This document shows, in pieces, positions 1 through 46,762 of a DNA stretch of 46,762 nucleotides. The notes below the pieces were generated by a model that saw only the letters and a list, made by a program, of their open reading frames with translations, had not been told where the DNA came from and ran no database searches. A program made the position numbers and the translations under genes. The stretch's first letter is position 1, and the number at the start of each line of letters is the position of its first letter. Location of the stretch: NCBI RefSeq assembly GCF_900099925.1, contig NZ_FNDE01000030.1, forward strand, positions 1-46,762, read 5' to 3'. The DNA is from Aneurinibacillus thermoaerophilus (GTDB lineage Bacteria; Bacillota; Bacilli; Aneurinibacillales; Aneurinibacillaceae).

Positions 1-238
1 GCCCATCTGTACGCGGCTCAAAGGCCTTTCCATGCCGAACCATGCGGTTCGGCATCCTATCCGGTATTAGCTCCGGTTTCCCGGAGTTATCCCGGTCGTA
101 CAGGCAGGTTGCCTACGTGTTACTCACCCGTCCGCCGCTAACCTCAGGAATGCAAGCACTCCATCGGTTCGCTCGACTTGCATGTATTAGGCACGCCGCC
201 AGCGTTCGTCCTGAGCCAGGATCAAACTCTCCAAAAAA
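1..238 (-). rRNA. 16S ribosomal RNA, 5' end (partial)
   Basis: The minus strand carries the universal 16S start GGAGAGTTTGATCCTGGCTC (complement at about 213-232), followed by the conserved helix-3 region and variable region V1. The mature 5' end is placed six bases upstream of GGAGAG by analogy with Bacillus. The gene runs off the left edge, so only about 238 nt are present and transcription leaves the window. The V1/V2 sequence and the CCTTGAAAACTGAAC leader motif resemble Aneurinibacillus-type Firmicutes; a database comparison would settle the genus. Confidence 0.97.
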
Positions 239-434
239 GTTGAAGATTGATACGCAAGCTCGTAAGCTAGCTCATAAAGAAAGAATGTTTTTCGGGCCCC
301 ATAAAAGTGCCTGAAATCAACTTTGAAGCTGACCTTCACTTTCACGGGATATTTACCTCGCACACAAACGAGTGTCACTGTTCAGTTTTCAAGGAACTTC
401 TTTTATTTCGCCTCTTTTTAGCGGCGACTTTTTT

Positions 435-463
435 ATCTTATTATAACCTAAGATTTTTGTCAA
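435..463 (-). promoter_or_regulatory. rRNA promoter (proximal)
   Basis: On the minus strand a perfect -35 TTGACA (458-463), 17 bp spacer and -10 TAAGAT (435-440) lie about 200 bp upstream of the 16S 5' end. It is one of three tandem promoter-like elements, the usual arrangement for Bacillales rrn operons. Confidence 0.6.
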
Positions 464-519
464 CAACTTTTTTTGCTGCTTTTATGTTGATTTCTTGTTG
501 TGTTGTTATGAAAAGGTTC

Positions 520-547
520 ATTATAACAAAGCAAACTTTGAAAGCAA
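520..547 (-). promoter_or_regulatory. rRNA promoter (middle)
   Basis: A perfect -10 TATAAT (520-525, minus) is preceded after 16 bp by TTGCTT (542-547). It lies between two other promoter-like elements upstream of the 16S gene. Confidence 0.5.
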
Positions 548-577
548 GTTTTTTGCCTCGTTACAGCGACAAGAAAT

Positions 578-607
578 AATCTATCACAGGGTCTTTCTGT
601 ATGTCAA
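578..607 (-). promoter_or_regulatory. rRNA promoter (distal)
   Basis: A perfect -35 TTGACA (602-607, minus), 18 bp spacer and TAGATT -10 (578-583). It is the outermost of three tandem elements driving the rRNA operon that leaves the window on the left. Confidence 0.5.
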
Positions 608-641
608 CACCTTTTATTATTTTTTACTTTTTTAAAAGAAA

Positions 642-661
642 AAGGGCGGCTTACCACCCTT
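642..661 (-). terminator. intrinsic terminator of the ydcC-like gene
   Basis: The minus strand shows a G/C-rich stem of about 8 bp with one mismatch (AAGGGTGG / CCGCCCTT) followed by TTTTC, overlapping the stop codon of the lipoprotein gene. It also separates this gene from the rRNA promoters. Confidence 0.5.
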
Positions 662-1676
662 ATTTCCCAACCTGATTAAACATGGATTTTGCAACCTCAA
701 TCATTTCTTCTTGCGGCATTTCTCCAGACAATGTATATTCTACTCCATCATGATCCCAGCGTAACGTTTTCTTAGCATCACCAGTCATTATCCCGATGGT
801 GTAGCCCAGGTCTATAGGATCTCCTGTCACAAAGCTTGCAGTCGTTGCCTGAGATTTATTTTCCATAATATTGAAAGAATACGTTCCTTGATACCTTAAA
901 ACAATTTGGTAGCCATCTTCATCTTTTACTCTTGTTATTCCTTTTAACGATACGCCCTTAGGAAGATACATCGGCTCAATAAGCCCAAAGCTACTCTCAT
1001 GCTTTCTGGCAGTAGCATCTGCTACAACCGGCACTGAATCCAAAATTGCCGCCTGCATGTTACGTTCTTTGTCAAAAGCATCTTTATCAAATTTCGGATT
1101 TAACTCAAAAGAACTATATTGTACTGTTATCATTGAGTTCATATTGCTGTCCATTACGTCAACGCGTACAGGCTCCAAAGATTTATTTAAAACAATTTTT
1201 TGGGTTGTAAGCGAACGATTTTGGTAATCGGCTTTTACTTCAAAAGTGTAGTTTTCTCCTTCACCTTGAAACTTTCTTGCTGTGTCATTTACAATGCTTT
1301 TCGCCAACGACTCATACAAATAAACCTGTCCATGCTTTTCAGGCCACTCGCTTTGAAAACGAAAACTTTTGTTCAAATGTGGAGTTAAAACAAAGACTCC
1401 TTCCTCATTCCGCAAAATAATCTGCGTAATGTTCCGCTGCTTCGACGTTAAAGCAATCCGATAAAAGTTTGGCTTTTTATACCATACTTCCACTTCATAT
1501 TCCTGAGGAGTCTTGCCGGTTTGCAGTAAAAGAGATGCTCTAGATTTATACCCTGACATCTTTTCCACTTGTTTCGCTAAATCCCCTGCTACATCTTCGG
1601 ATGACTTCGAACCGCAACCGACCAGAGCCAGACATAACAGCGATAATAAAACAAACAATGAAAAAACGCGTTTCAA
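660..1676 (-). CDS. LolA-like outer-membrane-lipoprotein-carrier-fold lipoprotein (YdcC family)
   Basis: About 338 residues. The N-terminus is a lipoprotein signal peptide (MKRVFSLFVLLSLLCLALVG then Cys) with lipobox LVGC, so the protein should be anchored outside the cytoplasmic membrane. The rest matches the LolA/LppX-like fold of Bacillus YdcC, a membrane protein expressed under sporulation control in B. subtilis. A TTG start at 1674-1676 was chosen because GAAGGAG lies 8 bases upstream and it puts the signal peptide at the very N-terminus; an in-frame ATG at 1862 would overlap nnr and lacks this support. It follows nnr by 46 bp, probably in one acpS-nnr-ydcC unit, matching the acpS-ydcC neighbourhood known in Bacillus. 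The exact cargo or ligand is unknown. Confidence 0.8.
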   Translation of the reverse strand: MKRVFSLFVLLSLLCLALVGCGSKSSEDVAGDLAKQVEKMSGYKSRASLLLQTGKTPQEYEVEVWYKKPNFYRIALTSKQRNITQIILRNEEGVFVLTPHLNKSFRFQSEWPEKHGQVYLYESLAKSIVNDTARKFQGEGENYTFEVKADYQNRSLTTQKIVLNKSLEPVRVDVMDSNMNSMITVQYSSFELNPKFDKDAFDKERNMQAAILDSVPVVADATARKHESSFGLIEPMYLPKGVSLKGITRVKDEDGYQIVLRYQGTYSFNIMENKSQATTASFVTGDPIDLGYTIGIMTGDAKKTLRWDHDGVEYTLSGEMPQEEMIEVAKSMFNQVGK

Positions 1677-1722
1677 GTTTTCAACTCCTTCGCCTTTTTT
1701 TCGACAAAGGAGGGATCCCATG

Positions 1723-3291
1723 TCAATTTCCTGGGAAATCTGTACGAAATGAGTCGCCTGCAAACGACAGTTTTTGAAGCGCCGGCCCGATCGCGTCGAT
1801 AATATCGCCCGCCAATGTGGCGTACATCGACTTTGCACCACAAATTTCGCCAGCCAGTCCATGGATAAACACAGCCAACTGAATGCCCGATTCTATATCT
1901 TCGGTTTGTGCCAGCATTCCCGCCAGCATTCCTGTCAAAACATCTCCGCTACCGCCTTTGGCAAGTGCAGCGCTTCCCGTCGGGTTTACAAAAATCCTAC
2001 CATCAGGAGTGGCGATTAAAGTGTATGTTCCTTTTAGTACCACGTAAACCTGGTACTTTTGGGCAAATTCACGCGCATAACCGACCCTGTCTTTTTCAAC
2101 ATCTGCCGTTTTGCATCCGCATAATCTGCCCATTTCTCCCGGATGAGGCGTCAAAATAACCGGACTTTTCTTAGCGCGAAGGATGGAAAGGTCTTCGGAA
2201 AGTAAATTCAAAGCGTCAGCATCCAAAATAAGCGGCACATCAACCATGCGAATAATTTCGCTAAGCCACTGATTCCCTCCTGTCCATTTACCTAGACCTG
2301 GACCGATAGCCACAACGTCAAATGAAGAAACACGCTGCTTTAAAAAAGCATAACTCCCGCACGCAAAGTGTCCTGATTCAGCCGGCCATTCCCAGAAGAC
2401 AGGCTCGTTAATTTTACCGGCCACGATTGGCAACGCCGGTTCCGGGATCGCCAACGTTAATAAACCGCAGCCCGTCCTAAGCCCGGCAGCCGCAGAAAGT
2501 ACAGGTGCTCCTGTCATCTCTTTTGAACCTGCAATTATCAACGCATGACCATACGTTCCTTTGTGTGAAAAGCGCGGACGCTGGGGCAATTTCTTCTGCA
2601 TTCCTTCAGCCGTAAGCAGTTGATCTTTCAACACAAATTCACTCGTCGCCCGTGAAGGTATAGAGATATCAGCTACTACCAATTCACCAACATAAGCTGC
2701 GCCCGGATACAAAAAATGTCCCCACTTCGGAAAAGCGAATGTTACCGTGAGATCGGCTTGAACCGCATGTTGCAACGTTTTCCCTGTATCGCTGTCTACC
2801 CCTGTTGGAATATCAACCGCCACTACTTTACTCTCACATTGCTGAAGTTGTTCAATTACAAGAGGATAAGGAGGACGTAACTCTCCTCGTGTGCCTGTTC
2901 CTAACAAGGCATCAATAATGACGCGCGCTTCACGCATATCTGCCTTTAGTGCTTCATTTTGTCCTTCCCGCCATTCGCGTATGGTATAACCACAGTTCAG
3001 CAACATGTCCACTTGACGTCTGCAATCTTCGCTTCGCTTGTTCTCTTCTCCGAATAACCAAACCGAAACATCGCGCCCTCGGTTCATCAAATGACGTGCA
3101 ACAACCAATCCATCCCCACCGTTATTTCCGGGCCCTGCAAGAATAACGATGTTGCCGTAAGGCCACCGTTTTTCCACTTCCCTGACGACTGCAACCCCTG
3201 CGTTTTCCATGAGAACGAGGCTTGGAATACCGATTTGCTCAATGGTGAACCGGTCAATCTCACGCATCTGCTGTGCGCTCACCACGTACAT
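1723..3291 (-). CDS. nnr: Bifunctional NAD(P)H-hydrate epimerase / ADP-dependent NAD(P)H-hydrate dehydratase
   Basis: 522 residues, the full length of the fused Nnr enzyme. The N-terminal YjeF_N domain (about 1-215) contains the GPGNNGGDGL nucleotide-binding loop and interconverts R and S epimers of hydrated NAD(P)H. The C-terminal ribokinase-like domain (about 230-510) has TPHPGEMGRL and the NPTGSAALAKGGSGDVLTG signature of the ADP-dependent dehydratase. Together they repair hydrated NAD(P)H in the cytosol. The start at 3291 has AGGAGGGA a few bases upstream. It lies 63 bp after acpS, a common Firmicute pairing. Confidence 0.96.
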   Translation of the reverse strand: MYVVSAQQMREIDRFTIEQIGIPSLVLMENAGVAVVREVEKRWPYGNIVILAGPGNNGGDGLVVARHLMNRGRDVSVWLFGEENKRSEDCRRQVDMLLNCGYTIREWREGQNEALKADMREARVIIDALLGTGTRGELRPPYPLVIEQLQQCESKVVAVDIPTGVDSDTGKTLQHAVQADLTVTFAFPKWGHFLYPGAAYVGELVVADISIPSRATSEFVLKDQLLTAEGMQKKLPQRPRFSHKGTYGHALIIAGSKEMTGAPVLSAAAGLRTGCGLLTLAIPEPALPIVAGKINEPVFWEWPAESGHFACGSYAFLKQRVSSFDVVAIGPGLGKWTGGNQWLSEIIRMVDVPLILDADALNLLSEDLSILRAKKSPVILTPHPGEMGRLCGCKTADVEKDRVGYAREFAQKYQVYVVLKGTYTLIATPDGRIFVNPTGSAALAKGGSGDVLTGMLAGMLAQTEDIESGIQLAVFIHGLAGEICGAKSMYATLAGDIIDAIGPALQKLSFAGDSFRTDFPGN

Positions 3292-3354
3292 ATCATTCCC
3301 TCCTAACCCGCGTTATATATGTATGTCCGGCCATCCGCCGATATGCAGACAAGT

Positions 3355-3738
3355 CTACCGCTTCTCTAAAATGCACTGGGCAACTGCGTATTGCTCACTA
3401 TGCGAAATCGATAAATGGCAACAGCATTCGCTGTATCCAGTAATGTCATGAAGGAAACTACTTCTTATTACAACAATCGGTCTTCCCCCATTTTCGGGGA
3501 TAATTTCTGCATCTCGAAACGAAAAACGTTTACCAATGCCCGTGCCCAGTGCTTTGGCAATCGCTTCTTTTGCCGCATAGCGCCCTGCCACAAATTCAGC
3601 TCTTCTTGCTTTCGCTTCCGGTATATACCCAATCTCCCGTTCCGTGAAAATCCGATTCAGAAAGCTTTTTTCTTGCCTTGCAAGAATTTTTCTAATGCGG
3701 TCAAGTTCTACAATATCAATGCCCATACCGATAATCAT
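3355..3738 (-). CDS. acpS: Holo-[acyl-carrier-protein] synthase
   Basis: 127 residues, normal for AcpS. It transfers 4'-phosphopantetheine from CoA to the serine of apo-ACP. The Mg-binding motif GIDIVELDRI sits near residues 6-15 and the second motif RYAAKEAIAKALGTG in the middle, as in the trimeric Bacillus-type enzyme. The ATG at 3738 is preceded by GGGGAAGGA; a longer in-frame reading from 3798 adds about 20 residues not seen in the family. It heads the acpS-nnr-ydcC cluster. Confidence 0.95.
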   Translation of the reverse strand: MIIGMGIDIVELDRIRKILARQEKSFLNRIFTEREIGYIPEAKARRAEFVAGRYAAKEAIAKALGTGIGKRFSFRDAEIIPENGGRPIVVIRSSFLHDITGYSECCCHLSISHSEQYAVAQCILEKR

Positions 3739-3932
3739 GCGTTCTTCCTTCCCCTCGTTTTTTATCATTATAAGTGATTGCCAGCAAGAACACATCATCT
3801 ACGCCATGCTCATAACTGAAGCCACAACCACTGCTTCGCTTTTTTACGCTTCGGTGACGGGCAGAAAGGCAAAAGACGTAAAGGAAGCAAAGGCGTATTA
3901 TTGATCATCAATATCTCTGTTTCTTGCACATT

Positions 3933-3969
3933 AAAAAAATTGCAGCCAGTCCTTCACTGGACTGGCTGC
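3933..3969 (-). terminator. intrinsic terminator of the amidase gene
   Basis: A perfect 11-bp stem GCAGCCAGTCC/GGACTGGCTGC with a 6-nt loop (3942-3969) is followed on the minus strand by a run of T (complement of 3933-3939). It starts 10 bp after the amidase stop codon. Confidence 0.9.
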
Positions 3970-3978
3970 TTGTAAAAA

Positions 3979-5763
3979 CTAATGTTGTTCTACATATTCG
4001 CGGAGAGCGGTGTACAATGCATCCGCCACGCGTTGTTGAAATTCGTCTTTTGCCATTTCCTTCGCTTCCGTCGGGTTGGTAATAAATCCGACTTCAACTA
4101 AAACAGCTGGCATTTTTGTATTTTTGATAACATAGAACTTTGCTGTTTTTACTTTTCGATCATAAAACCCGGTAGCTTCTACAAAGTACTTGTGTATTGT
4201 TTGGGCGTATTCTTTGCTCTTCTCGGTGTAATAATACGTTTCGGTTCCTTTGGCGCTCGCCGAAGTGGCCGAATTGATATGAACAGAAATGAACAGATCA
4301 GCATTTTCCTTGTTTGCCAATTCTACACGTTCTGCCAAGGTGGGATACGTATCTCCCTCGCGCGTCATAATAACCTGAAACTTGGAATCTGCCCGCAATT
4401 TGTTAGCCAAACGTTGCGCTATTCCTAGCGTCAAATCTTTCTCCTTTAGGCCGTTACCTCCCGCTCCCGAGTCGGTACCGCCATGGCCCGCATCAACAAC
4501 AATCTTCACCTTTTCTTTAGAGGACAACCGAGCCACTGGTGGTACAGAAGTCGGTGTATTAACATTGTCTTCGGACGGACTTGTCACAGAACCTTCGCCA
4601 CCATTAGATGGTTCAATAACAGCCGGAACATCCGGTGATTGCGTTGCTGGGGGGACAGGTACCGGAGGCTGCGGATACTGTACATCTTTCAACCTTACTT
4701 GAATGCCATCCTGATTCGAAACCAAGTCATACTTCGCCGAACCGACCAATTCCATCACTACGCGAACTGTATCTGGAGAAAACTGACTATACCGTACTTC
4801 TTTTATTGCGGAATTCGCCTCTCCGTTAAGCGGAAGCGGTGACGCAATCGCTAACTGCGCGTTCTGCACATCGATTACAATACGAAACGGTGCTTTCATG
4901 ACTTGATCTTTTGCTCGGGGCTTTCCAATTGTTTTAATTTCTAATACATTTCCAGATTGGCTAATCCCCGTTACCTTTATTTTAGCTGGTGCTTCCGGCT
5001 TTGCTTCCGGCTTCTTGGGCTGCTCCTCCGATGCCGGGCGCTCCGCCTGAGACGTTAGAGTATAGATAGTCTTACTCGCGTTCCAGCTGCCCGTGCCATG
5101 AACAAGTTCTGCAAGAAAGGATAACGGCACTGTAATTTTGTTATCAATTTTTTTGTATAAACCCGCAGACACTGTTTTTGCTTCCCCGTCTTTTATAAAC
5201 ACAACCTTATCTTTTTGCGACTTTATAGTATATCCGGTAGATGCAGCAATTTTTTGCGCATCGACAAAATATGTACCGTTATGATTGTATATATCGGCAG
5301 CGACAGCTTGTCCATTTATGCGAAGCTGTACAGGATTGTTCAAAATAACGCTTTTCGTCTTTTCTTCCCAGCCGACTTCCATCCCCAACAATTCTCCTAC
5401 AGCCCGGAAAGGAAGAAACGTCCGATTGCTAATAATAACCGGAGCTACATCAAGTTTTTTATTTGAACTATTCACACGTGCCGTTTTGGAATGAATCGTT
5501 AACTCCACTTTTTTGCTGCCATTTGATACGGTCACCCGGCGTGTTTTCGCGTCCCATTCAACTTTCATTCCCATGCCTTCCTGCACAATATAAATCGGTA
5601 CAAGCATACGGCCGTTTATCAATTGGGGAGGAACATCCGGTTTTATCCGTTTGCCATTCATCCACAATTGAATCGAGGCATTAGAAGCAGCCTGAACGGT
5701 AGCAGACCATACGCCTAGCAAAAGAAAAAGAAATATCCCTATCCTCCGCCACGCTTTTTTCAT
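3979..5763 (-). CDS. N-acetylmuramoyl-L-alanine amidase with copper-amine-oxidase-like N-terminal and AMIN domains
   Basis: About 594 residues and exported by a Sec signal peptide (MKKAWRRIGIFLFLLLGVW, ending near TVQA). Domains in order: two copper-amine-oxidase N-terminal-like repeats (about 35-250), which in these bacteria are wall- or surface-binding modules without oxidase activity; an AMIN domain (about 265-365); a proline/serine linker; and a C-terminal Amidase_3 zinc domain (about 415-590) with DAGHGGTDSGA, TREGD, ISVHIN and EVGFITN, supplying the His/Glu zinc ligands and the catalytic Glu. It cleaves the bond between MurNAc and the stem peptide. The ATG at 5763 is preceded by GAGAGG; the upstream in-frame ATG at 5784 has no ribosome site. 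It appears monocistronic with its own terminator. Confidence 0.93.
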   Translation of the reverse strand: MKKAWRRIGIFLFLLLGVWSATVQAASNASIQLWMNGKRIKPDVPPQLINGRMLVPIYIVQEGMGMKVEWDAKTRRVTVSNGSKKVELTIHSKTARVNSSNKKLDVAPVIISNRTFLPFRAVGELLGMEVGWEEKTKSVILNNPVQLRINGQAVAADIYNHNGTYFVDAQKIAASTGYTIKSQKDKVVFIKDGEAKTVSAGLYKKIDNKITVPLSFLAELVHGTGSWNASKTIYTLTSQAERPASEEQPKKPEAKPEAPAKIKVTGISQSGNVLEIKTIGKPRAKDQVMKAPFRIVIDVQNAQLAIASPLPLNGEANSAIKEVRYSQFSPDTVRVVMELVGSAKYDLVSNQDGIQVRLKDVQYPQPPVPVPPATQSPDVPAVIEPSNGGEGSVTSPSEDNVNTPTSVPPVARLSSKEKVKIVVDAGHGGTDSGAGGNGLKEKDLTLGIAQRLANKLRADSKFQVIMTREGDTYPTLAERVELANKENADLFISVHINSATSASAKGTETYYYTEKSKEYAQTIHKYFVEATGFYDRKVKTAKFYVIKNTKMPAVLVEVGFITNPTEAKEMAKDEFQQRVADALYTALREYVEQH

Positions 5764-5917
5764 CCATATCCTCTCTTTCTCCATAGTTTTACACTTCTAC
5801 TCTCGTTTCGACAAATAAACATATTTATTGGAAGCATTTTCTCTCATTGTACTACTTCTTTCTCTAAGATTGAACAATTTTCCCATACAAAAAGGCCGCA
5901 TGTTTCTAAGATAAAAC

Positions 5918-6937
5918 TTACTTCAATTTCCTTTTTGGATGATTTCCATTAAAGAGAAAAAAGCGCATTAAAAAGTATAAGACTGGAATTAAAAGACAAA
6001 GACTTATGATGAACGCAACCACAAGCAAAAGTCCCAACTGTGAGCTGGTAACGCTGGCACGAATCATCAAATATGGGTACAGCAGATAAGGCATATGGGA
6101 TACTCCATAACCAAAAAATGCGAATCCAAACTGCAACATAACCATAATAAACGCTGTCCCCAGCGCCTGACGCTGGGCGATAAAATAGACAGCAATTACA
6201 AAAAAAAGCAAAGAAGCAATAAACATCCAGCTGACGTCAATCATTTGACCAAAATGCCAAGCATTGTGAGCACGTAGTGTTATAAATACAATTACGCTTG
6301 CCAGAAGGGTCGGACCGCTCCAAAAGAGTGCGAAACGACGCAACAATTCCATTGCTTCAGTGTTCCCGACCTTATTAGCGTAATACGTAAGAAAACTAGT
6401 GCTAATAAACAACACACTAACAATTGCCAGAAGAACTACCGCCCATGAATAAGGACTGGTAAACAGCAAGCCCGGCGTAAATGCCATATATCCTTCTGGT
6501 TGCTCCGTAATGAATCCCCCTTCTGAAATCGTAAAAACGGTAGATAAAGATGCGGGAATTAACAGGCCTGTAATTCCGTAAATGAATAAATAACTTAGAT
6601 TTTCCCGCGCACCAAAATGGGCAAGCGCATAGAAAAATCCGCGTACAACCAATAACATAAGCGCAACGCTCCCTGGTACCAAAAATACTGCGCCATAATA
6701 GGTTGCAGCATCTGGGAAGAAACCGATGAGTCCGGCAAAAAAGAAAACAAGAAAAACATTCGCTATCCCCCAGACAGGGGAAAGATAACGGGCAATAATA
6801 CCATTTATAATATGATCTTTCTTTTTCCACTTTCCGTAAAAAAAGAAGAAGCCGGCACCAAAATCAATGGAGGCAACAATTAAATATCCGTATAAAAACG
6901 TCCACAGTACTGAAATCCCAATGGCTTCATACGACAT
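5918..6937 (-). CDS. Cytochrome bd quinol oxidase subunit II-like protein (CydB family), without adjacent CydA
   Basis: 339 residues with eight or more hydrophobic segments and the CydB opening (IDFGAGFFFFYGKWK, then ARYLSPVWGIANVF). CydB stabilises the haem-bearing CydA in terminal bd oxidases that reduce O2 to water in the cytoplasmic membrane. Here no cydA or cydCD gene flanks it, and both neighbours belong to other processes. ATG at 6937 follows GGGAGGGAGAAACGGT. Either it works with a CydA encoded elsewhere or it is a diverged orphan paralogue; the family assignment is firmer than the role. Confidence 0.75.
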   Translation of the reverse strand: MSYEAIGISVLWTFLYGYLIVASIDFGAGFFFFYGKWKKKDHIINGIIARYLSPVWGIANVFLVFFFAGLIGFFPDAATYYGAVFLVPGSVALMLLVVRGFFYALAHFGARENLSYLFIYGITGLLIPASLSTVFTISEGGFITEQPEGYMAFTPGLLFTSPYSWAVVLLAIVSVLFISTSFLTYYANKVGNTEAMELLRRFALFWSGPTLLASVIVFITLRAHNAWHFGQMIDVSWMFIASLLFFVIAVYFIAQRQALGTAFIMVMLQFGFAFFGYGVSHMPYLLYPYLMIRASVTSSQLGLLLVVAFIISLCLLIPVLYFLMRFFLFNGNHPKRKLK

Positions 6938-7136
6938 ACCGTTTCTCCCTCCCTATTCTAGTGCCTCGCTTTTTGAACTTTAGCCGTATCATACTTTTCT
7001 CGAGCAATGGAAAACCTTACCACCTTTTTTTATACCATCTATTCTCCAATCACAATTATAGCAGGAACATCACTTTAAGCGTGGTAAAAACGGCAGTTCT
7101 TGATATATTATGCCACCAAATGGCATCAGTCAGGGC

Positions 7137-7172
7137 AGAAAAAAAGCAGGCGTCCCAAGAAAACACCTGCTT
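7137..7172 (-). terminator. intrinsic terminator of motAB
   Basis: On the minus strand AAGCAGG...CCTGCTT (7-bp stem, about 15-nt loop) is followed by a T run (complement of 7137-7145). It overlaps the motB stop codon. Confidence 0.85.
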
Positions 7173-7942
7173 TATGGCTTGCTTTGTGGTTTTTGCGCGT
7201 CCGCGGCCGCCGCTTTTGAACTTAAAATCATAATTTCCACTCGGCGGTTTTTAGCTCGGTTTTCCGGCGTATCATTCGGAGCTACCGGGTGATATTCACC
7301 GTAACCTGCGCCTGAAAGACGCTCTGGTTTAATCTTATATTCCTCCGCAAGATAACGAACTAGATTCATAGCGCGAGCGGCAGAAAGCTCCCAGTTAGAA
7401 GGATATCGTGCGTTATGAATCGGAACATTATCCGTATGCCCCTCAATCCGCAACGGATTGTCGATAGAATTAATAAAATTAAACATATCCTTAATAACCT
7501 TCTTCGCTTCCGGTTGCAGCGTAGCATCGCCAATCGCGAACAAAACGGTTCCAGTAATCGTTACGTTAATCCCGTTCTGGTCTATGTTAATTTTCACGTT
7601 TTTATCCAAGCCTTTGGCCTGCGTATATTGCTCCATTTTTTCTTTAATTTGTTCAAACCGTTCTTGTTCGGATGGAACTTCGTTCTTTTTCTTTTCCTTC
7701 CCTGTATTTATGTTTGCCGAAGAAAGCGCAGCTGAGCCGGGCGCCGGCATTACAAGTGAAGCACCCGATCCTGTTATCTGGCTAAATGATTCCCGCAAAG
7801 CCTGGAATTTCTTCGCGTCAACCGCGCTCATAGAAAAAAGAATAAGAAAAACAATAAACAATAAAGTGATAAAGTCAGCATAGGATATCAGCCAACGCTC
7901 TAAATTAACATGACTATCATGCTTCTGCCTCTTTCTGAACAT
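7172..7942 (-). CDS. motB: Flagellar motor stator protein MotB
   Basis: 256 residues. A short basic N-terminus, one membrane helix with the ion-binding aspartate (YADFITLL, Asp about residue 23), a plug/linker, and a C-terminal OmpA-like peptidoglycan-binding domain (about 140-240) with GHTDNVP and NRRVEI. It anchors the stator to the wall and, with MotA, conducts the ion that powers rotation. The ATG at 7940-7942 lies inside the end of motA, so the two are translationally coupled; longer in-frame starts only add a piece read from within motA. Whether the ion is H+ or Na+ cannot be decided from these residues. Confidence 0.93.
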   Translation of the reverse strand: MFRKRQKHDSHVNLERWLISYADFITLLFIVFLILFSMSAVDAKKFQALRESFSQITGSGASLVMPAPGSAALSSANINTGKEKKKNEVPSEQERFEQIKEKMEQYTQAKGLDKNVKINIDQNGINVTITGTVLFAIGDATLQPEAKKVIKDMFNFINSIDNPLRIEGHTDNVPIHNARYPSNWELSAARAMNLVRYLAEEYKIKPERLSGAGYGEYHPVAPNDTPENRAKNRRVEIMILSSKAAAADAQKPQSKP

Positions 7943-8720
7943 GTGCTTCTTCACCGCCCGCCTTTGTATTCCGATGCGCTTCAGAAAGGAAGACAAGCAG
8001 CTTCTCACGTAACGCAACCGGGTTCATTCCTTGCTGCACACCAATGATACCTTCAAGGGCGATTGTCAAATAAAGCACTTCATCTTTTGACTTTGCCTTC
8101 AACTTCTCGGCAAAGGGAAAGAAGAATAAGTTTGCAAACGCCACCCCATAAAGCGTGGCAAGAAAAGCAGCGCTAATGGATGGCCCCAATGACTCTGGTT
8201 CATTCAAATGTGTCATAATCACTACCATATGCATAACGGTTCCCAAAATCCCGATGGTGGGGCAATAACCGCCCGCGTTCTCAAAAATTTTGGCGCCGTG
8301 CTGATGGCGAGTTTCCATAGCAGAAATATCATACTCCAGCATTTCTCCTATGATCGATTGATCGACCCCGTCAACCGCACTACGTAATCCTCTTACAATA
8401 AAAGGATTATCGATCTTTTCTATCTCCTGCTCAAGCGAAAGCAATCCTTCACGACGTGCCTTCCCTGCCAATTGCTCCATTTGGTTAATCAGGCCCATAT
8501 AATCCAATTTCTGTTCAGTAAACAGTTTCTTAAAGAGCTTGGGCACTTTTTTCAATTCGCTCGTAGGCAGCGAAAGAATGACCGCTCCCATGGTTCCACC
8601 AAGAACCAGTACAAATGAAGACGCGCTCCAGAGGAGATTCAGATTTCCTCCATCATAGAAAAAACCGAACGCCGCAGCGGCTAAAGCTACAAGAATTCCG
8701 ATAATTGAGGCTAAATCCAT
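7917..8720 (-). CDS. motA: Flagellar motor stator protein MotA
   Basis: 267 residues with four membrane helices and the large cytoplasmic loop of MotA/PomA proteins, including the conserved segment PTIGILGTVMHMV before helix 3. Pairs with MotB to form the ion-conducting stator. ATG at 8720 is preceded by GGGGATG. It is the first gene of a two-gene operon behind a sigma-D-like promoter and overlaps motB by 26 bp. Confidence 0.94.
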   Translation of the reverse strand: MDLASIIGILVALAAAAFGFFYDGGNLNLLWSASSFVLVLGGTMGAVILSLPTSELKKVPKLFKKLFTEQKLDYMGLINQMEQLAGKARREGLLSLEQEIEKIDNPFIVRGLRSAVDGVDQSIIGEMLEYDISAMETRHQHGAKIFENAGGYCPTIGILGTVMHMVVIMTHLNEPESLGPSISAAFLATLYGVAFANLFFFPFAEKLKAKSKDEVLYLTIALEGIIGVQQGMNPVALREKLLVFLSEAHRNTKAGGEEAHVQKEAEA

Positions 8721-8776
8721 TTGACATCCCCTATTTCTCTCGATAGTTCTCTTTTCATTACAATGTTCTTATATAT

Positions 8777-8804
8777 GTATCGGCACAAATGAGACAAAAT
8801 CAAG
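8777..8804 (-). promoter_or_regulatory. sigma-D (flagellar) promoter for motAB
   Basis: On the minus strand GCCGATAC (8777-8784) matches the sigma-D -10 consensus GCCGATAT at 7 of 8 positions. A spacer of exactly 15 bp precedes CTTGA (8800-8804; consensus CTAAA). It lies about 60 bp upstream of the motA start, as expected for late flagellar genes. Confidence 0.6.
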
Positions 8805-8882
8805 ACTATTTGAGCAAGATAGGACTAAAGTAAAAAAGAGATTTTTTACCTATCGATATCCGGGGTTTTGACAGCGATACTT

Positions 8883-9470
8883 CTACCATACGCGAGGATT
8901 CGCGAGATAAAAAAATTCCTGCATTTGTTCAGCTAAAATATTACGTCCAATACGCGCCATAGCAAAATTAGCAGCATGCGCCTGAATATCAGGATCGTCC
9001 GTATAGACTTCTTCCATGCCCGCTGACGCAAGCAAGCGTTTTAGCATTCTTTTATATTCATACACATCAACACCGCTATTTTTTAAATCCCAATGCCAAT
9101 AATATTCAAGAGCAAGTACAATCTGATTTTCAATATCTCTGGCATCAGCAAATAAACGCTGTAAAATACGACGAGCAATTTTTTGACGGCGGTACGAGGG
9201 AGCCACCTCTAAAGCCCCCATCATTCTAATATAAGGGAGCGCTTTCCAGCGCTCCTCCGAATCAGGGGGCAAAAGTGTGGCATATCCAACAATCTGGTTA
9301 TGATGGACAGCTGCGGAAATTTGCATAGCTGTCTCTTCCAGCACTCCCCGCAAATATGAACATTGCTCACCCGGCTCACGGAAACAAGCCAAACCTGAAT
9401 GAAACGGATAAATCAGTTGCTGTGCTGAAAATACTGAAATAAATGTAATCCCCTCATAATCGTTACGCAT
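8883..9470 (-). CDS. AcuA-like GNAT acetyltransferase
   Basis: 195 residues, close to AcuA of Bacillus (about 210). AcuA acetylates and inactivates acetyl-CoA synthetase. The acetyl-CoA-binding GNAT motif lies near ALEVAPSYRRQKIARRIL, and the family-specific segment EYYWHWDLKNSGVDVYEYKR plus ANFAMARIGRNI match my memory of AcuA closely. Unlike in B. subtilis, no acuB, acuC or acsA gene is adjacent. The ATG at 9470 has GGGA upstream; a TTG four codons earlier is possible. It overlaps or abuts the 64-residue gene upstream and is probably coupled to it. Confidence 0.75.
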   Translation of the reverse strand: MRNDYEGITFISVFSAQQLIYPFHSGLACFREPGEQCSYLRGVLEETAMQISAAVHHNQIVGYATLLPPDSEERWKALPYIRMMGALEVAPSYRRQKIARRILQRLFADARDIENQIVLALEYYWHWDLKNSGVDVYEYKRMLKRLLASAGMEEVYTDDPDIQAHAANFAMARIGRNILAEQMQEFFYLANPRVW

Positions 9471-9472
9471 AC

Positions 9473-9667
9473 TTATTCCCAACTTTCATCTTTATAATTA
9501 TCAATGGGATACAAGTAATACGGCGGCAAATCATCCACAAGATGATATTCACCGATTTGCTGATCCTCCCACAACACAATGAGAAAAAGTTCGTAAACCG
9601 CAAGCACCTGTCCTTGCATCCCGTCAAACCGTTCTACTCGCATTCCTTCACTAAATTGTAAATGCAT
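9473..9667 (-). CDS. Small conserved-looking protein, unknown function
   Basis: 64 residues, acidic and rich in Tyr, with no membrane segment. It reads like a small beta-barrel (RVERFDGMQGQVLAVYELF then IVLWEDQQIGEYHLVDDL), possibly an SH3-like fold, but no family is recognised. The ATG at 9667 is preceded by GGGAGG at good spacing. Its stop lies 2 bp from the AcuA-like start, suggesting co-translation and a related role. Confidence 0.65.
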   Translation of the reverse strand: MHLQFSEGMRVERFDGMQGQVLAVYELFLIVLWEDQQIGEYHLVDDLPPYYLYPIDNYKDESWE

Positions 9668-9782
9668 AATCTTTCCCTCCCTGTCCCCTTTTCATCCTTA
9701 ACATTTTCAATTTTCTGTTTACTAATGCCGCTCTATTATTTGGTCAAAATTGTTTGCAGAACAAGTTTTTCTGCGACTTGAT

Positions 9783-9830
9783 AGGGAAAAGTCTAGGGTC
9801 AAGTACTTTCCGTGACACCAGACTTTCCCT
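9783..9830. other. imperfect hairpin in the nrdB-downstream gap
   Basis: AGGGAAAAGTCTAGGG and CCAGACTTTCCCT form an imperfect inverted repeat around a loop of about 20 nt. It lies between the 64-residue gene and nrdB, with no clear T run. Nothing else is seen in 9668-9916. It may be a weak terminator for nrdAB. Confidence 0.35.
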
Positions 9831-9916
9831 TCCTAGCTAATCAAAGAAAAGCAAAGGAGCAATAAAACTTCAAAAATAAAGGAGATTGGTTCTAAAACTC
9901 AGGGATTTAACCATCT

Positions 9917-10948
9917 TTACAACTCATCAAAACCGTTCTCTTTCGTTACCTTGGCATAAGTGCGGGATTTTCCCTCGAAAAAATCCGTTTTTGTTTGGTT
10001 CAGGGCTTCATCTGAGAACGGCCGGATCCACGGCATGCAATTATCCACTCCCTCATACGCTTTCTCAAGCCCCATCATGGACAATCGCTTATTTACAATA
10101 AACCGGATATAACGGTCAAATTCTTCAAAATCAATACCTTCGACTCCTGTCAGAACATGACGAGCCCATTTCATTTCCAATTCAACCGCTTGGTGCATTT
10201 TGTGATACACAAAGGCGCGGTTTTTCTCTGTATTTAACTCAGGATAATCGTTCAATAGAAGCTGAAACACTTCTCCGAAAAAGAACGTATGCTGAGCCTC
10301 GTCCCGCTGAATGTAGCTAATCATCTGACTGGTTCCCAGCATCTTCTGGTGACGAGCCAGATTGTAGAAAAAAGCAAACCCGCTGTAGAAGAAAACTCCT
10401 TCCAGAATCATGTCAGCGACAAGCCCCTCGAAGAAAGTCTGAGGACTTTTTTGATCCCGAAAACGCTGGTACATGTCTGCAATGAAAAGATTTCGCTCCA
10501 GCAACACCTCGTCATGTTTCCAGTATTCAAATACGTCTTTTTGAGTCTGGTAATCAACCAGGCTGGAGAGCACATAAGAATACGATTGATTGTGAATCAC
10601 TTCCTGCTGGTTAATAATAGCGGCAATTGCCACCAGAGAGGAATCTGTAAAGTATTGCCCAACATCGGTCACAAAATTGGTCTGCATGCTATCCAAAACA
10701 GCCAGAAGCCCGATAATTTTCTTAAAAGCGTCCTGCTCGATCGGTGTCAATTCCGAAAACTGCTGCTTGTCCTTGTTCATCGGAATCTCGGACGGAATCC
10801 AGTGGTTGGAAATTAACACCTTGTACAGCTTATACATGGCCGGGTGTCGGATATCATCCCAGTTTAATACCCCAGAACACTTGCCATTAATGATTTTGTT
10901 TGACTTGTTTGGAGCGTTTGTCTCAAAAACTTTCTGTTGCTGCAGCAT
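9917..10948 (-). CDS. nrdB: Class I ribonucleotide reductase, beta (radical) subunit
   Basis: 343 residues. All di-iron ligands are visible: Asp86 (LAVLDSMQ), Glu116 and His119 (QQEVIHNQSY), Glu183 (ILEGVFF), Glu217 and His220 (RDEAQHTFF). The radical tyrosine is Tyr123. It generates the tyrosyl radical passed to NrdA for reduction of ribonucleotides. ATG at 10948 follows AAAGGGGA; upstream in-frame residues overlap nrdA and are ignored. It lies 20 bp behind nrdA in one operon, so it shares the cobalamin riboswitch and NrdR-like control. Confidence 0.95.
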   Translation of the reverse strand: MLQQQKVFETNAPNKSNKIINGKCSGVLNWDDIRHPAMYKLYKVLISNHWIPSEIPMNKDKQQFSELTPIEQDAFKKIIGLLAVLDSMQTNFVTDVGQYFTDSSLVAIAAIINQQEVIHNQSYSYVLSSLVDYQTQKDVFEYWKHDEVLLERNLFIADMYQRFRDQKSPQTFFEGLVADMILEGVFFYSGFAFFYNLARHQKMLGTSQMISYIQRDEAQHTFFFGEVFQLLLNDYPELNTEKNRAFVYHKMHQAVELEMKWARHVLTGVEGIDFEEFDRYIRFIVNKRLSMMGLEKAYEGVDNCMPWIRPFSDEALNQTKTDFFEGKSRTYAKVTKENGFDEL

Positions 10949-10968
10949 TTCCGTTCCCCTTTCTGCTA

Positions 10969-13209
10969 TTATGTGCAGGCTTCGCACTGATGAATCTCAA
11001 TCGCACGGCTGCGGATGTAGTAGGTTGTCTTCAATCCCTGTTTCCAGGCCTCCATATGCAACCGTAGTAAATCCCTGGCATGGATGTCAGGACGGACATA
11101 TAAATTGATACTTTGTCCCTGATCGAGATGACGCTGGCGGGCGGCAGCCTGTTTGATCGACCAGTGCTGATCCAGATGATACGCTCCCTTGTAGTACCAC
11201 AGTGTGCGAGAAGACAAATCGGGAGCTGGATTGGCAATTTTGTATGTGGTCTTCTCTTCATAAGCGACCGGCTCGAACACTGGATCAACAGAAGCGGTGG
11301 AGCCAGCAATCAGCGACGTTGAGCCGGTTGGTGCAATGGCCATCAGATATCCGTTTCGAATGCCGCATACGGCTACTTCTTTCGCGAGTTCTTTCCACTC
11401 GGGAGAATCATAACGTCTGCGGACAAAATATTCTCCATTTTCCCACTCGCTGCCTGAAAAGAGCGGATAGGCTCCTTTTTCTTTCGCTAATTCCAGTGAA
11501 GCGCGAATGACTAAATAATTGATTCGTTCAAACAACCGATCGTTGAATCTAACCGCCTCTTCACTTTCCCATCTGATTTTATTGACGGCGAGCAGATGAT
11601 GTAATCCAAAAGCTCCAAGCCCAATGCCTCGATACTTTTTGTTAGTATAGTGGGCCTGTAGAACATCAATCTGATTTACGTCAATCACGTTGTCCAGCAT
11701 GCGCACCTGAATGGGAATTAATCGTTCCAATACGTTTGCGGGTACCGCACGCCCCAGATTAATGCTGGAAAGATTGCAGACAACAAAATCGCCCGGTATT
11801 TTCCGAATCACAATCTCTCCGTCCTGTAACACTTCTTCGCACACCGTTGTAGGAGACATGTTCTCTAGAATTTCCGTACACAAATTGCTGGAGTAAATCA
11901 TTCCCGCATGTTTATTCGGGTTCGCGCGGTTAACAGTATCCCGGTAGAACATAAACGGAGTTCCCGTTTCCAACTGCGAGATCATGATCCGCTTCATGAT
12001 TTCTATAGCCGGTACCGTCACACGGCTCAAGCTGGCATTACGGACGCACGCTTCGTAACGTTCGCGAAAGCTGCCTTGCCCCGGCTCCTCATCATAGAAA
12101 TCCTCCAGAGAAAAGCCCATTACATTGCGAACTTCATGCGGATCAAATAAATAAAATTCCTCTCTGTTTTCTACCGCTTCCATGAAAAGATCAGGGATAC
12201 ACACACCCGTGAAGATGTCATGCGCCCGCAAGCGCTCATCACCGTTGTTCATTTTCAAATCTAAAAAAGCCAGAATATCTTTGTGCCATACATCGAGATA
12301 AACAGCAACGCTGCCGTTTCTTGTTCCAAGCTGGTCGACGCTTACCGCCGTGTTGTTCAGTTGGCGAATCCAAGGAATAACCCCGCTCGATTTGTTTTCA
12401 TAGCCGCGAATGGAAGAGCCACGAGCCCGCACTTTTCCCATATATACGCCGATGCCGCCTCCCATTTTGGACAGCCGGGCAATATCGGTGTTGGAATCGT
12501 AGATGCCTTGCAACGAGTCATCAACCGTGTCCACAAAGCAGCTGGAAAGCTGGCCCCCCCTTGCTTTTCCCGCATTCGCCATAGTCGGCGTTGCCACCGT
12601 CATATACTGATGACTCAGTGCCCAGTAGGCTTCTTTCACCAGCGCCAATCTTTTTTCTCTGGGTTCTTGCATCATGAGGTGCATAGCAATGATCATAAAT
12701 CGCTCCTGGGGCAGTTCAAACAGGTTGCCGGTGTAATCCCTGGCCAAATACCGCTCGGCAAGAGTAACAATCCCCAAATAAGTAAATAGCTTATCCTTTT
12801 CGGGATCGATCTCTTGTTCCAGTTCCATAATGTCTTCTAAGCGGTAGGCCGTTAGCATCTCCTTTTGATAAATGCCCTTTTCCACTAACTGCTCCAACAG
12901 GTCGAGAAAAGAACCATAGGGACGAGAAAGTCTGAATGGGTATGCACGGCTTCGGGCCACTTCGTGATACAGCGCAATGATATATGCTCTAGCTGCAACA
13001 TAGGTCCATTCCGGCTCCTCTTTAGAGATCAGCTCCGCGGCTGACATGGAAACGATTTTCGCCAGTTCTTGTTCCGTTAGTTCTTTGTGTTTCCCTTTCG
13101 CGAACGTACCCCGAATAAGCGCATCCGCATCTAATTGGGGAAAATCACTCAAGATATCGCTGATGAGTGAAGGAACCTGTTTATCCATATCAAAAACAAA
13201 TGTTTGCAA
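10969..13209 (-). CDS. nrdA: Class I ribonucleotide reductase, alpha (catalytic) subunit
   Basis: About 746 residues. Ten-stranded barrel domain with the active-site cysteines (GQLSSCFVDT, NLCTEI) and a C-terminal CEACT redox pair that shuttles electrons from thioredoxin or glutaredoxin. Reduces NDPs to dNDPs together with NrdB. The N-terminus shows no recognisable ATP-cone, so dATP overall-activity inhibition may be absent. A TTG start at 13207-13209 was chosen because AAAGGAG lies 9 bases upstream; the in-frame reading beyond it runs through a strong terminator hairpin. It is preceded by a long regulated leader with cobalamin riboswitch and two terminators. Confidence 0.93.
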   Translation of the reverse strand: MQTFVFDMDKQVPSLISDILSDFPQLDADALIRGTFAKGKHKELTEQELAKIVSMSAAELISKEEPEWTYVAARAYIIALYHEVARSRAYPFRLSRPYGSFLDLLEQLVEKGIYQKEMLTAYRLEDIMELEQEIDPEKDKLFTYLGIVTLAERYLARDYTGNLFELPQERFMIIAMHLMMQEPREKRLALVKEAYWALSHQYMTVATPTMANAGKARGGQLSSCFVDTVDDSLQGIYDSNTDIARLSKMGGGIGVYMGKVRARGSSIRGYENKSSGVIPWIRQLNNTAVSVDQLGTRNGSVAVYLDVWHKDILAFLDLKMNNGDERLRAHDIFTGVCIPDLFMEAVENREEFYLFDPHEVRNVMGFSLEDFYDEEPGQGSFRERYEACVRNASLSRVTVPAIEIMKRIMISQLETGTPFMFYRDTVNRANPNKHAGMIYSSNLCTEILENMSPTTVCEEVLQDGEIVIRKIPGDFVVCNLSSINLGRAVPANVLERLIPIQVRMLDNVIDVNQIDVLQAHYTNKKYRGIGLGAFGLHHLLAVNKIRWESEEAVRFNDRLFERINYLVIRASLELAKEKGAYPLFSGSEWENGEYFVRRRYDSPEWKELAKEVAVCGIRNGYLMAIAPTGSTSLIAGSTASVDPVFEPVAYEEKTTYKIANPAPDLSSRTLWYYKGAYHLDQHWSIKQAAARQRHLDQGQSINLYVRPDIHARDLLRLHMEAWKQGLKTTYYIRSRAIEIHQCEACT

Positions 13210-13231
13210 TTCTTCCATCTCCTTTGCGGTA

Positions 13232-13271
13232 ATAAAAAAAGCATCCTCTCCCGTTGGGTATAAGGATGCTT
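13232..13271 (-). terminator. riboswitch-associated terminator before nrdA (strong)
   Basis: A perfect 9-bp stem AAGCATCCT/AGGATGCTT with a 15-nt loop is followed on the minus strand by seven T. It ends about 25 bp before the nrdA start and just before its ribosome site, the position expected for the expression platform of a transcription-terminating cobalamin riboswitch. Confidence 0.9.
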
Positions 13272-13284
13272 GTAATAGGCAATG

Positions 13285-13305
13285 AAAAAAGGCATACCTG
13301 TGCCT
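13285..13305 (-). terminator. second, weaker terminator-like hairpin in the nrdA leader
   Basis: AGGCA/TGCCT (5-bp stem, 6-nt loop) followed by TTTTTT on the minus strand. It lies between the riboswitch aptamer and the strong terminator, giving two terminators in tandem. Confidence 0.5.
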
Positions 13306-13318
13306 AAGCTTAACGCGC

Positions 13319-13342
13319 CTAAGAAAGGGCAAACGCCCTCAT
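13319..13342 (-). CDS. putative seven-residue leader peptide (MRAFALS)
   Basis: Minus strand ATG at 13342 is followed by six sense codons and TAG, with a strong GGGGAGGTG nine bases upstream. The ribosome site lies immediately after the cobalamin aptamer and before both terminators. The codons overlap a small GGGC/GCCC hairpin. It may be a decoy ribosome site or a coupling element; it may also be chance. Confidence 0.35.
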   Translation of the reverse strand: MRAFALS

Positions 13343-13391
13343 GACTGATTACACCTCCCCATCCTCGTGGTTCCAACGGTGCTTTCTTTAT

Positions 13392-13541
13392 GGCAGGTCT
13401 CCTGGCTTACGGATCATCGCTTCTCTATACCTTCCCATTTCAGTCTTATGAAACAGTGGTGAATCCAAGAGTTGCTCCCCGTTCACAGTGGCGGGACCGC
13501 GCCGGACTTTCACCGGTCTTCCCTTTTAAGTGTTTACCTGA
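13392..13541 (-). ncRNA. cobalamin (B12) riboswitch upstream of nrdAB
   Basis: The minus strand carries the canonical cobalamin aptamer: GGGAAGACCGGTGAAAGTCC, then the B12 box GCGGTCCCGCCACTGTGA, and at the 3' side GCCAGGAGACCTGCC. The closing P1 helix CAGGT/ACCTG is present. It sits in the 5' leader of nrdA and is followed by intrinsic terminators, so adenosylcobalamin should switch off this B12-independent reductase. This logic is known from other bacteria that also own a B12-dependent class II reductase, which is not seen in this window. Confidence 0.95.
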
Positions 13542-13584
13542 TCTCTTAGTAAGATAAAAAATCATGCAAACACACCATAAAGCT

Positions 13585-13600
13585 TACCTATATTTAGTTT
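13585..13600 (-). promoter_or_regulatory. NrdR-like box (promoter-proximal)
   Basis: TACCTATATTTAGTTT matches the 16-bp NrdR box (acaCwAtATaTwGtgt) at about 11 positions, including most of the central core. It lies exactly 31 bp from a better match at 13616-13631, the three-helical-turn spacing typical of paired NrdR boxes. Confidence 0.5.
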
Positions 13601-13609
13601 TATAAGGAG

Positions 13610-13631
13610 ATTATAACATAATATATTGTGG
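13610..13631 (-). promoter_or_regulatory. nrdAB promoter -10 element and NrdR-like box
   Basis: A perfect -10 TATAAT (13610-13615, minus) directly abuts the sequence CCACAATATATTATGT (complement of 13616-13631), a 13-14 of 16 match to the NrdR box. The -35 is weak. The two boxes bracket the -10, so NrdR binding would block polymerase. NrdR is a nucleotide-sensing repressor of ribonucleotide reductase genes. Confidence 0.6.
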
Positions 13632-13690
13632 TTAATAAAGGAACCTTTTGGGCATTTCAGAAGAAAGCAGAACATTCCTTAACTTAAAGC

Positions 13691-13714
13691 GGCTCCCGGC
13701 AAAAACCAGGAGCC
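13691..13714 (-). terminator. putative terminator of the dedA gene
   Basis: GGCTCCTGG/CCGGGAGCC form a 9-bp stem with one wobble and a 6-nt loop, just after the dedA stop. The downstream T tract is poor. Confidence 0.55.
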
Positions 13715-13719
13715 TTCCT

Positions 13720-14331
13720 TCATACAAAACGACTTCGCTTTTTTCTTTTCCACAAGTAATAAATGACAAGCACCGCGCACGCGGCCAAAACAAACGCGTC
13801 CCCGTAATGTAAATACGTTTTAATCTCCGCCCAATTCTCACCTAGAATCCAGCCTACATAGGCAAGGGCCGTACACCACATCGTCGTGCCAAGAAAACTA
13901 TAGACAATAAAACGCAAAAATGGCGCACGTGCCATTCCCATAGGCAAGGAGATAAACGTACGGATAGCCGGAAGCAAGCGAGTAAAGAACCCAACACTAT
14001 CTCCATGCCGGGCCAACCAGCGCTGCGCACGTCGTACTTCATGCAGCGGGAAGATGAACCTAAGCGGCCCCTCCAACAAATGTCCATAACGATGCCCGAT
14101 GATATATGCGACAACGCAACCGATCGTGCCTCCAAAGCTTCCCGCCGCAATCGCAAAAACCAGGTCCATCTTGCCTTGAGAAGCCAAAAAACCGGCGAAC
14201 GGCATAATTAGCTCGCTCGGAATCGGAATACAGGCGCTTTCTAGAAGCATGCCGAGAAACACACCCATATACCCCAGATAGTCGATAATGGCGGTAATCC
14301 AGGATCCAATCGTTTCAAGCATTTTTCCCAT
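13720..14331 (-). CDS. DedA family membrane protein
   Basis: 203 residues with several membrane segments. The DedA/SNARE-associated hallmark LLESACIPIPSELIMP lies near residues 30-45, and FFTRLLPAIRTFISLPMGMAR carries the conserved arginine. DedA proteins (UptA/DedA) are implicated in recycling lipid carriers such as undecaprenyl phosphate and in membrane homeostasis. ATG at 14331 follows GGGGGAC; the in-frame start 7 codons upstream overlaps that ribosome site. Placement beside an LCP enzyme and a polyprenyl-linked glycosylation trio fits a lipid-carrier role, but substrate is inferred. Confidence 0.88.
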   Translation of the reverse strand: MGKMLETIGSWITAIIDYLGYMGVFLGMLLESACIPIPSELIMPFAGFLASQGKMDLVFAIAAGSFGGTIGCVVAYIIGHRYGHLLEGPLRFIFPLHEVRRAQRWLARHGDSVGFFTRLLPAIRTFISLPMGMARAPFLRFIVYSFLGTTMWCTALAYVGWILGENWAEIKTYLHYGDAFVLAACAVLVIYYLWKRKKRSRFV

Positions 14332-14369
14332 AAGTCCGTCCCCCTTTATCAACTATCCTATACACAAAA

Positions 14370-15332
14370 TCAGTTTATAGAACCCTTGACCTCTTTGTTT
14401 ACCTCAGCTTGGCCATCCACCGGATTTTCCAGAAGTTCACGAATGTATTCTTTTGTCCGCTCTGCACGTGGATCGATTACCTGTGCCCCACCAATCGTTT
14501 TTTCCCGCAAAATCGTAGAAGGCGGAATTTGTTCCGTCTGTAGATTCTCCAGATCGATTTTATAGGCCAGGTTTGCCAGACGCAACATATCGGTGGAACC
14601 CATATTAGTCGTTACATAAGGAGAAATAGCCTCCAGCACACGCGGCACTTTCCAGATACTCGTTCCACTTTTCGCCTTTTCAGCCAAAGCTTTCAAGAAT
14701 TTACGCTGCCGCTCTGTCCGGCTGAAGTCGCCCATTTTGTCGTGGCGGAAACGCACATATTGCAGCGCTTTACGACCATCCAGGTGCTGATAGCCTTTTT
14801 TCAGCAGAATATCATAGTACCCATTATTTTCATACAAATAGTATTCCATGTCTTTTTCAACATACAAATCAACGCCGCCAAGCGCATCCACTACTTTTTC
14901 AAACCCTTTAAAATCGGTCACTACATAATATTGAATCGGAAGCCCGGTTAAATTCTCCACCGTCTCAGCCATCAATTCCGGGCCGCCAAGTTCATATGCA
15001 GCATTAATCCGGTTTTTTCTATGACCCGGAATTTCTACCCATGAATCGCGCAAAATAGAAAATAGATGCGCTTTTTGAGTTACCGGGTCGATGCTTACTA
15101 CCATAATTGAATCTGAACGCGTAGACTCCTCATAATCACGCTTGTCCACACCCAACAATAAAATATTGACACGTTCTTTTCCCGTCCATTCCGGAAGCGA
15201 TGTCGCGGTGCCCGGTTTCTGAATTTTCGTCGTGAAAGAATAAAAAGAATAGGCGTAATACGCACCTAACCCGATTCCGAATAATAACAAAAAAACAAAC
15301 GTCATTCTTAGAATGGTTTTTAACGTTCTCAT
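14370..15332 (-). CDS. LytR-CpsA-Psr (LCP) family cell-wall polymer ligase
   Basis: About 320 residues. A single N-terminal membrane helix (RMTFVFLLLFGIGLGAYYAY) is followed by the extracellular LCP domain (about 65-230) with LLLGVDKRDYEESTRSDSI, RDSWVEIPG and the RKNRINAAYELGG segment that binds the polyprenyl pyrophosphate head group. LCP enzymes attach teichoic acids or capsule to peptidoglycan. The ATG at 15332 gives a normal LCP N-terminus, although its AAAGG site is rather far upstream. It lies in the same orientation as dedA and the GT-C gene. Confidence 0.9.
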   Translation of the reverse strand: MRTLKTILRMTFVFLLLFGIGLGAYYAYSFYSFTTKIQKPGTATSLPEWTGKERVNILLLGVDKRDYEESTRSDSIMVVSIDPVTQKAHLFSILRDSWVEIPGHRKNRINAAYELGGPELMAETVENLTGLPIQYYVVTDFKGFEKVVDALGGVDLYVEKDMEYYLYENNGYYDILLKKGYQHLDGRKALQYVRFRHDKMGDFSRTERQRKFLKALAEKAKSGTSIWKVPRVLEAISPYVTTNMGSTDMLRLANLAYKIDLENLQTEQIPPSTILREKTIGGAQVIDPRAERTKEYIRELLENPVDGQAEVNKEVKGSIN

Positions 15333-15469
15333 GGAATTAACAAAACATCCTTTCTTTACAGTGAGCAAAACACTATTCTTTATTATAGCGCATCAGGATG
15401 TTTTATCACTATGTTTAATTTCATGCCATTACACCAGATAGTATTCGCTTATTCTTTTTATCATAACAA

Positions 15470-17065
15470 CTACCATTTACGGAAATACTGCTTGCTTGTG
15501 AAATAGATGCCGAATCTTGTACCGTCCGGCCTTACCAGATGATAATCCCCGTTGCGCTTTTTCTGCGGCCGCAGCGGCACAACCGTCAAATCGGGCTCCA
15601 GCCCAAGAATCAGTCCCCGCTCCATATCTCGGCTTGCGATAATAATATCCTTCTTGACAGAAACCGGTGTAACTGACGGATAATAACGATTTTGACCAAC
15701 CGCCCGCATAACTCCTGCCATTGCCCAATCACTGCTGGTCGCATTGCGCACATGGTTTAAAAATGAAACGCCTACTTGAACCATTTGCGGCTCAGCCCCA
15801 AACAAATAAACGGGATACTTTCCATTTATTTTATGTTCTTTCTTTCCCAGCGCGATAATTTGCTCCGCAATATAGCGATCCGCCTGACTTACATTTTTAT
15901 AATCAACAATCTCCGCTACATTCACAACGGTGAAAATAAATGTCAGGCTGGCGATCAGCATACCGTATACAGCCCGTCCCACTCTCTTTCTAACTATCAG
16001 CAACAGCAAACCGTCCACAAGAAGCGCAAGCCCTATGAAAGACGGAAATACATTGCGCAACGCCAGTCCGCTTTTATCAAGAATAAAGAACGGGGAAAGC
16101 GGTACAACTGCTATGATAATTCCGAGCAGAATCTCCACGCCCGGTCGGCGCAACCTGCTTTCCTTGTCTGCCATCCGGAAGGCCAGCCAGCCGATAGTCA
16201 GCGCCACGATTGTAATCAAGAATAAGTAAAGATAGGAATGATTCTTCAACAAAAGAGACAGGCCACGTCCAAAACCGATACTGTAAAATTTAGTGTGCAA
16301 CAATACGACAATATCATAAAATTCATGAAACACACCACCCGTATGAACAAGCAACCTTTCCCATGGAACAAGCTGTCCCCGTTCGGCGGTATTGCCCCCT
16401 TCTTTAAATACCACATAATAAATTCCAATAAATCCGACATTTAAAATAGGTAGCCAAAGCAAACGCCATCTTTGTTTCCAGAGCATAATCAGAAAAGAAC
16501 AAGCCGCGCCAAGCGCAATAATTTGCTCATAAAAACCAAAAGACAAAAGCTGAACAATTACAAAACCTGCAACATATCCTATTTTTTTCTTCTGTTCAAA
16601 GCTCAGCACAAGCAAATAAAGCGAAAGAAGCATCAAGAAAAGCCCCACGACCAACCGTGATGAAGCGGACAGCCAGTATGTCGCTTCGCTGCCCAAAGGA
16701 AGAAGGCCGAAGATAATGGCTACCGCCGTTCCCAACGGCAAACCTAGCCTGTCGAAAATGCGATAAAGTAAGTAGCAACTGGCCGTATGTAAAGCCGTAA
16801 TAATCACAAGCGCCCCGGCAAGATTCGGCCAGAACTTACCCCATACGAACAAATCAAACAATGAAGCGAGCGGTCGTGTATGATAGCTGTAATTTAGAAA
16901 AATTTGCCGAAACGGGTCGTCATAAAGCTGAAACGCCCCATATTGAATCCAGTCATCTAGCACGGGATAATAGCGAAACTTTTCATATCCGTATTTTAAT
17001 GCCATAGCTGCACCAAACAAAAACCAAAACCATGGCAAAAGCTGTAGTTTTTTCTTCTCGCCCAA
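15470..17065 (-). CDS. Multi-pass GT-C-type glycosyltransferase-like membrane protein
   Basis: 531 residues with about eleven membrane segments. The first extracellular loop contains VLDDWIQYG, a DD pair typical of GT-C enzymes that use polyprenyl-phosphate sugars (PMT/GtrII-like). A C-terminal soluble tail of about 110 residues faces outside by inference. It probably transfers a sugar from an undecaprenyl-phosphate donor to a surface polymer. The likely donor-making GT2 and a flippase-like gene lie immediately upstream in the same direction. ATG at 17065. The acceptor is unknown. Confidence 0.65.
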   Translation of the reverse strand: MGEKKKLQLLPWFWFLFGAAMALKYGYEKFRYYPVLDDWIQYGAFQLYDDPFRQIFLNYSYHTRPLASLFDLFVWGKFWPNLAGALVIITALHTASCYLLYRIFDRLGLPLGTAVAIIFGLLPLGSEATYWLSASSRLVVGLFLMLLSLYLLVLSFEQKKKIGYVAGFVIVQLLSFGFYEQIIALGAACSFLIMLWKQRWRLLWLPILNVGFIGIYYVVFKEGGNTAERGQLVPWERLLVHTGGVFHEFYDIVVLLHTKFYSIGFGRGLSLLLKNHSYLYLFLITIVALTIGWLAFRMADKESRLRRPGVEILLGIIIAVVPLSPFFILDKSGLALRNVFPSFIGLALLVDGLLLLIVRKRVGRAVYGMLIASLTFIFTVVNVAEIVDYKNVSQADRYIAEQIIALGKKEHKINGKYPVYLFGAEPQMVQVGVSFLNHVRNATSSDWAMAGVMRAVGQNRYYPSVTPVSVKKDIIIASRDMERGLILGLEPDLTVVPLRPQKKRNGDYHLVRPDGTRFGIYFTSKQYFRKW

Positions 17066-17105
17066 TGATTTTACTCCTTCCTTCGTTAGTCCTGTTCCTA
17101 TCTCG

Positions 17106-17136
17106 AAAAAAAGAAGACAGGTCTCCGCCTGTCTTC
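17106..17136 (-). terminator. intrinsic terminator after the flippase-like gene
   Basis: GAAGACAGG/CCTGTCTTC, a perfect 9-bp stem with 6-nt loop, followed by seven T on the minus strand. It separates the GT2/flippase pair from the GT-C gene, which then needs its own promoter or read-through. Confidence 0.85.
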
Positions 17137-17143
17137 CTTTTCT

Positions 17144-18136
17144 CTATCGTTCTGATAGCCGGGCACGTTGCCGTTTTGCCACATTGCGGTAAATCTCCCT
17201 AACCGTAAACTCGCCCCGCATAAAGTAATAAATGCTAAGCGGGAGCAAAGCCGCATACTGAACCAAGTGAAGCAGCACGGACAAAATTGCCCTTTGAAAC
17301 GCGTGCACATCAAACAAAGATAACGAATAGATGCAAGCATACTGAAATACCCCGATACCTCCCGGCGCGGACGGGATCAGCATAATCAAGTTCGTCAGCA
17401 CAATGACGACCAGGCTCGCTACCCAGGCTTTGCTGCCGTAAATCCCAACCGCCATTAATCCGAATACGGTCGATAAGTATACGCATCCCCAAGAACAGAC
17501 AAGATAACACAACGCACGCACAATCACAAGCGGTGATTTAAAAACCGCAAGGCTATCGAGAAAATGAAACAATCTGCGTGCTACCGCTGGCGTTTTTTCT
17601 GATGCCAGCACACGCGGACGCAAACGCAACGCAAGCAATAGCAGCAGCCCCCCTGCTACCATCGCTGCAAGCATCAGGTTGCGAATAAGCTGTAGTTTCG
17701 CTTCTACCACAGGCTCAAACGGGACAAAAAATGCGACGCTGACCGCAAGCACAATCAAAATAAATACGTCCAACAAACGTTCTAGCACAAGGTTTACGCC
17801 CACTGATGCGTAATCTCTTCTCATCTGTCCGATTGTCATAACGCGGATCGCTTCCCCCATCCGAAATGGGAGCAGCATGTTCGAACCGTTGCCCATGCAT
17901 ACTGACGCAAACATTTTCCTGACAGGGATGTCCGGCGCAAACCCTCTTGTCCAGGATAATGCGCGAAACCACTGGCTCGCTGCAAAAGCGAATACCGCAA
18001 GCAACACATAGAAATAATCAACCGGGTAACGCAGCAAGCGAGCAATATTTACATTTCCAAGATTGCGATAGGCTAAAAACAGAAACAGACACGTAATGGC
18101 AATACCAACAGCAAGCTGTATGTACTTACCCCTCAT
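17144..18136 (-). CDS. Lysylphosphatidylglycerol synthetase TM-domain / UPF0104 family membrane protein (flippase-like)
   Basis: 330 residues with eight or so membrane helices, the AglD/MprF-type transmembrane domain without the aminoacyltransferase part. Motifs include NGSNMLLPFRMGEAIRV and the downstream SAPGGIGVFQYA. Members act as, or associate with, lipid flippases. It overlaps the upstream GT2 gene by 11 bp and has AAGGAAG ahead of ATG 18136, so the two are translationally coupled. A role in moving the GT2 product across the membrane is inferred from this context. Confidence 0.8.
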   Translation of the reverse strand: MRGKYIQLAVGIAITCLFLFLAYRNLGNVNIARLLRYPVDYFYVLLAVFAFAASQWFRALSWTRGFAPDIPVRKMFASVCMGNGSNMLLPFRMGEAIRVMTIGQMRRDYASVGVNLVLERLLDVFILIVLAVSVAFFVPFEPVVEAKLQLIRNLMLAAMVAGGLLLLLALRLRPRVLASEKTPAVARRLFHFLDSLAVFKSPLVIVRALCYLVCSWGCVYLSTVFGLMAVGIYGSKAWVASLVVIVLTNLIMLIPSAPGGIGVFQYACIYSLSLFDVHAFQRAILSVLLHLVQYAALLPLSIYYFMRGEFTVREIYRNVAKRQRARLSER

Positions 18137-18869
18137 GTCGCACTTCCTTTAGCTTATTGTAAACGCCATTCCAATCATTTGTTCGCACCTGCAAGGCATC
18201 CCGAAACATCTTCCATGAATCTCTGATAATGTGTACTTTCGAATCAACGGAATGACGCAGATTTACAGGAATCCTCTCGATATGATACCCATACTTGCGA
18301 GCTAAAAATAACATCTCAAAATCAAAGCCGAAGCCCTGAATAGTCAACTGCGGAAAAATTACGCGTGTCGCCGCCTTGGTAAATCCTTTGAATCCGCACT
18401 GGGTATCCGGGATGTCCAAATGTAATACCGCGTTAATAAACCGTGAAAATACGGCGGAAGCAATTTTTCGCGACAACGGATATGGAACGTCTGACTGTTC
18501 CTGGTACAAGTCACGTCCACCGATAACAAGATCCGCTTTTTTAGCATAAAATACATGAAGCGCTTTTGTAATGCTTTCCAACGGATACGGCAAGTCAGCG
18601 TCCATAAAGAATATATACTTCCCCTTTGCAAGCAGCATACCGTGCTTCAAAGCCATTCCCTTGCCCATATTTTTCTTCAGCGATACAACCTGAAGACAAG
18701 GGTGACCCAATGCTTCTACAACGGCTACTGTTCCGTCAGTGCTGCCGTCGTCTACAACAAGCACCTCATAGCTTGCAAAGTGATTGTCCATAAAAGGCAT
18801 GACCGCCTCAAGCGTATGTTTGATTCTTTTTTCTTCATTGTATGCCGGAATGACAAGCGATAGTTCCAT
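18126..18869 (-). CDS. Family 2 glycosyltransferase, dolichyl/polyprenyl-phosphate sugar synthase type
   Basis: 247 residues. GT-A fold with LSLVIPAYNEEKRI at the start, VVDDGSTDGT, the metal-binding FMDADLPYPLES and QCGFKGF, typical of dolichyl-phosphate beta-glucosyl/mannosyltransferases. It should transfer a sugar from a nucleotide donor to undecaprenyl phosphate at the inner face. ATG at 18869 is preceded by AAGGACG; longer in-frame starts add unrelated residues. First gene of a pair with the flippase-like protein. Confidence 0.88.
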   Translation of the reverse strand: MELSLVIPAYNEEKRIKHTLEAVMPFMDNHFASYEVLVVDDGSTDGTVAVVEALGHPCLQVVSLKKNMGKGMALKHGMLLAKGKYIFFMDADLPYPLESITKALHVFYAKKADLVIGGRDLYQEQSDVPYPLSRKIASAVFSRFINAVLHLDIPDTQCGFKGFTKAATRVIFPQLTIQGFGFDFEMLFLARKYGYHIERIPVNLRHSVDSKVHIIRDSWKMFRDALQVRTNDWNGVYNKLKEVRHEG

Positions 18870-19090
18870 TTCCGAACACGTCCTTTTTCTTGGCAATCCA
18901 GGAGATTTCGCCTCTCCCACATAGATTATAATTATACCCAAAAACATAAAACCTGTATATGGTGTCGATGAAATTTTCCTGCAATTGGACAAAAACCTTT
19001 CAATATTCAGCACCACCTTCTATTCCAGCAAGCAATAAAATGCCCATAAAATAATGCCTTGTCCGTTCCAAGCCGGAGAAGGCAACATAT

Positions 19091-19130
19091 AAAAAAAAGA
19101 AGGTATTTCAACTTTCTCTTTCAACCTTCT
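19091..19130 (-). terminator. intrinsic terminator of ccdA
   Basis: AGAAGGT/ACCTTCT with a loop of about 19 nt, followed by TTTTTTTT on the minus strand, 42 bp past the ccdA stop. The gap 18870-19171 holds nothing else recognisable apart from upstream sequence of the GT2 gene. Confidence 0.75.
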
Positions 19131-19171
19131 CTTACATATTATACCTTTTGTTTTTTTATTACGGGAGTATA

Positions 19172-19894
19172 TTATATTCCCGGAAATATAAGAAACGAGG
19201 ACAGCCACGCGCTTAAACGCTGCATCTGCCCAGTATAGATAAGTACGCCCATAGCAATGAGCGCCCAACCGCTCACGTTCTTAATCACCGGCATCCATCG
19301 ATTAAGCCGACGAATCGCTCTAACAGAGTACAACATAATAAAAGAAATAATAAAGAATGGAATGGCAAGTCCCAAGGAGTAGATGCTAAGCAAAAAAATG
19401 CCTGTGTTTACAGTTTCCGTATTGCTAGCCAGAAGCAAAATTGAAGAAAGCGCCAGACCAACACACGGTGTCCAGCCAGCAGCAAACGCCATGCCGAGAA
19501 GCAGGGAAGAAAACCATTTGCCAGCCTGAATGCGCAACATATCAAATCGCTTTTCACGCGCCAAAAACCGTAATTTCAACCATCCGATCGTCTGAAACCC
19601 AAAAATAACAATCAAAATGCCACTCAACTGCTCAAGCAATTCACGATTTGAACGAAGAAACTGACCGAGGTAGCTGGCTGTTGCCCCAAATAAAACAAAA
19701 ATGATCGAAAATCCGATAACAAATGCAAAAGAGCGAATAAACAATGTACTGCGCCGAATCACCAACCGATCGTCCTGCACCATCCCTCCGGTCAAGTGTG
19801 TCACATAAGCCGGAATCAATGGAAATACGCATGGCGAAAAAAATGAAATCAAGCCCGCAAACCACGCAAATGATACCGATATGGATTGCTCCAT
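19172..19894 (-). CDS. ccdA: Cytochrome c biogenesis protein CcdA (DsbD transmembrane family)
   Basis: 240 residues, six membrane helices. The two reactive cysteines are in FFSPCVFPLIPAY (helix 1) and GWTPCVGLALSS (helix 4). CcdA moves reducing equivalents from cytoplasmic thioredoxin to extracytoplasmic thiol proteins for cytochrome c maturation and, in sporulators, spore formation. ATG at 19894 follows GAGGTGA. No resA or ccdC partner is adjacent. The gene lies 55 bp downstream of the LytTR regulator and may be read from the agr-like operon. Confidence 0.93.
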   Translation of the reverse strand: MEQSISVSFAWFAGLISFFSPCVFPLIPAYVTHLTGGMVQDDRLVIRRSTLFIRSFAFVIGFSIIFVLFGATASYLGQFLRSNRELLEQLSGILIVIFGFQTIGWLKLRFLAREKRFDMLRIQAGKWFSSLLLGMAFAAGWTPCVGLALSSILLLASNTETVNTGIFLLSIYSLGLAIPFFIISFIMLYSVRAIRRLNRWMPVIKNVSGWALIAMGVLIYTGQMQRLSAWLSSFLIFPGI

Positions 19895-19949
19895 ACGATC
19901 ACCTCACTAAGCATTGTCGCACACTCGTCATCGCAAAGGCAACTCGTCC

Positions 19950-20672
19950 CTATGTAGGCAAAATATCAAGCCTTCGCAAAAGTTTCCTAATAAGCCCCGA
20001 GCGCTCCTCCGCCACCAACGCTTTTCTTTCTTTTTCTCCTTTAAAAAAGATCCCTTCGTCATTCACCGCCGCAATTTTATTGGTGTTTACCAAAAAGGCG
20101 CGGTGACTAAAAACAAAACCGTGATTGCGCAAATATTCTTCATACACCTTCAAAGGAATATATTTTGCTTCAATCGTATCATGGACAATATGAACCTTGA
20201 CACCTCTGGAACAAGACTCGAAAAACAAAATGTCATCCGGAACAACCTGGATAATCTTATCATTGATAATCGGCACATACATGCCCCCCACTCTGATGAA
20301 GCGTTGATACTCGATATGCAATCGGATTTTGCGCAACGCTTCCTCAACACGCGGCGGCAAATATGGTTTCTCGATTACGTCGATAATATCCAAATGATAT
20401 GTATCGCTGGCCAGCGGTTTCATGCCTGTGATCAACACGGCGGGAATGTGTTTGCCACGCATTTTCAAAATCCCATATGCTTCCAGTCCGTTCATATCCG
20501 GTAAGTCAATATCAAGAAAAATGGCGGTGATATCATTTTTTTCCAGCACAGCAGAAATCATCGCTTCCCCTGTGTTTACTACGTCCACGTGGTCAATATA
20601 TTCCAGTGTTTTTAAATGATCGACAAGCGTTTGCGCCTGAAATTTGTTGTCTTCACATACTAAAATATTCAT
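19950..20672 (-). CDS. AgrA-like LytTR-family response regulator
   Basis: 240 residues. An N-terminal receiver (1-120) retains a full phosphorylation site: acidic CED near residues 6-8, phospho-acceptor Asp54 in IFLDIDLPDMNG, Thr in LITGM and Lys in IEKPY. The C-terminal LytTR DNA-binding domain (about 130-235) contains SHRAFLVNTNKI. ATG at 20672 follows AAGGTGG. It lies 36 bp after the AgrD-like peptide gene and is the last gene of the agr-like unit. Its likely sites are the repeats upstream of agrC, which is inference. The intact receiver contrasts with the degenerate sensor. Confidence 0.9.
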   Translation of the reverse strand: MNILVCEDNKFQAQTLVDHLKTLEYIDHVDVVNTGEAMISAVLEKNDITAIFLDIDLPDMNGLEAYGILKMRGKHIPAVLITGMKPLASDTYHLDIIDVIEKPYLPPRVEEALRKIRLHIEYQRFIRVGGMYVPIINDKIIQVVPDDILFFESCSRGVKVHIVHDTIEAKYIPLKVYEEYLRNHGFVFSHRAFLVNTNKIAAVNDEGIFFKGEKERKALVAEERSGLIRKLLRRLDILPT

Positions 20673-20708
20673 GATATCACCACCTTATCCTTGTATGAGT
20701 CCATTCCT

Positions 20709-20828
20709 TTAGCGCAGTTCCTCCGGTGCTTCCGGAACATAAACCGCTAACATACACATCGAGGTTACCATTAAGGTTGCAAGTCCCGTAAAAAAGGCAG
20801 CTACCGAATACAGAGCTTTTCGCATCAT
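20709..20828 (-). CDS. AgrD-like cyclic-lactone autoinducer peptide precursor
   Basis: 39 residues. A short amphipathic N-terminus (MMRKALYSVAAFFTGLATL) is followed by the core SMCMLAVYVPEAPEEL. The Cys25 followed by hydrophobic residues and then a proline/acid-rich tail (VPEAPEELR) is the AgrD layout: AgrB removes the tail and Cys forms a thiolactone. By alignment with the Listeria peptide (Cys, four residues, then Tyr-x-Pro), the mature ring is probably CMLAV, with uncertain N-terminal extension. The ATG overlaps the agrB stop codon and is preceded by GGGGGTGA, so translation is coupled. Two ATG codons are adjacent; the first is used here. Confidence 0.88.
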   Translation of the reverse strand: MMRKALYSVAAFFTGLATLMVTSMCMLAVYVPEAPEELR

Positions 20829-21397
20829 CGCGACTCACCCCCTTTCCCAAACAACCGATTCAAACTATGCACCAAACGCACACCGTACGGAGTTACGGAT
20901 AATGCTTGTAACATTAAACCGATGGCGAACGGACGGCTGCTTTCAAAAAAGGAAAAAATGAACCCAAGTCCAAGCCAGATTCTGGCCAGCACCTTAAATT
21001 TGTCTTTATGCTTCAGGGGACGGGTCGACTGGTATGGCTCAAGGTAATAAGAATACACTTCAATGAGCCATAAAGACAGCACACAAAGCAGCAAGCCTGT
21101 CCATAATGACACCGGAATATAGCTGCTGCCAACTAAAATCGTAACCGAGACAAGCGTACAACCGAGGCCGCTTTCTACATGCGCACCTCCGGTCAAAAGT
21201 CTAAGACCGCTAAACCCCAAAACGAGAAACAAAACGTCTCTGCTTTGTCCTGTCACTATCGCGACGCCAGCCAGCACCAGCATAGTCACCAATGTATGGA
21301 GGAACCCTTCGATGCCAAATTGCAGCACAGCCACAGAAGCCGGATGGCCGCTCTTGTCTTTAAGATATACAGCGAGTCTATGGGCAAGTTTTCTCAT
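20825..21397 (-). CDS. AgrB-like accessory gene regulator (peptide-processing membrane protease)
   Basis: 190 residues, several membrane helices. The catalytic pair is visible: His73 and Cys80 in RLLTGGAHVESGLGC, with the same seven-residue spacing as His77/Cys84 of staphylococcal AgrB. It should cut the AgrD tail, form the thiolactone and help export. ATG at 21397 follows AGGGGGATGC and overlaps the agrC stop by 4 bp. Its stop overlaps the agrD start. Confidence 0.93.
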   Translation of the reverse strand: MRKLAHRLAVYLKDKSGHPASVAVLQFGIEGFLHTLVTMLVLAGVAIVTGQSRDVLFLVLGFSGLRLLTGGAHVESGLGCTLVSVTILVGSSYIPVSLWTGLLLCVLSLWLIEVYSYYLEPYQSTRPLKHKDKFKVLARIWLGLGFIFSFFESSRPFAIGLMLQALSVTPYGVRLVHSLNRLFGKGGESR

Positions 21398-22644
21398 AAT
21401 GCATCCCCCTGAAACGTAACGATGATGGTAGACTTGGAGGTATCCGGATCATACTGAAGCGCCAATGTACCCGCATTCATCTTCAATTGTTTGACGATGG
21501 CGACTGGCATCGCCTGTACATGCTTCGTTTTCAACGTAAATGTTGTCGTTCCACCGATGACGCTATGTATTTGAAAGTGAATGAATTTATCAGCGCTGGG
21601 CTTGTCTTTCAGCACAGCAATGATCTCATCGAAAATCATGTTCAAAATCCGGTTCAACTGATAGCCAGAAATCGATTCAGGAGTGAAATAATGGCCGATG
21701 CACTCTACTGTTAAACTTACGCCATACGATTGACAAACGTGCCGCTCCTTCCCTAAAAAAGCGGCCAGCATCGGTTCATGAATCTCGATCGATGCCTGCA
21801 TGAAATTTCGTTCTTGCAGCAGGTGATCGAGATACTGGACCAGCATGTGAACATTCTGACAGCTAGCCATATGGCGTAACGTTTGAGTTTGTGAATAGAA
21901 GTCACGGTTGATTTGTTTGATTTCCTCTGTATAACTATGTAAATTTTCTAAATATAACCTTTCTTCTTCCATTTTCATCTGTTTTTGCATGACTTGAATG
22001 TTGCGCACCAGCAAAAACATCAATAAAAATAAACTAAACGTACCAAGCACAATCCAAATATTATAGTGAAAATTGTAATCAGATACCGTGATTGTCGTAA
22101 TCGTCTGTACGACAATAATCATACCAACTAACGAATAGCAGGCAATTAATATGTTAATCTGGCGGCCAACTTTAGAAAAACTATCCTGAACCAGGCTAAC
22201 TCCCCACTGTTTTTTATAAACGAGCCAAGCCGCCCCAAGCATCAATAATGCATTGGCCAATATAATGGGAATCTGATAAATAATTGAATTTATAGCTTTA
22301 CTAAATAAAAGATTTGTCAGCAAAGATATGACAAAAAAAGCAGCAGTCGTCATCAACATGTTCGTGATATACATCATAGAGATAATAATGATCCCGTTTA
22401 ATAACCGGAAACGAAAAATTAAAATAAAAAGAGCATAAAAAACTACCATAGTGAGCAGAACAGCATACGAAATGTCAAGATACATTCGAATGATGCGCGA
22501 AAAAATCGCTACCAATACACTGACCAATATAACTTCTTTTATTTTTTCTTTAACCTCATAACGAAAAAGGCACAAAAAGAAAATAAGAGTTGTAGCTTCT
22601 TCAATGATAGAAAAAAGGATACCTATAACTAATTGCACGATCAT
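21394..22644 (-). CDS. AgrC-like sensor protein with degenerate kinase domain
   Basis: 416 residues: six or seven membrane helices (1-215), a coiled linker, then an AgrC/SpoOB-type dimerisation helix pair and a GHKL-like region. Aligning helix 1 (INRDFYSQTQTL) to the AgrC H-box (FRHDYVNILTTL), with equal spacing to the following QYL, puts Arg247 where the phospho-accepting His should be. The N-box region (about 334-344, LNMIFDEIIAV) lacks both usual Asn residues of LGNLLDNA, and the G-box (about 380-388, MPVAIVKQL) lacks the glycines. The fold is recognisable but catalysis looks lost. No strong ribosome site precedes the ATG at 22644. First gene of the agr-like unit. Confidence 0.82.
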   Translation of the reverse strand: MIVQLVIGILFSIIEEATTLIFFLCLFRYEVKEKIKEVILVSVLVAIFSRIIRMYLDISYAVLLTMVVFYALFILIFRFRLLNGIIIISMMYITNMLMTTAAFFVISLLTNLLFSKAINSIIYQIPIILANALLMLGAAWLVYKKQWGVSLVQDSFSKVGRQINILIACYSLVGMIIVVQTITTITVSDYNFHYNIWIVLGTFSLFLLMFLLVRNIQVMQKQMKMEEERLYLENLHSYTEEIKQINRDFYSQTQTLRHMASCQNVHMLVQYLDHLLQERNFMQASIEIHEPMLAAFLGKERHVCQSYGVSLTVECIGHYFTPESISGYQLNRILNMIFDEIIAVLKDKPSADKFIHFQIHSVIGGTTTFTLKTKHVQAMPVAIVKQLKMNAGTLALQYDPDTSKSTIIVTFQGDAL

Positions 22645-22842
22645 ACGCTGTCATGAAGTTAGGTGCAGTAACTCCGGCTCCCTCCTTTCTATACTAGTAT
22701 AGCAAACGTATGAAATAAATAGAAAGTGACAATTTGCAAACGCTTTATTCCTTTTCCCATTCTCTTTCTACCATCCACAGTCGAAACCTCAAAGACAATT
22801 AATATAACAAAACAGAAGAATAAGACTAATGTCTCTATCTTT

Positions 22843-22948
22843 TCATTATGAATAGGAATTCACACATTATGAATACGTATTTATAATTCAAAAGCGATAA
22901 TATAAACATATTTTCCAAAAAATATCAATAGTAATTCATTCATAATGA
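22843..22948. repeat. Three TTCATNATGAA-type repeats upstream of agrC
   Basis: CATTATGAATA occurs at 22844-22854 and again at 22865-22875, a 21-bp period (two helical turns). A third copy, TTCATAATGAA, lies at about 22939-22949. Two of the three are full dyads TTCAT-N-ATGAA. They lie 200-300 bp upstream of agrC in an AT-rich gap (22645-23182) that has no gene. The phasing suits a dimeric or LytTR-type regulator, but the sequence is not the staphylococcal AgrA site. Confidence 0.5.
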
Positions 22949-23032
22949 ACCATTGTTCACGATATTTTGCGTAGACCAGAAGGGGATAGACAAGTAGGAA
23001 AGTAGTAGCTTACACTGTAGAGAGACGAAAAA

Positions 23033-23062
23033 TTTCCAATTGAGTAGTTATCTGGATATAAT
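23033..23062 (+). promoter_or_regulatory. possible promoter for the Spo0E-like gene
   Basis: A perfect TATAAT (23057-23062) is preceded after 18 bp by TTTCCA (23033-23038). It lies 120 bp upstream of the Spo0E-like start; the intervening leader has small stems (ACG-AAAG-CGT; GACTTT/AAAGTC) of unknown meaning. Confidence 0.3.
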
Positions 23063-23182
23063 TGATACATCTCTTTGGCGGCAAAAACGAAAGCGTACTG
23101 GACGATGGCGTCGGACTTTCAACATCCAAAGTCTAAAACAGCCCCAAAATAGAATGAAGTTGTCCAGAAAGGAACTTTAATC

Positions 23183-23383
23183 ATGGGTACCAACGACAAG
23201 AAACAAGCAGAGATTTCTCATAAAATAGAGATAAAAAGGAATAAGATGATTTCGGTAGCAGCTTATAACAACTTAAATTTATTGCATCCAGATGTTCTAA
23301 AAATAAGCCAGGAGCTAGATGTCTTATTAGTGACCTTATTGAAAAAACAAATCGGAAAACAACATAAGCGAAATTCATTCTAA
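23183..23383 (+). CDS. Spo0E-like aspartyl-phosphate phosphatase
   Basis: 66 residues, typical for the family. Two short helices with the Spo0E signature SQELDVLL (SxxxD core) near residues 42-49, preceded by IEIKRNKMISVAAY. Such proteins dephosphorylate Spo0A-P and delay sporulation. ATG at 23183 follows AGAAAGGAAC. It is the only plus-strand gene in this part, divergent from the agr-like locus and followed by its own terminator. The target is inferred from family knowledge. Confidence 0.85.
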   Translation: MGTNDKKQAEISHKIEIKRNKMISVAAYNNLNLLHPDVLKISQELDVLLVTLLKKQIGKQHKRNSF

Positions 23384-23419
23384 TACAGCACCTGTATACT
23401 TGCTTCATTGATTTAGGAA

Positions 23420-23457
23420 CTCTCTCCACTAAAGCGGAGAGAGCATTGCATTTTTTA
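23420..23457 (+). terminator. terminator of the Spo0E-like gene
   Basis: CTCTCTCC/GGAGAGAG, a perfect 8-bp stem with an 8-nt loop, followed after seven bases by TTTTTT. Confidence 0.7.
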
Positions 23458-23463
23458 CCAAAT

Positions 23464-23492
23464 AAAAATCTCCCTCCACTTGTAGAAGGGAG
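23464..23492 (-). terminator. terminator of the lysine-catabolic (yodTSRQ-like) operon
   Basis: On the minus strand CTCCCT/AGGGAG (complement 23470-23492) is followed by ATTTTTATTT. It lies about 20 bp beyond the M20 gene stop, back to back with the Spo0E-like terminator. Confidence 0.7.
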
Positions 23493-23511
23493 GGGTAAAG
23501 GGTTTGTTTTT

Positions 23512-24771
23512 TCACGTGCTCGCTACCCCGCACCAGTGCATAATAGTATGCGCCATAATTTCCGCACATTCGATAACCCGATCCAATTCGATGTACTCAT
23601 TTGGGTAGTGGGCCATGCTGGTTACTCCAGGCCCGAAGACGATAGCCGGCGTCTCGCCTACTTTCGTCAGCAACCCGCCGTCCGTTCCCCACGGGGATGC
23701 TTCAATAATCGGTTCTTCTCCTAGCACAGTACGGTACGAATGGATTAAGTGATTCATCAGTTCATGGTCTATGTCAATCTTGCCCGGTACCCACTGTGCG
23801 CCAAACCATTCCAGCTGTGGCGGATGCTGCTTAAGCCACTCGTCGTCAATCGCCGCCAACGCTTCTACCATTGCACGCTTCGCATCTTCCATTTCCTCAT
23901 CCGGGGCAACACCCATACGCCCTTGTAACTCCACCAGATCAGGAACGGAGGAAGGCCACTCGCCACCTTGGATCGTTCCGATATTAATTGGAATCGGAAT
24001 GGGAATGTTTTTATACAACGGGTCAGTAATTTTTTCGTTGCGTTCTTTCTCTAGCTTGCGGACGGCATCTACGACAATCATCGCTTTTTCGATTGCACTT
24101 ACTCCTTCGTAACGTGTACCGCCATGTGCAGAACGGCCTTTCACTTTAATTTTGAACCACATGGAGCCTTGCTGTTTCGGGAAAATCTTCATTTGGGTCG
24201 GCTCTGGAATGAGCGCGGCGTCTGCCGTATAGCCACGCAATACGGTAGATAGTGTGCCGGAGCCCCCGCTTTCTTCTTCAATCACACTTTGGAAAATAAT
24301 ATCGCCTTTTAGTTTAATACCTAGCTCTTTTAAACATTCAATGGCAAACAGCATGGCAATATTGCCACCTTTCATATCCGTAACGCCGCGCCCGTACATT
24401 TTACCATCTTTAACTTTACCGCTGAAGGGATCATCCTCCCACTGATCCAAGTCACCGGCCGGCACAACATCAATATGGCCGTTCAGAATAAGGGATTTGC
24501 CACCGCCTTCGCCCCGCCAGATCCCCACTACATTCGGGCTTCCTTCAAATGAAGTCCGCGGCGAACAAAAATATGGATGCTTCACCAATTCCTCGCCGGC
24601 CGGTTCCCAGACGTCCACTTCAAGTCCTAACGATGCCAGCTTATCGGCGATAAGCTTCTGCGCCTCGGCTTCTCTGCCCTGTACACTCGGTGCCTGCACA
24701 ACCTGCGCCAAAAAATCAATCGCTTCCTGCCGGTGTTCCTGCATCCAACGCTTAATTTTCTCCTGAATCAT
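23512..24771 (-). CDS. yodQ: M20 family metallo-deacylase, ArgE/DapE type (YodQ-like)
   Basis: 419 residues. Binuclear zinc site: NGHIDVVPAG, MYGRGVTDMKGG, EEESGGSG, and HYPNEYI near the C-terminus; a dimerisation insert lies in between. The B. subtilis counterpart YodQ sits in the kamA-yodPQRST cluster. Here it probably removes the acetyl group placed by the AblB-like enzyme from a beta-lysine breakdown intermediate. ATG at 24771 follows GGGAGGGGG; an ATG six codons earlier overlaps that site. Last gene of a four-gene operon. Confidence 0.85.
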   Translation of the reverse strand: MIQEKIKRWMQEHRQEAIDFLAQVVQAPSVQGREAEAQKLIADKLASLGLEVDVWEPAGEELVKHPYFCSPRTSFEGSPNVVGIWRGEGGGKSLILNGHIDVVPAGDLDQWEDDPFSGKVKDGKMYGRGVTDMKGGNIAMLFAIECLKELGIKLKGDIIFQSVIEEESGGSGTLSTVLRGYTADAALIPEPTQMKIFPKQQGSMWFKIKVKGRSAHGGTRYEGVSAIEKAMIVVDAVRKLEKERNEKITDPLYKNIPIPIPINIGTIQGGEWPSSVPDLVELQGRMGVAPDEEMEDAKRAMVEALAAIDDEWLKQHPPQLEWFGAQWVPGKIDIDHELMNHLIHSYRTVLGEEPIIEASPWGTDGGLLTKVGETPAIVFGPGVTSMAHYPNEYIELDRVIECAEIMAHTIMHWCGVAST

Positions 24772-24790
24772 GACTTGGCCCCCTCCCATA

Positions 24791-25459
24791 TTATTTAAAG
24801 ACTGGAATCTGGCTGCTTTCCTTGAAGTGAAGCGGCGCGCCTGTACTTTCGATTACTTGCTCCACCGTGTACGGATACAGCACTTCCTTCAAATGCAGTT
24901 CCCCATTTACCACTTCAATTACCGCGCGCTCCGTAATGATCATATCCACGCATTCCGGAGCGGTCAAAGGCAACGTACACTGCCGGAGAATTTTCGGTTC
25001 ACCCGCTTTGTTAGTGTGATTCATCAGCACAATCACTTTTTTCGATTTTTGTGCCAATTCAATGGCACCACCCATGCCGGGTACCCGCTTACCAGGAACA
25101 ATCCAGTTGGCCAAATCGCCTTTTTCGCTTACTTCAAGTGCGCCGAGAATTGTAATATCCAGATAGCCGCGACGAATCATGCCAAAGGCGACCGTACTGT
25201 CAAAATATGAAGCGCCTGGCACGATTGTAATCGGAAATCCACCGGCATTGCACAAATTTTCATCTTCTTCTCCTCTGGCTGGCGAAGGGCCCGTACCCAG
25301 AATCCCGTTTTCCGCGTGAAACATGACTTGCCACTCCGGTGGGATATAGTCCGCAACCAGCGTTGGAATGCCTATGCCCAAATTCACCAGCATCCCCGGT
25401 CGGATTTCCTTCGCCGCGCGGCGCGCGATAAGATGTCGCTGTTCTACTCCCACGCCCAT
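24791..25459 (-). CDS. yodR: 3-oxoacid CoA-transferase subunit B (YodR-like)
   Basis: 222 residues, usual for the beta subunit of family I CoA transferases. The catalytic glutamate is in HAENGILG, and VNLGIGIPTLVADYIP and VPGMGGAIEL are typical. With subunit A it moves CoA onto the 3-oxo acid of the lysine path. ATG at 25459 lies inside the end of subunit A (16-bp overlap) behind GGGGTGA, giving coupled translation. Confidence 0.92.
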   Translation of the reverse strand: MGVGVEQRHLIARRAAKEIRPGMLVNLGIGIPTLVADYIPPEWQVMFHAENGILGTGPSPARGEEDENLCNAGGFPITIVPGASYFDSTVAFGMIRRGYLDITILGALEVSEKGDLANWIVPGKRVPGMGGAIELAQKSKKVIVLMNHTNKAGEPKILRQCTLPLTAPECVDMIITERAVIEVVNGELHLKEVLYPYTVEQVIESTGAPLHFKESSQIPVFK

Positions 25460-26133
25460 TTCCAGTTCACCCCTTCGCTTTTTACAATGTAGTCAACATA
25501 CACCCCAGGCGTAACAATGCATTCTGGGTCAAGCTCGCCGAGCGGCACAATTTCTTCAACCTCTGCGATAGTAATGTCTGCCGCCATTGCCACCAGCGGG
25601 TTAAAGTTGCGTGCGCTCTTGTCGTATACAAGATTGCCGTACTCGTCGGCTTTCAGCGCATATACGATTCCCACCTTTGCCGTAAGCGCCGGCTCGACCA
25701 TATACGTTTTGCCTTCCACTTTAATTTTTTGTTTGCCGTCTTCTACGATCGTACCAAGACCGACATCAACCAGAATACCGCCGAGCCCCATGCCGCCTGC
25801 ACGAATTTTTTCCGCCAGCGTCCCCTGCGGATAGAAAGTCACTTTCATCTTTCCTTCTGTCATCAGGCGCCCGGCGTTCGGGTTGGAACCGATATGCGAA
25901 GTAATCAAGCTGCGGACGCGACCAGCCGTAACCAGACGGCCGATCCCGACATCAGGAAATCCCGTATCATTGCCGATCAAATCTAGGTTGCTCACACCTT
26001 TTTTTAAGATGCCATCAATGAGGGTTGGCGGACTGCCTATACCACCAAATCCCCCATACATAAGCGTAATGCCATCTGTTATATGTGTCAGCGCTTCTTC
26101 TAGGGAAACAACTTTCGATAATGTCTGCTGCAC
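25444..26133 (-). CDS. yodS: 3-oxoacid CoA-transferase subunit A (YodS-like)
   Basis: About 229 residues. Motifs MYGGFGGIGSPPTLIDGI near the N-terminus and PYxGxL-like YPQGTLAEKIRAGG identify a family I CoA-transferase alpha subunit. A GTG start at 26131-26133 was chosen because GGGGAGAGGGG precedes it; reading further upstream runs back into the aminotransferase gene. It lies 16 bp after yodT and overlaps yodR. Confidence 0.9.
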   Translation of the reverse strand: MQQTLSKVVSLEEALTHITDGITLMYGGFGGIGSPPTLIDGILKKGVSNLDLIGNDTGFPDVGIGRLVTAGRVRSLITSHIGSNPNAGRLMTEGKMKVTFYPQGTLAEKIRAGGMGLGGILVDVGLGTIVEDGKQKIKVEGKTYMVEPALTAKVGIVYALKADEYGNLVYDKSARNFNPLVAMAADITIAEVEEIVPLGELDPECIVTPGVYVDYIVKSEGVNWKWAWE

Positions 26134-26149
26134 TTCCCCTCTCCCCTTT

Positions 26150-27526
26150 CTATACGCTTTCTTTGGAAGCGAGCTGCCCTTCTTGTTCAAGCTCCAGCGC
26201 AAGCTCACCAAGCGACCGATCAAGAATAAAAAGCAACTCATTGATCTCTTCTTCCGTGATAACGAATGGTGGCGCAACCAGAATTGCATCTCCCGCTTGC
26301 CCGTCAATGCCGCCGGACGCGCTGTATATGAGCAAACCGTTATTCATCGCTTTTTCAATTAACCGCTCTGTCACGCGAAGATGGAACGGGAACGGCTCTT
26401 TCGTCGTGCGATCTTTTACAAACTCCATACCGCAAAGCAATCCCTTGCCGCGGACATCGCCGATAATCTCGTATTTTTGCATAAGCGCTTGCAAGCCTGC
26501 GATTAATTGCTGACCGCGCTCTTCTACTTTTCCAATTAACCGATGATCTTCAATGTATTTCATGACCGCAAGCGAAACAGCGGCCGATTGTGGATTGGCA
26601 CTAAACGTATGACCGGACATAATCGATTTTGAACCAGCGGCGATAACATCAATAATCCGCTTGCTCGCGATGGTGGCTGCCATCGGTGTATAGCCCGCGC
26701 TCATTCCTTTTCCAAGCGCCATCAAATCGGGAACCACTCCCCAATGGTCAATGCCGAACGGTTTACCGGTTCTACCATTTCCGGTCATCACTTCATCAGC
26801 AATAAATAAAATCTCGTAGCGCTCACAAATTTCTTTAATTCGTTGATAATAGTATGGCGGCGGAGTCACTGCACCAGCAGAGGCACCGATGATCGGCTCT
26901 GCGATAAATGCCGCAATATTGTCCGCCCCAATGCGATGAATGGCCTGCTCCAACTGATTTGCGCAAAGCAAATCGCAGCTCGGATACGTGCTGCCAAACG
27001 GACAACGATAGCAATAAGGCGGCTCTACTGATGGAAACTCCTCCAGCAAAGGAATAAAGCGCTTTCTTCTCAGGATATGCCCGGACATAGATAAAGCACC
27101 AAGCGTAATACCGTGATAGCTCATCCAGCGGGACAAAATTTTATTTTTCCCCGTACGGCCCTGTTCCTGCCAATATTGAATAGCGATTTTCATCGCTGTC
27201 TCCGTCGCCTCTGATCCGCTATTAACAAAAAACACATAATCTAAATCACCCGGTGCCCAACTGGCAAGCTTGGTTGCAAGTTCTTCCGCCGCGTCGCTTG
27301 TAAACTGTGAGCGATACGTGAATGACACTTTTTGGGCCTGCTCTTTCATTGCATCAATGACCGATTGTACACCGTGTCCAATGTTAGCGGTAATCGCGCC
27401 TGAACATCCATCAATGTATGCTTTCCCTTCGGTATCATATAAATAAACTCCGCGTCCATGGGAAACAGTGGGATATTCTTTGTCTAGCAACGGCTTAATG
27501 ACATGACTTTTTATTTTCACGCGCAT
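26150..27526 (-). CDS. yodT: Class III PLP-dependent aminotransferase (YodT-like)
   Basis: 458 residues. PLP fold with SGAITANIGHG, FVNSGSEATETAMK, FIADEVMTGNGRTGK and the Schiff-base lysine in ALGKGMSAGYTPMAA. In the beta-lysine pathway it is expected to remove the 3-amino group of acetyl-beta-lysine to give the 3-oxo acid. ATG at 27526 follows AAGAGGGAG. First gene of the yodTSRQ operon, divergent from the PucR-type regulator with a perfect inverted repeat in the shared intergenic region. Confidence 0.92.
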   Translation of the reverse strand: MRVKIKSHVIKPLLDKEYPTVSHGRGVYLYDTEGKAYIDGCSGAITANIGHGVQSVIDAMKEQAQKVSFTYRSQFTSDAAEELATKLASWAPGDLDYVFFVNSGSEATETAMKIAIQYWQEQGRTGKNKILSRWMSYHGITLGALSMSGHILRRKRFIPLLEEFPSVEPPYCYRCPFGSTYPSCDLLCANQLEQAIHRIGADNIAAFIAEPIIGASAGAVTPPPYYYQRIKEICERYEILFIADEVMTGNGRTGKPFGIDHWGVVPDLMALGKGMSAGYTPMAATIASKRIIDVIAAGSKSIMSGHTFSANPQSAAVSLAVMKYIEDHRLIGKVEERGQQLIAGLQALMQKYEIIGDVRGKGLLCGMEFVKDRTTKEPFPFHLRVTERLIEKAMNNGLLIYSASGGIDGQAGDAILVAPPFVITEEEINELLFILDRSLGELALELEQEGQLASKESV

Positions 27527-27616
27527 CTCCCTCTTTTCATTGCTTCGCTGCCTTTATCATATCAAGCTAGTTGGAAAAAAAATATTCTCACTATTACATA
27601 AATTTGTAGTATATTT

Positions 27617-27635
27617 TTTATACACCATGTATAAA
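27617..27635. promoter_or_regulatory. candidate operator between yodT and the PucR-type gene
   Basis: TTTATACA-CCA-TGTATAAA is a perfect 8-bp inverted repeat with a 3-bp centre, in the 123-bp gap between divergent genes, 14 bp ahead of the regulator ATG. Its position suits binding by the PucR-type protein itself, repressing its own gene and controlling the operon. The protein-site link is inferred. Confidence 0.55.
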
Positions 27636-27649
27636 GAGAGGAACGAAGT

Positions 27650-29206
27650 ATGTCCATTACACTAAAAGAAGCGTTACAATTACCTGATATCCAACAAATC
27701 AAGCTCGTAGGAGGGCACGGCGGCCTGCACAGAATTATCAAATGGGTAACAATTGTGGAAATCATTGAGGATGTGACACGACTGCAGGAAGGGGAATTTC
27801 TGATTACGACCGGATATGGTCTGGACACAGAGGCGAACCGAAAAGACTTTATCGCTCGGCTCGCGCGGCAAAACTTATCAGCAGTCGCTATTCATACCGG
27901 GTTCTATATGAAACAGATTCCGCCTGAGTTTATTGCTGCAGCGAACGCGTATGATTTACCGTTGTTCGAGATTCCACGCCATATGAACTTTTCCGAAGTA
28001 ACCAAGGCACTGCTCGGCCATATTGTAAACCGTCAGCTTCAGCTCATGCAGGATACACAGCAAATCCATCGGGAACTAACACTGCTCGCGCTCAATAATA
28101 AAGGCCTGGCGCCCCTTGCCCATACGCTTGCCGCTCATCTGCAAGCCGATGTAGAAGTATACGATGCGAATGGCAAGTGGCTGGAAGGAAGCGGGCAAAC
28201 GACAGAAGCAATCTCTCCCGCTGAGCTTGTCGAAGCTCTCGGACCCAAAAAAACAAGCAGCTCCATTCTGCTTGCAGAAAATGAATGGCTTCATCCGATT
28301 GCTACCGATCGTGAGCATTACGGATTTCTCTATATAAAAAAACGAGCTCCGCTTACGGAAATGGACCGTCTCATCGTGGAACAAGCCTCCATGGTATGCG
28401 CCATTGAATTTTTAAAACAAAAAGCGGTCGACGAAGCTCTGCTCCGCCTGCAAGAAAACGTGTTGGACGAACTGCTGGAAAGCAGGGAGCAGGATGAAAC
28501 GAAACTGCAAAAACTGGCCCAGCGCCTCGGTTACAGGCTGGAAGGAACAATGGCGGTTATGCAGCTTGCCTCCCCGTCTACCGAGAGTATACGGCCTTTC
28601 ATTCAGCGATGGGTACAAAAGCAAAACAAACCCGTATTGATGAGAGAAAAGCAGAAGACCATTACCCTGCTTATGACCATTCAACAAGAAAAAGAAATAA
28701 TAAGGGCCGCGCAATCCCTACAGCAGGAAGCGCTATCGTTTCTCCCGCCCGGCGCTCTCTATATCGGCCTAAGCGAACCGTTCCATGGTTTAAGCCAAAT
28801 CGCAGACCAAGCGCGCTTAGCGCGCTTAGCGTTGCAGGTCGCTATCGCTGCCGGCGAACCGCTGCTTTCCTACGACAAAATCGGGGCCTATGCCCCGCTT
28901 CTGCAAATGCAGGAAGCGGGAATTTCGCTGGAACAATTATATCGACCGCTGCTTGATCCGCTGATTGAATACGATCAAAAACATGGTTCAAGTCTAATCG
29001 ATACGCTTGAATGTTATCTGCAAAACAATTCGAATATCAAAAACACAGCGGCGGCATTGTTCATCCATCGCCACACGCTGAAATACCGTCTAGAGCAAAT
29101 CGCAGAAAAAACGGGCAAGGAGCTGCAAAACGCGCACGTTCTCACCCAGCTGCATCTTGCGCTCATGGCCTACCGTCTTGACCATGCGGCGCTTTCCGTA
29201 CTGTAA
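27650..29206 (+). CDS. PucR family transcriptional regulator
   Basis: 518 residues. N-terminal PucR sensory domain (about 5-125), a middle GGDEF-like CdaR region, and a C-terminal HTH of the PucR type (about 455-510: NNSNIKNTAAALFIHRHTLKYRLEQI). Family members are activators or repressors of nitrogen-compound catabolism. Divergent from yodTSRQ, so it most likely controls that operon. ATG at 27650 follows GAGAGGAAC. A 9-bp tandem duplication (GCGCGCTTA twice, 28811-28828) encodes RLARLA in frame. It converges on the acetyltransferase gene with only 5 bp between stops. Confidence 0.9.
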   Translation: MSITLKEALQLPDIQQIKLVGGHGGLHRIIKWVTIVEIIEDVTRLQEGEFLITTGYGLDTEANRKDFIARLARQNLSAVAIHTGFYMKQIPPEFIAAANAYDLPLFEIPRHMNFSEVTKALLGHIVNRQLQLMQDTQQIHRELTLLALNNKGLAPLAHTLAAHLQADVEVYDANGKWLEGSGQTTEAISPAELVEALGPKKTSSSILLAENEWLHPIATDREHYGFLYIKKRAPLTEMDRLIVEQASMVCAIEFLKQKAVDEALLRLQENVLDELLESREQDETKLQKLAQRLGYRLEGTMAVMQLASPSTESIRPFIQRWVQKQNKPVLMREKQKTITLLMTIQQEKEIIRAAQSLQQEALSFLPPGALYIGLSEPFHGLSQIADQARLARLALQVAIAAGEPLLSYDKIGAYAPLLQMQEAGISLEQLYRPLLDPLIEYDQKHGSSLIDTLECYLQNNSNIKNTAAALFIHRHTLKYRLEQIAEKTGKELQNAHVLTQLHLALMAYRLDHAALSVL

Positions 29207-29211
29207 ATGCA

Positions 29212-30078
29212 CTATTTTGCTGAAAGATTTTTTACCCAAAGATTCATATCTTCAAATTTATCGAAGATGTTGCAATTTTTGGTCATGCGGCCCGTATACT
29301 CATAACCAAGCTGATGAAATACAGCGTTCATGCCAAAGGACAGCGAGCGAGCCAGCGAATATGCGCAGTACATGTGACGGCGGCGCAGTTCCTTCTCAAG
29401 CGCGGAAATCAAATGACGCATCAATCCGTGTTTACGGTGTTCGGGATAAGTAGCGCAGTCTGTCATTTCCGCGTTATTGTAAGTTGCGTTGATTTCGGCG
29501 GAAGCGGCACTAACAATTTTACCTTCTTTTTCTACTATATAGAAAATAGTGCCTTCTAGCATGACTTTTTTGATATAGGAAACGTCATTCATTGGGGTCG
29601 GGTATGTCTGGAACACCGCACCGTACAAATTAGCTAATTGTTCCGCGTCTTCCGTCACCGCAAGGCGCAGCGAATATCCTAAAGCCAACGATTCATCGGA
29701 TAGTTTACGTGGAAGCGCGAGCACCTGTCGAAGGATTGTATCCTCTTCCATCCAGTAATCGCTCGTGCGACGTTCATCCGTAAAATACATGGCCATGCTG
29801 TACGCGTCATTGCCATTGAAATACTTTTTATACACACCTTCAAGCATATAGCCAAGACTTAAAAACGTCTGCCAGTCTTCTTGACGGGATTTGATGAATA
29901 CTTTTGTGAATGAATGTTGCTCTACCAATTCAAGAATCCGCGAATGCATGGCGCGAACGTCACCACGATAATCGTCAACACGCAAGCGGGCATTAAACGG
30001 ATCAAGGCAAACATCCATAATGAAGCGCTCATCTTTTTCCGTGCATGCATGATAATAAATATCGTTTTTTGTCGTCAT
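29212..30078 (-). CDS. ablB: Beta-lysine N6-acetyltransferase (AblB/YodP-like)
   Basis: 288 residues with a C-terminal GNAT domain (about 125-280; EHRKHGLMRHLISALEKELR is the acetyl-CoA loop and following helix). The start MTTKNDIYYHACTEKDERF and overall length match AblB/YodP, which acetylates beta-lysine made by lysine 2,3-aminomutase. ATG at 30078 follows GGAGG. A near-perfect sigma-54 promoter lies about 57 bp upstream on the same strand. In some organisms the product is an osmolyte; here deacylase, CoA transferase and aminotransferase genes suggest catabolism. Confidence 0.88.
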   Translation of the reverse strand: MTTKNDIYYHACTEKDERFIMDVCLDPFNARLRVDDYRGDVRAMHSRILELVEQHSFTKVFIKSRQEDWQTFLSLGYMLEGVYKKYFNGNDAYSMAMYFTDERRTSDYWMEEDTILRQVLALPRKLSDESLALGYSLRLAVTEDAEQLANLYGAVFQTYPTPMNDVSYIKKVMLEGTIFYIVEKEGKIVSAASAEINATYNNAEMTDCATYPEHRKHGLMRHLISALEKELRRRHMYCAYSLARSLSFGMNAVFHQLGYEYTGRMTKNCNIFDKFEDMNLWVKNLSAK

Positions 30079-30116
30079 AAATAAATCCTCCGTTCTCTTG
30101 GTATTTTTATAGTTTT

Positions 30117-30139
30117 AATATTGCAAATAATATTGCAAA
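30117..30139. repeat. direct repeat AATATTGCAAA x2 at the ablB promoter
   Basis: AATATTGCAAA occurs at 30117-30127 and 30129-30139, a 12-bp period. The second copy overlaps the -12 element of the sigma-54 promoter for ablB. It may be fortuitous or a regulator or integration-factor site. Confidence 0.4.
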
Positions 30140-30149
30140 AAATATGCCA
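30135..30149 (-). promoter_or_regulatory. sigma-54 promoter for ablB
   Basis: On the minus strand TGGCAT-N5-TTGC matches the -24/-12 consensus TGGCAC-N5-TTGC at all but one base, with GG and GC exactly 12 bp apart. It points at ablB, and the sigma-54 activator gene starts about 100 bp away on the other strand. Confidence 0.75.
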
Positions 30150-30252
30150 TAAGAACAGGAAAAACTTGCGGATTTTTCAAACGATACCTTTTGTTAAAAA
30201 GTATATACCGCCAACACGTTTCCCTAAATTTTTCAAGAAAAGGGTGATCTAT

Positions 30253-31683
30253 GTGTCTGAACTTGCAGCAATCTGGTCAAATGAATTCGAATGGCTCCTT
30301 AGCATTATCAATGTAGGCGTCCATATGGTTGATAAAAAAGGAACAACTGTATTTTTCAATGAAACAATGGCGGAAATTGACGGTCTGGATCGGGAGGATG
30401 TTATCGGAAAGAGCGTGTTCGATCTTTTCCCGTCCCTTACGAACGAAAGCAGCACCCTTATCCGTGCCCTGCGTACCGGAAAAGAAACGGTCGATAAAGT
30501 ACAAACCTATATGAACATGAAGGGCAAACAAATCACTTCGATTAACAGTACGTATCCATTGTTTAGAGACGGAGAAATCATCGGTGCCGTCGAACTCGCG
30601 GAAGATATTACACGCATCGTTCAACTCAACGATCAAGTGCTCGATTTGCGCCAGCAACTATATAAGAAAACAACACATAAAAAAAATTCGCGGAACGATA
30701 CGCAATATCATTTCAGCGATCTTATTGGCCAAAGCCCTCTTTTCCAGCAAGCGCTTACGCGCGCCAAGCGGGCGGCCAGAACCCAATCCCCTGTGCTTAT
30801 CTGTGGCCCGACGGGGACGGGAAAAGAGCTGATTGCCCAGAGTATCCATAACGCCAGCATCCGACGCGACAAACCGTTCATCGCACAGAACTGTGCTGCG
30901 GTACCGCGTGAACTGATGGAAGGACTGCTGTTCGGCACGACCAAAGGCGCCTTTACTGGAGCTATCGACCGGCCCGGAATTTTTGAACAGGCGGACGGTG
31001 GCACGCTCTTTCTTGATGAAATCAACAGCTTGGATATTATGCTACAGGCCAAATTACTGCGCGTACTTCAGGACGGACGTGTCCGGCGAGTCGGAGGCTC
31101 TACCGAGCAGGAGGTAAACGTACGCATTGTCGCGGCTATGAACATCGGGCCACAGGAAGCGCTGGCAAATAACATTCTTCGCTCAGATTTGTTCTTCCGA
31201 CTCAATGTTGTCAACATTGAACTGCCGCCGCTGACCAAGCGTAAAGAAGATATCGAGTTGCTTATCCATCATTTTATAGAAAAATTTAATCAAACGTTTG
31301 CCATGAAAGTTACAGGCGTAAGCAACGAAGTAATGGAAACGTTCCTGCACTACTCCTGGCCGGGTAATATTCGTGAACTGCGTCACGCTATTGAATCGGC
31401 ATTTAATATGCTAGAGGAAAACGAAGAAACAATCAGGCTGCATCATCTTCCGCCACAATTTACGGAGAAACCGCTTGACCTTGAGCCGGCTGCAACCATC
31501 GAACGAGCGGACGCTTTCCTGCCTTCCCACCCGATGCATTTGCCTAGCTATATGGAAACGATCGAACGCAATATCATCGATGATGCACTGCGCCGCTATA
31601 AAGGTAACGTAAGCAAAACAGCCGAAGCGCTCGGTATTAAACGCCAAGCATTGCAATACAAACTTAAAAAATTCAATTTATAG
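30253..31683 (+). CDS. Sigma-54-dependent transcriptional activator with PAS domain (RocR/KamR-like)
   Basis: 476 residues. N-terminal PAS domain (about 15-125), central AAA+ domain (about 155-395) with Walker A GPTGTGKE, the sigma-54-contacting loop GAFTGA (within TKGAFTGAIDR), Walker B GGTLFLDEI and the arginine-finger region RSDLFFRLNVV, and a C-terminal Fis-type HTH (GNVSKTAEALGIKRQALQYKL). A GTG start at 30253 was chosen because AAAGGGTGAT precedes it; an ATG at 30121 would add 44 low-complexity residues. It lies between two sigma-54 promoters, for ablB and kamA, and probably activates both. The effector is unknown, with lysine or beta-lysine likely. Confidence 0.93.
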   Translation: MSELAAIWSNEFEWLLSIINVGVHMVDKKGTTVFFNETMAEIDGLDREDVIGKSVFDLFPSLTNESSTLIRALRTGKETVDKVQTYMNMKGKQITSINSTYPLFRDGEIIGAVELAEDITRIVQLNDQVLDLRQQLYKKTTHKKNSRNDTQYHFSDLIGQSPLFQQALTRAKRAARTQSPVLICGPTGTGKELIAQSIHNASIRRDKPFIAQNCAAVPRELMEGLLFGTTKGAFTGAIDRPGIFEQADGGTLFLDEINSLDIMLQAKLLRVLQDGRVRRVGGSTEQEVNVRIVAAMNIGPQEALANNILRSDLFFRLNVVNIELPPLTKRKEDIELLIHHFIEKFNQTFAMKVTGVSNEVMETFLHYSWPGNIRELRHAIESAFNMLEENEETIRLHHLPPQFTEKPLDLEPAATIERADAFLPSHPMHLPSYMETIERNIIDDALRRYKGNVSKTAEALGIKRQALQYKLKKFNL

Positions 31684-31689
31684 ACAAAA

Positions 31690-31704
31690 TTTTTGCAGCA
31701 AAAA
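31690..31704. promoter_or_regulatory. candidate upstream activating site for kamA
   Basis: TTTTTGC-A-GCAAAAA is a perfect 7-bp inverted repeat with a 1-bp centre, about 115 bp upstream of the -24 element of kamA. RocR-type activators bind inverted repeats with 1-bp centres, so this fits. It begins 7 bp after the activator stop codon. Confidence 0.5.
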
Positions 31705-31712
31705 ATTCTGGA

Positions 31713-31732
31713 AGTGCCAGTTTTTTGGCACT
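31713..31732. repeat. inverted repeat AGTGCCA/TGGCACT
   Basis: A perfect 7-bp inverted repeat with a 6-nt centre (GTTTTT), between the activator gene and its terminator. With no T run behind it, it could be a second activator site or a weak hairpin. Confidence 0.45.
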
Positions 31733-31747
31733 CCATTTAAAAATTCC

Positions 31748-31772
31748 GGAGGGAGCATATCCCTCCTTTTTT
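31748..31772 (+). terminator. intrinsic terminator of the sigma-54 activator gene
   Basis: GGAGGGA/TCCCTCC, a perfect 7-bp stem with a 5-nt loop, followed by TTTTTT. It isolates kamA from read-through, leaving the sigma-54 promoter in charge. Confidence 0.88.
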
Positions 31773-31818
31773 CACGTAAACACCGCCAAATCAATATTTT
31801 TAGAAAATTTATTACTTT

Positions 31819-31833
31819 TGGCACACATCTTGC
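31819..31833 (+). promoter_or_regulatory. sigma-54 promoter for kamA
   Basis: TGGCAC-ACATC-TTGC is a perfect match to the -24/-12 consensus, with GG at 31820-31821 and GC at 31832-31833. It lies 46 bp upstream of the kamA start and behind the activator terminator. Confidence 0.9.
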
Positions 31834-31878
31834 TGTATTTAAATAGCGACTAGAAAATTTCTGAGGAGGGTACAGCAG

Positions 31879-33318
31879 ATGAGCTTGCTTGAAAAAGATT
31901 TAAATAAAGGACAACAACACACTCCGGCACCAGGCGAAGGGTGGCACCCGACTCCCGCTAAATGTCGCGATTACCGCGAAATCGAGCTTTGGAAAGATGT
32001 AACAGAAGAACAGTGGAATGATTGGCTCTGGCAGCTTACTCATACAATCAAAACGGTCGATGACTTGAAAAAAGTAATCAATCTAACACCGGAAGAAGAA
32101 GAAGGTGTACGCATTTCTACGCAAACCATTCCGTTAAACATCACGCCGTATTATGCATCGTTAATGAATCCGGATGATCCGCGGTGTCCGGTGCGCATGC
32201 AATCGGTTCCTATTTCGGCTGAAATCATGAAAACGAAATACGACCTGGAAGACCCGCTGCATGAAGACGAGGACTCTCCGGTTCCTGGTCTGACACACCG
32301 TTATCCTGACCGCGTACTGTTTCTCGTAACTAATCAGTGCTCCATGTACTGTCGCTACTGTACGCGGCGCCGTTTCTCCGGTCAAATCGGCATGGGAGTA
32401 CCGAAAAAGCAATTGGATGCAGCTATTGAATATATCCGGAATACACCGGAAGTACGAGATGTTCTGATTTCCGGCGGCGACGGCTTATTGATTAACGATA
32501 CGGTGCTCGAATACATTCTCAAAAATCTGCGCGCGATCCCGCATGTGGAGATTATTCGTATCGGTACCCGCGCCCCGGTCGTATTCCCGCAGCGGATTAC
32601 AGAAAACTTGTGCAATATTCTGAAAAAATACCATCCGGTTTGGCTCAACACGCACTTTAACACGCCGCTGGAAATTACTCCAGAATCCAAGCGTGCGTGC
32701 GAAATGCTAGCCAACGCGGGTGTTCCGGTCGGCAACCAGGCCGTTATCCTTGCTGGTATTAACGATAGCGTACCGATCATGAAGAAACTTATGCACGAAC
32801 TCGTAAAAATCCGCGTTCGTCCGTACTATATCTATCAATGTGACCTGTCCGAAGGTATCGGCCATTTCCGCACCCCGGTATCCAAAGGATTGGAAATTAT
32901 CGAAGGCCTACGCGGCCATACGTCCGGTTACGCGGTTCCGACATTCGTAGTAGATGCACCGGGTGGCGGCGGAAAGATTGCGCTACAACCGAACTATCTC
33001 ATTTCACAAAGCCCGGACAAAGTTGTACTCCGCAACTTCGAAGGTGTTATCACTTCCTATCCAGAGCCGAAGAACTACGTACCGGGACGTGCAGACGCAT
33101 ACTTCAACGAGTACTATGGCATTACGGAAGAAAAACAATCGGTAGGCATCACCGCCATCATGCGTGATGAAAAGTTCAACCTCGTTCCAGAAGGTCTGCA
33201 ACGCATGGAAAAACGTGAGCAATACGAGCAGTCCGAAGACCATGCTTCCCTAAAAGACCGCCGGGCAAAACGCGACGAAATGAAGGCAAAAATGGCAAAA
33301 GCAAAAGAAAACAAATAA
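31879..33318 (+). CDS. kamA: L-lysine 2,3-aminomutase
   Basis: 479 residues. Radical-SAM motif CSMYCRYC (Cys about 154, 158, 161) binds the 4Fe-4S cluster; the PLP lysine lies in PVSKGLEII (about residue 336); the glycine-rich PGGGGKIALQPNY follows. The enzyme converts L-lysine to L-beta-lysine using SAM and PLP. ATG at 31879 follows GAGGAGGG. First gene of a kamA-yokU unit driven by a perfect sigma-54 promoter. The C-terminal extension rich in Lys/Glu (about 440-479) is typical of Bacillus KamA. Confidence 0.97.
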   Translation: MSLLEKDLNKGQQHTPAPGEGWHPTPAKCRDYREIELWKDVTEEQWNDWLWQLTHTIKTVDDLKKVINLTPEEEEGVRISTQTIPLNITPYYASLMNPDDPRCPVRMQSVPISAEIMKTKYDLEDPLHEDEDSPVPGLTHRYPDRVLFLVTNQCSMYCRYCTRRRFSGQIGMGVPKKQLDAAIEYIRNTPEVRDVLISGGDGLLINDTVLEYILKNLRAIPHVEIIRIGTRAPVVFPQRITENLCNILKKYHPVWLNTHFNTPLEITPESKRACEMLANAGVPVGNQAVILAGINDSVPIMKKLMHELVKIRVRPYYIYQCDLSEGIGHFRTPVSKGLEIIEGLRGHTSGYAVPTFVVDAPGGGGKIALQPNYLISQSPDKVVLRNFEGVITSYPEPKNYVPGRADAYFNEYYGITEEKQSVGITAIMRDEKFNLVPEGLQRMEKREQYEQSEDHASLKDRRAKRDEMKAKMAKAKENK

Positions 33319-33337
33319 ACAACGTGGGGGAACATCA

Positions 33338-33607
33338 ATGAATTGTATATGGTGTGGAACCGAAGAAGCAAAAGAAGGCGTACAGGATTGTTACTGGGTA
33401 ACACCTGATGGTAAAAAAACGGTGCAAATCCTGAACATTCCTTCCGTCGATTGCCCAAATTGCTACGACAAGTTCGTACCGGAAGACATCTCGCAAAAAA
33501 TTGAAGACGCACTTTATCTAAACGACATTTCCCTTTTGGGAACGAAGTTTACGTATGAACAGTTGCTTGCAGCCCCGCGCATCAATCTGTTCAAAGCGAA
33601 ATCGTAA
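33338..33607 (+). CDS. yokU: YokU-like small zinc-finger protein
   Basis: 89 residues with two Cys pairs, CIWC near the N-terminus and CPNC in the middle (a third lone Cys lies between), the layout of a small zinc-binding domain as in YokU. A YokU gene accompanies kamA in other Bacilli, but its function is unknown. ATG at 33338 follows GTGGGGGAA, 19 bp after kamA, so co-transcribed from the sigma-54 promoter. Confidence 0.82.
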   Translation: MNCIWCGTEEAKEGVQDCYWVTPDGKKTVQILNIPSVDCPNCYDKFVPEDISQKIEDALYLNDISLLGTKFTYEQLLAAPRINLFKAKS

Positions 33608-33701
33608 TCAATATTAACAAGAAAAATCGAGCACTCCAAACAAGCATCATAAGCCGCAAGCGTTCATACGCTCGACAAAAATGTAAATAAATCGCTGTTC
33701 C

Positions 33702-33740
33702 AAAGCACGAGGAAGCATTTGTCTCCTCGTGCTTTTATTT
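33702..33740 (+). terminator. intrinsic terminator of kamA-yokU
   Basis: AAAGCACGAGGA/TCCTCGTGCTTT, a perfect 12-bp stem with a 10-nt loop, followed by TATTTTT. It separates the lysine locus from the spoVA operon. Confidence 0.9.
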
Positions 33741-33769
33741 TTCATTTCACCTTTCTCTCCCTTTCACAG

Positions 33770-33799
33770 TGAATGAAAACTTCTTTTTTCTCCAAAATA
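33770..33799 (+). promoter_or_regulatory. sigma-G-like promoter for the spoVA operon
   Basis: TGAATG (33770-33775), 17 bp spacer, CAAAATA (33793-33799) against the forespore consensus TGAATA - 17/18 - CATACTA. Position 36 bp upstream of the spoVAC start and forespore expression of spoVA genes support it. Confidence 0.5.
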
Positions 33800-33834
33800 A
33801 TACATAGTCACTTTATTATGTGAGGAGAATGCAT

Positions 33835-34320
33835 ATGGGAAACAAAGCAAAAAACAAAAAATTAACCCCGACCCAAATCGAATACCAAACTTTTGCTAAG
33901 GCGCACGAACCCCCCCGTTCCGTCATCAAAAACTGCCTACGTGCTTTTTTTGTTGGAGGAGCTATTTGCCTGCTTGGTCAATTCATTCAAAAATTTTTTA
34001 TAACCTATTTTAACTTCACAGAAAAAACTGCGGGAAATCCAACGGTAGCTGTACTTATCTTCATTTCTGCTTTACTTACCGGATTGGGCGTGTACGACAA
34101 ATTTTCCCAGTACGCTGGAGCAGGAACAGCTGTTCCTGTAACAGGATTTGCCAATTCTATCGCTTCTGCTGCACTTGAACACAAAAGTGAAGGATTCGTG
34201 CTCGGAGTAGGCGGAAATATGTTTAAAATGGCAGGCTGTGTCATTGTTTTCGGAGTTTTTGCCGCTTTTGTCATCGGGTTGCTGAAATGGGCGTGGACGG
34301 CGTTGGGAGGGATGTCGTAA
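33835..34320 (+). CDS. spoVAC: Stage V sporulation protein AC (SpoVAC)
   Basis: 161 residues: basic N-terminus, then four membrane helices with the SpoVAC motif YAGAGTAVPVTGFANSIASAALEHKSEGF. SpoVAC is a mechanosensitive-type channel in the spore inner membrane that moves Ca-dipicolinate during sporulation and germination. The ATG at 33835 has GAGGAG 7 bases upstream; earlier GTG and ATG are too close to that site. Its stop overlaps the spoVAD start (TAATG). Confidence 0.95.
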   Translation: MGNKAKNKKLTPTQIEYQTFAKAHEPPRSVIKNCLRAFFVGGAICLLGQFIQKFFITYFNFTEKTAGNPTVAVLIFISALLTGLGVYDKFSQYAGAGTAVPVTGFANSIASAALEHKSEGFVLGVGGNMFKMAGCVIVFGVFAAFVIGLLKWAWTALGGMS

Positions 34321-35321
34321 TGCTACAAGGACATCAATCCTGGGTGTTCACGAATCGTCCGGTCATCCTTGCTTCGGCGACAGTCGGTGGGCCGTTCGAA
34401 GCACAGGGAAAAATCGCTGAAGATTTCGATCTTTTGTATGGGGACATCTGGCTACAACAAGATAGCTTCGAAAAAGCGGAGAAAAAAATGATGGAAGATG
34501 CCTGCGATACCGCTATTAAAAAAGCCGGAATCCAAAAGGGAGACATTAACTTTTTTATCGCGGGCGATTTGATGAATCAAATTATTTCCAGCAGCTTTTC
34601 GGCCCGTACTGTTGGCGTCCCTTACCTCGGAATTTTCGGCGCCTGCTCTACATCGATGGAAGGTCTGGCTCTTGCCGCTCAGCTTGTCGACAGCGGTGCC
34701 GCCAAGTACGCTATGGCCGGAACTTGCAGCCATAACGCGACAGCGGAAAAACAATTTCGTTATCCTACGGAATACGGTTCACAAAAACCGCCAACGGCCC
34801 AGTGGACAGTAACCGGAGCTGGCGTCGCCATCGTCGCCGCGTCCGGAGCCGGGCCACGAGTCACCGCCGCCACCGTTGGACGGGTAGTAGACATGGGGAT
34901 CACAGACCCTTTTAATATGGGAGCCGCCATGGCTCCGGCGGCCGTTGATACGATCACAGCCCATTTCCGGGATTTGCAACTCCCGTTCGATCACTATGAT
35001 CTAATTGCTACGGGTGACCTTGGCCAAATTGGTCATTCGATCGCCAAGGATTTATTTGCCAAACATGAAATTCCGATCTCGGATGAACGTCTAACCGATT
35101 GCGGCTTGCTTATTTACAACGAAGATCAACAAGTAATCGCCGGGGGAAGCGGCTGCGCCTGCTGCGCCACCGTGACATACGGACACTTGCTCAGACGGCT
35201 GCGTCAGGGCGAATGGAAACGCATTTTGGTCGTAGCGACCGGTGCTCTGCTTTCTCCGCTCAGCTTTCAGCAAAACGAAACGATTCCGTGTATCGCGCAT
35301 GCCGTAGCTATCGAACAATAA
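34320..35321 (+). CDS. spoVAD: Stage V sporulation protein AD (SpoVAD)
   Basis: 333 residues with the thiolase-like fold of SpoVAD ([20 protein letters not shown], then [18 protein letters not shown]), lacking a full catalytic set. It binds dipicolinic acid at the spore inner membrane. The ATG at 34320 is preceded by GGGAGGG and overlaps the spoVAC stop by one base; an in-frame ATG at 34287 lies within spoVAC. Confidence 0.95.
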
Positions 35322-35343
35322 ACAGCAAGGAGGCACACAATGC

Positions 35344-35694
35344 ATGATTTTTTTCTGGGCTTTTATCGTAGGTGGAATCATTTGCGTAATCGGTCAATTG
35401 CTAATGGATGTGGCAAAATTGACACCCGCACACACGATGTCCACACTTGTCGTGGCCGGCGCCATTCTGGATGGGCTCGGCCTGTATGAGCCGCTGATCA
35501 AATTTGCCGGAGCAGGAGCAACTGTTCCGATTACAAGCTTTGGAAATGCGCTTGTTCATGGAGCGATACAGGAAATGCAAACAGATGGTGTCATCGGCAT
35601 TATTACGGGAATTTTTGAAGTAACGAGCGCCGGTATTTCTGCGGCTATTATTTTCGGTTTTTTGTGCGCACTTGTGTTTAATCCAAAAGGATAA
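35344..35694 (+). CDS. spoVAEb: Stage V sporulation protein AE, b type (SpoVAEb)
   Basis: 116 residues, four hydrophobic segments, with [21 protein letters not shown], the counterpart of the SpoVAC motif. Completes the SpoVAC-AD-AEb channel set. ATG at 35344; AAGGAGG lies 10 bases upstream. An overlapping ATG at 35340 is out of frame. Confidence 0.94.
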
Positions 35695-35725
35695 GCACAT
35701 ACTATCTGCTGTGGAGGTGAAATTC

Positions 35726-35932
35726 ATGACAGTATCTGCACAAGTAAAACAAGCGCTTGCAAGCCTGAAGAGTGCTCAGGCAAGTCTGGAAACATTTGCA
35801 CTGAATACACAAAACCAACAGGCTAAGCAACTGTTCACGCAAAACGCGCAGCAAGCCCAAGCGATTATCAATTCATTAGAAACGCGCGTAAAACAACTAG
35901 AACAAGAAGAACCACAGTACAAAGGGTTCTAA
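35726..35932 (+). CDS. DUF1657 family small protein
   Basis: 68 residues, helical and Gln/Ala-rich, with the DUF1657 pattern LKSAQASLETFALNTQNQQA. Such genes travel with spoVA operons, including the heat-resistance spoVA2mob element; function is unknown. ATG at 35726 follows GGAGGTGA. Its sequence is clearly repeated at the C-terminus of the next gene product. Confidence 0.85.
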   Translation: MTVSAQVKQALASLKSAQASLETFALNTQNQQAKQLFTQNAQQAQAIINSLETRVKQLEQEEPQYKGF

Positions 35933-35949
35933 ACCCGGGAAAAAACATA

Positions 35950-35977
35950 GGAAGACGGGTCACCGACTCCGTCTTCC
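35950..35977 (+). other. hairpin between the DUF1657 and DUF421 genes
   Basis: GGAAGACG/CGTCTTCC, a perfect 8-bp stem with a 12-nt loop and no T run. It could reduce read-through or stabilise the upstream message. Confidence 0.5.
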
Positions 35978-35999
35978 CTGCCATTATGAGGTGAATGGC

Positions 36000-36857
36000 A
36001 TGAATGACGTTATCCACATTGCACTGCGTGCCTTTTTTGCTCTTATTACTTTATTTATTGTTACGCGTTTAAATGGAAAAAAACAGTTAGCCCAACTAAC
36101 ATTTTTCGAGTATGTGTTAGGCATTAGCATCGGGGACATGGCCGCCTACGTCGCCACGGATCTTGAAAACAATCTCGTTCATGGCTATACCAGTTTGCTG
36201 GTTTTTGCCCTGATTCCTTTCCTGGTGGATTATCTTTCACTGAAGAGCAAGTTCGTGCGCGACTTATTCGAGGGAAAAGGCACTGTTCTCATCAAAAACG
36301 GAAAAGTGCTGGAAGAAAACATGAAAAAAGAACGCATCAGCACAGATGAATTGCTTGAACAATTGCGCCTGAAAGGTAATTTTAAAATTGCCGATGTGGA
36401 ATTCGCCATGCTAGAAACAAGCGGAGAATTGAGCGTCATGCCAAAGAAAGAAGCGCAATCCGTAACCCTTAAAGATTTAAACTCTGTTGTTGATGCAGAA
36501 CACGAACCTGAAACTGTCATTATGGACGGAAATATTATACTGGACGCGCTAAAAGCAAGCGGCCACAACATACAATGGCTGAATACGGAATTAGAAAAAG
36601 CAGGTGTTACACTTGATAATGTATTCATCGGACAGGTTGATGCTCAGGGACAATTGTACCTAGACTTGTATAATGACCAGCTTCAAATACCGGAGCCGTC
36701 TGAAAATCAATTACTATTAGCCACATTAAAAAAATGCCAGGCTGAATTTGAATTGTTCGCACTTGAGACAAAGTCAAGCGAATCAAAGAAACTGTACAAC
36801 AAAGCGGCCGCAAAATTGCAAAACGCAGTTGAACAATTAACCCCTTATCTCAAATAA
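36000..36857 (+). CDS. DUF421 (YetF-like) membrane protein with C-terminal DUF1657-like domain
   Basis: 285 residues: two or three membrane helices (about 5-75), a DUF421 cytosolic domain (about 80-215), and a C-terminal stretch (ENQLLLATLKKCQAEFELF onward) resembling the separate DUF1657 protein encoded just upstream. YetF/DUF421 proteins are linked with spoVA2mob operons and spore heat resistance. ATG at 36000 follows GAGGTGA; a GTG nine bases earlier overlaps that site. Last gene of the five-gene operon. Confidence 0.85.
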   Translation: MNDVIHIALRAFFALITLFIVTRLNGKKQLAQLTFFEYVLGISIGDMAAYVATDLENNLVHGYTSLLVFALIPFLVDYLSLKSKFVRDLFEGKGTVLIKNGKVLEENMKKERISTDELLEQLRLKGNFKIADVEFAMLETSGELSVMPKKEAQSVTLKDLNSVVDAEHEPETVIMDGNIILDALKASGHNIQWLNTELEKAGVTLDNVFIGQVDAQGQLYLDLYNDQLQIPEPSENQLLLATLKKCQAEFELFALETKSSESKKLYNKAAAKLQNAVEQLTPYLK

Positions 36858-36859
36858 CA

Positions 36860-36897
36860 ACATCCCACCCTCCATTTGGAAAGCGGGATGTCTTTTT
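36860..36897 (+). terminator. terminator of the spoVA operon
   Basis: ACATCCC/GGGATGT, a 7-bp stem with an 18-nt loop, followed by CTTTTTCTC. The convergent clpB gene may use the same hairpin, but its T run is weak in that direction. Confidence 0.75.
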
Positions 36898-36911
36898 CTC
36901 TATTATCTCTA

Positions 36912-39533
36912 TTAGTCTTCAGGGCGATTTTTCCAATTAAGCGTAAGCTTTTCATTTTCATAATCCACTGTCAGCAATGCGCCTTCCATAATTTTTCCGC
37001 CAATAAGCGCGCGGGCGATCAACGTTTCAAGGTGACGCTGTAAGAACCGGCGCAACGGACGCGCCCCATATACCGGATCATAACCTTCTTTGGCAATATA
37101 AGCTTTGGCCGTTTCCGCCAATTTCAGCTCGATTCCACGCTCTGCGAGCCGTTTTCTTAAATCATCTACAAGCAAATCAACAATCCGGTTGATTTCTTCT
37201 GTAGTCAACGGCTTAAACAACACAATTTCATCGACCCGGTTCAAAAATTCAGGTCTAAAATGCATCCGCAACTCTGCCATTACTTGTTCGCGCGCTTCAT
37301 CCTTAATATCTCCGTCTTCCGTAATTCCCTCCAGCAAATAAGCGGAGCCAATGTTAGATGTCATGATAATGACGGTATTTTTAAAATCGACCGTACGTCC
37401 CTGCGAATCAGTAATTCTTCCATCATCCAGCACTTGCAACAATACATTAAATACATCATGGTGCGCTTTTTCGATTTCATCAAACAAAACAACGGAATAC
37501 GGTTTGCGGCGCACCGCCTCCGTCAGCTGTCCGCCCTCTTCAAATCCGACATAGCCGGGCGGTGCGCCAATCAGGCGGGATACGCTATGCTTCTCCATAT
37601 ATTCGCTCATATCAATGCGCACTATATTGTCTTCCGTATCGAACAGCGTCTCAGCGAGCGTTTTGGCTAACTCTGTTTTCCCGACGCCGGTCGGTCCAAG
37701 GAAGATAAAGGAGCCAATCGGACGGCGCGGATCTTTAATGCCTGCTCGGGCACGAATAATGGCATCCGCTACGCGATCTACCGCTTCATCCTGACCGATA
37801 ACACGCCGGTGCAAAATTTTATCAAGCTTAAGCAGCTTCTCCCGCTCGCCTTCCACCAGCTTGGAAAGTGGAATGCCTGTCCAGCGAGAAATAATGCGGG
37901 TGATCTCGTCTTCCGTCACCTCTTCCCGCAGCAAAGAGCCTTCCATCTTGCGGGACGCCTGCTTTTCTTCTTCCACTTTCAACCTCTTTTCTGCTTCCGG
38001 AAGCTTGCCGTACTTAAGTTCAGCGGCTTTATTCAAATCGTATTCACGTTCCGCCCGCGCGATCGCCTGATGAATTTGTTCGATTTCTTCACGCAGCTTC
38101 CGAATGTTCCCCAGCGCCTGCTTTTCGCTTTCCCACTGTGCTTTCATCGCCGCCAGCCGTTCACGGCGCTCGGTCAGTTCTTTCCGCAATTGTTCCAGCC
38201 GCTCCTGACTCGCCGGATCTGTTTCTTTTTTCAACGCAGCTTCTTCAATTTCCAACTGCATCACGCGTCGCGCCACTTCATCAAGCTCGGCCGGCATGGA
38301 ATCAATTTCGGTGCGAATCATGGCGCACGCTTCGTCCACAAGATCGATCGCTTTATCCGGCAAGAACCGATCCATAATATAGCGATGCGATAACACGGCC
38401 GCCGTAACCAACGCATTGTCGTGAATTTTGACACCATGAAACACTTCAAATCGCTCTTTAAGACCGCGCAAAATCGAAATCGTATCCTCTACCGTCGGTT
38501 CATCCGCTATCACTGTCTGAAAACGACGTTCGAGCGCCGCATCTTTCTCAATATATTTACGGTATTCATCAAGCGTTGTGGCACCAATACAGTGCAGTTC
38601 GCCGCGGGCTAGCATCGGCTTCAGCAGATTGCCCGCATCCATCGCACCTTCCGTCCGACCCGCACCAACAATCGTATGAATCTCGTCGATGAAGAGCAGG
38701 ATTTTGCCTTCGCTCCGCTTAATTTCTTGCAACACGGCTTTCAGCCGTTCTTCAAATTCACCCCTGTATTTGGCACCGGCGATGAGCGCGCCCATATCAA
38801 GCGCAAAAATTCGTTTATCGCGCAATCCTTCCGGCACGTCCCCGCGCACAATTCTGTGGGCCAGCCCCTCAACGATAGCCGTTTTCCCTACTCCCGGCTC
38901 CCCGATAAGAACGGGATTGTTTTTCGTCTTACGGGACAGTATCCGGATAACATGACGAATTTCCGCATCGCGGCCAATGACCGGATCCAACTTATTGCGG
39001 CGGGCCGCTTCTACCAAATCATATCCATACTTCTCAAGCGCTTCATATGTGGTTTCCGGTGTCGCACTTGTGACGCGCTGTCCCCCTCTTACTTCATGCA
39101 AAACGGCAAGAAATGCTTCACGAGTAACAGCATGAGCAGCAAAAATATTGTGCAACGTTGTTTTCTTCGCTTCCTCCAAAATGCCAAGAAACAAATGCTC
39201 AACCGACACATATTCATCATGCATCGCTTTCGCTTCATCTTCCGCTTTCAATAAAATACTGTTGACCGCAGGACTTATATAAATTTTGCCCGCTTCTCGC
39301 CCTGGACCAGATACGCGAGGCTTTTGTGAGATTCTTTTTTCCACTTCTCGCGTTATCGTTTCGCAAGGGATATTCATTCTGTTCAGCAAGCGCGGCAACA
39401 GTCCTTCATGCTGCGTCAACAAAGCAAGCAGCAAGTGTTCCGTTTCCACTTCAGGATTCCCGTACCGAAGCGCCTTCGTTTCCGCCTGTTGAATCGCTTC
39501 CAGCGATTTCTGGGTGAAACGGTTCATATCCAT
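36912..39533 (-). CDS. clpB: ATP-dependent disaggregase ClpB
   Basis: 873 residues. Clp N-domain repeats (about 1-145), first AAA+ module (Walker [10 protein letters not shown], Walker [10 protein letters not shown]), a coiled-coil middle domain of about 110 residues (about 400-510), and the second AAA+ module ([19 protein letters not shown]). The long middle domain and no ClpP-binding tripeptide loop mark it as ClpB rather than ClpC. It rescues aggregated proteins with DnaK. ATG at 39533 follows GGAGG. No CIRCE or CtsR operator is evident upstream. Confidence 0.95.
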
Positions 39534-39740
39534 AGATGTGTGCGCCTCCTTCTTCCTTTCATTTTTTCTGATTGACATAATAAAATCATAACACTTCTAT
39601 TATAGCCTGTTTTTCGTTCCGGCTTAATCAAGCCAAAATATAAAAACCTAATTTTGAAAGCCAGCAGTGCGACGGAGTAAAACAGAATTTCTTCTCACAT
39701 ACTATTTCTATAGGTGCAAGAATTACAGGAGGAGATTAGT

Positions 39741-39893
39741 ATGGATCAGGAAAAGATAGGAACTCCGACAACGCTCAGAGAGCTGGAGGAAAAGCACAAA
39801 AAGCAGAAGCAGGCACCCAGTACACCAGAACGCAATCAAAAGTTGGAAGATATAGGAAAGAGAAAGGAGGAACATGTGCAAGATGAACCTTGA
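39741..39893 (+). CDS. Small hydrophilic protein, unknown function
   Basis: 50 residues, rich in Lys, Glu and Gln, probably helical or disordered (LRELEEKHKKQKQ in the middle), no membrane segment. ATG at 39741 is preceded by AGGAGGAG at good spacing. It lies alone between the divergent clpB and convergent hsp20 genes. No family is recognised. Low-complexity charged peptides of this size occur as spore or stress proteins in Bacilli, but that is only a suggestion. Confidence 0.55.
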   Translation: MDQEKIGTPTTLRELEEKHKKQKQAPSTPERNQKLEDIGKRKEEHVQDEP

Positions 39894-39957
39894 TCCCGAT
39901 ACATATAGACGTATATTGTCGCTAAATCGGAGCTTAGGACAAAAAAATCCCTGCTAA
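39874..39957 (+). CDS. possible overlapping 27-residue peptide
   Basis: ATG at 39874 lies inside the end of the 50-residue gene, 3 bases after AGGAGG (tight), and encodes MCKMNLDPDTYRRILSLNRS and seven more residues. A second in-frame ATG at 39883 has better context only at long spacing. The stop lies in the terminator stem. Could be real or chance. Confidence 0.25.
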   Translation: MCKMNLDPDTYRRILSLNRSLGQKNPC

Positions 39958-39969
39958 CAAGCGGGGATT
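39941..39969 (-). terminator. terminator shared by hsp20 (and the small plus-strand gene)
   Basis: AATCCC(T)GC/GC(G)GGGATT with a 6-nt loop; on the minus strand it is followed by TTTTTTT. It ends hsp20 and may also end the convergent small gene. Confidence 0.75.
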
Positions 39970-40041
39970 CATTATTATCTGTATGAGAAGCATTGCGTCT
40001 GCATATGAAACGCTTAGAGCGCTTTCGTGTTTCGCTTATCT

Positions 40042-40470
40042 TTAATGGAATTCTACGTCAATTCTCTTGTTATTGTGCTGCTTTACTTTCGGCATCCGTA
40101 TCTCAAGCACCCCGTTTCTGTACGTCGCTTTTACCCCTTCAGCCGAAACACGAGCAGGCAACGTCACCAAACGATGAAAACGTCCAATAAACCGTTCTTG
40201 CCTGTGCATTTGCTCTTCTTTCGTTTCATGAACTCTGTTAACACTTCCGCTGATCGAAAGTACATTATTTTCGACATCAATATTAATGTCTTCTTTTCTC
40301 TCTAATCCGGGAATATCACAAGATGCTACAATTTCGTTCTCAGTCTCATGTATGTCGATCCGAGGGACGCCAAAATCCTTATCAGCCGGAAAACCGGTTG
40401 CAAAGAACTGATCGAGCTCTCTTCTTAAATTTTCAAGGTGACGAAATGGCTCGTAAGGAATTAGGGCCAT
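40042..40470 (-). CDS. Small heat shock protein, Hsp20/alpha-crystallin family
   Basis: 142 residues with the alpha-crystallin domain (about 40-130): DIHETENEIVASCDIPG, NGVLEIRMPK near the end, and a basic C-terminus. An ATP-independent holdase that keeps unfolding proteins soluble. ATG at 40470 follows AGGAGG. Neighbour to clpB, which could refold its clients. Confidence 0.93.
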   Translation of the reverse strand: MALIPYEPFRHLENLRRELDQFFATGFPADKDFGVPRIDIHETENEIVASCDIPGLERKEDINIDVENNVLSISGSVNRVHETKEEQMHRQERFIGRFHRLVTLPARVSAEGVKATYRNGVLEIRMPKVKQHNNKRIDVEFH

Positions 40471-40676
40471 GCTCGTTGCCTCCTATCGCTTATTTTTATA
40501 CAAAAATATATTTTCCCCCTCCATTATTTTTTATGCATTTGATGATTCATTGGCTCCACATTAAAACATATTTGTATTTATTTGGAGCAGGAAACTTTAT
40601 CGATCAAAAATCTGCATACATCATTTCCTGCGAGTCCAGCATAATTTTAATAAGGTGAAGCAGCACCTGGCTGCTG

Positions 40677-40706
40677 TTTACATTTTCTTGAGAATAGTGT
40701 TATACT
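40677..40706 (+). promoter_or_regulatory. sigma-A promoter for the YitT-family gene
   Basis: TTTACA (40677-40682), 18-bp spacer, TATACT (40701-40706). It lies about 40 bp upstream of the gene; a small AGCAG/CTGCT stem (about 40660-40675) precedes it. Confidence 0.6.
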
Positions 40707-40744
40707 TTCAAACGTATTTTCCTGCATCAATAGGGGTTAGGAGC

Positions 40745-41626
40745 GTGGAAACAACCATGGCTACAACACTCTATCGTAGAATCATGTCCTTGAATCCTAA
40801 AGTAATTTTGGGATTGGAATACGTAGAAATACTCATTGGTTCAACGATTGTTGCTTTAGCTTTTACTCTGTTTTTATTGCCAAATGAAATTGCCGCCGGC
40901 GGAATTAGCGGCCTTAGCACCATTTTTTACGGATTATTTGGCTGGAAGCCATCTTATGTTCAATGGGCATTCAATCTTCCCTTATTCTTCTTAGGAACCC
41001 TTTTGCTCGGAAAAGAATTCAGTTTAAAAACCCTTGTGGGAACAACGTTTTTACCTTTTGTCGTTTATTTGACGGAAGGAATAAAACCAGCGACCACCGA
41101 TCCGCTTTTAGGAGCGCTGTTTGGCGGATTGGGTGTGGGCTTAGGGCTTGGCATCGTATTCCGCGGAAAAGGCTCCACTGGCGGAACGGCGCTTGTCGGC
41201 CATATTATTCACAAATTCACCAATCTATCACTGGGAATTTGCATGGTGATTATTGATGGTCTGATTGTTGTTACATCTGCTTTCGTGTTTAGCTTTGAGC
41301 AGGCGCTTTACGCTTTAATCAGCATCTATTTAACCGGAAAGATCATTGATATTGTACAATTAGGCTTAAGCTATACAAAAATGGCCATCATTATCTCGGA
41401 TAAAGATGAAGAAATTCGTCACGTAATTTTAAATGAAATCGATAGAGGGGTTACGAAAATAACCGGCATAGGCGGCTACACGAATGAAAAACGTCCGGTT
41501 TTACTATGCGTACTTGAACAAAGCGAACTGTCAAAATTAAAGCAGCTAGTTAAAAACGCCGATCCTTCTGCGTTCGTTATTATATCCAATTCTATAGAAG
41601 TATTGGGCGAAGGATTCAAGCGCTAA
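40745..41626 (+). CDS. YitT family membrane protein (DUF161-DUF2179)
   Basis: About 293 residues. Five or six membrane helices with repeated NEIAAGGISGLSTI and RGKGSTGGTALVGHII motifs (YitT/DUF161), then a C-terminal DUF2179 domain (about 205-290) of the kind seen in YitT proteins. Suspected transporter; substrate unknown. The GTG at 40745 sits behind AGGGG; an ATG four codons later (40757) is an equally possible start. Confidence 0.85.
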   Translation: METTMATTLYRRIMSLNPKVILGLEYVEILIGSTIVALAFTLFLLPNEIAAGGISGLSTIFYGLFGWKPSYVQWAFNLPLFFLGTLLLGKEFSLKTLVGTTFLPFVVYLTEGIKPATTDPLLGALFGGLGVGLGLGIVFRGKGSTGGTALVGHIIHKFTNLSLGICMVIIDGLIVVTSAFVFSFEQALYALISIYLTGKIIDIVQLGLSYTKMAIIISDKDEEIRHVILNEIDRGVTKITGIGGYTNEKRPVLLCVLEQSELSKLKQLVKNADPSAFVIISNSIEVLGEGFKR

Positions 41627-41688
41627 TCCACTCCTCTTATCATTTCTAATTTTGTTATTCGAAGGTTGAAAAGTTACTAACCATTAAA

Positions 41689-41725
41689 AAAGGGGCTGTC
41701 CTAAAAATAATGGGCCAACCCCTTT
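41689..41725. terminator. imperfect hairpin AAAGGGG...CCCCTTT
   Basis: AAAGGGG (41689-41695) and CCCCTTT (41719-41725) enclose a partly paired loop. On the minus strand the right end is followed by T residues. It lies 60 bp after the YitT gene. A second stem CCCCT/AGGGG is at about 41754-41774. The rest of 41627-41880 shows nothing recognisable. Confidence 0.4.
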
Positions 41726-41880
41726 CATATTTACGAATTCATGTGACTAAACGCCCCTTCATTCATTGAGGGGATAAAAATCGCTTGGCTCAAAATCCCG
41801 GTATAGGATGGTAAGAAGAAACATAATATCATTTATCTATCCTCTCACCATAAAATCGACATCGAAATATCAACTACAGC

Positions 41881-41915
41881 CAAAAAAAAAAAGAGTATGC
41901 TCCATTTCTACTCTT
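41881..41915 (-). terminator. terminator of small membrane-protein gene A
   Basis: AAGAGTA/TACTCTT (7 bp, 11-nt loop) followed on the minus strand by a T run of nine or more. It overlaps the stop codon of the 36-residue gene. Confidence 0.75.
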
Positions 41916-42018
41916 TACTTTTTATCATTTTATATCCTAACCATGTTATAACAAATGTAGCCACCATCAAAACAGTAAAAACTATCAAGAATATGCCATC
42001 GAAAGTTTCCGTATTCAT
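41908..42018 (-). CDS. Small single-span membrane protein A (36 residues)
   Basis: An acidic N-terminus (MNTETFDG) is followed by about 20 hydrophobic residues (IFLIVFTVLMVATFVITWLG) and a basic tail (YKMIKSKE). ATG at 42018 follows AAGGAGGAAC. Bounded by a good terminator. It shares an upstream element with a second tiny membrane-protein gene 160 bp away. Resembles regulatory or subunit micropeptides such as CydS or KdpF in layout only; no homology is claimed. Confidence 0.65.
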   Translation of the reverse strand: MNTETFDGIFLIVFTVLMVATFVITWLGYKMIKSKE

Positions 42019-42087
42019 GGATCGTTCCTCCTTAATCAAATCAATCTCCTATTTATTTTAATTCAAAATTTCGATATCTTTATGAGA

Positions 42088-42108
42088 CTTTTATGAATAA
42101 TTATTGAA
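42088..42108 (-). promoter_or_regulatory. shared upstream element, copy A
   Basis: CTTTTATGAATAATTATTGA(A) on the plus strand; on the minus strand it is followed by the 11-bp-spaced hexamers TTCATA-N5-CTCATA. A 20-of-21 copy lies upstream of gene B (42325-42345). It lies about 70 bp from the start of gene A. Confidence 0.55.
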
Positions 42109-42133
42109 ATATGTTGAGGTTCACGGTTAGTGA

Positions 42134-42183
42134 TAGCAAACAAAAAGTCCGAGCACGCCGGGTTTCATGGTTTGTGTTTGCTA
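42134..42183 (-). repeat. inverted repeat TAGCAAACA/TGTTTGCTA at the end of gene B
   Basis: A perfect 9-bp inverted repeat encloses a 32-nt loop that itself contains CCGAGCACGCCGGG-like GC-rich sequence. The left arm on the minus strand includes the gene B stop codon. Probably the terminator or 3' structure of gene B. Confidence 0.5.
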
Positions 42184-42267
42184 TTCATTTTTTAGTGACT
42201 TAGACGCTCCAAATAAAACCGCCACTCCAGAAACAAGACAAACAGCAAGTAAAACTATATATCCCAT
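42181..42267 (-). CDS. Small single-span membrane protein B (28 residues)
   Basis: MGYIVLLAVCLVSGVAVLFG then ASKSLKNE: one hydrophobic span and a short charged tail. ATG at 42267 follows AAGGAG nine bases upstream. It shares a 21-bp upstream element with gene A. Minus-strand upstream hexamers TTAATA-N5-TTAATA resemble a PhoP-type direct repeat. Function unknown. Confidence 0.6.
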   Translation of the reverse strand: MGYIVLLAVCLVSGVAVLFGASKSLKNE

Positions 42268-42324
42268 GTTCACATTCTCCTTATACTAGATAATCATTTT
42301 CATATTAACATAGTATTAATAATG

Positions 42325-42345
42325 CTTTTGTGAATAATTATTGAA
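42325..42345 (-). promoter_or_regulatory. shared upstream element, copy B
   Basis: CTTTTGTGAATAATTATTGA(A), identical to copy A except for one base, about 58 bp upstream of gene B. Confidence 0.55.
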
Positions 42346-42351
42346 CGATCC

Positions 42352-42389
42352 AAAAATCCCCGCCAAACATTTAATAATTTGGCGGGGAT
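42352..42389 (-). terminator. intrinsic terminator downstream of the chemoreceptor gene
   Basis: ATCCCCGCCAAA/TTTGGCGGGGAT, a perfect 12-bp stem with a 10-nt loop, followed on the minus strand by TTTTTGG. It lies about 100 bp after the chemoreceptor stop; no gene is seen in 42390-42492. Confidence 0.9.
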
Positions 42390-42492
42390 GCTGGTATGGG
42401 ATCATCTGAGCCATTTACTTACCTGTTTTCTCTTCATTCTGACATTTCGTTTGGCAGCTTGCTTGAATTCTAAAAGAAACTGTAAAATTCAA

Positions 42493-44259
42493 TTATAATT
42501 TGAATTTATCTACAGACAATTGCAATTCCTGCGCAAGATTTCTAAGAGTAATAGTGAAACTTGACAATTCATCTATTAGAGAGGATTGTTTTTCAATAGC
42601 TGATGCGATATTTTCTGAACCAACGGCTACTTCTTTGGCTACCCCAGCCATTTCCTGTATAGAAGCCGTTACCTGTTCTGCTCCTGCAGATAATTGCTGG
42701 GAAGCTGCTGACACTTCCTGGATTTGATTGTTCACATGTTGGAAGGCTATTCTAATACTCTCTAAAGATTTGCCCGCCTCATTGATAACCGCCATTCCAG
42801 ACTCAACTTCCTCCGCTTCTTTCTGCATACCAGATATAACTTTACGAGTATGCTCCTGCATTTGCTTAATAAACCCAGTAATCCCCTCTGCCGATTTTTT
42901 CGATTGTTCAGCAAGTTTCCTTACTTCATCTGCTACAACCGCAAAACCTTTTCCATGTTCTCCAGCACGCGCTGCCTCAATAGCCGCATTTAAGGATAAT
43001 AAATTTGTTTGTTCTGTAATCTCCGTAATTACATCTGTAATTCTCTCAATTTCCTTAGAATGGTCCTCTAGTTTTTTAACCAACGAAGTCGTATCATCAA
43101 CTGATTTGCTAATAGATTGCATCTGTTGAATTGCCTTGGATAGCGCTTCATTTCCATTTTCCACTTCTTTCACCGAGCTTTCAGATGTTTCCGCCACTCT
43201 AGAGGATGAATCAGCAATACGTTCAATTCCTATGGCTGTTTCCTCCATCGTACTTGCCACCTCTTCCGCTGTTTGAGAAGAGGCTTCTGCTCCTTGGTTC
43301 AGCCCCTCAACAGTGATAGCAATTTGCTTGCTGGCTTCATCTGTTTGTTCCATATTTTTTATTAGTTGTTCCGATAAAGCAATAACATGCATACTGGCGT
43401 CATTTACTTTTTTGATAATGCCTTTTAGGCCTGTTACCATTTCATTAATCGCATTAGCAAGTTCTCCTATCTCGTCTTGAGACTTTGTATCAATCGTCTT
43501 TACCGTTAAGTCTCCTTCACTTATCTTTTTCGCTATACTACTAACATACAAAATAAGTTTGATTTTTTTATTAAATAACCATATAAATACACCCATACAA
43601 ATTAGTGAAAATAAAGCAATACCTCCGGCTATAACCCCTTTTATAAGAGGAAGAGAGCCATAAAATTCTTCTGGATATACAGCAATACCAAGTGTCCATC
43701 CCCAAGGTTTGTAATACTCTACATAACTCATTTGTGGTCGTTCTTTAGCCTCGTCTTGATTTTTCCACGTATAGGTTAATAACCGTTCGTTAGGATCGCT
43801 ATTTTTACCAGCTTTCACAAGATCTTGTATCAAATAAGAACCATCTTCAAGCTTGAAATCCTTTTGATTTTGTCCTTCATATCCTAGCGGGTGCATAACT
43901 GCAATGTAATTGTCATCATAAGCCCACATATAGCCTTCTTTTTTATAGATAAAATGCGATTTACTTAAATCCCGCTTTTTCTTATCTTCTAACAACGGAC
44001 CGTTGATATAATCCTTTGCTCTGTTTTGGGCTTCTTCCAATGTAAGATGGCCATTTTTAACTTCTTCATCCATTACCTGAATTATCGTGATTGCACCATC
44101 AACAATTTGATGTAAATGCTCAATACCTGCTTTCTCAAGTTCGCTTTTTGCAGAGTAATAAGTAACAACACCTACCAGAGAGCTTGAAATCATGATTGAA
44201 ATGGTTACTGCTATTATTAATTTCCATCTTATACTAAAAATAATTTTCCTTTTTATCAT
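42493..44259 (-). CDS. Methyl-accepting chemotaxis protein with single Cache domain
   Basis: 588 residues. Membrane helix (about 10-32), extracellular single-Cache ligand domain (about 35-205, with [18 protein letters not shown] and [14 protein letters not shown]), second helix (about 207-232), HAMP (about 233-285), and a long signalling coiled coil with the hairpin tip [38 protein letters not shown]. It senses an external small molecule and controls CheA. ATG at 44259 follows AAAAGGAGGAT. A c-di-GMP-I riboswitch and terminator lie in its 440-nt leader. Confidence 0.95.
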
Positions 44260-44419
44260 AGTAATATCCTCCTTTTATAAAGACTGTTTTACCTTCCTTA
44301 TATTTGCGTATCGAGCGATATATTGTCTTACTATTTAATTGATGTTTCCTAGCTACCAAACTGAACGTATATCTGTCTATTCCTTCACTAATTACTATGT
44401 ACTGAATGCTAAATCTCAC
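44234..44419 (-). CDS. Short reading frame with helix-turn-helix-like segment, in the chemoreceptor leader
   Basis: 61 residues from a GTG at 44419, overlapping the chemoreceptor start by 26 bp. The middle ([20 protein letters not shown]) reads like a transposase-type HTH. The ribosome site AAAGGGA directly abuts the GTG, which is too close. It may be a remnant of an IS N-terminus or a small regulator translated after the riboswitch terminator. Doubtful. Confidence 0.3.
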
Positions 44420-44496
44420 TCCCTTTCATTATGACTCTATATTGATAAACAAACTACATAAATACGATACGAAGGCTAGGCTTATCGCTACTTATG

Positions 44497-44550
44497 TAAA
44501 AAACAGAAAAGGCCATACCGCTCCCTAAGATTACCGAATGCGGAATAGCC
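44497..44550 (-). terminator. riboswitch-controlled terminator ahead of the chemoreceptor gene
   Basis: Minus strand GGCTATTCCGC...GCGGTATGGCC, a long stem (about 10 pairs with minor mismatches) followed by TTTTCTGTTTTTT. Its loop contains ATTCGGTAATC, complementary to the 3' end of the c-di-GMP aptamer (GGTTACCGAA), so alternative pairing is possible. The plus strand also has a T run, so it may act both ways. Confidence 0.8.
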
Positions 44551-44583
44551 TTTTTTTAAATTCATCAAACTTTTTAAAAAGAT

Positions 44584-44668
44584 TTCGGTAACCCGGCTGT
44601 CATCATTCACATTGAACCTTAGACCCGTGGCTTTGCGTCCTTATCTTTCGATAAGTTTGCCTTTATCG
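44584..44668 (-). ncRNA. c-di-GMP-I (GEMM) riboswitch
   Basis: Minus strand: GGCAAAC, a stem CTTATC-GAAA-GATAAG with a GNRA loop, GGACGCAAAGCCACGGGTCT, the tetraloop-receptor-side stem, and the closing GCCGGGTTACCGA. These are the conserved core bases and joining regions of the c-di-GMP-I aptamer. It lies between a sigma-A promoter and the chemoreceptor, with a terminator in between. Confidence 0.93.
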
Positions 44669-44710
44669 TTAAATTAAGTTTTGCAGTTAATTAGCACTTA
44701 TATCTCTTAC

Positions 44711-44739
44711 ATTATAGTCATAAAGTTCCATTACTTCAA
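44711..44739 (-). promoter_or_regulatory. sigma-A promoter for the riboswitch-chemoreceptor transcript
   Basis: Minus strand TTGAAG (44734-44739), exactly 17 bp, TATAAT (44711-44716). Transcription should begin near 44704, about 40 nt before the aptamer. Confidence 0.7.
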
Positions 44740-44844
44740 TACTGTAATAACATAAATTATATCTAATTATTCATATTGTTTTATTAATAAAATAAAATTT
44801 TAAAAAAAGGGGGGGCAAAACACTATTTTCTAAACGTTTGGTCA

Positions 44845-44994
44845 ACTATAAAAAAAAGAAAGCCCTTGAAAAATCAAGGAGTTTGACGTTTGCTACTATC
44901 TGCATTCCAAGCAATACCCGTAAATTTCAAATTTAGAGAACAGATGAAATGCGGGTGAAACGTAGTTTATGAGCCTGCGAAAATCCTTGATTTT
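44845..44994 (-). ncRNA. candidate structured RNA with terminator/antiterminator-like pairing
   Basis: Nested inverted repeats: AAAATCAAGGA (44870-44880) with TCCTTGATTTT (44984-44994), 11 bp; ACGTTT with AAACGT inside that; and ACCCG with CGGGT inside again. On the minus strand the inner copy CCTTGATTTTTCAAGG is followed by GCTTTCTTTTTTTT, a terminator that competes with the outer stem. No coding frame covers it. No known riboswitch class is recognised. Confidence 0.45.
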
Positions 44995-45001
44995 AAAGCT
45001 A

Positions 45002-45078
45002 TTTAACATAACACGCAAGAAGTCCCCTTCCTTCACGCCTCCGGCGTAGGTGGGGGATGAATCGCGTGTTATGTTAAA
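45002..45078. repeat. long perfect inverted repeat with inner hairpin, IS200/IS605-end-like
   Basis: TTTAACATAACACGC (45002-45016) and GCGTGTTATGTTAAA (45064-45078) are perfect 15-bp arms. The 47-nt interior contains AAGTCCCC...GGGGGATGAATC and the stem ACGCC-TCC-GGCGT. The inner part resembles the terminal hairpin of IS200/IS605-type elements, but no transposase or TnpB gene is present. Confidence 0.6.
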
Positions 45079-45112
45079 AGTAAAAATGAAACAAATTTAT
45101 TTTTAAAAATAA

Positions 45113-45141
45113 AAAGCAGTAGGCTGATCAGCTTACTGCTA
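45113..45141 (-). terminator. intrinsic terminator
   Basis: AGCAGTAAGCTGATCAGCC... folds as AGCAGTA/TACTGCT with an inner self-complementary GCTGATCAGC, followed on the minus strand by TTTTTATTTTT. It closes the remnant and immunity-like gene group to its right. Confidence 0.75.
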
Positions 45142-45345
45142 TAGTAACATGTAAAGGGGAATTCTAATTGTTCCTTCTTCTTTTAGAAACGTATCAGATG
45201 GAACCAAAAGTGTAAAATTATTCTCCAATAAAAAACCGATGATTCCTTAATGTAGGAAAAATCAATTTTTTAATTCCACAAATTGCATTGTCATATATTT
45301 CCTGTATTTTTCTGCCGGGACCCCTATTTACAAGGATACATATCT
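45139..45345 (-). pseudogene. broken coding remnant, unknown family
   Basis: Two reading-frame pieces join with one frameshift near 45210: a first piece with GRKIQEIYDNAICGIKKLIF and ending RFFIGE, then NNFTLLVPSDTFLKEEG to a stop next to the terminator. No start codon or ribosome site is seen. It may be the tail of a second immunity-like gene. Weak. Confidence 0.3.
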
Positions 45346-45352
45346 ACAAAAT

Positions 45353-45640
45353 TCAAATAATTTGGTTTTTTAACAGCCACTCTTTTAATTTTATACTCCC
45401 CTCTTCGTAGCTTATATCCTTTTGAATGATAGAAAAAGCATAGTAACCAAAAGGATCAATTTTAGGAGAATTAGTTAAACTTTTATTCACCAATATACTA
45501 TTTTCTTCAAAATTTATATAAACATCCCAAATATCTGCATCTTTCTTTTTAAAAGCTATAACTTCTATGTCATAATTTTCATCTTGATATCCAATATGTA
45601 AATGGATATTATGGTCATATTGATCAGACAATATTACCAC
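45353..45640 (-). CDS. Hypothetical immunity-like protein
   Basis: 95 residues, acidic, no membrane segment, mixed alpha/beta (HLHIGYQDENYDIEVIAF; DIWDVYINFEEN; then a C-terminal helix ending WLLKNQII). GTG at 45640 has GGAG six bases upstream. It starts 10 bp after the stop of a decayed secreted-toxin-like gene, the usual place of an immunity gene. No family is recognised; the immunity role is inferred from position, size and charge. Confidence 0.6.
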   Translation of the reverse strand: MVILSDQYDHNIHLHIGYQDENYDIEVIAFKKKDADIWDVYINFEENSILVNKSLTNSPKIDPFGYYAFSIIQKDISYEEGSIKLKEWLLKNQII

Positions 45641-45649
45641 TCGCCTCTC

Positions 45650-46171
45650 CTAAAATATCACATGATGTTCCTTCATATCTGGTGCTACATGATAATGTAA
45701 AACATAAGGTCCCCCGGCCTTTATTGGATAATAATCTAGTCTAAATATTGGTTGACCGGTTTTTTTAACTCTTACCTGTATAATCCTCCCACCACCTCCT
45801 GGACCATCTATAGTATATTCATTAGCAGCATCTAAAGCTTTTTGAACATAGGGCTTAGCAACGTTCTATGCTTGTTCAGCCGCTTATTTACCTACTTTTT
45901 CTAATAATATAAAGCGTTTGCTACTACTGGAGCAACTGCGGCTCGAACCTCATTGTTATCTTTTTGTTTATCTTCTAATTCTCTCTCTAATTGCTGAAAA
46001 ACTGGGTCCTCAACCAGAAATGTAAATTCTTCTTCAAATGACTTAATCTCCTTGTTAGTAACAGTTATAGACTCATCCTGATTTCATAGCCATAGCAGGC
46101 GAAACTGTTCCTAACAATAAACTAAAACATAAAACAAAACTCAATACTTTTGATGCTATTTTAAATCCCAT
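45650..46171 (-). pseudogene. decayed secreted protein gene, toxin-like C-terminus
   Basis: From ATG 46171 a clean Sec signal peptide is readable (MGFKIASKVLSFVLCFSLLL, then GTVSPAMA), interrupted by a frameshift near 46080. The next frame gives an acidic helical stretch (VEDPVFQQLERELEDKQKDN), then another frameshift near 45905 and two in-frame stops (45884-45886, 45866-45868). The final frame reads DGPGGGGRIIQVRVKKTGQ and ends LHYHVAPDMKEHHVIF. The His-rich end, like nuclease-type tails of polymorphic toxins, and the following small acidic gene suggest a dead toxin. Confidence 0.6.
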
Positions 46172-46380
46172 ACTTATACCACTTTCCATGGTTATATAGA
46201 CTCTTAACTCGTCCCTAAAAATTCATTCTTTAAAAACTTAGATGGTGTTGCAAAACTTATAATCGTTGAATGGTAAAGGGTAAATATAATCAATTATGCA
46301 TAATCCTATAATTTGTAAAAATAGGTCTATGAATTAGGTGGAAAACATTTTAAACTGTTAATATATGTATATATTGGGCG

Positions 46381-46762
46381 ATGCATGCATTATATGTAAC
46401 TCATTTCCTTTACGTCCGACTCAAAAAAAGAAAGAGTGAAGACGAAGTGTTTGGATCGTTAAAAAATATATATGATATGTATAGGCTCGGAAAAAGTGTT
46501 GTGAACTCAAAAAGTTTTCAAAAATCACTCAACAGAGCGGAAAAAGAATATCAAAAGAGAAGGAAAAAGCAGGAGGAAAAATTAAAAAGAACAAAGGCTG
46601 GAAGAAGGCAATTAAAAGAAATAAAAGCTTATGAAAAAGCTACAAAACAATTGTGGAAAGGGTTCACTCAGTCCTTTCAGACCTTAGGTAAGGTATGCAC
46701 TTCCGCTAGAAAACTCGCAACCAACCTATTGCCCATTGAACAGATTTACAAATTAAAGAAGA
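46381..46762 (+). CDS. Partial open reading frame, basic coiled-coil protein, runs off the window
   Basis: From ATG 46381 there are 127 sense codons with no stop to the window edge, notable in such AT-rich DNA. The product is very basic with a long helix (RAEKEYQKRRKKQEEKLKR) and then a more hydrophobic part (ATNLLPIEQIYKL). No ribosome site precedes the ATG; an internal ATG near 46473 may be the true start. Function unknown. The 46172-46380 gap between the divergent genes shows nothing else. Confidence 0.45.
   Translation, partial: MHALYVTHFLYVRLKKRKSEDEVFGSLKNIYDMYRLGKSVVNSKSFQKSLNRAEKEYQKRRKKQEEKLKRTKAGRRQLKEIKAYEKATKQLWKGFTQSFQTLGKVCTSARKLATNLLPIEQIYKLKK

Follow-up and report, generated by a model that had tools for sequence, protein, structure and literature searches.

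Two class I c-di-GMP riboswitches are the closest described counterparts of the locus studied here. Bc1 of the Bacillus cereus group precedes MCP genes (McpE). In the excerpted text of its report, Bc1 is an ON switch in a reporter and gives no native response, McpE being unchanged by c-di-GMP (PMC11218506). Cd1, which precedes the flgB operon of C. difficile, is described in the corresponding excerpt as an OFF switch in which aptamer and terminator coexist against an antiterminator (PMC9262584). The arrangement of a GEMM aptamer, a terminator and an MCP gene is already known from Bc1 of the Bacillus cereus group, and our locus adds another one.

The DNA stretch that we analysed as a whole, called the window in the following, is 46,762 nucleotides long and is a draft-genome contig from the Aneurinibacillus group. 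On its minus strand follow, in this order, a promoter, a GEMM aptamer, a terminator, a decayed HTH ORF and a chemoreceptor gene. As far as the excerpt on Bc1 goes, both loci have a class I aptamer, a terminator-bearing expression platform and an MCP downstream. The expression platform of Bc1 contains two terminators at a distance of 28 bp, whereas in the window one terminator was seen, together with a conserved 11-base antiterminator pairing. Moreover, unlike Bc1, the locus type of the window has a small HTH gene or its relict before the receptor (PMC11218506). Cd1 and the window are alike in that the antiterminator takes an aptamer strand and the target is related to motility; in the parts of the reports at hand, the target of Cd1 is a flagellar operon and switching off was measured, whereas the OFF action in the window is predicted from sequence (PMC9262584, PMC6366702). 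The locus is a further GEMM-MCP switch, and its predicted antiterminator is clear, which is useful as Bc1 gave no native response. In our reading, the c-di-GMP-I riboswitch probably turns off transcription of the chemoreceptor gene when c-di-GMP is high.

Out of three cmscan matches in the window, one is a full-length c-di-GMP-I (GEMM-I) aptamer at 44584-44671 on the minus strand. It covers model positions 1-87 of 87 of RF01051 and scores 92.9 bits (E 2.2e-17), the gathering score being 35. The original prediction of a canonical GEMM aptamer, for which an Infernal search with the c-di-GMP-I model had been named as a check, is thus borne out. The base preceding CAAA in this aptamer is a G, which we take to be the counterpart of G20 of Vc2, presumably the position separating the c-di-GMP from the cGAMP types. 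For a cGAMP-bound GEMM riboswitch of class I, the available text names a G20A change. The window aptamer is predicted to bind c-di-GMP, for which a source is likely, since three GGDEF domains above and one below the Pfam cut-off were found in the same genome.

Between the window and A. danicus the aptamer evolves more slowly than its flanks. There are 5 mismatches in the 88 positions of the aptamer, compared with 17 of 80 in the promoter region, 13 of 79 from the aptamer end to the terminator, and 59 of 250 plus 62 gap columns from the terminator to the receptor. Four of the five aptamer changes form two compensated pairs, as read from the alignment, one of them in the GAAA hairpin (U-A to C-G) and one at the outermost end of the second arm (A-U to C-G).

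Upstream of the aptamer lies a probable sigma-A promoter, TTGAAG-17-TATAAT (44711-44739, minus strand), which matches 10 of 12 consensus positions. Its score is weak when taken alone, as shuffling the 80 nt ahead of the aptamer gave an equally good site in 117 of 2000 cases and 10 promoter-like sites were found in 2 kb where 9.9 were expected. The promoter is probably real, judged by its position and its conservation: hexamers and spacing are identical in A. danicus, and the A. terranovensis counterpart, TTGAAA-17-TATAAT, has one change. At the A. aneurinilyticus and G003 loci the best promoter scores were 7/12 and 8/12, and no promoter is recognisable there. The switch had further been proposed to act in addition to sigma-D. 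Using TAAA-N14-16-GCCGATAA, which we assume as the sigma-D consensus, the best match in the 524 nt upstream of the receptor has 9 of 12 positions, which 214 of 300 shuffles reach or exceed; as this is no better than chance, we rejected sigma-D control.

The receptor gene itself (42493-44259, minus strand) encodes 588 aa with the architecture sCache_2-HAMP-MCPsignal. All three domains score above their Pfam cut-offs, which places the protein among the MCPs. Protein identity to the related receptors is 90% for A. danicus, 87% and 77% for two A. terranovensis copies and 80% for A. aneurinilyticus.

Between the aptamer and the receptor we found the intrinsic terminator that had been claimed, as a hairpin of -21.0 kcal/mol with a 10-nt loop, followed by a T-rich tail (44507-44554, minus strand). 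RF01051, the fold and Pfam together uphold the order of aptamer, terminator and Cache chemoreceptor. The 96-nt stretch containing the terminator has a fold z of -2.0, with 8 of 200 shuffles as good, and a 39-nt piece in which the stem is clipped short has a z of -0.96. A hairpin scan limited to loops of 3-8 nt did not list the terminator, its loop having 10 nt. The terminator is present in three related loci, with changed stem letters. About 250 nt separate it from the receptor, and a second hairpin stands behind it (44454-44499, minus strand; z -3.09, 1 of 200 shuffles as good). Gaps break up this second hairpin when the locus is aligned with A. danicus; it could be an RNA element or an operator.

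The candidate switching element consists of strand B, the 3' aptamer strand GGGTTACCGAA (44584-44594, minus strand), and strand C, TTCGGTAATCT (44528-44538, minus strand), which covers the upper 5' terminator stem and the loop. B can pair with C over 11 uninterrupted bases, with G-U at two positions, and none of 200 shuffles of the downstream region does as well. In four loci, which form two close pairs (window, A. danicus L010, A. aneurinilyticus L016/L007 and G003 L017), 44 of 44 B:C cells are paired, compared with 18-55% when the partner is slid by 1-3 columns. Nine of the 11 columns of C are invariant in the four loci, though the surrounding stem and loop bases differ. Variation affects one side in two of the 11 pairs and both sides in none. 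The support for B:C is therefore conservation, not covariation, and a shuffle control of the covariation is uninformative because the columns hardly vary.

A pairing of the 3' aptamer strand with the terminator loop had been part of the original prediction. The pairing stood, with its 11 conserved pairs, but its restriction to the loop did not. In the fold predicted for the window, the first three bases of C (TTC) also form part of the terminator stem at its upper end, as does TTCGG in three related loci, so that B competes with both stem and loop. Capture of the terminator loop as the sole mechanism was dropped for this reason. We also rejected a general rule of long B pairing for GEMM terminators, since the 11-base pairing occurs in 4 of the 54 loci (out of 75) in which a scripted search found a hairpin, the calls being rough and some lying inside coding sequence. 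These four loci (L001, L010, L016 and L017) are all of one locus type. One further locus, L068, has a 9-base pairing (0 of 200 shuffles), a few others lie at 0.02-0.05 and most at chance.

With the RNA 3' end placed at 44524, before the 3' arm of the terminator, the B:C fold and the aptamer fold have nearly equal energies of -32.6 and -32.3 kcal/mol, so ligand could tip the choice. At 3' ends of 44530 and 44518 the aptamer fold is ahead by 1.6 and 0.6 kcal/mol, and for the full leader the aptamer plus terminator reaches -46.0 kcal/mol versus -40.5 for B:C, in an energy model that covers neither tertiary contacts nor ligand. As both the full-leader and the flanking energies favour the aptamer, the antiterminator could prevail only through kinetics. 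In the complete leader, the fold of lowest energy (-46.0 kcal/mol) holds the aptamer helices and the terminator together. The locus thus has a terminator that is able to coexist with the aptamer and a conserved alternative pairing that excludes the aptamer, which are the features expected of an OFF switch.

Ligand binding and termination are predicted from these parts. The OFF direction is inferred from the pairing topology, in which the aptamer is compatible with the terminator and B:C competes with each of them, as described for Cd1. Transcription would start near 44704, as judged from the promoter, and the aptamer would be made first. With c-di-GMP bound, the aptamer would keep B, leaving C free, so that the terminator could fold and transcription would stop near 44505. 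Without ligand, B would pair with C once C is made, the base of the aptamer would break and the terminator would be delayed, and the polymerase would read on into the receptor gene. The receptor would in this way be made at low c-di-GMP, the motile state.

The small ORF between terminator and receptor had been overlooked in the earlier reading. It is the decayed form of an HTH gene of about 50 aa, with a GTG-started frame that overlaps the receptor start (44234-44419, minus strand; profile match 44425-44270). The profile match of E 5.6e-21 is not independent, as the window copy is one of the 16 rows of the profile. The copy has no good start, its N-terminal part is missing, and the conserved Trp of the YRW core is changed to Ser, so that it lacks both the intact core and the usable start of a complete HTH. 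In Pfam it reaches 21.8 bits for HTH_28 (cut-off 25) and 14.8 bits for HTH_Tnp_1 (cut-off 24.1). At the A. aneurinilyticus locus a 57-aa ORF stands between terminator and receptor, scores above the cut-off for both HTH_Tnp_1 and HTH_28, and has a stop that overlaps the receptor start. In A. danicus the receptor is intact and the counterpart HTH frame has a stop in its N-terminal part.

Different parts of the operon have been lost at the related loci. The operon is intact in A. aneurinilyticus, with the HTH gene between riboswitch and receptor, and the ancestral operon probably also carried such a gene ahead of the receptor. In the window and in A. danicus the HTH gene was lost, with switch and receptor retained; the riboswitch would here have been kept for the receptor. 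G003 kept the aptamer, the terminator and the HTH gene, its receptor remnant being a start-like stretch that breaks off, and a search of this genome for the receptor at E 1e-150 gave no match. Nor is there a receptor gene behind the aptamers of L043 and L017. A. terranovensis kept the receptor (the copy with 87% identity), and its leader has only the 5' half of the aptamer. Neither a terminator nor an HTH ORF was found in this leader by sequence and alignment, and neither of the two receptor contigs is among the RF01051 matches. This series, in which the operon is intact or has lost the HTH gene, the receptor or the switch, suggests that the target of the riboswitch changed by gene decay.

Three other readings of the locus have to be weighed. 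The riboswitch might be an ON switch, in which c-di-GMP binding stops termination and raises receptor expression. The class I riboswitch Bc2 is described as an ON switch (PMC6366702, in the part available), Bc1 in front of its MCP gene switched a reporter on in B. subtilis according to the excerpt of its report (PMC11218506), and the full-leader energies favour the terminator without ligand. We nevertheless regard an ON switch as unlikely, since the conserved B:C pairing opposes the aptamer, the aptamer helices coexist with the terminator in the lowest-energy fold, and an unsystematic look revealed no pairing by which the bound aptamer could break the terminator. It is likewise unlikely that the riboswitch is a relict, which binds its ligand and no longer alters receptor expression or is cancelled by other elements. 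Such a state would resemble Bc1, which in the available text bound c-di-GMP without changing its receptor (PMC11218506), and it would suit the decay of the adjoining HTH ORF and the A. terranovensis receptor, which has neither the 3' half of the aptamer nor the terminator before it. The slower evolution of the aptamer compared with its flanks, the compensated changes against A. danicus and the retained B:C pairing argue against this reading.

The switch might instead mainly serve the small HTH ORF, still translated from its GTG, with the receptor as a passenger. The HTH core of the window frame contains no stop, G003 keeps the HTH gene and lost the receptor, and 12 aptamers in relatives stand 12-20 nt before such an ORF. 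However, the ORF in the window has lost its N-terminal part, carries Ser for Trp and falls below both Pfam cut-offs, and the A. danicus frame holds a stop. Furthermore, the relict pair of window and A. danicus has a dN/dS of 0.195/0.336, compared with 0.051/0.415 for the first part (about 373 codons) of the receptor in the same pair. We therefore consider this reading very improbable and retain an OFF switch for the receptor as the favoured one.

The small HTH family is a novel lead and the most interesting point at this locus. In 11 genomes of the bacterial family, with 150 candidates scored per genome, the RF01051 survey gave at least 75 matches in 10 genomes, 74 of them above the cut-off. 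A profile of the small HTH proteins was built from 16 ORFs, every one of which was picked for following a c-di-GMP-I aptamer, and it gave 61 matches at E 1e-6 in all 11 genomes. Out of the 41 matches at E 1e-16 or better, 20 have an aptamer upstream on their own strand. The distance is 12-20 nt for 12 of them, 108-213 nt for six and about 475 nt for the remaining two; among the 20 weaker matches there is no such case. As 16 of the 20 aptamer-linked matches are seeds of the profile, it is fairer to count the 4 aptamer-linked ones among the 25 matches that were not seeds, against a chance expectation of about 0.01 of the 25. Two of these four correspond to seeds from another genome (C99 of G001 and C50:4344 of G002). 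The other 21 strong matches have no aptamer (the neighbourhoods of 13 were inspected).

The family appears to be specific to the lineage. A survey of 299 Bacilli genomes at E 1e-16, with at most 22 candidates scored per genome, found it in ten, each of them from the bacterial family of Aneurinibacillus; outside that family no match reached this threshold. The order-level survey at E 1e-14 found it in 10 of 15 genomes, again all in the same bacterial family. Three intact small ORFs of relatives score above both cut-offs for the transposase-type domains HTH_Tnp_1 (PF01527) and HTH_28 (PF13518). Unlike the transposase proteins with these domains, the small ORFs are about 50-62 aa long with little beyond the HTH, occur in one bacterial family (E 1e-16) and often stand behind aptamers. 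They also include four pairs of intact GEMM-linked copies whose dN/dS values point to purifying selection (0.019/0.663, 0.054/0.933, 0.049/0.464 and 0.100/0.670, each resting on about 25 synonymous sites). No same-strand frame of 90 codons follows the HTH ORF within 1.5 kb of the aptamer at L017 and L028, or within 800 nt at L019, L021, L075 and L076.

Their HTH domain suggests a role of the small proteins as regulators. We give about even chances to the broader proposal that, in the family of Aneurinibacillus, c-di-GMP-I riboswitches control lineage-specific stand-alone HTH proteins (about 50-62 aa), which would be c-di-GMP-gated regulators and probably domesticated transposase-type DNA-binding domains. 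Their genes would lie directly behind the aptamer, with control probably at translation, or after a terminator, one locus type having them in a chemoreceptor operon; the locus in the window would be such an operon after decay of the HTH gene. If the small proteins do act as such regulators, they would extend c-di-GMP signalling in Gram-positive bacteria by a new output layer. Among the titles listed in the literature search, none dealt with small HTH genes that follow c-di-GMP riboswitches.

Two side observations concern the neighbours of the small HTH genes. At L027 and L034 a c-di-GMP-I aptamer is followed by a CheY-like gene and then by the small HTH ORF, about 475 nt behind the aptamer. 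In five genomes (L101, L102, L103, L104 and L110) an aptamer-less small HTH gene stands behind a short ORF whose N-terminus is signal-like and whose C-terminus is a conserved RLPYQH, like a secreted signal peptide.

At least four c-di-GMP-I aptamers are present in the genome of the window, where 150 of 376 first-look candidates were scored. Besides the one described above, an aptamer on C61 has a small HTH ORF 108 nt further on, one on C69 precedes a 105-codon ORF, and one on C7 precedes a pyridoxal-dependent decarboxylase gene. The decarboxylase gene overlaps the next gene, which encodes a second MCP-type receptor (L122, C7:73000-77600), so 2 of the 15 MCP signalling domains of this genome are found behind c-di-GMP-I aptamers. 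Decarboxylase-like genes are found behind aptamers at L014 and L015 too (Pfam was run for L003 alone). Among 10 receptor-looking proteins downstream of aptamers, seven have an MCPsignal match in Pfam; the other three, which were clipped by the stretch or frame examined, have HAMP and Cache matches.

Elsewhere in the window, both on the minus strand, a Cobalamin riboswitch is found at 13375-13594 (123.6 bits) and the 5' end of a 16S rRNA gene lies at the contig edge (1-237, 182.3 bits). A stretch of about 65 nt at 45002-45066 has whole or partial copies with 88-97% identity at 12 further places in the genome and looks like what we take to be the end of an IS200/IS605-type element.
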